Made by a program: the position numbers and the translations under genes. This document shows positions 1 to 64,000 of a DNA stretch of 64,000 nucleotides, piece by piece (the stretch's first letter is position 1; each line of letters starts with the position of its first letter). Origin of the DNA: Caldicellulosiruptor saccharolyticus DSM 8903 (GTDB taxonomy: Bacteria > Bacillota > Thermoanaerobacteria > Caldicellulosiruptorales > Caldicellulosiruptoraceae). The stretch lies in contig NC_009437.1 in NCBI RefSeq assembly GCF_000016545.1, positions 2,506,501-2,570,500 on the forward strand. Direction: 5' to 3'. Below the pieces are notes generated by a model that saw nothing but the letters and a program-made list of their open reading frames with translations, ran no database searches and had not been told where the DNA came from.

Positions 1-1504
1 GATTTATCATTACCGTGAAGCGAACGATATTATAAATTCTTCCAAATATTGTATATTGCTTGCAAATTATTATAAAAAGCAGCTTTTGTACAAGTACGCA
101 GTAAAATACTTTAAAATTGCAATTGAAATGTTAGAAAATTACAACCAACAAAAAAACAATCTATATACAAGAGCACTTGAAGAATTATCAAGTTTAGAAA
201 AACAAATGGGTAACTATGTTGAAGCTCTTAAGTACTTAAATATCTTAGATAGTGTAGCAGATGCAGAAAAAAGTCTATTTATAAAATGCGAAATATGTGA
301 ATGTCTTATCCTTACTGCTGACTTTGCTAAAGCGAAGGAAATACTCATAGGGCTTGAAAAAAATATTGACAGGAATAGTACCTTATATTCAAAATTAGTC
401 TACCTCAAGAGTCTATTTCAATGTTATACTGGGGCTTCAGACATTAGCCAAATTTTGGAAGAGGCAGAAACTATAATAATGCAAGATAATGAGATCGAGA
501 ATCTTGTAAAAATCTTTAATGTAGTTGCATATACATTTTATAGAAACTATGGAGATATTAATAAGGCAATAAATTACTTACAAAAAGCTAAATCTGCCGC
601 AATTAAAACTAATAATATTGGTTTACGTGTTAAACTCACCAGTAATCTTGGTGTTCTTTATTTTCAAACTGGTCAAATTAACAATGCAATACAAAATTTA
701 ACATCAGCCTTAGAAGAAAGTAAAAAAATCTCTGATAGACACTCACAAATTGGTATTTTAATAAGCTTAGGAATAATTCATGCTAAAAAAGGACTTCTTA
801 AAAAAGCATACGAGTATCTAAATAAGGCTTATGAAAATGCTAAAAAGTGGAACTTTTTGTATGAAGAGTGTCTTTGTTTACTAAACATTGGTGAAATCTA
901 CATTGAAAAAGGTTTATTAATACATAGCTATGAATTGTTTTTAGCCTCACTAAATATCAGCGAAACAAAAATGTTTACTGCCGAAAAAGCTTTGAGTTTT
1001 TTAAATCTCGCAAAAGTTTTGATCCTTATGAAAAATTGGCAAGCTGCTGACGAATTTCTTAACAAAGCAACAAGTTTTATTGAAAATTTAAAAGACATAG
1101 ATATATCTTATGAATATCATCTAACTAAGGCAGAGTTTTTTTTGTTGACGAACAATTTTTTGGATGCAGAGAGAGAAATTGATATTTCATTAAAGTTTGC
1201 AGAAAAAAACATATTCAGACAAATAGAATGTATAAGAAAGAAAGGGGAGATACTTTCTGCTGCTGAAAAGTACAGTGAAGCAATAGAATGCTTCAAAAAT
1301 GCAATAAAACTTAGTGAAACAAGCGGTTCTGCCTTAGAACTTGCAAAGTGCTATTTTCTCTTAGCAAAAACTTATCTAAAAACTTCGCAAAAAGACCAAG
1401 CAAAGTATTATTTTGAAATGTCAGAAAAATGGAGCAAATTAATTGATGATGAGTGCAGTATCAAGACTGAAATAGCTTCATTTAAAAAGTGTTTGATAAG
1501 TTAA
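1..1504 (+). CDS. TPR-repeat protein, 5' end outside the window
   Basis: The reading frame is open from base 2 to the stop at 1502-1504, so the start lies upstream; a TTG at 56 is only an internal codon. The visible ~500 residues are almost entirely helical tetratricopeptide repeats, with recurring A-x-x-Y-x-x-A-L signatures such as 'GDINKAINYLQKAKSA', 'KKAYEYLNKAYENA' and 'EKYSEAIECFKNAIKL'. No catalytic motif is seen. In Firmicutes, long TPR tails of this kind often follow an N-terminal helix-turn-helix in peptide-sensing regulators (Rap/Rgg/PlcR-like), but the N-terminus is not in the window, so regulator status is an inference. The following gene-poor stretch and the terminator hairpin at 1807-1878 close this unit. 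Confidence 0.8.
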   Translation, partial: IYHYREANDIINSSKYCILLANYYKKQLLYKYAVKYFKIAIEMLENYNQQKNNLYTRALEELSSLEKQMGNYVEALKYLNILDSVADAEKSLFIKCEICECLILTADFAKAKEILIGLEKNIDRNSTLYSKLVYLKSLFQCYTGASDISQILEEAETIIMQDNEIENLVKIFNVVAYTFYRNYGDINKAINYLQKAKSAAIKTNNIGLRVKLTSNLGVLYFQTGQINNAIQNLTSALEESKKISDRHSQIGILISLGIIHAKKGLLKKAYEYLNKAYENAKKWNFLYEECLCLLNIGEIYIEKGLLIHSYELFLASLNISETKMFTAEKALSFLNLAKVLILMKNWQAADEFLNKATSFIENLKDIDISYEYHLTKAEFFLLTNNFLDAEREIDISLKFAEKNIFRQIECIRKKGEILSAAEKYSEAIECFKNAIKLSETSGSALELAKCYFLLAKTYLKTSQKDQAKYYFEMSEKWSKLIDDECSIKTEIASFKKCLIS

Positions 1505-1806
1505 ATCAACTCCATTGTTTGAGCAGAAGGTATTTTACTGATGTAACATTTTCTTAAAAAGCAAAAAATTTACATCATAATTAAGAATGAAATAACAGGA
1601 AAGAAGAGTCTAACTAATCAGAACTTGTATGAATACGTAGGGAAGATGGAAGAACAAAGAAACACTATGAAGACTATAAAGATAAACCTAAAAATAGAAA
1701 TAGGCTACACAAACTAATTTTATGACGAGATTAAATCAAAATTCGTTATAAAAAGAGAGTTATAATCAGAAGTATTTACAGGTATTTAGAACCACAAGAT
1801 AAAAAT
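1505..1806. other. Gene-free stretch, possible degenerate sequence
   Basis: No convincing gene. A short open stretch (about 1590-1718) in one frame lacks a start codon and a ribosome binding site and matches no family I recognise. It may be a decayed insertion-sequence or gene fragment. The region separates the TPR gene from the truncated CBM3 fragment. Confidence 0.3.
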
Positions 1807-1878
1807 AAAGCCATAGCTTCGTATACATATTTTGTAAAATTTTATATCACCAATATTACAGTTCGAAGCTATGGCTTT
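1807..1878. terminator. Bidirectional intrinsic terminator, 15-bp stem
   Basis: AAAGCCATAGCTTCG (1807-1821) is a perfect inverted repeat of CGAAGCTATGGCTTT (1864-1878) around a loop of about 42 nt. On the plus strand it is followed by a T-rich run (TTTAATAATTTTTATCC), and on the minus strand by TTTATTTTTATC. It would stop transcripts coming from both the TPR gene and the truncated cellulase gene on the minus strand. Confidence 0.6.
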
Positions 1879-1952
1879 AATAATTTTTATCCGTTGCATT
1901 TTTAATTTGCAATTAACAATTTTTTGTCATTAAATAATTTTCTATAAACCTA

Positions 1953-2162
1953 TTATTTTGGTTCTTGCCCCCATACCAGCACACCATCTATATACGCTGT
2001 TACCTTCTCATTCTCTCCATAACTCGTCATGCTCTGTATCCATGACCAGTCATTCCCCTGATTGTAATTGCTCCAGTCATCCTTGTTAAATCTTATCTGT
2101 ATCTCTCCTGTGTCCTTCCCAGGCTGCAACTGCCCTGCTCCACTCTTAAATCCTATCTCCAA
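1953..2162 (-). pseudogene. C-terminal remnant of a CBM3 cellulose-binding module
   Basis: The minus-strand frame reads [15 protein letters not shown]..., then '[15 protein letters not shown]' and '[16 protein letters not shown]' before the stop. These are the last strands of a family 3 carbohydrate-binding module, as found in the multidomain CelA/ManA-type cellulases of Caldicellulosiruptor. CBM3 homology begins exactly at the TTG-coded L at 2160-2162 and stops abruptly where foreign sequence (GGGGAGTTAAAA...) starts, so everything upstream, including the catalytic domains, has been lost. The stop and downstream terminator are intact. There is no start signal, so it is almost certainly not expressed as a protein. 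Confidence 0.85.
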
Positions 2163-3465
2163 GGGGAGTTAAAATAAAATTGTGTCCACTGTATAATTAG
2201 TGTTGAAATAATCACCAAAGGGGGGCTCACGATTATGGAGAAAAATGAAATTTTTGAAACCGCTAAAAATATGGCTATCGAGCAAGTATTAAATATGTAT
2301 TGCTCCAAAGATGATCCTACTCGCCCAGCTTTAAAACAGCTTTTGGAAAACTTGCTCGATTGCTTTATGTTATCAGAAAGAACTGTTTACCTTGCTAAAA
2401 ACGAAAACGATAAAGGCAATGGTTTTTACGGCAGAAAACTTGCAACACCTGTTGGCAGCCTTGAAATTTCTGTTCCTCGCACACGCTCTGGTAACTTTCG
2501 ACCTTCCATTCTCCCTGACCGCTACAAAAGGGTTGACAGCTCATACACTGACCTGCTCATGTCTTTAGTCGCCAATGGTTACTCAGAAAGTTCTCTTGTC
2601 CAAACTCTTAAAAGCATGAATCTGCCTTATTCTGAAGACGAAATCGAAAAAATCAAAAACGATCTTAAAAACGAGCTTCAACTTTTCAAACAAAGAGAAC
2701 TTCCTGAAAGTGCTTTTGCTCTTATCATTGACGGTTACCATTGCGAAATTAAAGATAACTCAAAAGTTAAACAAGCTACTTGCTATGTCGTGCTTGGCAT
2801 TGATTTAGAAGGCAAAAAAGATATCTTCGGTATCTACACTTTCTTCGGCAAAGAAAACAAAGCCGATTGGATGAGAGTCTTTGACGACTTAATTACAAGA
2901 GGTCTTAAAAAAGTCTTAATAGTTGTAAGCGATGATTTTCCAGGCATTATCGATGCTGTTAGACTCGCTTATCCCCTTGCCGACCATCAACTATGTTTTG
3001 TTCACCTTCAACGCAATGTCAGAAAACATATGGCAAAAGATGATGCTTCCGTTTTCAACAAAGAGCTTGATAAACTAAGAACTTCCTCTGCTGATTTTGA
3101 CGAAGCTATTTCAAAGTTCAAACTTCTTTGTGAGCAATACTCCTCAAAATATCCTCGATTCATAAAAGGTATTTGCGAAAAAGCAGAGTTCTATCTTGCA
3201 CATATGAGGTATCCTGAAGATTTAAGAAAGTACATTTATACTACTAATGCTGTAGAAAGCGTAAACAGTATGATTGAAAAGATAAGAATAAACTCCGGTG
3301 GTTATTTTCAATCTGTAGAAGTTTTAGAGATAAACATATATTTACAAAGAGAAAACTTGCGTCGGGGCAAGTGGAAAAACGGAGTACCTATTCTTAAAAA
3401 ATGTAGTTACAATATATTACAGCTCTACAATATACGCTATGAAATGGAAACACAAAATTCTTGAC
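2163..3465 (+). mobile_element. IS256-family insertion sequence
   Basis: The element is bounded by the break in CBM3 homology at 2162/2163 and the break in istB at about 3465. The ends are imperfect inverted repeats: the left end has GTTAAAATAAAATTGTGTCC, and the right end read inward has GTCAAGAATTTTGTGTTTCC. No target duplication is seen; the flanks belong to two different genes (CBM3 on the left, istB on the right). Exact ends are uncertain by a few bases. Confidence 0.75.
2235..3464 (+). CDS. IS256-family (mutator-type) transposase
   Basis: The 409-residue protein has the length and layout of IS256 transposases: an N-terminal DNA-binding helical region, then a DDE catalytic core with Asp in 'LIIDGYHCEI', Asp in 'VVSDDFPGI', the C/H motif 'ADHQLCFVHLQRNV', and the catalytic Glu in 'TTNAVESVNSMI'. 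GGGGGCTC precedes the ATG at 2235 as ribosome binding site. The frame is intact end to end, so the element may still be mobile. It overlaps the truncated istB frame by a few codons at its 3' end. Confidence 0.93.
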   Translation: MEKNEIFETAKNMAIEQVLNMYCSKDDPTRPALKQLLENLLDCFMLSERTVYLAKNENDKGNGFYGRKLATPVGSLEISVPRTRSGNFRPSILPDRYKRVDSSYTDLLMSLVANGYSESSLVQTLKSMNLPYSEDEIEKIKNDLKNELQLFKQRELPESAFALIIDGYHCEIKDNSKVKQATCYVVLGIDLEGKKDIFGIYTFFGKENKADWMRVFDDLITRGLKKVLIVVSDDFPGIIDAVRLAYPLADHQLCFVHLQRNVRKHMAKDDASVFNKELDKLRTSSADFDEAISKFKLLCEQYSSKYPRFIKGICEKAEFYLAHMRYPEDLRKYIYTTNAVESVNSMIEKIRINSGGYFQSVEVLEINIYLQRENLRRGKWKNGVPILKKCSYNILQLYNIRYEMETQNS

Positions 3466-3912
3466 AAGTCTCTCCGCTCTTGAAATATACAACTCTTCTA
3501 ACATCTCATTTGCTGTGGTAAACAAAACTCTATATCCAAGTGCTACAGCTTTAAGTCCTATCGCTATTGCAAGATGTGTCTTCCCTGTCCCTGGCGGTCC
3601 TATGAAGGCCACATTCTCCCTTTTTCGGACAAATTCACAGGTCGCCAAATTGTATATAAACCTTTTATTAATTGAAGGCTGATAATTAAAATTGTATTCT
3701 TCTAACGTCTTGTGCCATGGAAACTTCGCTTTGCTTATCCTCTTTTGATTACTGTTTATTCTCCTGTTACTCACTTCATCATTTATCAATATCTCAAAAA
3801 ACTCTTGATATGAAAAGTTATTCTTAATAGCTTCCTCTACTCTTAAATCAAAACTTTTTATTATCCCGGATAATTTCAAATCCTTTAACTTCCCCAACAA
3901 AAGATCATTCAT
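3466..3912 (-). pseudogene. istB: IstB ATPase of IS21, C-terminally truncated
   Basis: The protein begins MNDLLLGKLKDLKLSGIIKSF, the usual IstB N-terminus, and contains the AAA+ Walker A 'GPPGTGKTHLA' (around residue 105). About 147 native residues remain of the usual ~250. Walker B and the sensor motifs are gone, because the frame runs into the IS256 right end ('...KNFVFPFHSVYC' is IS sequence). Its ATG overlaps the istA stop (ATGA-type coupling, 3909-3912), the normal IS21 arrangement. Confidence 0.88.
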
Positions 3913-4242
3913 CTTTGCAATTCTCCTATCTCAAGCAATTTGTCATATTCCCTGATATCCCTGTAAAGCTCTGTTCTTTCCTCATTAATATAGCTCTCAT
4001 CTTCATACTCAGGTAAATCGCTTATCCCTTTTTCACATATATTCTTCACAAGCTTGTAACTCAATCCTCTGAATTTTAAAGCCCTCTTACACGCATTGTC
4101 TACCATCTTTGATCCATATCTTTCTTTTAATGCTATTATCCCACTTATGCTTCTGTAGTCATACTTCTTAAATCCTTCTTGCTCGGTAAATTCTTCAAAA
4201 AACTTCAACGCCCACTCCCCAATTTCTGCCATTTGCTCCCTC
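3909..4242 (-). pseudogene. istA: 3' fragment of IS21 istA
   Basis: The fragment continues the istA frame after the IS481-like insertion: 'REQMAEIGEWALKFFEEF...' picks up where the 5' fragment ends with 'SRQREQMA'. The 15-bp target duplication (GCCATTTGCTCCCTC on the plus strand, 4228-4242 and 5500-5514) encodes the repeated REQMA. It ends in the istB start by a 4-nt overlap. It carries no start of its own and is not functional. Confidence 0.88.
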
Positions 4243-5335
4243 GGTACGTGGTGAAGACATATTTACCACCAAATTTATTACAGAACAGAGAATAGAAGGT
4301 GCCTACTTTTTTCATAATATCCTCAAGAAGTAATGTAGGAAATTGAAATATATGGGAGGAGACCAGAGATTTTGAAGCTATGAATTTTTCGAATGGTGTC
4401 CTCCCGTTCATTCCTTTACCATTATGAGGTCTGAAAAAGTTCCATGTATCTTGCCATTTCTGGGCTCTTTGAATAAATTCATCTTTTGTTTTACATCTTT
4501 CAGCATGAATCATTAAAAAATACTCATCATCAGCTCTATGTGAATTTTCAATTATACCCATTAAATGCTTTGCTTTTGGTGGAATAGGATTTAGTTCTAC
4601 ACCCAAAAATGACAGCATCTCATTCCACTGCTTTAACTTTCTTTCGCTTCCTCCACAAAATTCTGCTCCATTGTCTAATCGGATCTTTATTATATTTCTT
4701 ACATTATGAGTTCTTAACCATAATGCAACTAAGGATATGAACATAAATCCAAAAGCGGATGAAAGTTCGTAAGAATAGGCTGTAAATCTTGTTCTTGTTG
4801 CAACATCTATTATGTTCCACTCATAGCAAGGCAAATTGTATCTTTTCATATGTTCATATACCTCCTTGGGAAGACTTTCTTTGTCTAAAAGATGTTTTGT
4901 ATCAAGCTGAAATTCAGAAAATGGGATAAGAGTTTCATAATCGTATAGACTTCTTTCACCTTTTTTTGTTCTTTTTGTTTTTCGAGCTACAGAGTTTCTT
5001 CTAAGAATTGACTTTATTGTGTTTTCACTTATTTTGATACCATATTTTCTGAGAAGATAAAAAGACAAACGTCTATATCTAAAACCAGTTTTTTTAGACT
5101 CTTCGACAATAAAATTTTCGAGTTCAGAAGAAAGCTTTTTGGGAGAAGATTTAGGTTTTTTTGATTTATCTTCAAGAGGACCGTAGACAGCTCTTCTTAC
5201 GGTATGTCTTGATACACCTAATATTTTAGCAGTTTTTGATACGTTTTTGTTATTTGATTCAAAGACTTTTCGAACTAATTCTCTAGCTTTTTGAGGGGAT
5301 ATTTTTCTTAGTTCGTGGTATGATATAATATTCAT
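4205..5335 (-). CDS. IS481-like DDE (rve) transposase
   Basis: The protein has an N-terminal helix-turn-helix ('VSKTAKILGVSRHTVRRAVYG'), a second helical region ('KYGIKISENTIKSILRR') and an integrase core with Asp in 'EFQLDTKHLLD', Asp in 'IRLDNGAEFCGG' and Glu in 'MGIIENSHRADDEYF'. I place the start at the ATG at 5335, preceded by GGGAGG; an in-frame ATG at 5353 lies before this binding site. The frame has no stop inside the element: the last ten or so codons and the TGA at 4205 lie in the duplicated target and istA sequence. Confidence 0.88.
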   Translation of the reverse strand: MNIISYHELRKISPQKARELVRKVFESNNKNVSKTAKILGVSRHTVRRAVYGPLEDKSKKPKSSPKKLSSELENFIVEESKKTGFRYRRLSFYLLRKYGIKISENTIKSILRRNSVARKTKRTKKGERSLYDYETLIPFSEFQLDTKHLLDKESLPKEVYEHMKRYNLPCYEWNIIDVATRTRFTAYSYELSSAFGFMFISLVALWLRTHNVRNIIKIRLDNGAEFCGGSERKLKQWNEMLSFLGVELNPIPPKAKHLMGIIENSHRADDEYFLMIHAERCKTKDEFIQRAQKWQDTWNFFRPHNGKGMNGRTPFEKFIASKSLVSSHIFQFPTLLLEDIMKKVGTFYSLFCNKFGGKYVFTTYRGSKWQKLGSGR

Positions 5336-5499
5336 AGTAGGCTGTCCTCCCATCCTGGTAGTTTTTCTATTTTTCTTTTGAATATTAGATTACACTTTTT
5401 AATTATATCAAACAGGAGGGAGGCAGCCTCAACTCTTTTTATGAAATTTTCTTCTTCGTACATTCTTTCGCTGTGGTAAATATCTCTACACCTATTCGA
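4243..5499 (-). mobile_element. IS481-like insertion sequence inside istA
   Basis: A 1257-bp element flanked by perfect 15-bp direct repeats GCCATTTGCTCCCTC at 4228-4242 and 5500-5514. Its ends are inverted repeats over about 20 bp: GGTGAAGACATATTTACCAC on the left, GGTGTAGAGATATTTACCAC read inward from the right. The outermost 7 bp do not match. Long target duplications occur in the IS481/IS1549 group, which fits the transposase type. Confidence 0.85.
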
Positions 5500-6674
5500 G
5501 CCATTTGCTCCCTCTGTCTTGACATTATATCCTCAATTGTTATATTCTTAGACGAGGGATAGTGTTCTTTGTTGGTTACGTATTTGCCCTTCTCATTGTT
5601 TTTGACAATCTGATGAAGGGCTATTTCTTTACCCTCAAAGAACACCCTCAAAAAACTGCCAATCTCAACTACCTCTACTTCACCTCCTGCATACTCATAT
5701 GGCACTGAATAATAGTTCCCTTTGTATATGAGATGACAGTTAGTAGCTACTTTATGAATTGAACTTCTTGATATGTAATATTCCTCAACAGGAAGAGCTA
5801 TTAACTTCTCTTTCTCTTCTGAGATGAAAACTTCTTTGGGAACTTTCTTGGTTGTGCCATGTACTCTCACATTTGCTACATTGTCAAGCCAGTTTTTTAA
5901 ATACTCCCTCGCCTCATCAATATCCTTAAATTCTTCCCCAGAAAAACAATTTTGCTTAACATACTTAATTGCTGATTCTACTTTGCCTTTATCAGTCGGT
6001 GTGTATACCCTACATGGCTGAGGTAAAAATCCATAGTGGCTTGCAAAACTTGCATAATCTTTTTGTATTTGCGCCTCATAAAAATCAACATTCAATACAC
6101 CTGCTTTTAAGTTGTCTATCTTTACAACTTCTACTACCCCACCAAAATACTTAAATGCGTTCTTATGACACTGTATAAATGTTTCAACTGTCTGCTCAAA
6201 TACTATCTCTGCATACATATATCTTGAATAACTTAAAACCATTGTAAATACCCATGCTTTTTTGAATTTGCCATCAACTTTTATCTTGCCTATATATCCA
6301 AAATCAACTTGAGCTTCTTCTGCAGGCAGTGTTGTTAAAACCATGTACACTTTTGAATTTGCTATCTTTTGTTTTACCTTTTGGACATATCTTCTTACAT
6401 TCGAGTAGCTTCCTTCAAAACCAAATTCCGCTTTCAAGTCTTGATGTATTTTCTTTGCTGAAAGTCCTTTATTAACCTTTACCTCAATGAACTCCCTGTA
6501 ATTATCTAATACAGAACCTTTTGATTTTCTCTCGACTTCTCCTTTCTGTTCAATGTCATGGATTACTTTTCTAACAGTTTTTCTATCCACGTCTAACAAT
6601 CTTGCTATTTGACTTTTGTTGTATCCCCGTTTGAAAAGTGTGTAGATTGTTGTGTGCATTGCAACCCCCAACAT
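5500..6674 (-). pseudogene. istA: 5' fragment of IS21 istA transposase
   Basis: About 391 native residues remain: an N-terminal HTH ('YNKSQIARLLDVDRKTVRKVI'), then the DDE core with Asp in 'EAQVDFGYIG', Asp in 'VKIDNLKAGV' and Glu in 'KGKVESAIKYVKQ'. The frame runs 61 bases into the IS481-like element and stops at 5439. An ATG at 6659 (M6) is an alternative start. Together with the 3909-4242 fragment it makes a full-length IstA of about 500 residues. Confidence 0.9.
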
Positions 6675-6821
6675 TTTCTTGTTATCTTCTCCTTCTGTAG
6701 TTTTCCCATACTTTCCATTCTACACTACAGAAGGCTTCTTTTTAAGTGGCAGGTGGGGAATTTTTAGTGTCATTTCTGATGATTTTATTTTATCATTAAC
6801 AATCAATGCAGTTTGGAGCAG

Positions 6822-9800
6822 GTTTACATCCCTCATAGTTCAGATAAGACTAAAGTTATTAATCCTCTTTCAGCCCACTTGTCGTAGTTTACATCCCTCA
6901 TAGTTCAGATAAGACTTGTTCCATTTCTTTGACAATCCGCTTGAATTCTTTTTGTTTACATCCCTCATAGTTCAGATAAGACGAAGGAGCTTATACAATA
7001 CAGCGAGGATATCTTAGCGTTTACATCCCTCATAGTTCAGATAAGACCAAGGGCAAAGATTGCAATACCCAGACAGGGAAAGAGTTTACATCCCTCATAG
7101 TTCAGATAAGACGAACTGAAGAGTTCCCTTTTGTTTTTGATGAAGCAAGTTTACATCCCTCATAGTTCAGATAAGACTCTTGAATCTGAGATTGTGATAG
7201 TAACAAATCAGGAGTTTACATCCCTCATAGTTCAGATAAGACAAGTAATGATAAATGTTGTCTTTAAGCACCTTTAACGTTTACATCCCTCATAGTTCAG
7301 ATAAGACGAGATTGCAGAACTTAAAGCAATGATGACAAAGCAAAGTTTACATCCCTCATAGTTCAGATAAGACAGACGGAGGTTGTATCCTGTCCGTCGG
7401 ATACCCTTCGTTTACATCCCTCATAGTTCAGATAAGACCAACGCCCTTCCTCACATGCCTTATAATATCTTTTAGTTTACATCCCTCATAGTTCAGATAA
7501 GACTTTGATTTGATGTTGAAATAGTTGAACATTTTTAAGGTTTACATCCCTCATAGTTCAGATAAGACTGCAGAGCAGCAACTAAGTTTTGATTTTCAAG
7601 AAAAGTTTACATCCCTCATAGTTCAGATAAGACCTGCTGCTGCTCCATCCTCGAATGTTGTAATTGCAAGTTTACATCCCTCATAGTTCAGATAAGACTT
7701 TCTTTGCTGACTAATAATTTGTATTTACTTGAAGTGTTTACATCCCTCATAGTTCAGATAAGACTATGCAGCCTCTTGCATAGCTGCATCCATCAACTTG
7801 TTTACATCCCTCATAGTTCAGATAAGACGAATTACAAACTCTATTGCTTTTGAAGGAACTTACGAGTTTACATCCCTCATAGTTCAGATAAGACTTCCAT
7901 TTCTTTGACAATCCGCTTGAATCCTTTTTGTTTACATCCCTCATAGTTCAGATAAGACTTCAACAAGCATTTCAATAATTAATTCATTCACGGCGTTTAC
8001 ATCCCTCATAGTTCAGATAAGACTCGCTGTGTAATGCGTATCTCAAAGCATCCATGCAGGTTTACATCCCTCATAGTTCAGATAAGACGTAGATTGGATA
8101 ATCAATGAAGGTGTGGAATATCCGGTTTACATCCCTCATAGTTCAGATAAGACCAAAACTGCAATTGACACACTTAATGACATTGCAAAAAGTTTACATC
8201 CCTCATAGTTCAGATAAGACCAGCAGTGAATAAATCTCCGCCTGCTCTTTATCATCCTGGTTTACATCCCTCATAGTTCAGATAAGACAGGTAAAGCTGT
8301 CTTCACCAAGATATTGCTCGATAATGTTTACATCCCTCATAGTTCAGATAAGACTTGATGAGAAAGTGCATGTGGTTAGTACACTACCAGAGGTTTACAT
8401 CCCTCATAGTTCAGATAAGACTAAGTTGCGAGGAACGTTCGTCTGCAGGGTATATGAGTTTACATCCCTCATAGTTCAGATAAGACCTGCTACCGAAATC
8501 GCCAAGTTTTGCTGTTGCAGCTGTTTACATCCCTCATAGTTCAGATAAGACACCAGAGTACATTGAGTTTATCAAGAAGACATACACGTTTACATCCCTC
8601 ATAGTTCAGATAAGACCTGGCTAAATTGAGCATGTTAGATAGCAATATCTACGTTTACATCCCTCATAGTTCAGATAAGACCCTTCGGGCTGCGGAACGC
8701 TAAGCTTGCTTCTTGCCGAGTTTACATCCCTCATAGTTCAGATAAGACATCAGAGAACTACATATAGAGAAATCGACCTTTTATGTTTACATCCCTCATA
8801 GTTCAGATAAGACGTGTGTTGGCATTGAAATGAACTGGGAAGATTACAGAAGTTTACATCCCTCATAGTTCAGATAAGACGAACGAAGAAAAAATTGAAA
8901 TATCTTTCTTGCGTGAGTTTACATCCCTCATAGTTCAGATAAGACCCCAGCACCGGGCTGCCCAGAAAGCTAAGATGTGAGGGGTTTACATCCCTCATAG
9001 TTCAGATAAGACCCACTGCACCGTTTACTTGGGTATCGAACAATTTAAATGTTTACATCCCTCATAGTTCAGATAAGACACTCCACATGACTATCATCCC
9101 ACGAAACAAAACACGGTTTACATCCCTCATAGTTCAGATAAGACTGTGCCGTCTGGCATCGCATATACACATATAAGATCAGTTTACATCCCTCATAGTT
9201 CAGATAAGACGGATAGTAGTCACACAAGAGCTTGGGCGACAGTTTGAACGTTTACATCCCTCATAGTTCAGATAAGACAAAAGTGAAGCTGTAGCGTTTT
9301 TGATGAAACATTTTAGTTTACATCCCTCATAGTTCAGATAAGACTTTGGAACATGATAAAGAGCATCATTACAACAACAGTTTACATCCCTCATAGTTCA
9401 GATAAGACCGATGATAACGTTCAGCAAGAAGCAGAAGGAGTTTGCAGTTTACATCCCTCATAGTTCAGATAAGACTGACCCAAGCAGAGTAACTACCCCC
9501 ATTCATCTTATGTTTACATCCCTCATAGTTCAGATAAGACATATTTCAATATGTCCTGTTCCGTCCAAAATCCCAGGTTTACATCCCTCATAGTTCAGAT
9601 AAGACTGGTAATGCTGAAGAGTTTTTAAACAAATCACTCAGTTTACATCCCTCATAGTTCAGATAAGACGTATACAACGAGGACTGAAACATATTATAAA
9701 GAAGAGTTTACATCCCTCATAGTTCAGATAAGACCTATCCTGTGGAGTCGAGCTTTGGCTTGTTCGTAATGTTTACATCCCTCATAGTTCAGATAAGACT

Positions 9801-12800
9801 TTCCTTGAGCTTTTGAAAGAGTTCTTTTTTGCTTTCGTTTACATCCCTCATAGTTCAGATAAGACCCATGATTTTCTTTGCTATCTCTTCTTTCTTTTGT
9901 AGTTTACATCCCTCATAGTTCAGATAAGACTTAGTGAATATTACCAAGCAATACTTATAACAAAGTAGTTTACATCCCTCATAGTTCAGATAAGACGTTA
10001 AGTGTTCAACAAATAATTTACAAAACGTTAGAGTTTACATCCCTCATAGTTCAGATAAGACCTTGCATTGATTTGAAAATACCCAGAAAAATCCAAGTTT
10101 ACATCCCTCATAGTTCAGATAAGACTACTTTTGTAGCGTTAAAACTAACCATCAAGTTTTGTTTACATCCCTCATAGTTCAGATAAGACCAACCTTGAGA
10201 TAGTTTTTCATCTCGCTAAGAGTTACGTTTACATCCCTCATAGTTCAGATAAGACCAAATAGGGAACTCTGGGATACTCTTGCTACTTCAATGTTTACAT
10301 CCCTCATAGTTCAGATAAGACCTAAAGCTAAAAGCATTTGTGAATATTTAACCAAATCTGTTTACATCCCTCATAGTTCAGATAAGACTAATTTTGAACT
10401 GGCACAAAAGGTTAAGCACATTAGTTTACATCCCTCATAGTTCAGATAAGACCGGCACAGCGTATGTTGTCAAAGAGTATTATCACGAGTTTACATCCCT
10501 CATAGTTCAGATAAGACAATCCATAGTCAGCAAGCTGTGTTATTGTTCTTGTTGTTTACATCCCTCATAGTTCAGATAAGACAATCAGAGAACTACATAT
10601 AGAGAAATCGACCTTTTATGTTTACATCCCTCATAGTTCAGATAAGACCCAGCGGTATGTATCCAAGCACATCTTGGGTCTGTGGTGTTTACATCCCTCA
10701 TAGTTCAGATAAGACAGCAAGATAAAATCTGAATAAATAATTACTACGATAGTTTACATCCCTCATAGTTCAGATAAGACATATGAGGCTTGTGGTTGAT
10801 ATCGCTAAGCGTTATAAGTTTACATCCCTCATAGTTCAGATAAGACCAATAGCTGGTTATCAATATACAGTTGGTGGTGTAAGTTTACATCCCTCATAGT
10901 TCAGATAAGACTTGCTCTTTTTTCTTTCTCTCTATCTCTTCAAGTTTGTTTACATCCCTCATAGTTCAGATAAGACTGATGCCAGCTAATATGATGCCGT
11001 TGGCAACAATGAAGTTTACATCCCTCATAGTTCAGATAAGACGCGCCGTGCTTGCTATTGTGTCCCAAGTGTTTTGCGTTTACATCCCTCATAGTTCAGA
11101 TAAGACGGTCTGCTTTTATTCCGGCGTTGCCCAAGATAGCCAGTTTACATCCCTCATAGTTCAGATAAGACCGTCGGTAATCTGTATGCCTAGTTGCTTC
11201 AACATTTGTTTACATCCCTCATAGTTCAGATAAGACCGAGGCATTAGCCGCACTTGCCAGCACGTCCGCAATGGTTTACATCCCTCATAGTTCAGATAAG
11301 ACTGGTTGTCCATTATCCTTGGTGCCAGTATCACCCATGTTTACATCCCTCATAGTTCAGATAAGACCAGCATACCGGACATAGCCTCGGCGCCAAAAAT
11401 CGTAGGTTTACATCCCTCATAGTTCAGATAAGACTAAAAGGAGTGATTACTTTGGATTTGAACTATGAACGTTTACATCCCTCATAGTTCAGATAAGACA
11501 CTATTGACAAGGTCAGAGAAATAGCGAATTACTTTGTTTACATCCCTCATAGTTCAGATAAGACTATGCCCCGATATAAAGGTGAGCCTACAAGTATGGT
11601 TTACATCCCTCATAGTTCAGATAAGACGCAGTTTACGGTAGGTATGGCGGGCTTCGAAGGCGGTTTACATCCCTCATAGTTCAGATAAGACCAACATATT
11701 CCCTACCGTTGTAAACAACCCTATCATCGTTTACATCCCTCATAGTTCAGATAAGACCATACCAGCAAGGTATTTGACAGGACAACTAATTTCAGTTTAC
11801 ATCCCTCATAGTTCAGATAAGACCTCTGAACTTGCGTTGTCGTCACCAGCTGGCTGCCCGCGTTTACATCCCTCATAGTTCAGATAAGACCTTGAAAGAG
11901 AATTAAACAAAACAATAGACTACAAGTTTACATCCCTCATAGTTCAGATAAGACGATAAAGGCAATGAATGCAATGCTTGGTGGAAAAGGTTTACATCCC
12001 TCATAGTTCAGATAAGACTGTCGTCCTTGAAAGGTAACCAAGACTCTCGATATAAATGTTTACATCCCTCATAGTTCAGATAAGACTCTCACCTCAGGGT
12101 CTCTGGGCACTTGCTGCAAGTTGTTTACATCCCTCATAGTTCAGATAAGACTAATACGCAAGAGTGTTTATAAGCTTTATGACAGCTATGTTTACATCCC
12201 TCATAGTTCAGATAAGACTTGTAGATGCAGAAAATAAAAAAGTATATCTGCAAAGTTTACATCCCTCATAGTTCAGATAAGACAACCGTTTATGCCGCGA
12301 AAGCCCTTGACTTGGTGGAAGTTTACATCCCTCATAGTTCAGATAAGACCACGGGTCAAATCTTAAGTTTTACAGATACAATATATGTTTACATCCCTCA
12401 TAGTTCAGATAAGACTTTCACATCACTACCCATGAATTCGAAATCAAACTTGTTTACATCCCTCATAGTTCAGATAAGACGGCAATATTATGCAAGCTGT
12501 TGCGACCATTGCAATGCTGTTTACATCCCTCATAGTTCAGATAAGACTTGCCTCCTCCAACGTCACCGGCTCCACCAGCGGGTTTACATCCCTCATAGTT
12601 CAGATAAGACCTGTGCCCGGATATACTCAAAGCCTCTGCTGTACCCGTTTACATCCCTCATAGTTCAGATAAGACGAAGAATGGCAAAAGGACAAAAAGT
12701 AGTAGGATATGAGTTTACATCCCTCATAGTTCAGATAAGACTAACTGCCCATATAGTGCCAAATATTGCTAATCCTATGTTTACATCCCTCATAGTTCAG

Positions 12801-13518
12801 ATAAGACCTGAAAGAGAAGGGTGGCGAAGGGCGGCTGTGTATAACGTTTACATCCCTCATAGTTCAGATAAGACTGCGAAATAAATATGTCTCTGACGAG
12901 ACATTGTCAACGTTTACATCCCTCATAGTTCAGATAAGACCAATACTAAAGGAAACTGCCTTTTGAACGTAGTAATGTTTACATCCCTCATAGTTCAGAT
13001 AAGACTTGGTGATGTTAGTTGATGGTAAAGAATCTAAAAATAAGTTTACATCCCTCATAGTTCAGATAAGACTATTTAGGGGTGGTGGCAAGTATTTCCC
13101 ACTTGAGCAGTTTACATCCCTCATAGTTCAGATAAGACTTGTAACAGGGCTCACAGATTTATATGCTGTGAGGATGTTTACATCCCTCATAGTTCAGATA
13201 AGACCAAGGAATAGTGTAAGTTGCCGATTCGAGAACCTGAGTTTACATCCCTCATAGTTCAGATAAGACTCTTTGAGCCGTGATGGTTTACGTATAAAAC
13301 TTTCTTGTTTACATCCCTCATAGTTCAGATAAGACTGATAGATAGCTTAAAAATTAATGATAGCTTAAAATTGTTTACATCCCTCATAGTTCAGATAAGA
13401 CGCAGGATAGAAAAGAAAAAGAGTTATATGTACCAGAAGTTTACATCCCTCATAGTTCAGATAAGACAGCTTTTTGGAACGACTAATCCAGATAGCCCTT
13501 ATCATGTTTACATCCCTC
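6822..13518 (-). CRISPR. CRISPR array 1, leader-distal segment (102 repeats plus half)
   Basis: By hand count there are 102 complete 29-nt repeats beginning GTTTACATCC and ending CAGATAAGAC (plus strand), with spacers of mostly 34-38 nt and a period of 65-67 bp, followed by the first 13 nt of a 103rd repeat at 13506-13518. The crRNA sense is inferred to be the minus strand: the reverse complement ends GATGTAAAC, the type I-B 5'-handle shape, and the leader and cas genes lie at the high-coordinate end. Repeats here are essentially invariant. The first repeat is preceded by about 20 nt of a truncated spacer that abuts the IS21 end. Confidence 0.98.
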
Positions 13519-14086
13519 TCTCAATATACCTTTGATTTTCTCAAAATATCTCACGGTTTCTTTAAATTTCGTTATCGAAACAAACAATTTTGTTCTTGAT
13601 ATTGTTATTATTGCTTTATTCTACCATGCCCAACTTAGAATTGGCCTCCATCTTGTATTTATCTTGTTATTCTACCATATTACGGCGGGTATTTATCCAC
13701 AATAACCATGGCGTTTACCCTCTCATGTCTCTCAGGGTCTTTTCTCACTTGCCCTCAATTCCCTCGTCCCATCTACCATGGCGTGGACGTCAGTTATGCT
13801 CGTATGCAGGGTCTTCGCCCGTATGGGGATGTACTCTGACCACCCGCTCACATTTTCCAATCTACTTACTTTTTATAAAGAATCATTTTATCCTTCTTTC
13901 TTCACTTGTTACTCTCTATACATTGTTTAAGATGTGAACTCCTACCAAAAGGGGCGCTTTGCTACTCGACATGACTTAATCTCCTCGCAAAGCTAAGAAT
14001 TTCTTTACCCCCTCAAGATGTGAATCACTCAAACTATTTCTCCTGCTTTAAACTAAGAATGTTCAAGCAATTTTTCTCACTTCACT
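13519..14086 (-). ncRNA. Long non-coding end of the IS110 element, candidate bridge RNA
   Basis: These 568 bp contain no gene but have repeated and palindromic blocks: ATTCTACCAT occurs near 13617 and 13671, and ACCATGGCG near 13706 and 13776. Their base composition is richer in GC than the surroundings. IS110-family elements encode a bridge RNA in a non-coding end; a location 3' of the transposase is typical of the IS1111 subgroup. Two short matches to the target repeat are present: 13713-13726 (GTTTACCCTCTCAT, close to the repeat start) and GGGATGTA at 13826-13833, complementary to TACATCCC. The family knowledge is solid; the exact RNA and guides here are inference. Confidence 0.4.
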
Positions 14087-15373
14087 TCACGCTGTCCTTG
14101 CTAAAGCCTCTCTCTTTATATCGCTCAACATCTTGTTCCCATCATACTTTACGCCTTTTTTCAAAATCGCATAAAATACCCTTATCAATTTACAACACAG
14201 TGCTATTAATGATTGCTTCTTCTTCAAGGGATTGTTCTCTCGCGTGGTGTAATACCTGTGCAGCTGCTTAAATTCTTCATTCTTTGCTACTATTGTAATC
14301 ATGGCCTTGAACAAGCTACTTCTGAGCCTCCCTCGCCCTCTTTTACTTATACACGTCTGACCCTTGTACTTACCAGAACTATTCTCAACTATATTGAGTC
14401 CCGCCAATTTCTGTATCTGTCTCGCATCCTCATACCTCTTTATATCTCCAACCTCAGAAATAAAGCCAACTGCCGTTTTTACACCAACACCTTTTATTTT
14501 AAGCAGTTCCTCTCCATTCGGCACCTCTCTCAAAAGCTCTGCCATCTCGGCTTCTATCTCTTCTATCTGCTTCTTTAAAAGCTCATATTGACTCAGCAAA
14601 TATTTTATCTCTTGTCTTGCCAGCTTTCTCCCTTCTTTTTTACCTATACTCCTTTTGGCAGCCTCTACTAAATCCATCGCCCTCCTGCGACTAACCGCTC
14701 GCCTATCTACTTTGTCACGCCAGTACTCTATAATCCCTTCCACTTCATTTTCCACTACATCACAAGGCAATGGCATCTCTTTTAGGGTCAATAGCGCTAC
14801 CTTGCCTTCCCAATCAGAAAATACTTCTAAAAATTCTGGAAAATACATATCGAGCCAGTTGATTATTTGATTTTTTAAAACGTTCAGCTGTTTTTGTAGC
14901 CTTTCATATATGTTCATCGCTACTCTCATCTCAGCATATATACCCTCGGGTATATTTGGCTCTGTATATCTTCCATCCTTCACAAGCATCGCTATCGTCT
15001 TCGGATCCTTTATATCGCTCTTAGTTTGCGTATTATCATCAAGCTCCTTGCTCCTCTTCACGTGAAAAGGATTCACTAAAACCACTTTTATGCCATTCTC
15101 TCTCAGATACTGCTCAAAGCACAGCCAGTAATGCCCTGTAGGCTCTATCCCTACTATCATGTTGTCTTTGCCATTTGCTTTCATTATCTTATTTGCCCAA
15201 TCCAAAAATTTCTCCATACCTTCTTTCCTATTCTCAAACTCTATTCTCTTGCCAAGCTCCACTCCTCTAAAATCAAATGCTCTGCCTACATGCCTTTCCT
15301 TTGCTATATCTACTCCTACAACTAAAGTTCTCTCTGTTACTTGTAATATCTTTTCATTTTGTGTATACTTCAA
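14087..15373 (-). CDS. IS110-family DEDD transposase (recombinase)
   Basis: The N-terminal RuvC-like domain has Asp in 'VVGVDIAKERHV', Glu in 'VGIEPTGHYW' and the Asp pair in 'TKSDIKDPKTIAMLVKDGR'. After a coiled coil ('LLKKQIEEIEAEMAELLREV') comes the Transposase_20 domain 'LLKIKGVGVKTAVGFISEVGD' with the serine-containing 'NIVENSSGKYKGQ'. I place the start at the TTG at 15371-15373, 8 nt behind AAAGGAGG; the frame extends further upstream to 15415 without a binding site. The Shine-Dalgarno lies in a stem (see 15378-15445). The frame is intact. The gene points the same way as array transcription. Confidence 0.9.
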   Translation of the reverse strand: MKYTQNEKILQVTERTLVVGVDIAKERHVGRAFDFRGVELGKRIEFENRKEGMEKFLDWANKIMKANGKDNMIVGIEPTGHYWLCFEQYLRENGIKVVLVNPFHVKRSKELDDNTQTKSDIKDPKTIAMLVKDGRYTEPNIPEGIYAEMRVAMNIYERLQKQLNVLKNQIINWLDMYFPEFLEVFSDWEGKVALLTLKEMPLPCDVVENEVEGIIEYWRDKVDRRAVSRRRAMDLVEAAKRSIGKKEGRKLARQEIKYLLSQYELLKKQIEEIEAEMAELLREVPNGEELLKIKGVGVKTAVGFISEVGDIKRYEDARQIQKLAGLNIVENSSGKYKGQTCISKRGRGRLRSSLFKAMITIVAKNEEFKQLHRYYTTRENNPLKKKQSLIALCCKLIRVFYAILKKGVKYDGNKMLSDIKREALARTA

Positions 15374-15377
15374 AGAG

Positions 15378-15445
15378 GGTACCTCCTTTGTTGTGTTTTG
15401 TCGTAAGTTGTACAACTTACATTCTGTATTTTACCAGGAGGTACC
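15378..15445 (-). promoter_or_regulatory. Hairpin sequestering the IS110 transposase Shine-Dalgarno
   Basis: On the minus strand GGTACCTCC (15437-15445) comes first and can pair perfectly with GGAGGTACC (15378-15386), which contains most of the transposase ribosome binding site. Between them lies an 18-bp perfect palindrome, GTAAGTTGTACAACTTAC (15403-15420). A transcript entering from outside the element would fold this stem and hide the binding site. IS10 and IS200 use analogous hairpins to avoid translation from read-through RNA. Confidence 0.6.
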
Positions 15446-15504
15446 TTATCTCTTCAAATCTCATTTCTCTTCATTTTCACTCATTTTCGTTCATTACAGG
15501 AATG

Positions 15505-18101
15505 CTCATAGTTCAGATAAGACTATCAACATTGAACCAAAAGCTGTTATGTTGGTCATCAGTTTACATCCCTCATAGTTCAGATAAGACTAACGCAGAC
15601 ACGGCAACAAAAGAAAAAGCGTTGATAAGTTTACATCCCTCATAGTTCAGATAAGACTAAACATTACAGGCTTTAAGGACCGATTAGGTCGCAATGTTTA
15701 CATCCCTCATAGTTCAGATAAGACCCGTCGTCGTCAACAACAAACTCGAAAGACAAAAGTTGGTTTACATCCCTCATAGTTCAGATAAGACCATAGATTT
15801 TGATATCACCATTTTCGGTGAGCACAACGTTTACATCCCTCATAGTTCAGATAAGACTAGCATTGTATCGTTGTAAGCGTTCTAATTCCCCTTCGTTTAC
15901 ATCCCTCATAGTTCAGATAAGACCAGAACCCAGAACAGGCAGGTAATGAATAATGACATGTTTACATCCCTCATAGTTCAGATAAGACTGCCAAACAAGG
16001 TTGACCAGCAGGTAATTGATGAGTTTGTTTACATCCCTCATAGTTCAGATAAGACGGCTAATTGCATGTTCAATAAGTACTTTTTGCCCTGGTTTACATC
16101 CCTCATAGTTCAGATAAGACCATCACCTCTGGGCTACATGTCCCTCGGGCACTGGCTGGTTTACATCCCTCATAGTTCAGATAAGACCAGAAAGGAGGGT
16201 AGCGGTTACATAATAGTAGTTTAGTGTTTACATCCCTCATAGTTCAGATAAGACCGAGATGGGCTTGCCATTAACCTTAGCCGACCGCATCTTGTTTACA
16301 TCCCTCATAGTTCAGATAAGACCAACTCCTTCAGTAATAAGTGTGTCGCCTTTGTAGAGTGTTTACATCCCTCATAGTTCAGATAAGACTCGCAAAGCAT
16401 CCATACAATGGTCGGCTACTTTTAAGTTTACATCCCTCATAGTTCAGATAAGACACGAAGCGATGAAGCTCATCGTGTGTTCACATGAGCTGTTTACATC
16501 CCTCATAGTTCAGATAAGACTCGTGAGGCCGTGAAACAAGCGAGCTTTCGTAATGCGCGTTTACATCCCTCATAGTTCAGATAAGACGCGGGTCAAGACC
16601 CTGGCGGAAGCGTAGAGGCCGAAAGTTTACATCCCTCATAGTTCAGATAAGACCTGGAAGCTGTCTACTGGGCGGCCCCAAAGTTACCGCGTTTACATCC
16701 CTCATAGTTCAGATAAGACGGCGCGGAAGCGGGGCAGACGATGCTCACCCTGATAAAGTTTACATCCCTCATAGTTCAGATAAGACCTGCGTACGCGGCA
16801 TTCCCCTTGATGTTATCGCCCAGGGTTTACATCCCTCATAGTTCAGATAAGACCATGAAAATCCTTGCAGCTCCCGACCTCCACTGCTTCGTTTACATCC
16901 CTCATAGTTCAGATAAGACGCCCTGGACAAATTCGGCACCCCCTTAGTGGTAGCTGGTTTACATCCCTCATAGTTCAGATAAGACAAGGTCAGCGATTAT
17001 TGGGAAATTAAACATAATCCGAGTTTACATCCCTCATAGTTCAGATAAGACATTAGCTGAGAGTGGCACAGCACTAAGAAGGTTGATGAGTTTACATCCC
17101 TCATAGTTCAGATAAGACTGCAACGTGCAACTTGACGCTGTATGTTTACAATGTGTTTACATCCCTCATAGTTCAGATAAGACGCTGGTGTTGCCGCTGC
17201 TGGGTTGCATATTTTACCTGTTTACATCCCTCATAGTTCAGATAAGACTACGATTTGCCTTATGCGATAGTGCAACACGAGAGACGTTTACATCCCTCAT
17301 AGTTCAGATAAGACTAGAAGCTTCTACCTGCGAAAGCGTATACTTGGACCGTTTACATCCCTCATAGTTCAGATAAGACGTGCCAGTTTTGGCTTTTCTA
17401 ATTACACATTTAAAACGTTTACATCCCTCATAGTTCAGATAAGACCAAAAAAAATAAGCTCAGCTATTGCTGAGCAACTATAGTTTACATCCCTCATAGT
17501 TCAGATAAGACACCGAGCGATACAAAGTCGGCAGCTTGTACATTTTTAGTTTACATCCCTCATAGTTCAGATAAGACTACCGGGAACTGGTGAGAAGCCA
17601 ACCTTGTTAAAACCGTTTACATCCCTCATAGTTCAGATAAGACCTGGTCATTCAGGGTAGAATATCACAATTTGGATACGTTTACATCCCTCATAGTTCA
17701 GATAAGACTTATTTAGAAAAGGCTATTGTGATAAATCAATATGGGTTTACATCCCTCATAGTTCAGATAAGACCTTTGCTATTTCCTTTGATTATTCTAT
17801 AAACTTGTGCGTTTACATCCTTCATAGTTCAGATAAGACGTTATTTAGAGACACAGCAAAATTTCTTGAGAAAAAGTTTACATCCTTCATAGTTCAGATA
17901 AGACATATATGAAAAGCAGAAAAGAGATATATTGAATGCAGTTTACATCCTTCATAGTTCAGATAAGACGTTTCTTCTATTGCTTTTCTCAGTTCATACG
18001 GTATATAGTTTACATCCTTCATAGTTCAGATAAGACTGATGATTATTACCAACAACATACAGATATAAAAAAGTTTACATCCTTCATAGTTCAGATAAGA
18101 C
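15505..18101 (-). CRISPR. CRISPR array 1, leader-proximal segment (half repeat plus 39 repeats)
   Basis: The segment begins with the 19-nt right part of the split repeat and holds 39 complete repeats, the last at 18073-18101, giving 142 repeats for the whole array when the split one is counted once. The five repeats nearest the leader (starting 17811, 17876, 17941, 18008, 18073) all read CCTTCATAG instead of CCCTCATAG. Spacers between about 15960 and 17400 are noticeably GC-rich, while the newest ones are AT-rich. One spacer (17446-17482) forms an intrinsic terminator on the crRNA strand. Confidence 0.98.
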
Positions 18102-18309
18102 CCACTTTTATAAAAAACCTTGTAACTCAGTTACTACCTACAATTATACCTTATCCCATATTACTTTGCAATCAATATTATTTGCAGCAAAGGGGTGATA
18201 GGTTGTTGGAATAAAATACTAAATCGACTTCTTTTGCAGAATTGACAAGCTAGTTGCTCAGCTTGTTACTTTTTTAGGTTTGCTGCAAATTGGTTGTTTC
18301 TTGCAATAC
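18102..18309 (-). promoter_or_regulatory. CRISPR array 1 leader
   Basis: A 208-bp AT-rich non-coding region between the cas2 stop and the first repeat, where the array promoter and integration signals must lie. It carries TTTGCAGCAA (18181-18190) 81 bp from the repeat and TAGGTTTGCTGCAAA (18275-18289) about 98 bp further out. Both motifs recur at the same spacing in the leader of the second array. A minus-strand array promoter cannot be assigned with confidence. Confidence 0.75.
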
Positions 18310-18580
18310 TTACAGTATCACAGAATCATAGTTCTTCTCCTGTCCAAGTATCTTCTTGCTGCATACAATTTTATACTCCATCTCGTAAAAATACACTGAA
18401 TCCTCATCCTTTTCTATCACAGAAAAAAGTTCCCGTTTGCATTTTTCAAGCTTGCCATATGTTATTTCACCCTCAAATACAGAGTTTTGTACCCAAGTGA
18501 GGTACTTTTTCAAAATTTTTCGAACTTTATTCACACGTTTTTCATTAACGTCGTATGTAACTATTACAAATATTTTGCAT
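18310..18580 (-). pseudogene. cas2: Cas2 adaptation protein, frameshifted at the start codon
   Basis: The frame ending at 18310 reads KIFVIVTYDVNEKRVNKVRKIL... to the C-terminus, a complete Cas2 (ferredoxin fold, first strand with the conserved Asp in 'TYDV') of about 89 residues. The only ATG with a ribosome binding site (GGGAG at 18583-18587, ATG at 18578-18580) is one base out of frame: a C at 18577 sits between ATG and AAA. Without it the protein would begin MKIFVIVTYDV. The next in-frame start is the GTG at 18534, which would delete strand 1 and the Asp. Either cas2 is inactive, an unusual start codon is used, or the assembly has an error. It lies 247 bp from cas1 and directly next to the leader. 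Confidence 0.75.
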
Positions 18581-18827
18581 CACTCCCTCATAGGAAGATA
18601 ACTTCCAATACCAAAGTCTCTTATAAGAATATTAGAAAATTTTTTGTGAATAAGTCTTACTTACACTTAACACCAATTAAGGATAAATCCAATTTGGTTA
18701 ACACATTGTCCACGTGCTAAATTCGTTTTTAGATATCAACCATTTAACTACATTTAGCACGCTGTGCCCGTAAAAAATGTCCCATAATTTGCTTTTTAAC
18801 TTCTGTCAGGTGTCTTTGCAAGAGTTC

Positions 18828-19808
18828 TCACCACCACGCTTTTAGAGGTGAGTAAACTTGATCTCCTATAAAATGCTTTATAAGCTTATAACACTCAAGC
18901 CTTATATATCCTTTGTAAGATACATTTCTGTTAAGCTGTCTGTGGCGAACTGTCGTCTCAAGCTTGTTCCTCAGCTCATTTATAAATATCTTTCTTCCCT
19001 CTTGATTTAAATAGCAATAATTCAAATCCTCATCGAAGTGTTCAAGTGTAATCTGGCGATTATTTAAAAGTTTGAAAATTACGCTATCTACAACAAGAGG
19101 CTTAAAAATCTCTGAGATGTCAAGGCTGAGTGAAAACCTCTTTTCGCTTGGTTCATGTAAAAAACTTATGCTCGGGTCAAGCTGGGTGTGGTAAATCTCT
19201 GTTAAAACTGTGCTGTAAATTAGGCTGTTTCCAAATGAAATCAAAGCATTTATCGGATTTGTCGGTGGTCTTTTTTCACGCTTTTCCATATAGAAATCTT
19301 CCGGCAAAAACTGATTGAAGGATGAATAGTAAATATTCCTCACTCTTCCCTCAAGCCCCATAAGCTCTGATATGCTTGAAATATTAAACCTGCCATTTTC
19401 CCATTCATCTTCAATTGCATTCAAAAAAGTCTCTGCTTCTTTTCTTTCTCTTAAATTTCTCATCATATGATAAACTGCTGATTCGACAAAACAATATGCC
19501 AAGAAGATTCTCTTTTCCCTATCAAGATAATGAAGTGCTTGCCGAACAACAACATCTCCAGAAACGTTTTTCTTGCGCGGCATAAAGCTACCTGCATAAA
19601 ATCCATAATAGTTGTAAAAGTGAAGAATTATGCCGTATTGAGAGATATAATTCAAAGCCTTGGTATTCAAATCAACCTCACCAAAGATATGAATTTGTTC
19701 AATGTTTTCGATGTCAATTGACCTCTTTTCAGTCTCTGTCTCAAAGTAAAGTGTGTTGTCTTTTCTTCTGAGTCTTCCATTTGAGGTTATGTAAAGTGTT
19801 TTTTGCAT
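18828..19808 (-). CDS. cas1: Cas1 CRISPR integrase
   Basis: The protein has the Cas1 N-terminal beta domain and C-terminal helical domain with the metal triad: Glu in 'LMGLEGRVRNIYY', His in 'ISFLHEP' and Asp in 'SLSLDISEIFKP'. The chosen start, ATG at 19808 (MQKTLYIT), lies 5 nt after the cas4 stop with GGGGGTAAG as binding site overlapping that stop; an upstream in-frame start at 19826 would overlap cas4. The length of 326 residues fits type I-B Cas1. With Cas2 and Cas4 it integrates prespacers at the leader. Confidence 0.96.
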   Translation of the reverse strand: MQKTLYITSNGRLRRKDNTLYFETETEKRSIDIENIEQIHIFGEVDLNTKALNYISQYGIILHFYNYYGFYAGSFMPRKKNVSGDVVVRQALHYLDREKRIFLAYCFVESAVYHMMRNLRERKEAETFLNAIEDEWENGRFNISSISELMGLEGRVRNIYYSSFNQFLPEDFYMEKREKRPPTNPINALISFGNSLIYSTVLTEIYHTQLDPSISFLHEPSEKRFSLSLDISEIFKPLVVDSVIFKLLNNRQITLEHFDEDLNYCYLNQEGRKIFINELRNKLETTVRHRQLNRNVSYKGYIRLECYKLIKHFIGDQVYSPLKAWW

Positions 19809-19813
19809 CAGAC

Positions 19814-20329
19814 TTACCCCCAGCAAAATTCAAAGTATGCACAGGACTTGCATATCTTTTGCTTTGTAGCCGGCGGTGGAACTATCTGAGAGGTTATTTT
19901 TTCTATCTCGCTCAGTGCCTGTTTTACTTTTTGCTCATATTCAGGTGTAAGCTGTAAGATTTCTTTTTTGCGTTCCTTTGGATAGTTGATTATACCCTGC
20001 TTTTCTATCCCTTTTTGTTTTAGATAGTAAAGATAGTACATAACCTGCATAATATCAGCTTCTTTCATTTTGCTGCTGTACTTTACTTCTCTCACTGCCC
20101 CATCTGATAGAATGTCAATCATTATAAGATTATCTATCAAAACCTCTTTTGTCTCTTCTTTGGGATAAGAATACTCATGCAAAATCCTGCCAAGTAGGAC
20201 CTTGTCAGACCTATTTTCAAAAGTTATGTTTTTGCTAAAAAGCCAAAGCTTTCTTTTGCAAACATAAAGGTAGTTGATTTTAATACCCTGGAATTTGAGG
20301 TCTTGTAGGTCTTGAAGTTCTTCTGACAT
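19814..20329 (-). CDS. cas4: Cas4 RecB-like nuclease
   Basis: 171 residues, typical for stand-alone Cas4. An N-terminal Cys sits in 'YLYVCKRKLWLF', followed by the RecB nuclease core ('MIDILSDGAVREVKYS', His in 'LGRILHEYSY') and the C-terminal cluster 'KICKSCAYFEFC', completing four cysteines for a 4Fe-4S cluster. Cas4 trims prespacers and checks the PAM. It sits between cas3 and cas1 in the operon, with a 29-bp gap behind cas3. Confidence 0.96.
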   Translation of the reverse strand: MSEELQDLQDLKFQGIKINYLYVCKRKLWLFSKNITFENRSDKVLLGRILHEYSYPKEETKEVLIDNLIMIDILSDGAVREVKYSSKMKEADIMQVMYYLYYLKQKGIEKQGIINYPKERKKEILQLTPEYEQKVKQALSEIEKITSQIVPPPATKQKICKSCAYFEFCWG

Positions 20330-20358
20330 TTTGAAAGCTCACTCTCTTTTTGTAGTTT

Positions 20359-22698
20359 TTACCATATATCATCTTTTTCTGATTCCTTAGGTGGTAACAA
20401 GCCCAACTCGTCGTCATAATCACAATTTAAAATGAATATACCCAGCTTTTTGCTATACTCACTCGCTCCACCTTTTGCGAAAAAGTACACCGGAACTGTA
20501 ACTGTGTACTTTCGAACAGCTGAAATTAGCTGCAGTTTCTCAACAGGGCTTAAAGATTTTGAACCTATTCTCTTCAGGCACTCTCTGATTGTTTCTTCAT
20601 TTACCTCGAATACCTTCCTCGGTATACCTTCAACTGTAACTACATCCCTAAAAATCTTTTGAGCTTCAATTTTTCTATCTGCTTTAAATCCTAACTTCAA
20701 AAGTTCATATGCTTTTTTGAAACTCTTCATGAAATTAGTGTTTGAAAGTGCCTCAACATCATAGGCATATTCATTTAGCTCTTTTTTGTCATATTCTGTA
20801 ATTCTTCTTCCGTCAAACTTTTTCAAAAACTCTTCTGTTCTAGTAACAATTTCTTTCTGATAAACTCTTCCAATTCCGCTTGGTTCCTTTGTTAGGATAA
20901 TAACATTTGGTTTTTGCCCCTCATATGGTCTTTTCCTGTATACTCTCCCCATTCGCTGCAGCAGTGAATCTGCAGAAGCCAGTTCCGTAAACAAAACGTC
21001 ATAATCTATGTCAAGTGACGCTTCTACAAGCTGGGTTGAAATTACAATACTATTTTTTCTCTGGTTTGAAAGAATAAAATGTTCTTTTTGCCTTCTTTGC
21101 CCTTCCAAAAATCTTGAATGCAAAAGTTCAACCGGAACATCATCAAAATTCTTTATGCTTTCTTTTATAGCCTTATAAACTTCCTGTGACCTTCTTACTG
21201 TGTTGCATATTACAAGTACATTCTGTTGCTTCCCACAATTTACAATTTCATCTACACAATCTAAAATAGAAAGTGGTTTGACCGAAACAACATGCGACCA
21301 GCATTTTTTTAATTCCTCATCTGAATATGCCTGTAAATATTCAGAAATATCTCCAAGATACTTTAGTACAAGAGGATTTACAGTAGCACTCATCAAGCAG
21401 AATCGTCCATTTAAATTTACTATTTCTTCTAACGTCTTTATTATAATTGCCAACGACTCTGGTGAATAGCTTTGTGGTTCATCAATTATAATCTTCGAGT
21501 ATAAAAATAACGAATATATTTTCTCAAAACCGGGCCATTTTAAAGCAGATGTAAAAATCTGGTCGCCGGTTGTTACAATTATTGGAAAACTTAAATTCCT
21601 CGCAAGGTTTACATTGTCAAATAAGGATTCTAACTCTTGGACATCTTCAGCTGATTGTGAATACTTTTCAAGCAGATAAATCATACTGTCAGAATGCAAT
21701 ATTCCAACCTTATCACTACCAAAAATTCTCACCAGTCTTTCGTACATTGCGTTGATTGAAACACGAATTGGAAGAGTGTAAATTAACTTGCTTCTGCCTG
21801 CCCAGTTTAAGCCAAACTCTGTCTTACCACTGCCTGTGGGAGCAAATAAAATAACATTCTGGGTTGAGAAATCTAAAGCTTTTAGCTGAAATTCTTTAAA
21901 ACCGGCAAAATTCCCTTTTTCTTTCAAGTAGCTCTCAACCTTATTTGAAAAATCGGTAATCTTTCCTTCTTCTGTACTAACTTCTGCAGAACTTGAATGA
22001 TCAAGTCTATGAAGAAAACCTTTTAAAAGAATTCTCATAATTGTGTTTTTATTGTAAAGGTCGGTATAACTTTTGAGCATGACCTCTTTCAACCAGTCAA
22101 TAGTTCTATATACATAGTTTGAACTCTTCTCTATTTCATCTTTGGTAGGAAATGAAGGAAGTTCTTTAAACAAAGGAAGTAATGTCTTGTTATTTAAATA
22201 CTTTGAAACATCTTCACAAATATATTTTTCAAAATATTGGTAGTTGAAATCAAAGCCCCTGTCATGCGAAAATGCAATAGCAAAAAGCAAATTTTCAAAA
22301 TCTTCTGGGCTGATATTCCCCTTGTCTATCTCATCTTCCAAATCCACAAAAGCTATTGAGATAAAGTTATGAGGTACCTCCACAGACAAACCCCTTACTT
22401 GAGGTACCTCATTTGATTTTGTCTTGTCTCTTATCTTTCTTTGAAAGTTTGAATTTGCCTTGCCCAAATCATGATATATTATTGCTAATTTTAGCAAATA
22501 TTTGAACCTCTCAAGGTCAATCTGAAGTTTTTGAAAACCTTCTTTGATCTCCTCTCTATACTCTTTGAATAATTTTTCCATATTCTGCAGTAGTGTCATT
22601 GTATGCTCGTATATTGTCTGGTATTCATAACCTTTCTCAGTTTTAAATCGCTTTGCGTAAAGTTCTATATCCTCATAGGCTTTCATACTCATCATCAC
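20359..22698 (-). CDS. cas3: Cas3 HD nuclease-helicase
   Basis: 779 residues. The N-terminal HD nuclease domain shows His in 'IYEHTM' (about 32), the HD pair in 'IIYHDLGKAN' (76-77), 'FSHDRGF' (145-146) and 'HRLDH' (230-234). The SF2 helicase follows: Walker A 'APTGSGKT' (286-293), a DEAD-like box written DEPQ (406-409), motif III 'LMSATV', and motif VI 'QRMGRVYRK' (581-589). It overlaps cas5 by 26 bp. Several ATG/GTG codons crowd the start ('MMMSMK'), so the exact initiation codon is uncertain by a few residues. It degrades DNA recruited by Cascade. Confidence 0.96.
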   Translation of the reverse strand: MMMSMKAYEDIELYAKRFKTEKGYEYQTIYEHTMTLLQNMEKLFKEYREEIKEGFQKLQIDLERFKYLLKLAIIYHDLGKANSNFQRKIRDKTKSNEVPQVRGLSVEVPHNFISIAFVDLEDEIDKGNISPEDFENLLFAIAFSHDRGFDFNYQYFEKYICEDVSKYLNNKTLLPLFKELPSFPTKDEIEKSSNYVYRTIDWLKEVMLKSYTDLYNKNTIMRILLKGFLHRLDHSSSAEVSTEEGKITDFSNKVESYLKEKGNFAGFKEFQLKALDFSTQNVILFAPTGSGKTEFGLNWAGRSKLIYTLPIRVSINAMYERLVRIFGSDKVGILHSDSMIYLLEKYSQSAEDVQELESLFDNVNLARNLSFPIIVTTGDQIFTSALKWPGFEKIYSLFLYSKIIIDEPQSYSPESLAIIIKTLEEIVNLNGRFCLMSATVNPLVLKYLGDISEYLQAYSDEELKKCWSHVVSVKPLSILDCVDEIVNCGKQQNVLVICNTVRRSQEVYKAIKESIKNFDDVPVELLHSRFLEGQRRQKEHFILSNQRKNSIVISTQLVEASLDIDYDVLFTELASADSLLQRMGRVYRKRPYEGQKPNVIILTKEPSGIGRVYQKEIVTRTEEFLKKFDGRRITEYDKKELNEYAYDVEALSNTNFMKSFKKAYELLKLGFKADRKIEAQKIFRDVVTVEGIPRKVFEVNEETIRECLKRIGSKSLSPVEKLQLISAVRKYTVTVPVYFFAKGGASEYSKKLGIFILNCDYDDELGLLPPKESEKDDIW

Positions 22699-23428
22699 CT
22701 ATTAAATCAATAAGAATATTTTCATCATCTACTAACAGCTTATCACTAACAGACATTATAGGGTTTAAATGTTGAAGATTTTCAAAATACACTACATCTT
22801 TTTTATTCGTAAATATCCTAAGACCATCTTTGGTTTTTATATAACGATTATTCAGTCTGAATCTAATTCCATCAACCCTCAACTTCTCCGCAGTACTTGT
22901 CTTTAGATACATCCCAATGTTAAGAAGATTATGCTTTACATACTTTCTATACTCTATAACTTGCGGTTCAAAGAACTTCACTTCATCCACTCTCAACAAG
23001 TCTTCTTTTCTTCCAAGTCCCCAGTAAGAATTAAAGATATTATGAGAAATCCTTTCTAAAATCTCTTGTTCTGCATTTACATGTATACATAGCTCCACAT
23101 CAACAAGGTTGGTCACATATATAACGTCATTTATTACCCTCGCTGAGACATCTTTCAAAATTGGAGCTGAGGAGTCTTCTTTTCTTAATCTGTCAAATTT
23201 TATGATCCTTTGAATGTCATAAACGATGGAATTAAACTTTCCACAAATAGAAACAGCCATTTTGTAATATTCTCCATTTTTTGCCCCCAAGATATTGTGA
23301 AGCCAACCTTTTACAGTGGAAGGCGGAGGCAGAGGGTAAGAGTCTACTATTCCATATGAAAAAGGTTTTCTGAAGTTTGCAAAAGGTTGATAAAGTTTAA
23401 TCTTCAGAAGTTTTTGAGACATCTTCAA
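22673..23428 (-). CDS. cas5: Cas5 Cascade subunit (Cas5t type)
   Basis: 251 residues of RAMP fold. The N-terminal 'LLKIKLYQPFANFRKPFSYGIVDSYPLPPPSTVKGWLHNILGA' region is typical of Cas5, with the P-x-x-S-T-V-x-G helix motif around residues 34-42. It caps the crRNA 5' handle in Cascade. It overlaps cas7 by 4 bp and cas3 by 26 bp, which implies translational coupling. The likely start is an internal ATG two codons in (MSQKLL); the difference is minor. Confidence 0.9.
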   Translation of the reverse strand: MKMSQKLLKIKLYQPFANFRKPFSYGIVDSYPLPPPSTVKGWLHNILGAKNGEYYKMAVSICGKFNSIVYDIQRIIKFDRLRKEDSSAPILKDVSARVINDVIYVTNLVDVELCIHVNAEQEILERISHNIFNSYWGLGRKEDLLRVDEVKFFEPQVIEYRKYVKHNLLNIGMYLKTSTAEKLRVDGIRFRLNNRYIKTKDGLRIFTNKKDVVYFENLQHLNPIMSVSDKLLVDDENILIDLIGDDEYESL

Positions 23429-24354
23429 ACTGTCCCCTCTTTATAATATTTCTGTGCTTTCTCTTTTAAAGTTTCAAAGAAGTAATCAATTGTTCCACTT
23501 GAATCCGGCAAAAGTTTCTTTAGTTGTTCTTCATTTACAAAAAATCCTTCTATCAATCCTAATAAAGTATAATCATAAACTTTCTTACCATTTGGAAGAG
23601 TCAGTTCGCATGTGCTATTAAGTAACCTTGCATCAATTGCATAGCCAACGTCATCTTTTATGATCTTAATTCTGTTCAAGAAAAAGGGATTTTTAACTGG
23701 ATAAAGTCCGCCTATTACAAAAAGTGGACTTAAATTCTCTCTTCTTCCCTTGATTTCTCTGCTCAAAAACTTTATTGCATCAAAGAGGGTATAAAGTCTT
23801 TTCAGTCTTTCTTCAATAGGCACCTCTTCAATGACATTTCCCTTCTCATCAAAGTCTCTACCTAATCTATCCAAATCAACTGAAACAGTATAGGTGTAAA
23901 GAGACTTATGCTGTTCAAGCTGATAAGGGTTTGGATTGGTATTTGCTCTTTTTGCTAAATTTAAATTGGTTGCAAATTCTATGTCGTTTTTATACTCTTC
24001 TAAAGAGACAGCAGGTGTTATTTTGACAACTGCTGTCCTTGTCTGTGCACCCTGCCCTTGTCCAGATGTCTTCATATAACCGAATAAATCTATTTCAGGG
24101 TATTGGGTGATTGTTGCTTCTTTTGTAAACTGCACAACCTGCTCATCTCCTGTTACAGGCGCTTCCCTGTACTCTGAATTTTCCAGCATAAATTTGTGTT
24201 TTTCATATCTCAATGCCTGTCTTGACATGTAAGTATACACCTTATTTTCTCTTGTGAGCTTTTTAAGTTCAGAGATATTCCCTACACTCTCTCCATAATT
24301 CAAGCTCATCGCTTCAAACACAACTGTAATCGTGATACCTGCATTTTTACTCAT
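23425..24354 (-). CDS. cas7: Cas7 Cascade backbone (Cst2/DevR family)
   Basis: 309 residues. 'ITITVVFEAMSLNYGESVGNI' at the N-terminus and 'YTYTVSVDLDRLGRD' centrally are characteristic of the Cst2/DevR (Cas7) family of subtype I-B Tneap. It would polymerise along the crRNA spacer. It starts within the last codons of cas8 (4-bp overlap) and overlaps cas5 by 4 bp at its end. Confidence 0.92.
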   Translation of the reverse strand: MSKNAGITITVVFEAMSLNYGESVGNISELKKLTRENKVYTYMSRQALRYEKHKFMLENSEYREAPVTGDEQVVQFTKEATITQYPEIDLFGYMKTSGQGQGAQTRTAVVKITPAVSLEEYKNDIEFATNLNLAKRANTNPNPYQLEQHKSLYTYTVSVDLDRLGRDFDEKGNVIEEVPIEERLKRLYTLFDAIKFLSREIKGRRENLSPLFVIGGLYPVKNPFFLNRIKIIKDDVGYAIDARLLNSTCELTLPNGKKVYDYTLLGLIEGFFVNEEQLKKLLPDSSGTIDYFFETLKEKAQKYYKEGTV

Positions 24355-25991
24355 TTCTCCTCATCCTCCTCATTTTCTAATCTTTCATCTCTTTCACTTC
24401 CTAAAAGCCCGTTTACAAAGCTATATCCTAAAGCGCAAAAATTGTCTTTATCATTTATACACGAAACAAATAAAGCCGGTACTTCCATGTTATAGTTCAT
24501 ATAAGTTCTAATAACCAAATTCATAAAGGTGTTTATGTCACCAATTCTAAGTGCTGAAATCAAACGATATGCAAGGCTCGTTATCTTATTTTCTGCACCT
24601 GATTTTAAGAATGTTTTCTTTAACTCCTGTCCAAAAAAGTACATCCTCCACAAACTTTTTTCATCCATCAACATTTCACCTCTTTTTATGCTTTTTAGAA
24701 ATTTATATGTGATAATGTTAAACATTTGAAGCCTATAGGGTGAAAGGTTTGTTTTAATTTTTGAATTCACTTTTTTAGAGCTTATAAACTGACTTTCTAA
24801 AAATGATACAAACTGAAAGCTTAGCGTATTATTTAAAAACCTCTGCAAAAGCTCGTGGAAAGGATACAAGGTATTGTCTTTCACAGTTATTTTGGTTCCC
24901 ACAACATTTTCAAAAAATTCATAATTGGAGGTTACAAATTCAGCCTTTTGCTTGGATATATTGAAGCCATAAACCTTTGGAGCAACTGAAGAGAGATCTA
25001 TTTCAACAAAAAGAATGTTAGTTAGGGCAAACTTGCTTTCTTCCCTCAGTTTCACCAATAAGTAATCATTTATGAAGTTCAAAATTCCTTTGTCTTTGAG
25101 TAAATTTTCTTCTTTTGACATTATTTCCATAAACAATTTATTTGCTTGATATAGCTCCAAAACAGAAGTACTTTTATCTACAAAGTAAAACCTTTTGGTT
25201 TGTCCAACTCTAAATTCAGTCAGGGCCGCAAAAATACAGAAATACATAAGCTCACAGATTTCGCATATAGGCAGCTGAGGCTTAAAGTTCCAGAAGAAAT
25301 TCTTGTTGTCTTTGTTTGCTCCAAGAAAATTCACAATCCCTGTGTTAAACATTGCACCTTTTTTAGCTTTTCTCTCACCGCAAAATATACAGGGATACTT
25401 CTTGTCCTCTTCATTGGCCTTCTCTATTATAGGTTTTTCAAAGTCGTTGTAAAACTTTTCTTTTAGGTTTTCTGTAATTTGCCTATTTAGAAAGCTTGCT
25501 TCACCATATACTGAGCTGACATTGTTCAAATAAACTTTTACATCGTTTTCCATAAACTCCTGTTTTCTATCTTCCAAAATCTTTATTATTGTGTTTACAT
25601 AATCTACTGCTTCATTTTTATTAAATTTTTTCTCTAAACTGCATCCATATTCTTTCGCAACTCTGTTCAGTTTTGCAAAACCATTAATTCTATCTTTAAA
25701 CTTTCTTACTCTCTCTCTCTGCTGTTCGTCTATATCACTTTGATTATTTAGTTGGGCCAGTAAATCTTTCCCTTCATTCATAATCTCATCTGTCCTTGGA
25801 TACCTCTGATAAGCTTTCTTAAAAAACTTGTCGGAAAACCCTTGCAAACTTTCTCTTTCAAATTCAATGTAATTTGGTCCAATAGTTATAATGTTTTGAG
25901 AATCTATATCTTCTCCATCCAGCATAATCTCAATAAAACCTATAATCCCTGCATTATAAGCCCAATCACCTAAATAAACCCTCTCCTTCAT
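24351..25991 (-). CDS. cas8: Cas8 large subunit, CXXC-CXXC type (Cst1)
   Basis: 546 residues. A zinc-binding pair of motifs, 'CIFC' (201-204) and 'CEIC' (243-246), defines the Cst1/Cas8 CXXC-CXXC family found with Cst2 and Cas5t in Tneap-type I-B systems. The large subunit recognises the PAM and recruits Cas3. It follows cas6 after 32 bp. No nuclease motif is present. Assignment rests on the cysteine motifs and gene order. Confidence 0.88.
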   Translation of the reverse strand: MKERVYLGDWAYNAGIIGFIEIMLDGEDIDSQNIITIGPNYIEFERESLQGFSDKFFKKAYQRYPRTDEIMNEGKDLLAQLNNQSDIDEQQRERVRKFKDRINGFAKLNRVAKEYGCSLEKKFNKNEAVDYVNTIIKILEDRKQEFMENDVKVYLNNVSSVYGEASFLNRQITENLKEKFYNDFEKPIIEKANEEDKKYPCIFCGERKAKKGAMFNTGIVNFLGANKDNKNFFWNFKPQLPICEICELMYFCIFAALTEFRVGQTKRFYFVDKSTSVLELYQANKLFMEIMSKEENLLKDKGILNFINDYLLVKLREESKFALTNILFVEIDLSSVAPKVYGFNISKQKAEFVTSNYEFFENVVGTKITVKDNTLYPFHELLQRFLNNTLSFQFVSFLESQFISSKKVNSKIKTNLSPYRLQMFNIITYKFLKSIKRGEMLMDEKSLWRMYFFGQELKKTFLKSGAENKITSLAYRLISALRIGDINTFMNLVIRTYMNYNMEVPALFVSCINDKDNFCALGYSFVNGLLGSERDERLENEEDEEK

Positions 25992-26023
25992 TTTTTGCTA
26001 TTCCCCTTTTATTTTTCATATTA

Positions 26024-26809
26024 TTATCTCACCACTTCAATAAAACCAAACCCTTGTCCTCTTCTAAATCCAAGTCCATTTTGATAAATCTCTTTTAAAT
26101 CATCAGGATGTCCTGATAGTTCAAATATACCGCCAAAGCCTGTAAGATACATAATTTCTTTGCCGGTGTTTTCTACAAACTCAGAAATTTTATGCTTTAC
26201 AACAATCTTTTTGACATTTATTGGCTTGAAACTAATTCTTTTATAAAGTCCTCTATTTTGCCCTCGCAAAATTCTGATATTTCTAATTTCAAAGTCAATT
26301 ACATCGTTCAAAACCTCTTCAAATCCTTCATCATAGGGTAAAATCGGAATTTTGTCATCTCCCTCTTTTTTCTCAATCACCACAGGTGAAAAGGTTTTGA
26401 AAGTCATAGTTGAAGAAAATTGTTCTGGTTCTTTTATAAGGTATGCCCTCCTGAGTTTGATTTCACAGTTATTAGTCAATTTATGAGGATATAGTTTGCT
26501 GCTGATTAAACTATTGTAGATATTGACAAAAAACTCATAATCGGAAGTTGAAAGGTTTAAAACTATATCTCCTCTGAACAGCACTTTATCGTCTGAAAAA
26601 TTCATGTTGGGCAAATTTACCGCATAAACAAACGGCTTTTGCCACTTATTCTTTTTATCCTCCCACCAATAAAGTCTTTTGAAATACTCCTCATTGTATG
26701 ATGATAGTGCTTTTTTTAAAAAAGCCATAAATAAGGTTCTATAATAAACTGGGAGTTCCTTGGTTTCGTTAAACCCATTGTGTACTTCAAATATAAATTT
26801 TGCTCTCAT
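26024..26809 (-). CDS. cas6: Cas6 crRNA endoribonuclease
   Basis: 261 residues from the preferred ATG at 26809 (MRAKFIFEV), which lies downstream of AAGGAG; the frame continues upstream to a TTG at 26836, but that would place the binding site inside the gene. The C-terminal glycine-rich loop 'GLGFRRGQGFGFIEVV' is the Cas6 RNA-binding signature. It cleaves the pre-crRNA in each repeat. It is the first gene of the cas operon, and the second array reads into it from upstream. Confidence 0.93.
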   Translation of the reverse strand: MRAKFIFEVHNGFNETKELPVYYRTLFMAFLKKALSSYNEEYFKRLYWWEDKKNKWQKPFVYAVNLPNMNFSDDKVLFRGDIVLNLSTSDYEFFVNIYNSLISSKLYPHKLTNNCEIKLRRAYLIKEPEQFSSTMTFKTFSPVVIEKKEGDDKIPILPYDEGFEEVLNDVIDFEIRNIRILRGQNRGLYKRISFKPINVKKIVVKHKISEFVENTGKEIMYLTGFGGIFELSGHPDDLKEIYQNGLGFRRGQGFGFIEVVR

Positions 26810-26861
26810 CTCAAACAATCTCTCCTTTTTTAACAAATTCTTGCGTTAAACTGTATTGTTT

Positions 26862-26875
26862 ATTATATTTCGACA
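26862..26875 (-). promoter_or_regulatory. Possible cas operon -10 element with a single 0A-like box
   Basis: A perfect TATAAT (minus strand, 26862-26867) lies about 50 nt upstream of the cas6 start, directly behind TGTCGAA (26869-26875), which matches the Spo0A 0A box. The -35 region (GATTTT at 17-bp spacing) is poor. The region could equally be crossed by transcripts from the second array. Confidence 0.35.
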
Positions 26876-26930
26876 TTAACTGTAAAAATCCTTCTTTTTC
26901 AAATAAAATTTTTAAAGGAGAACAAAGAAT

Positions 26931-27002
26931 ATGATCAAAACTATCCAAGCTCAAAATAAGAAATTTTTAAAGTTGTATTTACGTGATAAAAAAGATTATT
27001 GA
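26931..27002 (+). CDS. Possible 23-residue micropeptide or gene remnant
   Basis: AAAGGAG is followed 10 nt later by ATG and 23 codons (MIKTIQAQNKKFLKLYLRDK...) ending in TGA. The binding site is good, but the peptide matches nothing I recognise, and it points against the cas operon and the second array. It may be the broken start of a former gene. Low confidence. Confidence 0.2.
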   Translation: MIKTIQAQNKKFLKLYLRDKKDY

Positions 27003-27064
27003 AATACTAACTTAGAAGAAACGTTATAGAAGAAGACTAAGAAAATTTGATTTGTTTCAACAGC

Positions 27065-27346
27065 TCCATAGTCCAGATAAGACTGTATAAAAACAATGAA
27101 AGTTCTAAAAATAGTATCAATCGTTTACATCGCTCATAGTTCAGATAAAACAGGTCGATATCGAGGCGAGGCGGACTTGAAGGGTTAAGTTTACACCCCT
27201 CATAGTTCAGATACGTTGAATATGAATCTAAATACTCAAAAGCTGAAAAGGTTAAGTTTACACCCCTCATAGTTCAGATACAATTTACCCACTTAATATC
27301 TTCAATTGCCCAGTGATTGTGTTTACACCCCTCATAGTTCAGATAC
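27065..27346 (-). CRISPR. CRISPR array 2, short and degenerating
   Basis: Four repeats and one partial: 27321-27346, 27256-27281 and 27189-27214 read GTTTACACCCCTCATAG...GATAC, 27123-27151 reads GTTTACATCG...ATAAAAC, and 27065-27083 is a truncated, mutated copy. Spacers are about 37-42 nt. Orientation is the same as array 1, with the leader at the high-coordinate side and decay at the far end, as expected for an old array. The 5'-handle sequence differs from array 1 by one base (GGTGTAAAC versus GATGTAAAC). Confidence 0.88.
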
Positions 27347-27560
27347 AATTCTTTTTAAAAGTTGGCGGAAGAAATTGATGTTGCTTTCATTATAGCTTAT
27401 TTCATAAGTCTCTTCAAGAGGAGTATTTTGCAGCAAGGTGGGAGTTAAGTTTTTAGGATATTTTGAAAAATACGCTTTATCCATTGAGAGAAAAGTCTTT
27501 TTTAGGCTGAGCTTAAATTTATAGGTTTGCTGCAAAAAGGATAAAACTGGTTATGAAGCC
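27347..27560 (-). promoter_or_regulatory. CRISPR array 2 leader
   Basis: The non-coding region next to the best-preserved repeat carries TTTTGCAGCAA (27426-27436), about 82 bp from the repeat, and TAGGTTTGCTGCAAA (27522-27536), 99 bp further out. This is the same pair and spacing as in the array 1 leader. The two motifs are inverted copies of one another (TTGCAGCAAA / TTTGCTGCAA). The rest of the sequence is only loosely similar. The stretch from 27560 to 27718 shows nothing recognisable. Confidence 0.65.
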
Positions 27561-27718
27561 TTTTAAACCTTTGACCATCCCTCACAATGCAAGCTGTTTA
27601 TTTTTCATTCAACACTCCATATAAAAATTTCCTATTTTACTTTACAAAAAACTTTACAAAAACCTCTAAAAAGACTATCCCAACAAAAGCACCAGCATGC
27701 AAAGTATAAAGCTATGTC

Positions 27719-27747
27719 TTGACAAAAGCTCCTCAAAAGTCTATCCT
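27719..27747 (+). promoter_or_regulatory. Sigma-A-type promoter of the FMN reductase gene
   Basis: TTGACA (27719-27724), 17 bp, TATCCT (27742-27747). It is followed by GAGGTG at 27781-27786 and the ATG at 27794, so the 5' leader is about 40 nt. Confidence 0.5.
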
Positions 27748-27793
27748 CATTCTTAAGCAACAATATTTAAAAAACCTTGTGAGGTGAACATTG

Positions 27794-28426
27794 ATGAAGG
27801 TGGTTGCATTTAATGGAAGCCCAAGAAAGGAAGGAAATACATACCATGCTATAAAGATAGTGGCCGAGGAGCTGCAAAAAGAAGGAATTGAAGTTGAAAT
27901 AGTGCAAGTGGGAGACAAAGCAATCAGAGGATGTCTTGCATGCGGCACGTGTGCTAAAAATAGAAATGAAAGGTGTGTAATTGATGATGAAGTAAATGAA
28001 TGGATTCAAAAGATGAAAGAAACAAATGGAATAATATTAGCTTCACCGGTTCACTATGCTTCAATTTCTGCAACAATGAAAGCATTTTTAGACAGAGCCT
28101 TTTATGTTGCCGGAGTAAATGGAAGTCTATTTAGACATAAGGTAGGGGCAGCACTTGTTGCTGTAAGACGTTCAGGTGGCATTACAGCATTTAACCAGCT
28201 CATGCAATATTTGAATTATGCTGAGATGTTAATTGCAACCTCTAACTATTGGAATGTTATTCATGGAAGGCTGCCTGGCGAAGTTCTGCAGGATGAGGAA
28301 GGAGTTCAGATAATGAGAGTACTTGGAAAGAACATGGCTTGGCTTTTGAAACTTGTTGAAAATGGAAAAGGCAATTTAAAAGAACCTGAAAAAGAACCAA
28401 AGATATTTACCAACTTTGTTAGATAA
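27794..28426 (+). CDS. NADPH-dependent FMN reductase / iron-sulfur flavoprotein family
   Basis: 210 residues of flavodoxin fold. 'VVAFNGSPRKEGNTYHAIKIV' is the FMN phosphate-binding loop. 'CLACGTCAKNRNERC' resembles the cysteine cluster of iron-sulfur flavoproteins, and 'ASPVHYASISATMKAFLDRAF' is the conserved flavin-binding segment. The ATG at 27794 follows GAGGTG by 7 nt; a TTG just before it is less likely. It is monocistronic. Physiological substrate unknown. Confidence 0.88.
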   Translation: MKVVAFNGSPRKEGNTYHAIKIVAEELQKEGIEVEIVQVGDKAIRGCLACGTCAKNRNERCVIDDEVNEWIQKMKETNGIILASPVHYASISATMKAFLDRAFYVAGVNGSLFRHKVGAALVAVRRSGGITAFNQLMQYLNYAEMLIATSNYWNVIHGRLPGEVLQDEEGVQIMRVLGKNMAWLLKLVENGKGNLKEPEKEPKIFTNFVR

Positions 28427-28928
28427 ACCAAAAACTCACGAAGCTCAAAAAAATGAAGTGATAATCCTGTATGCTAATATTTAAGGAATTTTTTGTTTTA
28501 TTTTCCTTATACGGTTCAGTTTTAGTTGATCAGAATTTGGTGTTAGACAAGCATTTAATATTAGTTTACTACAATTTGGTTTTTCTTAGTACAGCTCAGG
28601 TGTTTCTTAATCTTTACATGAATAAGAATTATTTTCAAGAATTGTTTTTTTGCCTTAAACTTTAAAAGTGTATATCAGCTCAAAATAGTTAGAATATTCT
28701 ATAAAAGATATGTAAAAGCAGTGACTATTGGTGCTGATTATTATCTTTACAATAAAATCAACATCGCGGTAATAAGTAAATACAAACATGGACAGAAACC
28801 GTTCAAACGTTTGACATGGTGATGTATCATACACTGCGAGAGATTGAAATGTTCCAACCCCCCTACACCTGGGTTTTCTTTTTTAAATTTTCTTATAAAT
28901 TTTAGCCCATTAAATGGAGACTAAGTAA
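28427..28928. other. Intergenic region without a recognisable gene
   Basis: About 500 bp between two convergent genes. A 64-codon hydrophobic frame at 28471-28665 lacks a ribosome binding site and family similarity, and I do not believe it. AACCC...GGGTTTTCTTTTTT around 28856-28885 could be a weak plus-strand terminator. Nothing else is evident. Confidence 0.4.
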
Positions 28929-28968
28929 AAAAGAGGCTACCTTTCTTTTTGTGGGCAGCCTCTTTTTA
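28929..28968. terminator. Bidirectional terminator
   Basis: AAAAAGAGGCT (28929-28939) and AGCCTCTTTTT (28958-28968) form an 11-bp perfect stem with U-runs on both strands. It lies 5 bp beyond the stop of the M23 peptidase gene on the minus strand. Confidence 0.8.
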
Positions 28969-28973
28969 GTTTT

Positions 28974-30698
28974 TTATCTCAAATACCTAAGAGGATTTTG
29001 AGGAACACCATTTTTTCTCACCTCAAAGTGAAGGTGTGGACCTGTGCTGCGTCCAGTTGAACCACTCTTTGCAATCAGCTGACCTTTTACAACTTTTTGC
29101 CCTGGTGATACCAATATCCTGCTAAGATGCCCATAATAGGTCTGATACCCATTTTTGTGATTTATAATTACAAGTTTTCCATACCCACCTGACCAGCCTG
29201 TAAATTCTACAACTCCACCGTCTGCTGCATACACATTTGAACCCCATGGCATAGCTAAGTCGATCCCTTCGTGGAACTCTCTTCCTCTGTAACCAAACCT
29301 TGATGTCAAAGTCCCCCAAGCAGGTAATGAAAACCTTCCTGTTGCAACGTACGCAGGTGGCTTTTTAGTCCCAACAACAACTATTCTTTCAACAGGCTTT
29401 TGGATAAGCTGCTGTGAGATAATCTGTCTGTCATATTCAAGCCCATTCATATAGACAATCTTTGCACGAATCTTTGCTTTGCCATCTTTGCCTTCCTGCT
29501 TAACAATTGTCTGGGTAGTATAGTAATTGCCTGACTTTATCACCTTTACTTCCTTTGGAAGTACTTCTTCATACTCTACCTCTTTTTCCAGCATAACGTT
29601 TATGAGTGGGGTTGCTTTTGTAAGTTTTATCTTCTGCCCAGGTACAATTTTCTCTGAAAGTCCTGGGTTTGATGCAAATATATCATCCACTGCAAGATTA
29701 TATTTTCTTGACAGATCCCAAAGAGTATCTCCTTCCTTGACTGTATATTCTATTACCTGGTCTTTCCCAAACATAATCTTTGTTAAGGCAGTAGCTTCAT
29801 CAGCTACTTTAATAGCTGGTGAGACATAAACTGGTTTTATTTCTACCTTCTCTAAGAATTTTGCCTGTGATGCCTTGTCATTATAATAGACCTTTTTTAG
29901 CTTGTTAAGAATATTATTTGGAGTTTGTGGATTTTCAAATACAAAATATGGTTTTGAATTAACAAAAATAGCATACCTTTTTACAAGGACCTTCCCCTTT
30001 TCTATGATAGTATTTTTCAGCTCATCAACCCTTGTCTCACGATATTGACCAGGCTCAATGCTCTTTAGTTGAAGCTTACTTTGTAAAATGAAACTGTCTG
30101 TATTGTGTCTTTCCTCTACTTCTTTTTTAATCTGGGTAAGAAGGTTTTGTGCTTCAGTCTTGTCCTTCACATACCCTACAATCTGATTGTTCAAAACAAC
30201 TGCATACGCTTTTTTGTATGTAGAAGGCATTTTGTTGATTAAAAATAATATTACAATCATCAAAATCAAGGTTGAAAATATCTTTGCCTTCAGAACAATT
30301 TCGGTGTAATTTGGCGCCTTTTTGATATACTTTAGCCCCATTAAAATTCTATAAACCTCAGAAACTGCATCTTCAAAGATGTGTGAAAGTTTATTATGTA
30401 TCTCTTTTGAATATAGGGATTTAATTTTATCTAAACTTAAAAATCTATTTAATGAAGTTTTATTCCTCTCAACACTTCTATCCTTTTTGAATTTTTTCTT
30501 ATCAACCTTTTTGTTGCTCTCCAGCTTTAACTGTAAAAGTGCTTTGTCCTTACCCTCAGCCTTTGCTACTTTTTCACCAGTGTCTTTAATCTTTTCTTTT
30601 ATCTCAGCTTGAATATTTTTAGGAACAAACCTTGCTTTTTCTTTGTCTGACACGGCGGCTGTGGCAGCTGATTTACCTTTTTGCGTGTGCTTTGCCAC
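28974..30698 (-). CDS. Membrane-anchored LysM-G5-M23 cell-wall endopeptidase
   Basis: 574 residues. A basic, Lys-rich N-terminal tail of about 135 residues is followed by a single membrane segment (137-156, 'IFSTLILMIVILFLI'), then extracytoplasmic domains: a YabE-like region, LysM (317-361, 'YTVKEGDTLWDLSRKYNL'), G5 (about 368-443) and the M23 LytM peptidase (about 471-570). Zinc and catalytic residues are all present: His and Asp in 'FHEGIDLAMP', His in 'YYGHLS' and 'HLHFEV'. It should cleave peptidoglycan cross-bridges at the cell surface. The promoter is at 30788-30816. Confidence 0.92.
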   Translation of the reverse strand: MAKHTQKGKSAATAAVSDKEKARFVPKNIQAEIKEKIKDTGEKVAKAEGKDKALLQLKLESNKKVDKKKFKKDRSVERNKTSLNRFLSLDKIKSLYSKEIHNKLSHIFEDAVSEVYRILMGLKYIKKAPNYTEIVLKAKIFSTLILMIVILFLINKMPSTYKKAYAVVLNNQIVGYVKDKTEAQNLLTQIKKEVEERHNTDSFILQSKLQLKSIEPGQYRETRVDELKNTIIEKGKVLVKRYAIFVNSKPYFVFENPQTPNNILNKLKKVYYNDKASQAKFLEKVEIKPVYVSPAIKVADEATALTKIMFGKDQVIEYTVKEGDTLWDLSRKYNLAVDDIFASNPGLSEKIVPGQKIKLTKATPLINVMLEKEVEYEEVLPKEVKVIKSGNYYTTQTIVKQEGKDGKAKIRAKIVYMNGLEYDRQIISQQLIQKPVERIVVVGTKKPPAYVATGRFSLPAWGTLTSRFGYRGREFHEGIDLAMPWGSNVYAADGGVVEFTGWSGGYGKLVIINHKNGYQTYYGHLSRILVSPGQKVVKGQLIAKSGSTGRSTGPHLHFEVRKNGVPQNPLRYLR

Positions 30699-30787
30699 AA
30701 AAACACCCCCTTACAAAAACAAAAAGGGTATTAATGTTACCCTTATATAATTTATACTATGTTGAGTATGCAAAACACTATACTTTA

Positions 30788-30816
30788 ATTTTAATTTAGA
30801 TTGTTTGATGTGTCAA
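30788..30816 (-). promoter_or_regulatory. Sigma-A-type promoter of the M23 peptidase gene
   Basis: On the minus strand TTGACA (30811-30816), 17 bp, TAAAAT (30788-30793), with a predicted start about 80 nt before the ATG. A small GGGTA...TACCC inverted repeat follows in the leader near 30726-30742. Confidence 0.65.
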
Positions 30817-30868
30817 AGGTAAAAATTAAAAGAGATATACAAAATTGCTTTTCTCTCTTAACATTTCA

Positions 30869-32317
30869 CTAACCATTCTTAATTGTAACAGCCACAACTG
30901 AGTGAGGTAAAACACTTAAATCAAATGTAATTTCATTATTATTCACAATCCCCCATGAAACTTTCTCTTTCTTTAGTTCTGATGCTTTTATCAACTCCTC
31001 AATCTGTTCTCTATTGAGATACGCAGGACTGCCCATTTCAAGCCATACTCTTTTTGGATTGGCATTATATTCATCTATTCTCTCAACAAAAACTTCTCGG
31101 CAATTCTCAATACCTTTTAAAACAACTTTTATATTTTCGGTATCAATAGGAGACAGCGGAACATTATGGTTTGAGATCACAAGTATTATCTCTCTCTCAT
31201 TCTGGACAGCTATACAATCAATGGTTGGGCTTTTATCTTCAAACTCTATCTCAATCCTCTCACCGTTTAGTTTATCTAAAATTTGAAATGCTCTATAGGA
31301 TGGTTTTGGTATACCATGAATATTTAGAAGCCCGAATCCCCCATGAAAAGGTAAAGAACTCTGTCCACATTCTTCAAAGATATCTGTAAATGTCCAATAA
31401 GAATAACACCCAAGTGGTAAATCTATAATGTCAATTATTGTTTTTACAATAAAAGCAGCATCGTAAGGTATGTCGTGATATGGGTCTCGAGGACTTGGAG
31501 AGTTATTCCATTCAGTGTAGTAAACAGGCAATGGATATGCTTCCTCTAAAGCCTTTTTTACCCTCTCTGCTAATTCACCTCTCTTTGCTTTTGCCATAGC
31601 CTCTTCCATATTTGAGCTTGTACTGAATGCTAAATCTGTTGGATATTGATGCGTTGAAATAAAATCTATTGGAACACCATTTTTTGTACAAAAATCTTTT
31701 AGTTCAGGTATCCATGCATCGATTGCAGTAGCTGGTCCACCTACCCTTAGTTCAGAGTCCACTTTCTTTATTGCAAAAGCAGCATATTTGTAAAGCTTAA
31801 AATATTCTTCCATTGTTCCTGCCCAGAAGAAATCCTTTAGATTTGGTTCGTTCCATACCTCAAAAAACCATTCTCTTACTTCATTTTTCCCATATCTGCT
31901 AATAAGATGCCTTGCTAACTCCTCAATCAGCTGACCCCATTCTTCATAAGATTTCGGCGGTGTTATATTTCCTTTGTAATGGAAAACTGTCTTTGTACCT
32001 GACGCTAACGCTTCTGGCATAAAGCTCAGTTCAATAAATGGTTTCATACCTATCTCCAAAAGAAAATCAATTATAGAATCTATGTTGAAGAATGAGAATG
32101 AAAGTAGCCCATCATCATTTCTAAAACAAACACTCATATCATCATTCAACCAACCATGAAATCGAATATACTCAAAACCAAGTTCGTCACGACATTTTTT
32201 TAATTGCTTTCGCCAGTCTTCTCTTAACGCAGTTGTAGCATGACAGCTTCCAACACATTTTGCCCAAAATTTGTTTATTTTCCCAAGTCTCTTTCCATAA
32301 TTAATAGTTATTTTCAT
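30869..32317 (-). CDS. GH39 beta-xylosidase
   Basis: About 482 residues. The (beta/alpha)8 barrel carries the acid/base Glu in 'FEVWNEPNLKDFFW' (about residue 157 from the chosen start) and the nucleophile Glu in 'VYYTEWNNSPSP' (about 269). The C-terminal beta domain is typical of GH39. There is no signal peptide, so it acts in the cytoplasm on imported xylo-oligosaccharides. The start is the ATG at 32317: the upstream frame back to 32335 consists of the GAGAGGAGG binding site itself. It is the last gene of the xylan cluster; only a weak terminator-like repeat (AAGAGA...TCTCTT) follows near 30823-30861. Confidence 0.93.
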   Translation of the reverse strand: MKITINYGKRLGKINKFWAKCVGSCHATTALREDWRKQLKKCRDELGFEYIRFHGWLNDDMSVCFRNDDGLLSFSFFNIDSIIDFLLEIGMKPFIELSFMPEALASGTKTVFHYKGNITPPKSYEEWGQLIEELARHLISRYGKNEVREWFFEVWNEPNLKDFFWAGTMEEYFKLYKYAAFAIKKVDSELRVGGPATAIDAWIPELKDFCTKNGVPIDFISTHQYPTDLAFSTSSNMEEAMAKAKRGELAERVKKALEEAYPLPVYYTEWNNSPSPRDPYHDIPYDAAFIVKTIIDIIDLPLGCYSYWTFTDIFEECGQSSLPFHGGFGLLNIHGIPKPSYRAFQILDKLNGERIEIEFEDKSPTIDCIAVQNEREIILVISNHNVPLSPIDTENIKVVLKGIENCREVFVERIDEYNANPKRVWLEMGSPAYLNREQIEELIKASELKKEKVSWGIVNNNEITFDLSVLPHSVVAVTIKNG

Positions 32318-32350
32318 TATTTTCCTCCTCTCCATAAGTGTTGTTCATTC

Positions 32351-33638
32351 TTATTTGCTTAATAAAGATGCTTTCCAGTCTAAACCTGCTTGGAGAAATG
32401 AATAAAAACATGGTTTAGGATTGCAATTTTTATCCCAAAGATACATGCACTGCTTAAAATTTTTATATAGTGGATAATCGTCACAGATACCAAAAACAGT
32501 AACACAAGTTATGTTGCAAGGCCCACCATTATCAGTATCTTCCTTCAATAATAACTTCATCATTTCGTAATACCTATCTGCTTGTTTTTTGAGATTTTCA
32601 GGAGTACGATTGCTCTCATCTCCCTTTATTTCAAAATTTAACTCAGTAATATGAATTTGTAAGCCAAGTTTTGCAAATGTTTCTAATGTCGTTTTGAATG
32701 AATCTATATCATCAGAATCTAATTCAGGATAATTCAAGCCTACTGTAGGTTGAAGACCCAACCCGTCAATCAATCCTTTTTCTTTAAGTTTCTGAGCAAG
32801 ATTATAAATTGCTTCTCTCTTTGCAGGGAGAAAAACATTGTAATCATTGTAAAACAGGGCAACATCTTTTTTGGCATATTTTCTTGCATAATAAAATGCC
32901 TTTTCCACATACTTTTCTTTCATAATGGTATACCAATTATTATTGATTTCTCTCCATGAACCATCATCAAGTATAGCTTCGTTAACAACATCCCAGCAAT
33001 AGACTACACCGGGATAATTTTTTTGACAAAATTCAATTACCTGTTTGATATAACTTTCCAACCGGCGTTCCATAGTAGCAGCATCTACAAGTGGTTTCGA
33101 TACATCATAGTCTTTGTGGAAAAACCATTCTGGTGTCTGATTATGCCATACTAACACATGTCCTCTCATTTTTATGCCATTTTCCTTACAAAATTGTAAA
33201 GCAGGAATGCAGCTGTCAAATTTACACACTGGCATTCCATTTTTACTTGCTTTTGTAGCTTCATAATCTAAAAGGTATTGTTGTTTCATCAAATTAGATA
33301 GGGTTGTACTGTTAAAGTTTTTTTCAAAATTGCAGCCATACCAGGATGATTGATAGCAGCAGTTTCAACAGAATAGCCATTAATTGCTGCTCCAACCAGG
33401 AAATAATCTTTATATACATCTTTTAAAGGATTATCTTCAACTTCATCCTCTTTCATTGTTGCTGGTTGCCCCCTTGAATTTGTTTTGTCCTCACTCTCAC
33501 CTATTTTTCCCAAGATTTCCTCAACAGTTTTCTTCTGCTCTATAGCAGACTGAATAGTACACGATGTAAAAAAGAAAACCATTGCAATGCATGTAATTAC
33601 AATTAACAAGAAATTTGTCCACTTTTTTTATTTTTCAT
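32351..33638 (-). pseudogene. GH10 xylanase lipoprotein, interrupted by two A7-tract frameshifts
   Basis: Three frame segments join into one GH10 protein: an ATG at 33638 (MKNKK...), then from about 33620 the lipoprotein-like signal '...VFFFTSC' and 'YKDYFLVGAAINGYS', and from about 33318 to 32351 the catalytic barrel with acid/base Glu in 'WDVVNEAI' and nucleophile Glu in 'IHITELNFE'. Both joins are runs of seven A (plus-strand T runs 33623-33629 and 33318-33324), and one extra A at each would restore a single frame. The usual GH10 'LQ-x-H' motif reads 'GLGLQPTVGL', so a -1 subsite His is missing. It could be a decayed or slippage-expressed gene, or a homopolymer sequencing error. Confidence 0.8.
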
Positions 33639-33722
33639 CCTCTTCCTTAATAAAATAGTGTTAAAAAAACCTATTCACCCCACAAATCTATTTGTAAAAC
33701 TTAAAACAGGGTACGTGAAGAC

Positions 33723-34523
33723 TTAATCAGAAACCTTACTCATCCACTCAAAAGCATTTGCAATATATTTGTTCCAAAAATCCCAGTCATGTCCACCTTC
33801 GTCTTCCTCATAAACCACGTCTATACCTTCATTTTTCAAAAAATTAAATAAATCTCTGTTTTCTTGAACTAAAAAGTCATCTCTGCCGCATGCCATGTAT
33901 ATTTTTGGAATACTACCTTTTTCTTGTTTTAGCTTAGTAACTAAGGCATTTATGTCTTTATCGCTACCTATTAAAGAGTTTAGGTCTCCAAACACTCGTC
34001 TATAATAGTTATAACTTGCATAAGCATTCCTATAATCCTTAGGAATACCTGCAATCTTATGAATTATTAGTGCTGATGATAAAGCTATTATACCTACAAA
34101 ATTCTTGTTATATTTAAGCCCATTTCTAAGAGCACCGTAACCTCCCATTGATAAACCGCCAATAAAAGTTTTTTCCCTTTTTTGAGGAATAGGAAAAACG
34201 CTTCTTGTAAATTCTATAATTTCATTTCCCACAAATTCACCAAAATATTCTTCCTTTTCTTCATCATCTAAATAAAAACTATTTTCACCTGATGGCAGAA
34301 ACACAGCAACATTATATCGCATTGATAATTCAACAATTCGGGCTCCACACAACCAATCCATGTAGTTACCAGCATAACCATGCAAAAGATATAAGGTTTT
34401 CAAATTTTCACTATCAACATCTTTCTGGAATTTCTTATCTGGTTTATCTACGGGTAAAATGGCCAAAATTGTTGTGTTCTTTTTCAACATCTTTGAATAA
34501 AAGTTGATTTGCATGATAGCCAT
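33723..34523 (-). CDS. CE1-like alpha/beta-hydrolase esterase (acetyl/feruloyl type)
   Basis: 266 residues with the alpha/beta-hydrolase fold of the esterase-D/CE1 family: oxyanion region 'LYLLHGYAGNYMDW', nucleophile Ser in 'FIGGLSMGGYGAL', Asp in 'CGRDDFL' and His in 'EGGHDWDFW'. There is no signal peptide, so it is probably cytoplasmic and removes acetyl or feruloyl side groups from imported oligosaccharides. The ATG at 34523 has GAAAGGGG about 10 nt upstream. It sits between two GH10 genes of the cluster. Substrate is inferred from context. Confidence 0.85.
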   Translation of the reverse strand: MAIMQINFYSKMLKKNTTILAILPVDKPDKKFQKDVDSENLKTLYLLHGYAGNYMDWLCGARIVELSMRYNVAVFLPSGENSFYLDDEEKEEYFGEFVGNEIIEFTRSVFPIPQKREKTFIGGLSMGGYGALRNGLKYNKNFVGIIALSSALIIHKIAGIPKDYRNAYASYNYYRRVFGDLNSLIGSDKDINALVTKLKQEKGSIPKIYMACGRDDFLVQENRDLFNFLKNEGIDVVYEEDEGGHDWDFWNKYIANAFEWMSKVSD

Positions 34524-34556
34524 ATTAAAAGAACCCCTTTCTTCGTTAAAAAATCT

Positions 34557-35570
34557 TTAAAATCTTAATATCCTGTACAAGGCTTCTTTTGGTTTTCCAT
34601 TTACGTCGAATAAGAGAGGCCAATCTTTTCGACCCTTTACAGGGAAGTTATCTTTCCATGTGTGTCTGTCGCTAATACCCCATAATGTAACAGAAGTTAT
34701 TACATCTTTATATTCTCGAAAAACTGCAAATACATCTTCATATACTTTTGCTTGTAGTTCAAGCATTTCCGGGGTTGGTTCAAACAAGTCAGTCCTCTTA
34801 TCTTCAAACTCAAATACTGAAATGTCAAGTTCTGTAATATGAATTTCTAAACCTAAGGAAGCATATACTTCTATAGCCTTTTTTAAATTACTAACAAGAT
34901 TTTTATCCCATATATTCCAGTGTGCTTGTATACCAATTCCATCTATTGGAGTACCTCTTTCTAAAAGCTCTTTTAGAACTTTGTAGGTTTTTTCTAATTT
35001 ATAAGGCATTTCATTGTTATAATCGTTATAAAATAACTTTGCATCTCCTGCATATTCTCTTGCTATCTCAAAAGCAATTTTAATATAATCATCTCCAATA
35101 ATTTTTCTCCAGTTTGATTCTCGCAAAAGCTTTTCTGTTTTATCTTCTACTGCTTCGTTCACCACATCCCACGCATATACTACATCCTTGTATCTCTCAC
35201 ACAAAGTTTTTATATGCTCTCTTAACCTTTCAATAACTAACTCTTTTGAGGCTTCTTCCCCATTCTTATCTAAAAACACCCACCCCGGAGTTTGATTATG
35301 CCAAACAAATGTATGTCCTCTTAACTTCATGTCATTTTTAATTGCAAACTCTTTTATCCTGGCAACCTCTTCAAAATTATATCTCTGCTCTTCTGGATGA
35401 ATATTTTCAAACTTCATGGCATTTTCTGGTGTGAGGCTATTAAAATGCTTCAAAAGAATATCCCTATGAACTCCTTCTAAATCTTTCGCAGTTACTGCAG
35501 CACCTATTTTAAAGTAATCTTTGTATGTTTTTGCTAATGATAAGTTTAGCATCTCTAAATTTTCGCACAC
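34557..35570 (-). CDS. Cytoplasmic GH10 endo-xylanase
   Basis: About 337 residues of GH10 catalytic domain without signal peptide or binding module. It contains '[12 protein letters not shown]' (acid/base Glu), 'GIGIQAHWNIWD' and 'LEIHITELDISVFEF' (nucleophile Glu). The preferred start is the GTG at 35570, 7 nt behind GAGGTG. The frame continues to an ATG at 35606, and an internal ATG at 35552 gives MLNLSLAKTYKDYF. It would shorten imported xylo-oligosaccharides. Confidence 0.9.
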   Translation of the reverse strand: MCENLEMLNLSLAKTYKDYFKIGAAVTAKDLEGVHRDILLKHFNSLTPENAMKFENIHPEEQRYNFEEVARIKEFAIKNDMKLRGHTFVWHNQTPGWVFLDKNGEEASKELVIERLREHIKTLCERYKDVVYAWDVVNEAVEDKTEKLLRESNWRKIIGDDYIKIAFEIAREYAGDAKLFYNDYNNEMPYKLEKTYKVLKELLERGTPIDGIGIQAHWNIWDKNLVSNLKKAIEVYASLGLEIHITELDISVFEFEDKRTDLFEPTPEMLELQAKVYEDVFAVFREYKDVITSVTLWGISDRHTWKDNFPVKGRKDWPLLFDVNGKPKEALYRILRF

Positions 35571-35606
35571 AATTAAACACCTCATTCCTTTTATTTTATA
35601 AAGCAA

Positions 35607-37127
35607 CTAATAACCTGGTATTTTACTATCGTCAAGTCCTATATAAGTATCTGACTCATCTACAACCTTGCTTACCTCAAAAAGCACCACAGCATTTTTA
35701 CTTAACGTAAATTCAAGGGTAATATAACCATTTTCTGCCATCATTCTAAATGTACTTATTTTAGGCTTTGCTACCTCTCTTAATGTTTCTATTTGTTCTT
35801 TGGTGGGATACCTGGGTCTACCCATTTGGATCCAAGTACGCCATGGATTCCCGTTTTCTTCGTCAATTAGTTTTTGCTTTATAAATACATCATTATAATC
35901 TACAGGTATTTCTATCTTATATTTTCTATCAGTTGCTTCCTCTTTTTTCATAACTTCATTCCATGCAACTATGGCAATTGTACCATTTTCTCTCTCCGTT
36001 ATTAATATATGTTCATCTCTATAGAGTATCTTGTTTCCCATAGCATTAAAGAAGGTAAACATATGAAAAACTGGTTTTGGAATATTATTAAATGCAACAA
36101 GGCCAAAACCGCCATGAAAGATTGCCCTTGGAACATCTGCTTCCTCGAACACATCGCTAAATGTCCAATACGAAAAAGAATCCACGTAATCACCCGCTTC
36201 ACTCAGCACTCTTGCCAAATACGCAGCATTAAATGGTGTATCATGTATCGGACACAGCGGATGGTACGAACTGTTGAATTCGGTTATGTGTATTGGAAGG
36301 TCGGGAAACGGCGAATTCCTTACCTTTTCTCTGACACTTTTAAACTCGTTTAGCATATATTCAATCGGATGCACATCCTGATATACAAAATGTGGTGTGT
36401 ATTGAGGAGGCTTACCTGTGTACGCATGTCGTGTTAAAAAATCTACCGGCACTTTATTCTTGTAGCAAAAGTGCAAAAAATCATCAATCCAATAATCGGA
36501 ACCGCCACAGATTGCCGGTCCACCCACTTTTATATTCTCATTTACTTCTTTTATGGCTTTTGCTGTAACTTCATATAATTTGAAGTATTCTGCCTGGTTT
36601 GCATCTTTCCAGAATACATTCAAATTAGGTTCGTTCCAGATTTCAAATGGCCACTGAACAACCTCTTTTTCGCCATATCTGTCTATAAAATGCTTTACAA
36701 CACTTTTGATTAGCCTTTCCCACTTACCATAGTCCTTAGGAGGAGTGACATTACCCCTCCAGTAAAATACTGTCTGAGTACCAGATGCAAGTTTTGAGGG
36801 CATGAACCCAATTTCAACAAACGGTCGTATGCCAAGTTCTAAAAATGAGTCATATATTCTGTCAATATACGTAAAATTGTAAAATGAAACTTCATTGCCA
36901 TCAATTATATCTTCACGGTAAATACCTACATCATCATGCAGCAGCCCATGAGCTCTTATATATTTAAAATCTATGTGTTTTTTTACATATAAAAGAGCAT
37001 CTATATACTCCTTTTGCAATGCAAGTCCTATTCGACCACTACCGACACAAAACTTCCATTTATCTGGAAATATGCCTATTTGCTTGCCTTTCTCAATCTT
37101 TATATTCGTCACTATACCTTCCCCCAT
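35607..37127 (-). CDS. GH39 beta-xylosidase
   Basis: 506 residues. Acid/base Glu in '[14 protein letters not shown]' (166), nucleophile Glu in '[13 protein letters not shown]' (283). There is no signal peptide. It is diverged from the other GH39 (30869-32317), so this is not a recent duplication. The ATG at 37127 or the GTG at 37112, behind GGGGGAAGG, could be the start. It stops one base before the upstream-most frame of the GH10 gene. Confidence 0.92.
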
Positions 37128-37150
37128 TGAATCATACTCTGATCTTTGAA

Positions 37151-39253
37151 TTATTTCTTCGTATTCAATTTAGGAATAGCCGGTGGTGCAGGCAGATTTA
37201 TATTTTGTGGTATTACTGAGTAATCTATCAGTGCCCAGAAAGCCGGTTTACCATCATAATATTCATCAAACAAAAGTGGAAAATCTGGCTTGTTGAAAAC
37301 TCCCCTGAGCCATGAATAGTCATCTTTGAGCCCCCAGAATGTAACACTCTTGATTATTTTTTTGTATTTTCTAAATAGATTAAACAGTTCATAATACTTC
37401 TTTGCTTGCCTTAGCAGCATCTCTCTGGACGGTTCAACATAGTAAACAGAAGAACCCCATTGATAAAAGCTCATGTCAAGCTCTGTAATCTGAATCTCAA
37501 GCCCTGGAATTGTACTGAACAGTTTTATTGTCTCTTCAATTTCTTCAACAGATGGACTGTCAACATTTATATGACACTGAAGACCTACACCGTGAATAGG
37601 AATACCTTTAGACTTCATATTTTTAATCATGTTGTATATAAACATCCTCTTCTGCGGTACCTCGGTGTTGTAATCGTTGTAAAAAAGCTTGGCTTGAGGG
37701 TCTGCCTCATGCGCCCATATAAATGCTTTTTCGATATACTCTGGACCACAAATTTTGTACCAGTTCGACCTTCTATACCCATCTGGCTGAGTTTCATCTA
37801 TAGCTTCGTTCACAACATCCCATGCGTATATCTTGCCTTTATATCTTCCAACAACTGTGTATATATGCTTTTTCAACCTCTTCAAAAGCTCATCCTTTTT
37901 CAAAAAGTTCCCGTTGGAATCTTTGAAAAACCAGTCTGGGGTTTGGTTATGCCACACAAGTGTGTGTCCGCGAATACTGATGTTATTCTTAGTTGCAAAC
38001 TCAACAAAAGCATCTGCTATTGTAAAATCATATTTGTCAGGACCTCTAAGAAGGCTTTCCGGTTTCATCTCATTACCAGGTGTAATGCTGTTAAAGTGCT
38101 TTTTTATAAACTGTTTGTCAATGCTATTTATAAGCTCGCCATATCCAATTGCTACACCCACTTTAAAGTCGTTTTTGTACTTTTCTTTCAAAGAAGGCAG
38201 ACTATAATTTGGCTGTTGCAATTTCATGGTATCAGATATTGTAAAGTCATCAACCCAGAAAGAAAGAGTTGGGTCCGGAGATTCAATGTAAAATTCAAGT
38301 TCTTCTATTTTACCGTTATCAGGTACAACGTAACTTCCGCTTATTTCTTCCCAGCCATCCCCGGCAACTTCTTTAGAAGTTATCCAGTCATACCTGTATT
38401 GAGCTTCATCAGCCATTTTTCTCTGAACCAAAATTGAAAACCTTTTCAAATCCATTGATGTATGATATACCCAAATACTGAATTTGTAACGCTTACCAGG
38501 AACAACATATTTGATAATCGGAATCTTTGCTCCATGCCAGAAGGCTGTGCGACCAGATACATAAAGGCTTTCGTTACCCTCATGAAATTTTGAATTGTCT
38601 AATTTTATCTTAACACCCTCTCCTCTTGGCCGCCAGTTAGTAGTATTATTTTCAAATGTGTCCTTATATATTATGGCTTGTGATAGATAAGTTTCCTCTG
38701 TCATTACCTGAATACTGTCCACGTTATAGGCGGTTGTTTTGTCAACCGTTGGATGGATTGCAATTATCAGATTTGATGGGTTTTTCAGTGTTGGCTTCCA
38801 TTTTACAGCGATTTTTTCCCACTTGCTTGGCATTACTATTTTTTCGCCAAGCTGAACGTATTTTAGTCCCTTGCCGTCATCATATAAAGCCGTTATGGAA
38901 AATGCTATTGGCTTTTTGCCAACGTGCTTTATATAACTTGATATCACCCATGTCTTGCCTCTCTTCAAGACATCCTTTACGTCTATAGCGAGGCTGTCCC
39001 ATATGGATTTTCTGTTTGTAACCTTGATGCTCTTTTTTCCTTCTATCGCTGAACTTTGATCTGTTGCTATTTTGGCATTGCCATATGCAAAGAAAGTTAG
39101 TGTATCTTTCCCTTCAAAGTTAATGACCGTCACAGATGATGACTGTGCTTTTGCGTTTTGCATTACTGGAAATGCTTTTAAAAATACACCTGACACTAAA
39201 AAAACAATAGCTACAGCCAATAATGTTACTGACTTAAATGTGCGTTTTTTCAT
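37151..39253 (-). CDS. Secreted CBM22-CBM22-GH10 endo-xylanase
   Basis: About 700 residues: signal peptide (cleavage near 'QNAKAQ', residue 38), two CBM22-type xylan-binding modules (about 40-190 and 195-345), then a GH10 barrel (355-680) with acid/base Glu in '[14 protein letters not shown]' (about 484) and nucleophile Glu in '[15 protein letters not shown]' (about 592). The ATG at 39253 follows AAGGAGG; a TTG one codon earlier is less likely. It lies 15 bp behind the GH43 gene. It is the main extracellular endo-acting xylanase of the cluster. Confidence 0.95.
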
Positions 39254-39268
39254 CAATTCTTCCTCCTT

Positions 39269-42200
39269 TTACTTTACAAATTTCCAGCAATCCATATCAA
39301 ATAGATTTTTCTCATTTTCTCCCTTAAACACAAAGTATACATCGTGCACACCTGTTACTTTGTCAACATTTGTCTCTACTTTAACCCAGTGGGTAGAAGA
39401 GCTATCTTGCGGCTGAACTTCTACAACTCCAATTATTTTGCCATCAACTGAGTCTATCTTGATTTCTATATAGCCTTTCCCGTTGATGTTAGAAACCATC
39501 GCCTCAAATTTCTGTGGACCTACATTTCCAAAGTCAACCTTAGAAAGCGCAATCCAATCCCCACTGTCTATACCTGTTAAACACATACTATTGCTCGCAT
39601 TTGCTTTCTTTGTTGAAATTCCTGCACACCAAGCAAATGTCTCTGCCTCAACCATTTTGTATGGGTCAAAATATTTCACCTGAGCTATTCCTCTGTAGTC
39701 GGCAATTACTTCTTTTATTTTACCATTTTCAATCTCCACCTGGTTTATATGCGGTGACCTGTAACCTTTCGCAACTCCCATATCCTTTGCAAGGGTCTGT
39801 GCATGGTATGCTATATACCACTTGCCATTAAATTCAAACAACTGGTGATGGTTATTGCCACCAACACCAAAGAAGTTGCCAGGATTTTTAAGTATAACCC
39901 CCTTGTATTCCCACGGTCCCATTGGACTTTTGCTTGTCATGTATGCAATTACACCAGCAGGCGGACTGCCTTGCGGTCTTGCTCCGCTGTAGAAGTTTGT
40001 ACAGTAGGAATAGTAATAGGTATTGCCAATTTTGTTTATCCCGGAGTCTTCAAACATGAAGGGTGCTGGAATAGTAACAGCACTGCCAACAACGCTTATC
40101 ATATCATCGCCAAGTTGCATCACACGTGCAGTATTCGGCATAGCATCCTGGCCTTGTGGAACTCCTCCACCAAAATAAATATATGCTTTGCCATCACCAT
40201 CTACTAAGACCGCGGGATCAAACAGCCACACAACTCCTTCAACACCTGGTGTTGACCTTGAAATCAATGGTCTTCCGATAGGATCTTCCCAAGGACCTAC
40301 TGGAGTGTCTGATGTTAAAACTCCTATACCGCTTGCATTATTAGCAAAATAAAGGAAAAACTTATCTTTTCCATTTATCTTCTTGTAAGCTATGCTCGGT
40401 GCCCACGATTGAGTTGCCCATTTAGCAATACCGTTTGGACCGGCTACTTCAATCTCTCCATGGTCTGTCCAGTTTATAAGGTCATCCGAAGAGATTATGG
40501 TAATTTTGTTTATTTTGCTGTATGTGTTATCCTTAATGTTGCCATTATCATCATACTCCAAAATATCATTTGTAAGATATATATAAACCCTGTTCTTATA
40601 GACTAAAACTGCAGGGTCAGCACCAAACTTGTGGGCTATTAACGGATTTGCATTTGGTGGAATTTTGCCAACAGGTGTTTTTGGTGCTACAAATTTTACC
40701 TTTGTCACTGCACTTTCACTCCTATAGTTGATCTTTTCTTTTTCATATTCTACAGTCAATGATTGAATTCTAATTTCATCACTAGTAGATTCTGTTAATT
40801 TCTCTCTTTGCTTTAATTTAATATTAACTAAATCTATCCATCTATTGCCGCTGTCTAATACCTCAGTATCAATATTCTTAATATTTATTAATGCTTGATC
40901 ACTACCTTTCTTCTCAACTAAAACAACTGCATTTTTAATCCGCTTATCAGCAACAAGAGCCTCAAAAACATCAAGCTCCCTAGGAAATTTCAGAAGTATA
41001 TTGATTTGTGTAGCTTTCTTGCCCTTTGGTAAGCTATTTAGCGAAACTGTTAATTCATAGTTTTTATCGATATCATTCCTTAGTTCAATGATATCTTCCT
41101 TAAGATAGACTTTAAAATCCTCTTCAGTTTTTTCCCCTGTGAGCTTGTTTGAAAATTTAAAGAAATCGATATCTACGTAACCGCCGGTTTGTTTAGTAGC
41201 AAAATTGAATATTGCAAACCTATAGCCCATAAAGTGTGGGATAGTATAGCGCATTGTTAAATCTGAACCAAATTTTATCCAATTTATTCCATTGTAACTG
41301 TAATAAAAATACGCTTTATCTATTTCAAAGTCAAAATCTATTTTTAAATAAACCATTGACTGTTGAAGTTTTGTGTATTCTACTTCCTTGCCTTTTTCAA
41401 CCATTACAATGTAAAATTCTTTATCTTGTTTTTTTACGCCAATAAAGCCATACTCTTTTTGAAATGCAGCAAGTCCAGCATAATCACCATCTTTCATATT
41501 TCTTACATCCATCAATATCCATCCAGAACATTTTGGTCCAAGAGTTCGCTGAGTAAGTGTATTTCGTGCTTGTTGGATATCACTTACTACATTGCATGTT
41601 TTTAATCTAAGAAAACCTTTTCTTTCTAATAAAGACCACTTAGAATTGTCTGGGTTATGGTTCCACTGCCATGTCAAATTCAATACAGAACCATTTGGTG
41701 CTACTTCTTCTGATTCTTTTTGTGTAACCAAAACCTCTTTTACCGAAACATATTCTACGAAGTAATCTACCAAATCATTATTTTTATCTGGTTTTTCAGT
41801 TACAGGAGTTTGTATAAATAAGTAAACGGTTTCTATATCTTGGCTAATTGTAAATGTTCCAGATATAGATGTCCATTCATTTTTATTTGCAAAACCCTTT
41901 ATAAGCTCCTGATAGCTTTCCTTACCGTTTGACGTTATCTTCGCAGCTAAAATGAACTCTTTTGTATCAGGACCTTTAACATATTTGACTCTAAACACTG
42001 CTTTATACTTTTTCCCTTTTTCTACTCTACCTGTTAAATTCTGTTGAATACCAGACCTGGGACCAGTTCTATTATACACGTGGATTATATTCTTGTTGCC
42101 TTCACTTACAACCTCAAGCTTTGCTCCTTCTCTGCCTTTCCACCCAATTGTGCCTCTGGCAAAATTATTATTAATAACTAATTCAACATCCTTTGTGATC

Positions 42201-43312
42201 TCCGCATTCCTTTTAACCTCAAATCTTCTTGGATTAGATTCAGCTTTTTCTTGATAAAATTCATCGCTTTTTACTACTTCTGTCTCAAAGCTACTCTGCC
42301 CAGGCTTCACAAATTTAAGTGGTACTTTCCCTTTTTCGTCGCCAAATACTGGCCATCCATTTTCCCACCTTACAGGTACAAGAACAGGAACACGTCCGAC
42401 AGCATCATGGTCTTGAAATAGCATTGCGTACCATTTTCCGTCCGGTGTATCAATTAATCCACCCTGGGCAACTCCGTTGTTCTTATAACCTAAAGTATCA
42501 CTAAGTACAACTCTTCCCTCGTATGGACCATCAATCTTGTCGGCTCTGTATACACACTCTTCTCTTATTCCCCCCTTTTCCCATCGAATTGTTGTTATGT
42601 AATATTTGCCATTTATCTTATATGCATGAGAGCCTTCTTCCAACCCATCTATTTTTGATTTTATTATAACCTTGTTTAGTCCCTTAAGGTTGATTGCTTT
42701 CAAATCAGGCATGAGTTCCTTAACTCTTATCTCCGAGCCACCATAGATTATGTAGGCTTTGCCGTTATCATCAAACAAAAGAGAAGGGTCATGTAAATAT
42801 TCGTTAAATTCAACTCTTTCCCAAGGACCTGTAATATTTTTTGAACTAAAAAGATATGTCTTGCCAGTATCTAATGCTCCAAATAAAACATAAAACTTTC
42901 CTTTGTAGTAGCGAATGCATGGAGCCCATTGTCCTTTGCCATAAATATTCATCCCATTTTTTAAATTATGCGCATCATTGTCTTCTAATCTGTCATAAAC
43001 ATAGCCTATTATTCTCCAGTTAACAAGATCTGTTGAGTGCATTATGGGCACTCCTGGAGTCAGATGCATAGTTGTACTAACCATGTAGTAGTCATTTCCT
43101 ACTCTGATGATATCAGGGTCAGGAATATCGGATAAGATTATTGGGTTAGAGGAAATTGTATTATTTTGCAGCAATTTTGAACCTCCCTGTTGGTTAGATG
43201 AACTATAAGCTTTATTGATTTGAAAATTCACAAATGCAGATAAAATTAAGCATATGACTAATATAGCAGGTAATACAATCTTTTTAATCCATCTCAATAA
43301 CTTATTTGCCAT
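39269..43312 (-). CDS. Secreted multidomain GH43-CBM22-GH43-CBM6 arabinoxylan-degrading enzyme
   Basis: 1347 residues. Signal or anchor segment (10-35); GH43 five-bladed propeller (about 55-335: D65, D175, E226); CBM22-like module (375-535); GH43-type C-terminal jelly roll (545-725); an unassigned beta-sandwich (735-875); a second GH43 propeller (885-1210: D899, D1032, E1088); C-terminal CBM6-like module (1215-1347). The two catalytic domains differ in sequence, suggesting complementary specificities (xylosidase and arabinofuranosidase). The gene follows the solute-binding protein across a strong hairpin. Confidence 0.92.
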   Translation of the reverse strand: MANKLLRWIKKIVLPAILVICLILSAFVNFQINKAYSSSNQQGGSKLLQNNTISSNPIILSDIPDPDIIRVGNDYYMVSTTMHLTPGVPIMHSTDLVNWRIIGYVYDRLEDNDAHNLKNGMNIYGKGQWAPCIRYYKGKFYVLFGALDTGKTYLFSSKNITGPWERVEFNEYLHDPSLLFDDNGKAYIIYGGSEIRVKELMPDLKAINLKGLNKVIIKSKIDGLEEGSHAYKINGKYYITTIRWEKGGIREECVYRADKIDGPYEGRVVLSDTLGYKNNGVAQGGLIDTPDGKWYAMLFQDHDAVGRVPVLVPVRWENGWPVFGDEKGKVPLKFVKPGQSSFETEVVKSDEFYQEKAESNPRRFEVKRNAEITKDVELVINNNFARGTIGWKGREGAKLEVVSEGNKNIIHVYNRTGPRSGIQQNLTGRVEKGKKYKAVFRVKYVKGPDTKEFILAAKITSNGKESYQELIKGFANKNEWTSISGTFTISQDIETVYLFIQTPVTEKPDKNNDLVDYFVEYVSVKEVLVTQKESEEVAPNGSVLNLTWQWNHNPDNSKWSLLERKGFLRLKTCNVVSDIQQARNTLTQRTLGPKCSGWILMDVRNMKDGDYAGLAAFQKEYGFIGVKKQDKEFYIVMVEKGKEVEYTKLQQSMVYLKIDFDFEIDKAYFYYSYNGINWIKFGSDLTMRYTIPHFMGYRFAIFNFATKQTGGYVDIDFFKFSNKLTGEKTEEDFKVYLKEDIIELRNDIDKNYELTVSLNSLPKGKKATQINILLKFPRELDVFEALVADKRIKNAVVLVEKKGSDQALINIKNIDTEVLDSGNRWIDLVNIKLKQREKLTESTSDEIRIQSLTVEYEKEKINYRSESAVTKVKFVAPKTPVGKIPPNANPLIAHKFGADPAVLVYKNRVYIYLTNDILEYDDNGNIKDNTYSKINKITIISSDDLINWTDHGEIEVAGPNGIAKWATQSWAPSIAYKKINGKDKFFLYFANNASGIGVLTSDTPVGPWEDPIGRPLISRSTPGVEGVVWLFDPAVLVDGDGKAYIYFGGGVPQGQDAMPNTARVMQLGDDMISVVGSAVTIPAPFMFEDSGINKIGNTYYYSYCTNFYSGARPQGSPPAGVIAYMTSKSPMGPWEYKGVILKNPGNFFGVGGNNHHQLFEFNGKWYIAYHAQTLAKDMGVAKGYRSPHINQVEIENGKIKEVIADYRGIAQVKYFDPYKMVEAETFAWCAGISTKKANASNSMCLTGIDSGDWIALSKVDFGNVGPQKFEAMVSNINGKGYIEIKIDSVDGKIIGVVEVQPQDSSSTHWVKVETNVDKVTGVHDVYFVFKGENEKNLFDMDCWKFVK

Positions 43313-43343
43313 TTTATTTGACCCCTTATCTTAATTAATTGAA

Positions 43344-43380
43344 TTTAAGGCATGCTCCAAAAAGTGGAGCATGCCTTAAA
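43344..43380 (-). terminator. 15-bp intercistronic hairpin after the solute-binding protein gene
   Basis: TTTAAGGCATGCTCC (43344-43358) and GGAGCATGCCTTAAA (43366-43380) form a perfect 15-bp stem with a 7-nt loop, 12 bp past the stop of the solute-binding protein. No U-run follows on the minus strand, so it is more likely a partial terminator or an mRNA 3'-end stabiliser than a full stop. Confidence 0.7.
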
Positions 43381-43392
43381 TCTCCAAAATCA

Positions 43393-45177
43393 CTACTCAA
43401 TCTCTTCAACCTTTATGTTGTCAATTACAAAGTCTCCACCTTCTGTTATACCAATTCTCAAGGACATTTTCTGTGAGTTGTCAGGAATATTTGTAATATT
43501 TCCTTCTACTTTGTATACTGTCTGACCTCTATCGATTGTTTTTGAAATATTACCGTACGACTTTGCACCAGACTTTGGTTCGCTGAGTATTGTGCAGGAT
43601 ACTGTGGTCTTACCTGCTGTTACAGCTTTTAACACTTTTACCTCAAAGCTAATTTTATAATCATGCCAGCCATATATCTTTACTTTTGCTGGATCAGTTA
43701 CAACATAAATCTCTTTGCCGTCTTTTGATTGATCCCATGTAACTTTCAATGACTTGCCTTTAATTGCATCTTTTCCTGATACAACTGAAAGTTTAACAGT
43801 TTTCTTTGATGTATCTAACAACTTAAAGCTGTTCTTTCCATCTTCAAAATTAATTGTAAATGGCTTAAACTGTTTGTAAACAACTTCGACTCTGCCAGTC
43901 TGTGCATCCTTGATGTTCTTTTCAATTTGTGGTCTTAAGCTTGACAATGCTGATGCAACTGAATCTGAACTATCAACTCTTCCAAATATATCCCAATGTG
44001 GCATACCCATTAAACCTTCACCTAATGCTGGATAGAAAGACTTTTGAGCAAGCTTATTTACAAAATCTACAAGATACTTTGGCCTATTCTTTGCATTAAC
44101 ATCATCATGATTTTTCTGAACGCTTTCTAATAGTAAATTGATAAATTTCCCTGCGCCAACAGGATTCTTTGAACCTTTCATGATACCATACCCATCGGCA
44201 TCAAACGGATACAAACCTGTCTTATTGTCAGGCCCTAATGGCAATGGAGCTGCTTCAAGTTCATCTTCAACTTCTCTTTTATCCTGGTCAAATTTATACT
44301 GTGGTGCAACAAGCATTACGGTCTGTCTCTTTTTAAGACCGGAAACTGTTATATCCCAGTCACGTGCAAGCCATCCTTCTTTGGCACCCTTCTTGTAAAA
44401 ATTCAAAGCTCTCTGAAGTGCAGCATTGTCGAAATTTAACTTTCCTTTTCCTGTTTTGTCGATCGAAACAAATGCAACACCATTTGAATATACCAGAGCA
44501 GTAGCTGCCCAGAAGTTAACTCCATATCTGTCAATTTTTCCATCTTTATTGGTGTCCGCAGTTAATTTTTTTGCCAGTGCAGCAAATGTATCCCAATTCC
44601 ATTTTCCTCTTTTGTAAAGTGCAAGTGGCATTTCTTCTTCATCTATACCTTCTTCTAACATTAAATCCTTATTATATATAACTAACCATGGCACATTTGA
44701 ACCTTTTTGAGATGCCAAGTAGTAATGACCATTGTACTTAAATGCATAATCCATTGCTCTTTTATTAATGTATGGTGCTTTTAAGTCAACATATTTATCA
44801 AGCGGTTGTACAAGACCTCGTGTAAAATGAGATGGGAAAGTACCAACTGAACCAAATATGACGTCAATTGGATCGCCCGCAGCCATTCTTGCTATTATTT
44901 TGTTTTGCCAGTTGTTCCAATCTGAGTATACGATGTTAACTTTTCCACCATACTTCTTTTGGTAATCTTCTATTGCTTTTGTAACTGCTTTGTTGAAAAG
45001 GTCTGTGCTTTTAAGACTCTCTTTAGAAAAACCAGGTCTAAGGAAAGAAATGTCACCTAATTTAGATGATGCTTCTGCCTTTTGGGTTGTGTTGCTAATG
45101 ACTACAGCAACTGAAGTAATTAAGCAAACGATAAGTACAATAGAAACAAGTTTTTTGAAAATTTTTGATTTTAGCAT
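43393..45177 (-). CDS. Extracellular sugar-binding protein with a C-terminal carbohydrate-binding-like domain
   Basis: 594 residues. A signal peptide (cleavage near 'KAEASS') is followed by a CUT1-type solute-binding domain (about 40-440; 'WQNKIIARMAAGDPIDVIFG', 'YGVNFWAATALVYSNG') and then an extra beta-sandwich of about 150 residues ('FTINFEDGKNSFKLLD...GGDFVIDNIKVEEIE') resembling CBM4/CBM9/CBM22 folds. The usual binding protein ends before this. It delivers oligosaccharides to the permeases just upstream. There is no clear lipobox Cys, so membrane attachment is uncertain. Confidence 0.88.
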   Translation of the reverse strand: MLKSKIFKKLVSIVLIVCLITSVAVVISNTTQKAEASSKLGDISFLRPGFSKESLKSTDLFNKAVTKAIEDYQKKYGGKVNIVYSDWNNWQNKIIARMAAGDPIDVIFGSVGTFPSHFTRGLVQPLDKYVDLKAPYINKRAMDYAFKYNGHYYLASQKGSNVPWLVIYNKDLMLEEGIDEEEMPLALYKRGKWNWDTFAALAKKLTADTNKDGKIDRYGVNFWAATALVYSNGVAFVSIDKTGKGKLNFDNAALQRALNFYKKGAKEGWLARDWDITVSGLKKRQTVMLVAPQYKFDQDKREVEDELEAAPLPLGPDNKTGLYPFDADGYGIMKGSKNPVGAGKFINLLLESVQKNHDDVNAKNRPKYLVDFVNKLAQKSFYPALGEGLMGMPHWDIFGRVDSSDSVASALSSLRPQIEKNIKDAQTGRVEVVYKQFKPFTINFEDGKNSFKLLDTSKKTVKLSVVSGKDAIKGKSLKVTWDQSKDGKEIYVVTDPAKVKIYGWHDYKISFEVKVLKAVTAGKTTVSCTILSEPKSGAKSYGNISKTIDRGQTVYKVEGNITNIPDNSQKMSLRIGITEGGDFVIDNIKVEEIE

Positions 45178-45215
45178 AATATCAACCTCCCTTTGTTCAT
45201 TATTATATTGATGTA

Positions 45216-45249
45216 TTTTAATTCCCCCTTAATTTAAAGGGAATTAAAA
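45216..45249 (-). promoter_or_regulatory. 11-bp hairpin before the solute-binding protein gene
   Basis: TTTTAATTCCC (45216-45226) and GGGAATTAAAA (45239-45249) form a perfect stem around a 12-nt loop, between the permease stop (45256) and the solute-binding protein start (45177). It ends in A residues on the transcribed strand rather than U, so an RNA processing or stabilising role is more likely than termination. Confidence 0.5.
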
Positions 45250-45255
45250 CCTCTT

Positions 45256-46275
45256 TTAACCAACAATACCCGTTCTCTCGATACTCTCTGTAAAGTACCT
45301 CTGCCCTATTATATATATCACTATAAGCGGCAAAATTACCATCAAACACCCAGCTTCTAAGACAGTAGAGCCCATTAAATATATGTCCTCTGAAGAGAAG
45401 TTATACGCATCTTGTATCATACTCATCCTGTTATTTAAAACAGTTAGCATAACTGAAATCGGAAGGTTTTCATTATAAAACATAGCTGAAACATAATAAT
45501 CGTTCCAATGCCAAACTATTGAAAAAAGCATAACCGTAATTATTGCACCTGTTGCATTCGGAACCATTATTCTAATAAAGGTTGAAAATGGGCCACACCC
45601 GTCAATTTTTGCTGCTTCTTCTAATTCAACAGGCATATTTCTGAAAAATTGCCTGAATACAAAGATGTACAAGCTTGATCTTATACCCATTCCGAAAAGA
45701 TTTAAAATGTAAAATGGCCAAGGGGTATCTAAAAGATTTACTGTAAGCGGCTTACCAGTTATAAAACCCAAAAGCTTCCCGATGTAAAGAAAATCAAAGT
45801 ATCTGAATTTTACGTACAGCGGAACAATTATCGTCTGTAACGGTACTACAATAGTAAATAATAATATAGTAAAAAGTATTTCTCTTTCTGCAAATCTAAA
45901 TCTCGCAAATCCATATCCCACCATCATACTTATAAAAGTTTGAATAATAACTGATGGTATGAGCATAAGCAGTGTATTTTTTATTGCTGTTGGATATGAT
46001 AGAAGTACATTAGCATATTCAAAGTTGGAAAATGTAATATGTTTGGGTATCCAAATAACACTCGGATCAAACAAGTCTTCCTTCGACCTCAGCGCATTAC
46101 TAATTAAAAACAATATTGGGTAAAGTAGTATGTAGCTCATACATATTACAAATGCATAGAGAAATACTTTCTTTAGCACAATGAATAAACGTTTCTTAGC
46201 TACTGATTTTGTAACCTCATTTACATTTAATCTTTTACCAATATATGACATACTTAAACTTTTTACATTTTTCAT
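45256..46275 (-). CDS. CUT1-type ABC sugar permease (MalG-like)
   Basis: 339 residues with six predicted membrane helices and the MalG-type EAA loop 'ELEEAAKIDGCGPFSTFIRIMVPN', which contacts the ATPase. It pairs with the permease at 46320 and the binding protein at 43393. It is longer at its N-terminus than usual. No ATPase gene lies in the window, so a shared MsmK-type ATPase encoded elsewhere is expected. Confidence 0.92.
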   Translation of the reverse strand: MKNVKSLSMSYIGKRLNVNEVTKSVAKKRLFIVLKKVFLYAFVICMSYILLYPILFLISNALRSKEDLFDPSVIWIPKHITFSNFEYANVLLSYPTAIKNTLLMLIPSVIIQTFISMMVGYGFARFRFAEREILFTILLFTIVVPLQTIIVPLYVKFRYFDFLYIGKLLGFITGKPLTVNLLDTPWPFYILNLFGMGIRSSLYIFVFRQFFRNMPVELEEAAKIDGCGPFSTFIRIMVPNATGAIITVMLFSIVWHWNDYYVSAMFYNENLPISVMLTVLNNRMSMIQDAYNFSSEDIYLMGSTVLEAGCLMVILPLIVIYIIGQRYFTESIERTGIVG

Positions 46276-46319
46276 AACTCAGTTCGCCTCACTTTAAATT
46301 CAATTTTTTTGAAAAACCA

Positions 46320-47240
46320 TTACGTCAAATATACCACTCGTTTTCCAATTACTCTGTTAACTATCAGTATAATAACCATAACCACTAAGAAATATATGAT
46401 AGCAATGGTAGTACTATATTCAAACCGTCCTTTATTTGCTTCATCTACAACCATTCTCATTACTTGATTGCCATAATCGGTGAAATAATCGATGATTGAA
46501 TATATGATTGCTACATACACTGTGGGGGATATCATTGGAAATGTTATTTTCCAAAACTTCTCCCACTCTGTTGCGCCTTCAATTACTGCAACTTCATAAA
46601 AGCTCTTCGGTATGTTATGCAATGCTGCCAATATCAAGAGAATCTGTACCCCTGATCTCCAGGTTAAATCGAATATTTTATTTACGATATCTACGACATA
46701 CATGCTAAACCATCGGGGTATACCTGCATTTATTAACACAGCCCTTAAATTCTCTGCCTTAAAAATTGTTGTAGATGATGCAACCATGTTAGAAGTACTT
46801 CCACCTAAAACATTTTCCTTTAGTACCGTTATTACAACCCCAGAAGCAATTATCACTGGAAAGAAAAATATTGTTCTTGCAAAGGTTCTTCCCTTGAATT
46901 CATCCTTTAGTAGGTAAGCAACAAATATGCTAAATACTATTACAATTGGCACTTCATATAACATACTGGTAATTGAAGATGTAAGATTTTTGACATAATT
47001 CGGGTCTTTTGTGAACGCGTATATATAGTTTTCCCAACCAATGAATGAAAACTCCAATCCTTGGTCCCCTAAACTTAACTTCTGAAATGTATAGTAGACC
47101 GAATTTACAAATGGTATTATGAAAAAGACAATCAATCCAATTACCCATGGAAGAACAAACAATCGACCATACATTGCCTCTTTTTGTTTCAATGACAGTT
47201 TTCTACTAAAAATTTGTTTAAAAGGATTTGTTTTAATCAT
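46320..47240 (-). CDS. CUT1-type ABC sugar permease (MalF-like)
   Basis: About 306 residues, with the EAA loop 'SFYEVAVIEGATEWEKFWKITFPMI' and six membrane helices. The start is set at the ATG at 47240, which follows GAGGTG; the frame continues 4 codons upstream through the binding site. It lies 44 bp before its MalG-like partner. Confidence 0.92.
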   Translation of the reverse strand: MIKTNPFKQIFSRKLSLKQKEAMYGRLFVLPWVIGLIVFFIIPFVNSVYYTFQKLSLGDQGLEFSFIGWENYIYAFTKDPNYVKNLTSSITSMLYEVPIVIVFSIFVAYLLKDEFKGRTFARTIFFFPVIIASGVVITVLKENVLGGSTSNMVASSTTIFKAENLRAVLINAGIPRWFSMYVVDIVNKIFDLTWRSGVQILLILAALHNIPKSFYEVAVIEGATEWEKFWKITFPMISPTVYVAIIYSIIDYFTDYGNQVMRMVVDEANKGRFEYSTTIAIIYFLVVMVIILIVNRVIGKRVVYLT

Positions 47241-47255
47241 TAATAAATTCACCTC

Positions 47256-49463
47256 TTATTCTATCACTTTGAAGTTTCTTGCTTTAACCACTGTATTATA
47301 TACCCTTTGGTCTGTTGATGTATAGTTAATTATTATCTCCGTCCCACCTTCAAATTTTACAAGTACTAATCCCTCTTTTAATAATCTGTGTTCTAAAAAT
47401 TTCTTGTTCTTGATTTTACTTAAAACTGGATAGAGTTCTTTGTAGACCTTTTTCAAATCATCAAGCCATAACTTATAATTTGATGAATACAAATAATCGC
47501 ATATGGTTTCTTTTAATTCATCTTCATTTCGAGCAGTCCAAGTAAACTTTATATACGAACCACTTTCCAATACTTTCAGCTTCCAAAGCCATTCGCTTGA
47601 ATAGTCATTGACTGATGGTGTTGAATATGGAATATAGCCACGCAGTACCATCTGATAAAATGGTATTTCATAATCTTCTATTGCAAATTTGCTACTGTAA
47701 ATGGGAATATCAACAATTTCACTTGCGTTTGTAATAAGATAACCATTTGGTTCTGTTAGCAACAAATTATAATGTCTATTTTTTATATACCCAACAATTT
47801 GTTCAAATATCTTTTCTGTCTGTAACCTGTTTATTTGCCTTGTTCCAAAGTCTGAATATAGCATCTTTGAAATTGATGAAATTGAGATATTTTTTGTAAA
47901 ATTAAGTTTACTAGGAATAGCACTTTTGACAAATCTACCAACATAATTAGGAGATAACATAAACAATACCGGATAATCGTCGTCCGGATAGCACGTTGCA
48001 GGTGAATATCTTACAAGCTTTGTAGGAACCTTTTTCATTGACTTTGTTGCAACCACATTTATCGGGTAAAATAATGAACCTTTTCTGAAGGTTACAAAAT
48101 CTACATCAAAGTATACCTTCGTTTTATTTTGTGAAAAGTAGTTCAGCATTTTTTGAAGTTCATTTCTACCACCCAAAACACCTTCAGGATCTAAATTTAC
48201 TGGCAAATTATAGAAAACACCGTTATCGTACCACCCTGTGTATTTTACAACTACATCTTTAATCCCCAGATTCTTGACCTCCTTGACAATTTCTTGAGCA
48301 TCCTTAAAAGTTGTCAATGGAATTGTTATATTTCTTGGCACCCCTACAATATATTTAATTTTCTTAACTCCGCCATAGAGTTCAATATAAACTGGTAATT
48401 GATCCTGATTATTTTTCTTGAGCCCTTTTTCTTTTATCAAATACTCCCTATATTTTTCTGCCATTGCAACATAATCAGACTTGTCTTTATTGAGGAAATA
48501 ATATCTTACAGAATATTTTGTCTGCGAGGGTATGTTATTTTCAAATATATTAAATGTCTCTTCATTCCATTGCTTTTCTTTAAAGGTTATACTATCTTGC
48601 TCTCTTACAATAAATTCACTGAAAACTTGATTGTATGAGGTTCTTGAACCACTTGTATACGCATTTATGATTGATTTTGAATCACCTTCAGTTATCACTG
48701 CTAAATATCCAACATTTCCCTTTTTTAAACCGAAGACTGGAAGTCTTGCATACTGTGTCACATAAACATTATGTTCCCGAACCAAGGCATAATCAGGACC
48801 ATAAACACGCTGGGAATATTCTTCATTGCCCTTCTTGTTATTAAAGTTTATAACAGCACCACTCCCGTCTGGAACAACTATATATCCACTTTCTTTAATG
48901 CTTCCTGCACCGAAAAAAGGTAGAAGCTGGATTGAAACTAATCTATATTTGTCTTTTTTCAGCTCTTTTATTTGGTTTACCAAAATGTCAACATTGACAT
49001 AGTCACTATTTATGGTAACTGAAAGGGGTATTATAAACCCTTCTTTTTTGAAAGTATATGTCGCAATAAATCCGTCTTTTATCTTTTTAATTTTTAATCC
49101 CTTTTTCATGGCAGACCCAGCATAACTGTTTACTGTTTGCACAGTGTAAGATTCCATGAATGCATACTTTAAAACCATCTGCGAAGCAAGTTGGGTTCGC
49201 ATACTACCTGCCGCAATAGGATCATCACGCCAGTTTTCTGGATTGCTTAGCCAAGCTGTGTTTGTCTTTTTGTCAAGTACTTTAATATATCCATATTTTT
49301 CATTTACATACAATTCAAATCTGTTGTTAGATGCCATTTTTTTGTAAGTTATATTATTTGCCAAAGCAAATTGAGAAAATTGCACGTACCCCAGAAGAAC
49401 TAAAACACTAATTGATATATTAAATATATTAAAAATAATTTTAAGTCTTCTATGCAAAATCAA
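47256..49463 (-). CDS. DUF5696-family protein of the sugar ABC cluster
   Basis: About 735 residues. One N-terminal membrane or signal segment ('IIFNIFNISISVLVLLGYVQFSQFALA') is followed by a large exported domain containing 'RFELYVNEKYGYIKVLDKKTNTAWLSNPENW' and a barrel-like C-terminal half ('VVKYTGWYDNG', 'KVYFDVDFVTF'), features of the DUF5696 family that accompanies carbohydrate ABC transporters in Firmicutes. The start is best placed at the TTG at 49463, 8 nt behind AAAGGAGG. No catalytic residues can be assigned. A glycoside-hydrolase-like or oligosaccharide-handling role is inference. Confidence 0.75.
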   Translation of the reverse strand: MILHRRLKIIFNIFNISISVLVLLGYVQFSQFALANNITYKKMASNNRFELYVNEKYGYIKVLDKKTNTAWLSNPENWRDDPIAAGSMRTQLASQMVLKYAFMESYTVQTVNSYAGSAMKKGLKIKKIKDGFIATYTFKKEGFIIPLSVTINSDYVNVDILVNQIKELKKDKYRLVSIQLLPFFGAGSIKESGYIVVPDGSGAVINFNNKKGNEEYSQRVYGPDYALVREHNVYVTQYARLPVFGLKKGNVGYLAVITEGDSKSIINAYTSGSRTSYNQVFSEFIVREQDSITFKEKQWNEETFNIFENNIPSQTKYSVRYYFLNKDKSDYVAMAEKYREYLIKEKGLKKNNQDQLPVYIELYGGVKKIKYIVGVPRNITIPLTTFKDAQEIVKEVKNLGIKDVVVKYTGWYDNGVFYNLPVNLDPEGVLGGRNELQKMLNYFSQNKTKVYFDVDFVTFRKGSLFYPINVVATKSMKKVPTKLVRYSPATCYPDDDYPVLFMLSPNYVGRFVKSAIPSKLNFTKNISISSISKMLYSDFGTRQINRLQTEKIFEQIVGYIKNRHYNLLLTEPNGYLITNASEIVDIPIYSSKFAIEDYEIPFYQMVLRGYIPYSTPSVNDYSSEWLWKLKVLESGSYIKFTWTARNEDELKETICDYLYSSNYKLWLDDLKKVYKELYPVLSKIKNKKFLEHRLLKEGLVLVKFEGGTEIIINYTSTDQRVYNTVVKARNFKVIE

Positions 49464-49492
49464 TTTAAATGCCTCCTTTTTCAATACCTCAG

Positions 49493-51640
49493 CTATATCC
49501 TCAATAAAATCTCGCTGTAAATATTCGAAATAAAATCTATTAACTGTCCAAAAAGCGTAAGCATCAAAACAAGTATGAAAAGTATAATTCCAACTCCAAT
49601 TACGCTCAAAACCATTGTTCCAACAGTTTTTCCTGCCGAAAATTGATGCGCTGCTTTCATCGCATTAAACAAACACACAATTAACCACAAAACACCTATC
49701 ATCCTTACAAAATTTATAAACATTGCTTCTTCTGCTATCAAGAATTGACTCATTATAACTGCCAATAATGTACAAATAATATACGGCACCAGTGAATATG
49801 CTGAGAATATCCATACTTCTACAAATTTACCCTCACCTTCCATAAGCGTTGTCACCATCCAGTTAGAAAGAACCCAGAAGAAGAATATCCCAACAGTACT
49901 TGAGAAAAGGGATATTATATTGATTTTGTCTTGCCTGTACGGATTAAATATGAAACCTGTATACTGTCTATTTATGACCATTGTAATAAAAAACAGAAAT
50001 ACTATTAAAATTGCTAATCCAACAGAACCTTTTCTCTCTTCTTTCAATTCTTCGAAACCTCTAAATGGGTGTAACATTGTATGAATTGGATATTTGTATT
50101 TGTTTATTTTCTTTGTATATATTTCTTGAGCCGAAACAGGCTTTTTGAATCGCTTTATTATAATGTACAAAGCTATTATCATTACTATCAAAGTTGTTGC
50201 AAGTACTCCAAAGTTTCTTTTCAAAAACTCATTTCTGAGGTTCTCTTTTGCTTCTGAATAATCTTCTTTGTCATTTGCTAATCTAAAGTAATACATTGCA
50301 TCTGAATATCTGTTCATTCTCAAAAGTGCTTTGCCCAATCCAACCTGCGCAAGAGCAAAGTTGAAATCCATCTTGTGAACCTGTCTCCACAAATCTCTTG
50401 CCTCATCATACTTACCTTCGTTGTACAAAATAGTAGCTTTATGTACTAAGCTGCCAAGTTTGGTTTCTTCAAAAACAGTAATTGCTCCTTTCAACTTATC
50501 AAGTACAAGCAGAGCATTTCCTATACTATCAACTGCTACCGGGTCTCTAAATGTTCCTATCTGGTCACCCTTGCCGCCACATATAAATAGCAAATTAGCA
50601 TTTTGGTCATACTGGAATACTCTTCCTCTCTCGTAGTCAAGAGCATTTATAAAGCCATCGTTTGTTACGTCGATATCTATAAAATATGTATCTTCAAGCT
50701 CTTTTCCTGAATATTTTGGAATATCACCATAATCCCTTGTTTGACCTTTTTTCTTATACCAAAGAATATTTTCACCTAAGTAGTTTAGTTTTCTAATCTC
50801 ACCTTCACTAATATCTGTAAGATTTGATGTCGTATATATAAACCCGTCTTTCCCTATGTCAATACTCGTACATTCTGTTGGCAAGTATCGTACCATTGAT
50901 GATTTTTGTTCTTTTGTAAGAATACTTTTCCAAATCCTATCTACAAGGAGTTGCCAAGTTACAACAACTTTGTTGCTACCATAAAATCCTAAAAAGTTTC
51001 CATCTTGATCAAACATATAAGCACCCTCGAAGCTACCCAAGGAAAGCACATAAATAACCCCTGCATTGTCAACAACAACTTTGAACGGGACAAAATCTTT
51101 TTTTGCTGCTTTTAAATCTGTTATAGGTTTTTCTATAGTTTTTACTAATTTACCATCTTGATTTACTACTAAAACTACCTTTGCACCCTTGTCGCAAATG
51201 TAGATAAAACCGTCTTTATCAACAAATATGCCTTCTGGCTCTACAAGCTGAATATCACCATTATTATCAAAGAACTTATCAATCACTTTTATCAATTTGA
51301 AATTCTTGTCACAAATCACAATTCTTTTATTCCCACTGTCCATTATATAAACATTTTTTTTACTATCTACATACATATCTGAGGGATTTTTAAATGCTCC
51401 AACACCCAAATCTTCGCCTCTAACCCATCTACTAGGAAAATAACCTGCTGCACTTGGAATCTCGTGCAGATATACATCATAATTGTATTGATAATAAGGT
51501 ACTTCTCGCATGTCTTCTATTATATACGCATATACACTCATATTACCGAACCACTGAAATATTAAACCTACTAAAAATACAGTAATTAGTTTCGCATATA
51601 CTCTCCTCTTTAGTTTCACTGTCCTCACCTTTACTTTCAT
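49493..51640 (-). CDS. NHL-propeller / TPR / Yip1 membrane protein
   Basis: 715 residues. Signal anchor (18-40), an exported six-bladed NHL-type propeller (about 70-395; repeated 'G-I-F-V-D-K-D-G-F-I-Y-I-C-D' blades), a short TPR segment (about 400-460; 'LYNEGKYDEARDLWRQVHKM'), one membrane helix, a cytosolic stretch and a C-terminal multi-helix Yip1-type membrane domain (about 525-715). It lies between the two permease sets. The architecture suggests a surface scaffold or sensor linked to transport; function unknown. Confidence 0.8.
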   Translation of the reverse strand: MKVKVRTVKLKRRVYAKLITVFLVGLIFQWFGNMSVYAYIIEDMREVPYYQYNYDVYLHEIPSAAGYFPSRWVRGEDLGVGAFKNPSDMYVDSKKNVYIMDSGNKRIVICDKNFKLIKVIDKFFDNNGDIQLVEPEGIFVDKDGFIYICDKGAKVVLVVNQDGKLVKTIEKPITDLKAAKKDFVPFKVVVDNAGVIYVLSLGSFEGAYMFDQDGNFLGFYGSNKVVVTWQLLVDRIWKSILTKEQKSSMVRYLPTECTSIDIGKDGFIYTTSNLTDISEGEIRKLNYLGENILWYKKKGQTRDYGDIPKYSGKELEDTYFIDIDVTNDGFINALDYERGRVFQYDQNANLLFICGGKGDQIGTFRDPVAVDSIGNALLVLDKLKGAITVFEETKLGSLVHKATILYNEGKYDEARDLWRQVHKMDFNFALAQVGLGKALLRMNRYSDAMYYFRLANDKEDYSEAKENLRNEFLKRNFGVLATTLIVMIIALYIIIKRFKKPVSAQEIYTKKINKYKYPIHTMLHPFRGFEELKEERKGSVGLAILIVFLFFITMVINRQYTGFIFNPYRQDKINIISLFSSTVGIFFFWVLSNWMVTTLMEGEGKFVEVWIFSAYSLVPYIICTLLAVIMSQFLIAEEAMFINFVRMIGVLWLIVCLFNAMKAAHQFSAGKTVGTMVLSVIGVGIILFILVLMLTLFGQLIDFISNIYSEILLRI

Positions 51641-51674
51641 AATTTAACATAGATTATTTAATAAGAAACACCTT

Positions 51675-52538
51675 TTACTTTATACCTGCATTCACCATTG
51701 TTTCCATTACACTGCTCTGGGAAATTATGAAAAGTATTATTGGTGGAATCATTAGAACCAATGCAACTGCTGCTCCAACTCCAGCACGTGCAATACCCGC
51801 TGCTGCTATCTGAGACATAAGTGTAGGTAATGGTTTGAGGCTCTCACTGAATATGAACGAACCGCCTGTTTGATTCCATAACTGCTGAAAAGACAAAATC
51901 ATCAATGTAAGCCATGCTGGTTTGACATTGGGCATAACTATTCGCCACCACGTTTTTAATTCACTTGCACCATCAATCTTAGCAGCTTCTAAAAGTGCAT
52001 CTGGAATCTGCGTCATAAACTGCCTCATTAGAAAAAGCCCCAGCGTCATCTGCCAAGCAGGGAAAATCAAAGCCCCATAAGTGTCAATAAGTCTTAGATT
52101 GGACATTATAATGTAAAGGGGGATGTACGTAACCTGTGGTGTAAAAAGCAGTGCAAGAACAATTATCTCGTTTATAATCCTCTTCGCAGCAAACTGATGT
52201 TTAGCAAGGGGATAAGCAGCAAGTGAAGCTATTAAAATATGGCCTACTGTCCCAACTACACAGATAAACAAACTGTTAAAAACATACCTTGAAAAAGGCA
52301 CCCACATATTTGTCGCAAGTTGAAATAGCAAAACAAAGTTATCAAGCGTAGGACGTCTTACATAAAGTCGTGGTGGAAAGATGAAGATCTCATCAAATGG
52401 CTTGAATGCATTGACTATTGTATAAATCAACGGCAATGCCATAAAAACACCTAAAATTGCCAGGATAGCAAATATTACAAGATTACCAGCTAAACTTCTG
52501 TTTTGTTTTCTCCATGCCAATGTTGCTTTTTTACTCAA
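51675..52538 (-). CDS. CUT1-type ABC sugar permease (MalG-like), second system
   Basis: 287 residues, six membrane helices, EAA loop 'ALLEAAKIDGASELKTWWRIVMPN'. The start codon is TTG at 52538. It pairs with the permease at 52578 and the large binding protein at 53525. Confidence 0.92.
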   Translation of the reverse strand: MSKKATLAWRKQNRSLAGNLVIFAILAILGVFMALPLIYTIVNAFKPFDEIFIFPPRLYVRRPTLDNFVLLFQLATNMWVPFSRYVFNSLFICVVGTVGHILIASLAAYPLAKHQFAAKRIINEIIVLALLFTPQVTYIPLYIIMSNLRLIDTYGALIFPAWQMTLGLFLMRQFMTQIPDALLEAAKIDGASELKTWWRIVMPNVKPAWLTLMILSFQQLWNQTGGSFIFSESLKPLPTLMSQIAAAGIARAGVGAAVALVLMIPPIILFIISQSSVMETMVNAGIK

Positions 52539-52577
52539 TTGATTTCACCCACTTTTTTTAAATATTTATATGATTGT

Positions 52578-53471
52578 TTAATCAAAAGAGTACCTTCTCA
52601 AAACCGATGCAATAACCTTGTTAGTCAAAAGCATTGCTATAAAGAGGATTACAGCAATTGCTGATGCATAACCCATTTCAAACCTCACAGTACCGTAGTC
52701 AATCAGATAAGTCACCACAGTATCAGCACTGTATTCTCTTGTTGGAAGCCCTCCAAGAGCCATTACAACTGTGCTCACACCAAATGACGCACCTATCTGC
52801 ATAACTGCACCAAACATAAGCTGCGGAGCCATCTGTGGTATTGTGATGTACCAGAGTTCCTGAAATCTATTTCTTATACCATCAATTGCTCCTGCCTCAA
52901 ACAGCTCTCTGTCAAGGTTCTGAAACCCTGCAACAAAGGCTAAAAATCCCGCACCCATGCTAAGCCAAAGTTGAACTATTATGATAACCCACAGTATGTA
53001 GTTTGGATCCTGTAGCCAGTTAATGGGTTCATTTATGATACCAAGTTTCATTGCCCATCCATTTATCAACCCATATACATCACCACTGAAGATGAATGAC
53101 CAGATGAAAAACACATTTCCAGCAAGTGATGGGGAGTAAAATACAAGGGTTAAAAATGCTCTCAGTTTGGGATTAAATTCGCTTATAAACCACGCAAGGA
53201 AGAAAGACATAAAATAGCTAAGCGGTCCTGTTAAGAATGCAAATATTAATGTATTTCTCAAAACCTTTAGAAATATCTTATCATTCAAAAACAATCTTAT
53301 GTAATTTGCCCAGCCAACCCATTTGGGAGGCTGAAGCATATTATAGTTTGTAAAGCTTAAAAATATTGAACTGAGAACTGGTATTAACGTGAATATTGTA
53401 AACAACAACATATATGGTGCAATCATTAAATAACTGGCTTTGTTCTTTTTTATATCTTCAATTAACCCCAT
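52578..53471 (-). CDS. CUT1-type ABC sugar permease (MalF-like), second system
   Basis: 297 residues from the ATG at 53471, which follows AAGGGAG; the frame runs two codons further up. EAA loop 'ELFEAGAIDGIRNRFQELWYITIPQM'. Six membrane helices are predicted. It is the first membrane component after the binding protein gene. Confidence 0.92.
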   Translation of the reverse strand: MGLIEDIKKNKASYLMIAPYMLLFTIFTLIPVLSSIFLSFTNYNMLQPPKWVGWANYIRLFLNDKIFLKVLRNTLIFAFLTGPLSYFMSFFLAWFISEFNPKLRAFLTLVFYSPSLAGNVFFIWSFIFSGDVYGLINGWAMKLGIINEPINWLQDPNYILWVIIIVQLWLSMGAGFLAFVAGFQNLDRELFEAGAIDGIRNRFQELWYITIPQMAPQLMFGAVMQIGASFGVSTVVMALGGLPTREYSADTVVTYLIDYGTVRFEMGYASAIAVILFIAMLLTNKVIASVLRRYSFD

Positions 53472-53524
53472 TTTCAAAATCTCCCTTCTTGGATTTATAA
53501 AACAGGCTTCAAAGAAAACATCCT

Positions 53525-56389
53525 TTATTGCCTGTACGAACTCAATTCAATCCTCTTTCTCTCAAGTTCGTCGTTGATCTCTTTCGTGTATTTCCACAGA
53601 CTTTCTCTAGGATTTACACCTTGATAAACAACTGCCGAAAATGCACTGTCTATACTTCTTGTAATATAATAGCTGCCAGGAACTTCCTCTATTTCTTTTA
53701 CATACTTCCATTGTGCTTCTAAATTTTCCATCTCCTCTTTGTTCCATGGAAGTCTCTGAAAAGCTGTCAAATTTGCAGTGTTGTACCTTGCTGCTGTTCC
53801 CATCAGCATCTCAAGCTCTTTACCAAACTGTGTTTGAGTCTCATCGGAGGTCCACCATTTCAAAAACTCCCATGCAGCCTCTTTATTCTTGCTTTTCTTT
53901 AATATAATGGACGCCGTACCAGATGCACCCGTTGAACGATCTATTTCACCGTTTGGCTTTCTAACACCTGGAATAGGTGCCATGCCCCATTCATTCCTGA
54001 TCTCTGGTGCAGCTGTTGCCAGCAGATTATATGTTGTATAAGGTGCAATACCCAGAGGCATTTCACCAGTTCTGAACCTATTGTAAAAATCATAAATGAG
54101 GGGAAGGTTATACTTTGTATAAAAATCGGTCCATGTCTTAAATGCCGCAACAGCCTCTGGCCTGTCTAACAGTGTGCGTGTCTTTGTTTTGTCGTAGAAA
54201 TTACCGCCAAACTGTAATAATAAAGTTGGAAATAAGTTCCTTGCTCCAAGACCTGCGTCAATAGCCTCTAACGCATCTATTCTTTGATAAGGCAAACCTA
54301 CTTGAAGATTATATCTTTGTAGTTTTGCAATAACTCTGTACATATCATCCCATGTTTGTGGAAGATCTATATTCAGTTCCTCTAAGATATCTTTTCTGTA
54401 AAACATCATGTAAAAATCCTGCGTAACTGGCAGACCATAAACTCCACCATTATATGTGTACGGTACAAGCGCCGTAGGTGCAAACCTCTTCTTTACCTGA
54501 TCGAAATCTTTAAACTTGCTTAAATCAACAAGTGCTCCACGAGCAGCTAAATTAACAGGCTGTCCTCTAGAAACAGTTAAAACCACATCAGGTCCTTTTC
54601 CAGCGAGTATAGCCTCAATCAAGCCTGCCTGCACCAAACTTACATTTACTTTTATCCCTGTCTGCGGTGTAAACGAATCATTTATCAAATCTCGTATAAT
54701 CTGGGCCTGATCACGACCTCCACCAACCCAAACTTTGATTACCTTTTGACCTTCATATACTTCTCCAATGTTGGTGTAGTCTTCAATGAAGGAGTATATA
54801 AAGGCTTTCAATGAATTTATGAATTTGCTAGCCATTGAGGCTGTAGGAGAGGGCAGTTTTGCTTCAGGTGAAGCAACAAGTATATAATCAATCTCCAATG
54901 GCTGATCTCTTCTATAAGCAAGCCAAGACGATAAACCGCTTAAATTATCTCTGAAATTTGAAATCCTGCTAGGTATACTATCTGTATCTTCAGCCATGCT
55001 TCTCAGCTGAAGAGCAACTCGTCGTAAGAATTCAGCTTCTCCACCCTTCTGACCAGCCAGTTTCTCAAACAGTGTTGCTTCTTCTTCTAGCTCATTGCTA
55101 AATTTCAACAAAGTTTTTACAAGCCCAGGTATCTGCTCTTCAAGGAAATAGTCTCTATATAAATCAGGAGACGTACCTGTTATCATTATAATCTTCCTGT
55201 AAAGTTCATTCAGTCCTATAGCTGTATTTTCGACTCTACTAAGTATTTCTGTAAATGAACCTAAGGTAGCTTCTAATTTGATTTCATGAACTCCTTTTGT
55301 CAGATAAACCAAGTATGGTTTGCCTTTCTGACCTATAGTTTTCATATACCATCTTATACTATAAGGAAATTCAACATCTTCTGCCTCTTTAAACGGAACC
55401 TTCCCATCAATGTAAAGTTTTCTGTGAACGGACAAACCACGAACAAAGTTCTGACGTGCCTTAATTGCTATTTTGTAATAGCCACTTTCTGGAACTTCAA
55501 TCTTCCAGCTTATCCACATCCCAGGATATCGCCAGTTCCACTGGCCTATTGTATTTAATCTAATTTTTGATACATGGTAAGGTTCTGTTGCTGGATCTGT
55601 TCTGTCATATGTAGGATATAAAATAGGATCAGATTTTAGATATGGTTGCTCTCCTTGAACTTTGATAACAATGTCTCTTGAAACTTTATTTGTCGTGTTA
55701 TTCTTCTTTATGTAATCGGCATATGAAGGCAACTCTTCTGGATTGTAGATGATTAGTTGTTTTAACGCAAAAGGTTCTCTTATGCTTACAACTCTTATCG
55801 TATGCTCACCTTGAGTAAAATAGAAAGGCAATGACTTATTATAAAACCCCTCTGTATCAATGAAATCTACTTCCTGCCATCTCGGGTCTTCTTGACATTT
55901 CGGTCTCAAATCATTGTCTTTTTTATCTTTTCTTATCCCTGTTGTGTCTTTCCATATTCTGTAAAAAGTCACTTTCTGGGCTTCTTTGTACGGAATTTTG
56001 CCGTCAATCATTACAGCAACTTCTATACCTAACCCCTTACCAGACAATGGATAATATTGAAGAGCCATATTATACAGACCTGTTTCAGGAATATGTACCT
56101 TCCATTCTACCCAGCCACCTTCTTTTTCCCACAAAAGAACTTGCTTTATACCTTTAAATTCTTCTACCTTTCTTAGAGCAGCATTCTCTGAACGTACATA
56201 ATTTATAGCTTCAACAACTATAGTTTCTTGTGGTCTATCTTTATTATCAACTTTTTTTAAATACTCTTGTAGCGTTGGAATTTTTTCAGCTCCAAGCGAA
56301 AGGGTTTCAAGTAACAGAGTTGTAATAGCTATTACAAGAAATGCTCCTATTGCCTTCCATGTTCTTGAAAGGTTATTCAATATTATCAA
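53525..56389 (-). CDS. Giant sugar-binding protein with two N-terminal carbohydrate-binding-like domains
   Basis: 954 residues. Signal peptide (cleavage near 'LSLGAEK'); two related beta-sandwich modules (about 55-215 and 240-375) sharing 'P-E-T/S-G-x-Y' and 'IDGK-P-K-EA' motifs ('PETGLYNMALQYYP', 'PESGYYKIAIKARQ'); a helical linker (380-545); and a complete CUT1 solute-binding domain (548-954; 'ILAGKGPDVVLTVSRGQ', 'GGVYGLPVTQDFYMMFYRKDIL'). Ordinary binding proteins of this class have about 430 residues. It is the first gene of the xylan operon behind the promoter at 56523-56552. Confidence 0.9.
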   Translation of the reverse strand: MIILNNLSRTWKAIGAFLVIAITTLLLETLSLGAEKIPTLQEYLKKVDNKDRPQETIVVEAINYVRSENAALRKVEEFKGIKQVLLWEKEGGWVEWKVHIPETGLYNMALQYYPLSGKGLGIEVAVMIDGKIPYKEAQKVTFYRIWKDTTGIRKDKKDNDLRPKCQEDPRWQEVDFIDTEGFYNKSLPFYFTQGEHTIRVVSIREPFALKQLIIYNPEELPSYADYIKKNNTTNKVSRDIVIKVQGEQPYLKSDPILYPTYDRTDPATEPYHVSKIRLNTIGQWNWRYPGMWISWKIEVPESGYYKIAIKARQNFVRGLSVHRKLYIDGKVPFKEAEDVEFPYSIRWYMKTIGQKGKPYLVYLTKGVHEIKLEATLGSFTEILSRVENTAIGLNELYRKIIMITGTSPDLYRDYFLEEQIPGLVKTLLKFSNELEEEATLFEKLAGQKGGEAEFLRRVALQLRSMAEDTDSIPSRISNFRDNLSGLSSWLAYRRDQPLEIDYILVASPEAKLPSPTASMASKFINSLKAFIYSFIEDYTNIGEVYEGQKVIKVWVGGGRDQAQIIRDLINDSFTPQTGIKVNVSLVQAGLIEAILAGKGPDVVLTVSRGQPVNLAARGALVDLSKFKDFDQVKKRFAPTALVPYTYNGGVYGLPVTQDFYMMFYRKDILEELNIDLPQTWDDMYRVIAKLQRYNLQVGLPYQRIDALEAIDAGLGARNLFPTLLLQFGGNFYDKTKTRTLLDRPEAVAAFKTWTDFYTKYNLPLIYDFYNRFRTGEMPLGIAPYTTYNLLATAAPEIRNEWGMAPIPGVRKPNGEIDRSTGASGTASIILKKSKNKEAAWEFLKWWTSDETQTQFGKELEMLMGTAARYNTANLTAFQRLPWNKEEMENLEAQWKYVKEIEEVPGSYYITRSIDSAFSAVVYQGVNPRESLWKYTKEINDELERKRIELSSYRQ

Positions 56390-56469
56390 CTCCTTCTTGT
56401 ATTCAGTTCTGTTTTTGCAAATTGATGTTTTGTTCGTTTTAACTAAAATTTTTATTATTTTTTATACTC

Positions 56470-56485
56470 TTGAAATCCTTTTCAA
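56470..56485. promoter_or_regulatory. Inverted repeat in the xylan operon leader, candidate operator
   Basis: TTGAAATCCTTTTCAA is a 6-4-6 perfect inverted repeat lying about 30-45 nt downstream of the predicted transcription start. Binding protein unknown. Confidence 0.35.
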
Positions 56486-56522
56486 ATTGAATTATAAAAA
56501 CTATTTAATTTCTTTTGTCTAT

Positions 56523-56552
56523 ATAATACACCTAAGTGTTTTAAAAAGTCAA
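56523..56552 (-). promoter_or_regulatory. Sigma-A-type promoter of the xylan utilisation operon
   Basis: On the minus strand TTGACT (56547-56552), 18 bp, TATTAT (56523-56528), giving a start near 56516 and a 5' leader of about 127 nt before the 954-residue binding protein. Confidence 0.6.
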
Positions 56553-56677
56553 TACTTTTGTTAATTTAATATTAAAAAACTTGTACGTATACAACTTATA
56601 GTTTTCAAACAGTTCACAGTTTCAAAAGTATATTATTGAAATTATTGTGTAAACATTAATTTCTACCAGTATAAATA

Positions 56678-56694
56678 TGTCGAATTTTGTCGAA
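56678..56694. promoter_or_regulatory. Tandem 0A (Spo0A) boxes
   Basis: TGTCGAATTTTGTCGAA contains two perfect TGTCGAA 0A boxes with 10-bp spacing, the arrangement bound by a Spo0A~P dimer. It lies in the intergenic region between the xylan operon promoter (126 bp away) and the abrB promoter (217 bp away). The rest of 56553-56900 shows no gene. Confidence 0.6.
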
Positions 56695-56910
56695 AATATA
56701 GAAGTTATTTGTTTTGATAATTTTACAGTAGATATAATCCTGATGTTACAATTATTTTCTCCAAGTAAATTAAGAACTAAACTATTAATTTTTAGATGAA
56801 ACATTTTTAGTACTTGAAAATTCTTTAAGACTACATACTTATTCACATAAACCCTACAAAAGAGATTGTTTGCTTGAATAAAATTTATTGTAAAAAGACT
56901 TAAAAAATTC

Positions 56911-56939
56911 TTGACATAAAATTGCAACGATGGTATAAT
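56911..56939 (+). promoter_or_regulatory. Strong sigma-A promoter of abrB
   Basis: TTGACA (56911-56916), 17 bp, TATAAT (56934-56939): a consensus promoter. The start would be near 56946. Confidence 0.85.
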
Positions 56940-56957
56940 AGCAGTGTAAAAAAAAAA

Positions 56958-56974
56958 TGTCGAAATTTGTTGGA
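56958..56974 (+). promoter_or_regulatory. 0A-box pair just downstream of the abrB start site
   Basis: TGTCGAA (56958-56964) is followed at 10-bp spacing by the imperfect TGTTGGA (56968-56974), at about +13 to +29. In Bacillus subtilis Spo0A~P represses abrB from tandem boxes just downstream of the promoter; the position here is the same. Confidence 0.6.
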
Positions 56975-56990
56975 AGGAGGCGTATGAAAA

Positions 56991-57233
56991 ATGAAATCAA
57001 CAGGTGTTGTAAGAAAGGTTGACGAGCTTGGCAGAATAGTTCTTCCTATCGAGCTCAGAAGAACTCTTGACATCGCTGAAAAAGACGCTTTAGAAATCTT
57101 TGTTGACGGTGACAAGATTATTTTAAGAAAGTATGAACCAGCTTGCATTTTCTGCGGCAATGCAAAGGATGTTATCTACTACAAGGGCAAGAACATCTGT
57201 AAAGATTGTATGGAAGAACTCAAAAAGAGCTAA
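56991..57233 (+). CDS. abrB: AbrB/SpoVT-type transition-state regulator with zinc-ribbon tail
   Basis: 80 residues. The N-terminal swapped-hairpin domain 'STGVVRKVDELGRIVLPIELRRTL' is the AbrB DNA-binding fold. The tail carries two CxxC pairs (C52/C55 and C70/C73) forming a probable zinc ribbon, as in clostridial AbrB paralogues. The ribosome binding site GGAGG precedes the ATG at 56991. The gene is monocistronic and ends in a terminator. Confidence 0.92.
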   Translation: MKSTGVVRKVDELGRIVLPIELRRTLDIAEKDALEIFVDGDKIILRKYEPACIFCGNAKDVIYYKGKNICKDCMEELKKS

Positions 57234-57261
57234 TCTGACAGCGGGAAAATATTTTTAAGTG

Positions 57262-57298
57262 AAAGGGTAGGGCTATTTTTTAAAGAGCTCTACCCTTT
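57262..57298. terminator. Terminator shared by abrB and rsmI
   Basis: AAAGGGTAG (57262-57270) pairs with CTACCCTTT (57290-57298), extended by GGCT/AGCT with one G-U pair, followed by ATTCTTTTTT on the plus strand. It overlaps the rsmI stop codon. Confidence 0.75.
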
Positions 57299-58157
57299 AT
57301 TCTTTTTTACTAAAATCCTTAATTTCAAGTGCAATTTTGTAAACCATGTTTTTGGCAACCTTCAACTCCTCAGCTACAATTTTAACAGCTTCTTTTTTGG
57401 TAAACCCTTGAGCCATCTTTTCTTTTAAACGCTTCTTAATAGATTCTACATCAAATTTTTTATCCTTTTCTTTCGCATTCTCTTCAAATCCTCTTACAAC
57501 AAGGACATATTCACCTTTGGGGGGAGTTTTCTCAAAAAAATCTATAGCCTCACGTAAGGTTGTGATCATCACACTTTCATGCACTTTTGTAATCTCTTTT
57601 ACTATGCTAATTTCTCTGTCTTCACCAAAAACAGCTGTCATCTGTGAAAGTGTATCCAAAAGCTTGTGAGGTGCCTCGTAAAATATCATTGTCCTCTTTT
57701 CAAATTTAAGACTTTCAAGTTTTTCTTTTTTTGCTCGCTTATTTTTAGGCAAAAAACCTTCAAATACAAAATTTTGAGTATTCTGACCCGATATCACCAA
57801 AGCACATACAAAGGCACAAGGCCCGGGAATCACTGTTACTTCAATTCCTTCTTTTATACATCTTCTTACAAGTTCATATCCAGGGTCTGAGATAAGTGGC
57901 ATTCCTGCATCTGAAACCAGAGCAATCTTTTTACCGTTTTTAAGCTCTTGTATTATTCTATCTTCTTTCTCTTCTGGGCTAAACTCATGGTAAGAAACAA
58001 GCCTTTTTTTAATTCCAAAGTGGTTCAAAAGCTTTATTGTAACTCTTGTATCCTCGCAAGCTATAAAGTCTACTATATTTAGAGTATCTAATGCTCTTTT
58101 TGACATATCATCAAGGTTTCCAATTGGTGTTCCAACAATAAATAGCTTTCCACTCAC
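57297..58157 (-). CDS. rsmI: 16S rRNA (cytidine1402-2'-O)-methyltransferase
   Basis: 286 residues of the tetrapyrrole-methylase fold: 'LFIVGTPIGNLDDMSKRALDTL' at the N-terminus, 'IACEDTRVTIKLLNHFGI', 'LVSDAGMPLISDPGYELV' and 'VIPGPCAFVCALVISG' are RsmI signatures. The start is GTG at 58157. It sits 6 bp behind the methyltransferase gene at 58164, in one operon. Confidence 0.95.
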   Translation of the reverse strand: MSGKLFIVGTPIGNLDDMSKRALDTLNIVDFIACEDTRVTIKLLNHFGIKKRLVSYHEFSPEEKEDRIIQELKNGKKIALVSDAGMPLISDPGYELVRRCIKEGIEVTVIPGPCAFVCALVISGQNTQNFVFEGFLPKNKRAKKEKLESLKFEKRTMIFYEAPHKLLDTLSQMTAVFGEDREISIVKEITKVHESVMITTLREAIDFFEKTPPKGEYVLVVRGFEENAKEKDKKFDVESIKKRLKEKMAQGFTKKEAVKIVAEELKVAKNMVYKIALEIKDFSKKE

Positions 58158-58163
58158 TACTGC

Positions 58164-58877
58164 TCACTCCGCATCTTCTTTTTGAAGTTCACCATAATAC
58201 CCCATCTCATCCACAAAAAGTGGTTTGTCCACCTTAAGTGTACACTGTTTGCCCTTTTTTGCCTCAATCAAAACAAGTGAAGACTCTTTATCCTTATTTT
58301 GATGCACAAATCTTATAAGGCTTGGTTCTAACTTGTAAAGTCTCAAATAATAAAGAGCATCAGTTAACCTGTCGCTTCTGTAGACCATATAAAACCTTCC
58401 ACCAAATTTTAGAATCTGCATAGCACTTTTTACAACATCTTCGATTGTACACATAATCTCATGGCGAGCTATGGCTTTTTTAATATTTGGATTGATTGTA
58501 CCGCTGTTCACTTTTCTATAAGGTGGATTTGTAAACACAACATTGGCAAACTCTGAACCAAAGATTTTAAGAGCGTCTTTTAGGTCTGCATTTATCACCT
58601 CAATCTTGTCTTGAAGGTTGTTGATATTTCTGTTGAGAATTGCAAGCTCACATACCTCTTTTTGAATCTCTAAAGCGTACAGTTTTTTGAACTTTTTGTT
58701 CTTTGCCCAAAGTAGAATAGGAATTATCAAGTTACCCGTCCCAAACTCAACCACAATGTCATTTTTCTTTACTTCAATAAAATCACTGAGTACTACCGCA
58801 TCAGTTCCATATAGGAAAAAATCTGTATCTTGATATATTGAAAAGTTGCCTATCTTTAAATTTTCCTTTCTAAGCAT
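58164..58877 (-). CDS. TrmN6-like tRNA(Val) adenine-N6 methyltransferase
   Basis: 237 residues of class I SAM-dependent methyltransferase: 'IVVEFGTGNLIIPILLW' (motif I) and the N6-adenine signature 'VVFTNPPYRK' (motif IV). The TrmN6/YabB group is commonly found immediately upstream of rsmI in Firmicutes, as here. Confidence 0.88.
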   Translation of the reverse strand: MLRKENLKIGNFSIYQDTDFFLYGTDAVVLSDFIEVKKNDIVVEFGTGNLIIPILLWAKNKKFKKLYALEIQKEVCELAILNRNINNLQDKIEVINADLKDALKIFGSEFANVVFTNPPYRKVNSGTINPNIKKAIARHEIMCTIEDVVKSAMQILKFGGRFYMVYRSDRLTDALYYLRLYKLEPSLIRFVHQNKDKESSLVLIEAKKGKQCTLKVDKPLFVDEMGYYGELQKEDAE

Positions 58878-58952
58878 AGCCTTACCTCTTTGTACTAAAA
58901 CTTCTTTAATTTACAGTCTTGATTTTTTCTCTAAAATTCTATATGAACAGTG

Positions 58953-58980
58953 TTGTTTTTTTGTGCAAAAGCATTATAAT
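58953..58980 (+). promoter_or_regulatory. Promoter of the response regulator gene
   Basis: TTGTTT (58953-58958), 16 bp, TATAAT (58975-58980). The -35 is weak, the -10 perfect. A palindromic site follows at 59004-59018. Confidence 0.5.
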
Positions 58981-59003
58981 ATATTATAGTGTCCTTGAAA
59001 ATA

Positions 59004-59018
59004 TTTGACAATGTCAAA
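59004..59018. promoter_or_regulatory. Palindromic operator candidate before the response regulator
   Basis: TTTGACAATGTCAAA is a 7-1-7 perfect palindrome between the promoter and the AGAGGAG ribosome binding site. Its position in the early transcribed region fits a repressor site or autoregulation. Confidence 0.5.
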
Positions 59019-59031
59019 GAGGAGATTTGTT

Positions 59032-59418
59032 ATGAAGATCTGTATTGTAGATGATGCCCAATTTATAAGGCAAATTCTAAAAGACATATTCATATCACTA
59101 GGGCATCAGGTTATTGCAGAATTTTCATCAGCTTCACAGCTTATCGAAAATGTTGAGGACCTAAAACCTGATATTGTCACACTTGATATCACAATGCCTG
59201 ATATGGACGGGCTCACCGCAACTCGCATCTTAAAAAATATCATTCCTGATGTTAAGGTTATTATAATCTCTGCAATATCTCAGCCAGATATTGAAAAAGA
59301 AGCCAAGAAATGTGGAGCATATGAGTTTGTGCGAAAGCCATTTTCAAAACTTGCAATTGAGCACATAATAAAACAAATAGAAGATGAACAAAACAGCAAA
59401 AACGGGGCTATAAAATAA
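59032..59418 (+). CDS. CheY-like stand-alone response regulator
   Basis: 128 residues from the ATG at 59032, which follows AGAGGAG; the frame runs upstream to 59005 but that part covers the operator and binding site. Receiver domain with the acidic pair D7/D8 in 'IVDDAQ', phosphoacceptor D52 in 'VTLDITMPDMDG', Thr/Ser switch in 'IISAIS', and Lys in 'FVRKPF'. No output domain. It could act in chemotaxis or signalling; no partner kinase is adjacent. Confidence 0.93.
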   Translation: MKICIVDDAQFIRQILKDIFISLGHQVIAEFSSASQLIENVEDLKPDIVTLDITMPDMDGLTATRILKNIIPDVKVIIISAISQPDIEKEAKKCGAYEFVRKPFSKLAIEHIIKQIEDEQNSKNGAIK

Positions 59419-59427
59419 AATAGCCCC
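59404..59427 (+). terminator. Terminator of the response regulator gene
   Basis: GGGGCTA (59404-59410) and TAGCCCC (59421-59427) form a 7-bp stem, followed by ATTATGGTTTTT. The stem overlaps the last codons of the gene. Confidence 0.6.
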
Positions 59428-59465
59428 ATTATGGTTTTTACTAGTTTTTTGTTTTTGTATAATGC

Positions 59466-60899
59466 TCAAAAATACAAATCCCTGTCACCTTGTCGTATCA
59501 TTTCAAGCCTTTTTTCTGTTTCTTTTCTCATCTTTTCATCTTTTATTTGATTTAAGCTATCATATATTAATTTCCTCCCAATTTCCTTAGTTTTCTCAGA
59601 ACCATAGTCCTCTAAGTATTCCATAAAAGTCAAAAGCGCATTTGGTGTGCAAAAGTCTTGAATATCACCTGTCTTTGCATATTGCATAAACAAATCCCCA
59701 GTTCTTCCTCTTCTGTAGCAAGCTGTACAGTAGCTTGGAATATAACCAGCCTCACAAAGAGTTCTTATTACCTCATCAGGACTTCTTTTGTCCTCAACTT
59801 CAAACTGTGCAAGGTCTTCATCTAAATCACCAGTCGATTTTCCTTGGTACTCAAGTGTATATCCACCAACACCTGTACAAGACCCAGCACTAATTTGAGA
59901 AATTCCAAGGTCAATTACCTCTTCTCTAAACCCAGGTCTTTCTCTTGTTGATAAAATCATGCCAGTGTAGGGCACAGCAAGTCGAATTATTGCAACAATT
60001 TTTTTGAACTCGTCATCAGATACTAAATATGGATATTTCTCTTTTGTCACCTCAACACCTTCGGCAGGTCTAATCCTTGGCACAGAAATTGTATGCGGTC
60101 CAACACCAAACCTTTCTTCTAAATGCTTTGCATGTAAAATCAATCCTACAACCTCAAACTTGTAATCATAAAGCCCAAACAAAACCCCTAAACCAACATC
60201 ATCAATTCCGCCTTGCATAGCTCTGTCCATTGCCATTGTATGCCAGTCATAGTCTGACTTTGGCCCCTCAGGGTGCATGTATTCATATGTTGGGCGATGA
60301 TATGTCTCTTGGAAAAGTACATATGTGCCAATTTTCGCTTCTTTTAACATTCTGTACTCTTCTATTGTTGTCGCTGCAATGTTTACATTCACTCTTCTGA
60401 TATTGCCTTTTTCTTTGTAAACAGAGTATATAGTGTTTATGGCATCTATAACATATTCAATTGGAGCTTCTTTGGGGTCTTCGCCAAGCTCAAGAGCAAT
60501 TCTTTTGTGCCCAAGAGATTCAATTATCTCAACCTCTTTTCGTATCTCATCCATAGTAAGTTTTCTTCTTTTCATTTTAGTGTTTGATCTGTGATAGCCA
60601 CAATAGCGGCAATTATTTACGCAAAAGTTGCTGATATAAAGCGGGGCAAAAAGAACAATTCTCTTTCCATAGATTCTTTCTTTTACCTGCTTTGCAGCTC
60701 TGAAAAGTTTTTCTAAAAGGTCTTTATCCTCCACATAAAGAAGCGCTGCAACCTCTTCTGGCTCAAGTCCGTGCAGATTCAATGCTTTTTGAATTATATC
60801 TTCTGCCCTATCTTGGTTTTGTTTTCCCTTTTCAAGAATTTCAAAAACCATCTCATCATTTATAAACTCAGCTCTTTCCCACTGGTCTTTTTTGAACAT
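59466..60899 (-). CDS. hydG: [FeFe]-hydrogenase maturase HydG
   Basis: About 477 residues from the ATG at 60899 (MFKKDQ); the frame continues 6 codons upstream. Radical-SAM cluster motif 'FCVNNCRYC' (CxxxCxxC), TIM barrel, and the C-terminal Cys cluster 'SYCTACYRRGRTG...DFC' that holds the second, dangler-iron cluster. It converts tyrosine to CO and cyanide for the H-cluster. It is co-transcribed with the small TM1266-type gene just upstream. Confidence 0.95.
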   Translation of the reverse strand: MFKKDQWERAEFINDEMVFEILEKGKQNQDRAEDIIQKALNLHGLEPEEVAALLYVEDKDLLEKLFRAAKQVKERIYGKRIVLFAPLYISNFCVNNCRYCGYHRSNTKMKRRKLTMDEIRKEVEIIESLGHKRIALELGEDPKEAPIEYVIDAINTIYSVYKEKGNIRRVNVNIAATTIEEYRMLKEAKIGTYVLFQETYHRPTYEYMHPEGPKSDYDWHTMAMDRAMQGGIDDVGLGVLFGLYDYKFEVVGLILHAKHLEERFGVGPHTISVPRIRPAEGVEVTKEKYPYLVSDDEFKKIVAIIRLAVPYTGMILSTRERPGFREEVIDLGISQISAGSCTGVGGYTLEYQGKSTGDLDEDLAQFEVEDKRSPDEVIRTLCEAGYIPSYCTACYRRGRTGDLFMQYAKTGDIQDFCTPNALLTFMEYLEDYGSEKTKEIGRKLIYDSLNQIKDEKMRKETEKRLEMIRQGDRDLYF

Positions 60900-60920
60900 T
60901 TTCAAACCACACTCCAATCT

Positions 60921-61166
60921 TTATTTTGTAAGAGCACTTTTTACCTTAACACCGCTCAAAGCACCAAGCTTTCCTGTGAGCGCACCAATCTCATCAGTTG
61001 TTCCATCAACTATTAGCGAGATTACACAAAGCCCTCTTTCTCTATACGGGATACCCATTCTGCCAACAATAATCTCACCATGTTCACTTAGGATTTTGTT
61101 GAGCTTATCTGACACCTCTTTTCTGTTTTCAACAACAATTCCAATAACACCAATTCTCCTTTCCAT
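60921..61166 (-). CDS. TM1266-type iron-only hydrogenase system regulator
   Basis: 81 residues with an ACT/ferredoxin-like fold: 'RRIGVIGIVVENRKEVSDKLNKILSEHGEIIVGRMGIPYRERGL' matches the small NikR-C/ACT-type proteins encoded next to hydrogenase maturases. Spacing to hydG is about 20 bp. The long structured leader upstream (61191-61323) suggests RNA-level control. Confidence 0.88.
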   Translation of the reverse strand: MERRIGVIGIVVENRKEVSDKLNKILSEHGEIIVGRMGIPYRERGLCVISLIVDGTTDEIGALTGKLGALSGVKVKSALTK

Positions 61167-61190
61167 AAAAGCACCATTCTCCTTTAATGT

Positions 61191-61323
61191 AAAAATAAAA
61201 AATCCACCTCTCCTGACCTTTTACGTGTCCAAAGCCTCATCTTTAGCCAAAAGAGGTGGATATCTTTCTTTTCATCTTTCACATCCCCTCCTTATCAGGC
61301 CATTTTGCCCTCTAAGTCAGGAG
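61191..61323 (-). promoter_or_regulatory. Structured attenuator-like leader of the TM1266-hydG operon
   Basis: The minus-strand RNA can form a closing stem CTCCTGAC/GTCAGGAG (61316-61323 with 61210-61217), or an intrinsic terminator ATCCACCTCT/AGAGGTGGAT (61252-61261 with 61202-61211) followed by a U-run. The two stems overlap by 2 nt and cross, so they exclude each other. A leader peptide (MKRKISTSFG, 61243-61275) has an excellent AAGGAGGGG site, and its codons cover the 5' half of the terminator. A TATAAT at 61344-61349 provides a -10. I do not recognise a known riboswitch class. Confidence 0.6.
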
Positions 61324-61526
61324 CAAATATTTTATTTGTTAATATTATAACATACTTTTTAGAATATTAAAAGTGCACTATTGAGGATTTTTTCTTTTTT
61401 GTGAATTCAAGATGTGAGAAAGAAGGTTGTTGATATTATTTCATTTAAACAATAATTCAAATGATATATAATATAATAAACATGCTCAGCAATATTTTTT
61501 CCTTCTAAAAAAGGAGCTGGTTTTTT

Positions 61527-62624
61527 ATGATATTTTTTACCATTTTCATCCTGGGCATAGCTTCGGGATTTCTCCTTTTCTCAAAAATATTTCTAGCAGA
61601 CACTAAGGACGATTCTCTTGAACTAAATCAGAAGATTTCAGTAATAATACCTGCTCGGAATGAAGAGAAAAATCTGCCTTATTTGCTCAAAAGTCTTTTT
61701 AGTCAAACTATTGTTCCCGATGAAATAATAGTTGTAGATGATTTTTCTGAGGATAATACTTCTAAGATTGCCAGAGAATTTGGCGTTAAATTAATTAAGA
61801 ACCCTCCTTTGCCTACAGGCTGGACAGGTAAAAATTGGGCTCTTTGGAATGGGTATTTAAACTCAACAGGTGATATACTGATATTCCTAGATGCTGATGT
61901 GAGATTATCCAAAGATGGTATAGAAAGAATTGTAAAAACCCTTTTTTCAACAAATGGTGCAATTTCGGTTATACCATATCATAAGACAGAGCAGTTTTAT
62001 GAAAGATTGTGTTTAATTGTTAATATTCTCGGTGTGTTTGCTTTTATGTCACCATATGAAAGAAAGAGCAGAAGCAAAGGAATGTATGGTTCATGTATAG
62101 CAGTTTTTAGAAAAGACTACGAAAAGGTTGGCGGGCACAAACGTATATGTAGCATAGTAACAGATGATTTAAGTCTTGGCAAGCTATTTTGCGCAAATGG
62201 TATAAGAGTTGAAAATTTTTTAGGATACGATACTGTAGCATTCAGAATGTACCCAAATGGAATGAAAAGCCAGCTTGAAGGAATTGCAAAGAGTGCGGCA
62301 TTGAGCATGCAGCTTTTAAATACAAAGACAGTCTTTTTAATTGCTCTGTGGGCTTTTGGACTTGTCTTAACAGGTTTCTTAACACCCATTTTGCTGTACA
62401 TTCATCATCCTTTAGCAACTAAATTTTTGATAGGCTATATTCTTTATGTTTTTCAGATATTATACCTTCAAATATATATAGGTAATTTTGGCATTGTACT
62501 TCCCATACTGTACTTTATTCCTACTGCGTATTTTTTATTAATGCTTTTGTACTCTTTTTATCAAGTAAAGTTTATTAGAAGTGTTTACTGGAAAGGAAGA
62601 CAAATTAAAGTAGGGGGTAAATGA
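61527..62624 (+). CDS. Membrane GT2-family glycosyltransferase
   Basis: 365 residues. N-terminal membrane segment, then GT-A domain: 'VSVIIPARNEEKNLP'-type start ('ISVIIPARNEEKNLPYLLKS'), 'IVVDDFSEDNT', DxD in 'IFLDADVRLS', and three to four C-terminal membrane helices (about 275-355). It resembles the CrtQ-like group that glycosylates carotenoid-type or lipid acceptors. It overlaps the following plsY-like gene by 4 bp (ATGA). Confidence 0.85.
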   Translation: MIFFTIFILGIASGFLLFSKIFLADTKDDSLELNQKISVIIPARNEEKNLPYLLKSLFSQTIVPDEIIVVDDFSEDNTSKIAREFGVKLIKNPPLPTGWTGKNWALWNGYLNSTGDILIFLDADVRLSKDGIERIVKTLFSTNGAISVIPYHKTEQFYERLCLIVNILGVFAFMSPYERKSRSKGMYGSCIAVFRKDYEKVGGHKRICSIVTDDLSLGKLFCANGIRVENFLGYDTVAFRMYPNGMKSQLEGIAKSAALSMQLLNTKTVFLIALWAFGLVLTGFLTPILLYIHHPLATKFLIGYILYVFQILYLQIYIGNFGIVLPILYFIPTAYFLLMLLYSFYQVKFIRSVYWKGRQIKVGGK

Positions 62625-63253
62625 AAATGCTTGCTGCAATCACTCTTTTGGAATTTTTCTGCGGGTCGCTGATGTTCTCCTACTGGCTTGGAAAGCTTGT
62701 TAAAAAGGATATAACAGCAGTTGGCGACGGAAATCCAGGAGCTTTTAACCTAATTCAGGCAGCTGGAGTTAAAATTGGGCTTTTGGGAGTATTCCTCGAT
62801 TTTGCAAAAGGTTATTTTCCTCTTGTTTATTTTGTTGAAAAGGGATACCTGCCAAAGTCATACATTATCCCTGCTGCAATTGCACCTATCTTGGGACATG
62901 CATTTTCGCCTTTTTTGAGATTTAAAGGAGGAAAATCCATTGCAACTACATTTGGAGTGTGGAGTGCAACAACCAAGTTTAGAGTGTCTTTTTTCTATGC
63001 AATTGTTTTAGCACTTCTTTTTGTAATCGCAAAAAAGCTAAAGCACGGCGGCTCTACCACAACCGAAGAAGACGCTTTCATGGTTGTGTTAGGATTTTTG
63101 ATTGTAGGTGTTTACCTTTATCTTCTTGATTTTTCTGCATACCTTTTGACACTTTGGTTTTTAAATTTGCTTGTTATGGTCTATAAGAATAAAGAAAAGC
63201 TCTCAACATTCTACTCTGCTATTACAAACAAAGAGCATGAATTGAAGAAATAA
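62621..63253 (+). CDS. plsY: PlsY-type glycerol-3-phosphate acyltransferase
   Basis: 210 residues and about six membrane helices. The three PlsY motifs are present: 'GDGNPGAFNLIQAAG', 'GHAFSPFLRFKGGKSIATTFG' and an N-terminal 'GSLMFSYWLGK'. It acylates glycerol-3-phosphate from acyl-phosphate. It is slightly diverged (NPGAFN for the usual NPGATN). Translational coupling to the GT2 gene suggests a lipid or glycolipid pathway. Confidence 0.9.
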   Translation: MKMLAAITLLEFFCGSLMFSYWLGKLVKKDITAVGDGNPGAFNLIQAAGVKIGLLGVFLDFAKGYFPLVYFVEKGYLPKSYIIPAAIAPILGHAFSPFLRFKGGKSIATTFGVWSATTKFRVSFFYAIVLALLFVIAKKLKHGGSTTTEEDAFMVVLGFLIVGVYLYLLDFSAYLLTLWFLNLLVMVYKNKEKLSTFYSAITNKEHELKK

Positions 63254-63344
63254 ACTATTAATAGCCAATTGTTCAACATTTAGTAACTTTTCCTCTGAAA
63301 ATGTTTTATATTCTAAACAACGACTTTGTTTTTGTAAATAATAA

Positions 63345-64000
<656 letters not shown>

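What the first reader, a model, noticed from the sequence alone, without database searches (positions are those of the whole stretch)
61191..61349. Unclassified attenuator or riboswitch before the hydrogenase maturation genes
A perfect 8-bp closing stem and a strong terminator exclude each other, and a leader peptide with a near-ideal ribosome site runs through the terminator's 5' arm. I could not match it to SAM, TPP, FMN, glycine, lysine, T-box, THF, ZTP, c-di-GMP or guanidine motifs. Since HydG consumes tyrosine and SAM, a metabolite or translation-sensing switch for H-cluster supply is attractive.
Basis: partly seen in the sequence, partly recalled or inferred. Interest (0 to 1): 0.6.

Follow-up and report, generated by a model that had tools for sequence, protein, structure and literature searches.

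The report
Hairpin switch for hydrogenase maturation genes
The stretch before the hydrogenase-maturation genes is a real RNA switch that can stop transcription early, and its core is a short, strongly conserved hairpin that turns up before hydrogenase-maturation genes in many other bacteria but is not in the public RNA-family library and has no description in the papers searched.

Summary
Confirmed and extended. The minus-strand leader of TM1266-hydG is a conserved attenuator in all 12 genomes searched of the genus. An 11-codon leader ORF, whose Shine-Dalgarno lies in M2's 3' strand, runs through the terminator's 5' arm and is in frame in 12/12 genomes. M2 recurs before TM1266, hydG, hydE, hydF and an ECF-transporter gene in about 45 genera, with strong covariation. 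Rfam 15 has no match. Among HydG-bearing genomes, M2 occurs in 70/183 with TM1266 and 0/29 without; it also precedes TM1266 in three genomes lacking HydG and HydF. I therefore favour TM1266, a NikR-C-like "regulator" of unknown target, as the factor that binds M2, over an H-cluster metabolite; neither is shown. The promoter's Rex site matches one already validated in C. bescii. P1 was seen only in this genus.

The parts
61337..61352 (-). Rex-type operator TGTTATAATATTAACA overlapping the -10 box (TATAAT, 61349-61344)
   Evidence: Arms invariant in 12/12 genus leaders, and TGTTA-N6-TAACA also before the two Mahella-type homologues. The genome encodes Rex. Rex binds the orthologous site 181 bp before Athe_0168 in C. 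bescii (PMC6391272).
61284..61322 (-). M2 hairpin: UCCU-GA-CUUA-GA-GGGC..GCCU-GA-UAAG-GA-GGGG, two tandem-GA loops; the proposed sensor or binding site
   Evidence: CM R2 39.6 bits, next best in the window 10.6. Covariation across leaders.
61316..61323 (-).
   Evidence: Invariant TCCTGAC in 12/12.
61210..61217 (-). 3' arm of P1 (GTCAGGAG), at the base of the terminator 3' arm
   Evidence: Invariant in 12/12 although its terminator partner (alignment columns 94-95) varies. Missing in L034 and L036.
61283..61291 (-). P3 antiterminator helix, 5' strand (GGAGGGGAU); overlaps the M2 3' strand and the leader SD; pairs with 61261-61252, A61257 bulged
   Evidence: Folding path of growing transcripts. 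The same pairing with different bases in L034 and L036 (seen by inspection; duplex energies).
61287..61293 (-). Shine-Dalgarno of the leader ORF (AAGGAGG), inside the M2 3' strand
   Evidence: Sequence. ATG is enriched 9-18 nt after M2 across 99 hits: 35% against 4-19% in other windows.
61243..61275 (-). Leader ORF MKRKISTSFG-stop, running through the terminator 5' arm
   Evidence: In frame in 12/12. The stop is kept as TAA or TGA while the preceding codon varies (GGC, GAC, GTT, GGA, GAT).
61191..61261 (-). Intrinsic terminator: arms 61261-61252 and 61211-61202, extended inward, then a T-tract
   Evidence: The core pairs are conserved in the 12 genomes apart from the outermost one.
60921..61166 (-). 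TM1266-family gene, first gene of the operon
   Evidence: TIGR03959, 119.9 bits against a cut-off of 60.8; PF21699; weaker NikR_C PF08753.
59466..60917 (-). hydG
   Evidence: TIGR03955, 661.5 bits.

Best explanation
The leader is a three-state transcription attenuator whose switch point is hairpin M2. (1) Transcription starts at a Rex-controlled promoter. (2) M2 folds first; its 3' strand contains the Shine-Dalgarno of the leader ORF. (3) If M2 is held closed, the leader ORF is not translated, its purine-rich strand cannot pair with the terminator 5' arm, the terminator forms and TM1266-hydG is off. (4) If M2 is not held, its outer helix gives way to P3 and P1, which keep the terminator 5' arm busy, and a ribosome on the leader ORF also covers that arm; RNA polymerase reads through. 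(5) What holds M2 closed is inferred: most likely the TM1266 protein itself, acting as an autogenous RNA-binding repressor that in other genomes also controls hydE, hydF, hydG and a transporter gene through the same hairpin. The pseudo-twofold symmetry of M2 would suit a symmetric oligomer. Shown by comparison or computation: the parts, their conservation, their mutual exclusion, the coding signature of the leader ORF, and the spread and co-occurrence of M2. Inferred: the direction (closed = off) and TM1266 as ligand.
For: M2 covariation: 32 double-change cells against 11+-2.4 shuffled in the seed, 113 against 39 in 64 hits, 75 against 24.5 in 32 hits from named genomes, 0/500 shuffles each time. 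MFEs of growing transcripts go through M2, P3, P1+P3+inner M2, and finally M2+terminator. Leader ORF 12/12. M2 precedes HydG, HydE, HydF and an ECF S component; in L173 and L196 the M2 3' strand is the gene's own SD, which supports closed = off. M2 in HydG+ genomes: 70/183 with TM1266, 0/29 without (Fisher 6e-6, genomes not independent). M2 before TM1266 in three genomes with no HydG and no HydF over cut-off. C. bescii rex deletion does not raise expression of this operon (log2 -0.21 to -0.27; PMC6391272), compatible with a second control below the promoter.
Against: No experiment shows attenuation or RNA binding by TM1266. Many genomes have TM1266 without a detectable M2 (for example most of f3, and G012), so TM1266 does something without it. 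Pairing of the M2 3' strand with the terminator arm is clear in Caldicellulosiruptor, Mahella-type and several others, but over 38 leaders it is only weakly better than mismatched controls (mean rank about 0.42), so the downstream wiring differs between lineages. Co-occurrence was compared by hand from listed handles, and related genomes are not independent. ViennaRNA does not model pseudoknots, and the folds were made at 37 C although the organism appears to be an extreme thermophile.
Confidence: 0.45

Rival explanations
1. M2 is the aptamer of a riboswitch for a small molecule or ion of the H-cluster pathway (or for the TM1266 ligand). Binding closes M2 and shuts expression off; the ECF transporter gene under M2 would import the ligand or a precursor.
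For: Near-invariant internal-loop nucleotides and flanking G-U pairs with a covarying middle helix look like an aptamer. Associated genes are hydE, hydF, hydG and an ECF S component. The expression-platform logic (terminator or SD) is typical of riboswitches.
Against: M2 is absent from all 29 HydG genomes lacking TM1266 and present before TM1266 in three genomes without HydG or HydF, which an H-cluster metabolite alone does not predict. M2 is small (about 36 nt) for an aptamer, and its symmetry suits a protein oligomer.
Confidence: 0.3
2. A purely translation-sensing attenuator: the leader ribosome itself is the sensor (arrest or pausing at STSF[GDV]-stop), and M2 is only a device to delay or meter leader translation.
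For: The leader ORF is under selection in the genus and short ORFs overlapping the terminator occur elsewhere (e.g. MSTRL*, MRGYC*, MERLCTLKAFPPGG*).
Against: M2 is conserved where the leader ORF is not evident (L034) and where it sits directly on a gene's own SD (L173, L196). The peptide carries no run of Tyr, Met or any one codon, and its conserved residues are fully explained by the paired terminator arm.
Confidence: 0.12
3. M2 is bound by some other RNA-binding protein, or is a processing or stability element.
For: Protein-binding hairpins with internal loops are common (general knowledge), and no factor is identified here.
Against: Does not explain why M2 tracks TM1266.
Confidence: 0.1

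Closest known systems
Autogenous RNA-binding attenuation proteins (e.g. B. subtilis PyrR; recalled, not tested)
   Same: A small regulator encoded first in its own operon would bind a leader hairpin overlapping an antiterminator, so that the terminator forms.
   Different: No relation known to me. TM1266 resembles the NikR C-terminal domain (PDB 2NZC), and binding is unproven here.
Terminator riboswitches in Rfam (SAM, TPP, Moco and others)
   Same: A conserved structured domain that excludes an antiterminator, upstream of cofactor-biosynthesis genes.
   Different: No Rfam family matches at the gathering score in the window, or in 20 homologous leaders apart from two hits elsewhere.
Leader-peptide attenuators (trp/his type, tnaC; recalled)
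   Same: A short translated ORF overlaps the terminator 5' arm.
   Different: No regulatory codon run; the leader's SD is buried in an independently conserved hairpin.
Rex regulon in Caldicellulosiruptor (PMC6391272)
   Same: The promoter operator of the orthologous operon is an experimentally bound Rex site.
   Different: Rex acts at initiation. The RNA switch is downstream, and I did not find it mentioned in the passages read.

Membership tests
Any of 4227 Rfam 15 families | Covariance score at or above the family's gathering threshold | tested here: not met
   Window: 0 matches; best-scoring sub-threshold match PyrG_leader 20.5 bits against 65. 20 homologous leader loci: only TPP in L068 and TwoAYGGAY in L066:1841-1906 (beyond TM1266), not at M2. 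Six leaders at E up to 2: one weak sRNA hit.
The M2 family defined here | Score to CM R2 and position upstream of TM1266 or hyd genes | tested here: met
   61322-61284, 39.6 bits, E 1.4e-6 in the window; the window sequence was one of 18 seeds. In 80 named TM1266 loci, 25 hits lie 29-237 nt before TM1266 (P 1e-36).
Intrinsic terminator attenuator | Terminator and antiterminator that exclude each other, before the first gene | tested here: met
   by folding only, no termination assay.
Amino-acid leader-peptide attenuator (trp type) | Leader ORF rich in codons for the regulated amino acid | tested here: not met
   Leader peptides in 12 genomes have no Tyr; no repeated regulatory codon.
Rex operator | Inverted repeat TGTTA-N6-TAACA at the promoter, and Rex in the genome | tested here: met
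   binding shown for the C. bescii orthologue (PMC6391272).
TM1266-bound RNA | Direct binding of TM1266 to M2 | not testable with these tools
   Only co-occurrence tested: 70/183 against 0/29.
Metabolite riboswitch | Direct binding of a small ligand | not testable with these tools
   Gene context only.

The most novel reading that the evidence does not exclude
TM1266, annotated as a putative hydrogenase-system regulator without a known target, is a ligand-sensing RNA-binding protein. It represses its own mRNA and those of hydE, hydF, hydG and a transporter by clamping a pseudo-symmetric tandem-GA hairpin that either hides a ribosome site or lets a terminator form: a regulatory RNA-protein pair spread over several phyla.
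Probability: 0.38. Interest if true: 0.85.

Novelty: new variant of a known kind. Interest (0 to 1): 0.72.

Why it matters
[FeFe]-hydrogenase maturation is well studied chemically, but little is known of its regulation: the C. bescii Rex paper states that the regulon of this regulator (called CopG there) "remains unknown and unpredicted" (PMC6391272). A covarying RNA element shared by TM1266, hydE, hydF, hydG and a transporter gene gives TM1266 a concrete, testable target, or else defines a new riboswitch class. It would also be a handle for tuning hydrogen output in thermophiles.

Tried and rejected
(1) Known Rfam families: none. (3) CM R1, built from the genus alone, reached only two more genomes convincingly; its weaker hits (L026-L028, L035, L037-L042) look spurious. 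(4) A universal M2-terminator pairing: only weakly supported. (5) ANTAR-type dual hexaloop hairpins: considered and dropped because the M2 loop varies in length and sequence; the comparison rests on memory. (6) Coding-region hits L200 and L201 (G333, G301) set aside as false. (7) Literature searches for riboswitches or attenuators at hydG/hydE or TM1266: nothing relevant. The passages searched in the 26- and 50-genome RNA discovery papers mention no hydrogenase motif; their supplements could not be read.

Full report
Setting. The window lies in a single-contig genome of 2,970,275 bases; that size matches my memory of Caldicellulosiruptor saccharolyticus, and the sequence evidence does not contradict it. 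On the minus strand, TM1266 (60921-61166; TIGR03959) is followed by hydG (59466-60917; TIGR03955). The finding is the roughly 180-nt leader of this operon.

Observation. The leader folds to -56.2 kcal/mol against -33.7+-3.4 for shuffles. The sequence occurs once in the genome and once in each of the 12 genus genomes searched (own genome included), at 71-100% identity. The alignment shows near-invariant blocks separated by variable ones.

Leader ORF. MKRKISTSFG-stop here; elsewhere for example METAKIRFVSTSFD, MKSARIRLVSTSFG and MMLKRKAMSTSFD. The variable 5' half changes length and start codon (ATG, GTG, TTG), yet a start lies 4-11 nt after AGGAGG in the right frame in 12/12. Shuffled segments reach at most 6/12 in 5000 trials, and the other frames give 1/12. 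The stop is TAA or TGA although the codon before it varies. So the ORF is very likely translated. Its STSF residues are encoded by the paired terminator arm, so their conservation alone proves nothing about the peptide.

The missed hairpin. The consensus fold shows an extended hairpin, UCCU-GA-CUUA-GA-GGGC-loop-GCCU-GA-UAAG-GA-GGGG (61322-61284), here called M2. Each strand reads CCUGA-N4-RAGGG, so the hairpin is nearly its own dyad, with two tandem-GA loops, each next to a U-G pair. A model of the genus leader (R1) found the same hairpin before TM1266 in two genomes of another family of the class (G013, G014; probably Mahella, judging from a named Mahella relative). There M2, a terminator, the Rex-type palindrome and the M2-to-terminator pairing persist in changed sequence, while the 3' arm of P1 is gone.

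Spread. I took the regions upstream of TM1266 from a sample of 398 genomes of the phylum (TM1266 in 213). In 94 distinct upstream regions (genus included), 32 hold a CCUGA-helix-RAGGG module, against 0.5% of shuffles. A seed alignment of 18 M2 hairpins gave 89.7% paired cells and 32 double-change cells against 11+-2.4. The resulting model R2 found hits in 75 of 398 genomes, 47 genera; two of these hits (two genera) lie inside reading frames and are set aside. Sixty-four distinct hits in fetched loci give 113 double-change cells against 39+-5, and 32 hits in 80 named TM1266 loci give 75 against 24.5+-4.4; these two alignments are fitted to the model and lean towards it. Named carriers include Caldicoprobacter algeriensis, Dethiosulfatibacter aminovorans, Tepidibacter mesophilus, Fervidicella metallireducens, Desulfotomaculum copahuensis and a Desulfosporosinus, and metagenome bins labelled Syntrophus, Deltaproteobacteria, Auribacterota, Lentisphaerae and Actinomycetota (bins may be mislabelled, and weaker ones score E up to 0.1). 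In the named loci 25 hits lie 29-237 nt before TM1266 on its strand.

Genes under M2. Beyond TM1266, downstream genes are HydG (L174, L183, L202 by HMM), HydE (L176, L178, L184, L197), HydF (L187) and an ECF transporter S component (L173, L196; PF12822); further HydG and HydE cases rest on sequence inspection. In the ECF cases the M2 3' strand (AAGGGGGAA) is the gene's own Shine-Dalgarno. Over 99 hits, ATG is enriched 9-18 nt after M2 (35% against 4-19% in other windows): M2 tends to sit on a ribosome site, of a gene or of a short ORF.

How the window element works. MFE structures of growing transcripts run: M2 alone (polymerase at 61283-61259); P3, pairing GGAGGGGAU with the future terminator 5' arm (61253-61223); back to M2 at 61217; P1+P3+inner M2 as a three-way antiterminator (61211-61205); then M2+terminator once the terminator 3' arm is complete (61199). 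P1 and the terminator cannot coexist without a pseudoknot. P1's 3' arm stays invariant while its terminator partner varies, which argues that P1 itself is used in this genus. Anything that holds M2 closed should favour termination and hide the leader's ribosome site; anything that opens M2, including a leader ribosome, should favour read-through. Over 38 leaders the M2-terminator pairing is only weakly better than mismatched controls, so I claim it for this genus and some relatives, not for all.

What is the signal? Of 212 HydG-bearing genomes in the sample, M2 is in 70 of 183 that have TM1266 and in 0 of 29 (18 families) that do not (Fisher 6e-6; relatedness not corrected; sets compared by hand). 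Upstream of hydG in 19 of those 29 there is no R2 match even at E 5. Family f70 holds both kinds and follows the rule (G240 and G393 against G130 and G310). Conversely, three genomes have M2 directly before TM1266 and genes for a binding protein and a permease (typed by HMM in L181 as NMT1-like and BPD_transp_1; by likeness in the others), but no HydG at E 0.001 and no HydF above its cut-off. M2 thus tracks TM1266 rather than the H-cluster pathway. TM1266 resembles the NikR regulatory domain without a DNA-binding part, and a relative has a solved structure, 2NZC, named only "Hypothetical protein". An autogenous RNA-binding regulator fits these facts best; a small-molecule riboswitch remains a serious rival.

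Promoter. TGTTATAATATTAACA (61352-61337) overlaps the -10 and is kept in 12/12 (one middle base differs in one genome). The orthologous site in C. bescii, 181 bp before the ATG, binds Rex in vitro, yet deleting rex did not raise this operon (log2 -0.21 to -0.27; significance shading not readable in the text held) (PMC6391272). That leaves room for a control below the promoter. The same paper states that the regulon of this regulator is unknown.

Novelty. No Rfam 15 match and no paper found in the library searched; subscription papers and supplements were not available, so a prior description cannot be excluded. I rate it a new family within the known kind of cis-regulatory leader RNAs.

Noticed in passing
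L173:301-833, L196:301-833 (genomes G279, G073): An ECF-transporter S component (PF12822) has M2 directly over its Shine-Dalgarno; a possible lead to the ligand.
   Followed up: partly
L181:300-2364, and L182, L189, L195: M2 precedes TM1266 followed by a substrate-binding protein (NMT1-like in L181) and a permease; three of these four genomes lack HydG.
   Followed up: partly
L125, L128, L130, L132, L137, L060, L066, L106, L114: A second hairpin (M1: CCUGA-long helix-RAGGG) lies upstream of M2 in many leaders; the window leader has no M1.
   Followed up: partly
L190, L192, L199: Short ORFs after M2 end in the same peptide ...AFPPGG-stop and run through what looks like a terminator stem, another case of leader ORF overlapping a terminator.
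   Followed up: no
L066:1841-1906: A TwoAYGGAY RNA (RF01731) lies just beyond TM1266 in a genome whose TM1266 leader carries M1/M2-like hairpins.
   Followed up: no
L185:3566-3602 (genome G184): A convincing M2 with terminator precedes an uncharacterised 185-aa protein without a Pfam match.
   Followed up: partly
window 20890-20905, minus strand: A second TGTTA-N6-TAACA palindrome lies near what look like CRISPR-associated genes; probably chance.
   Followed up: partly
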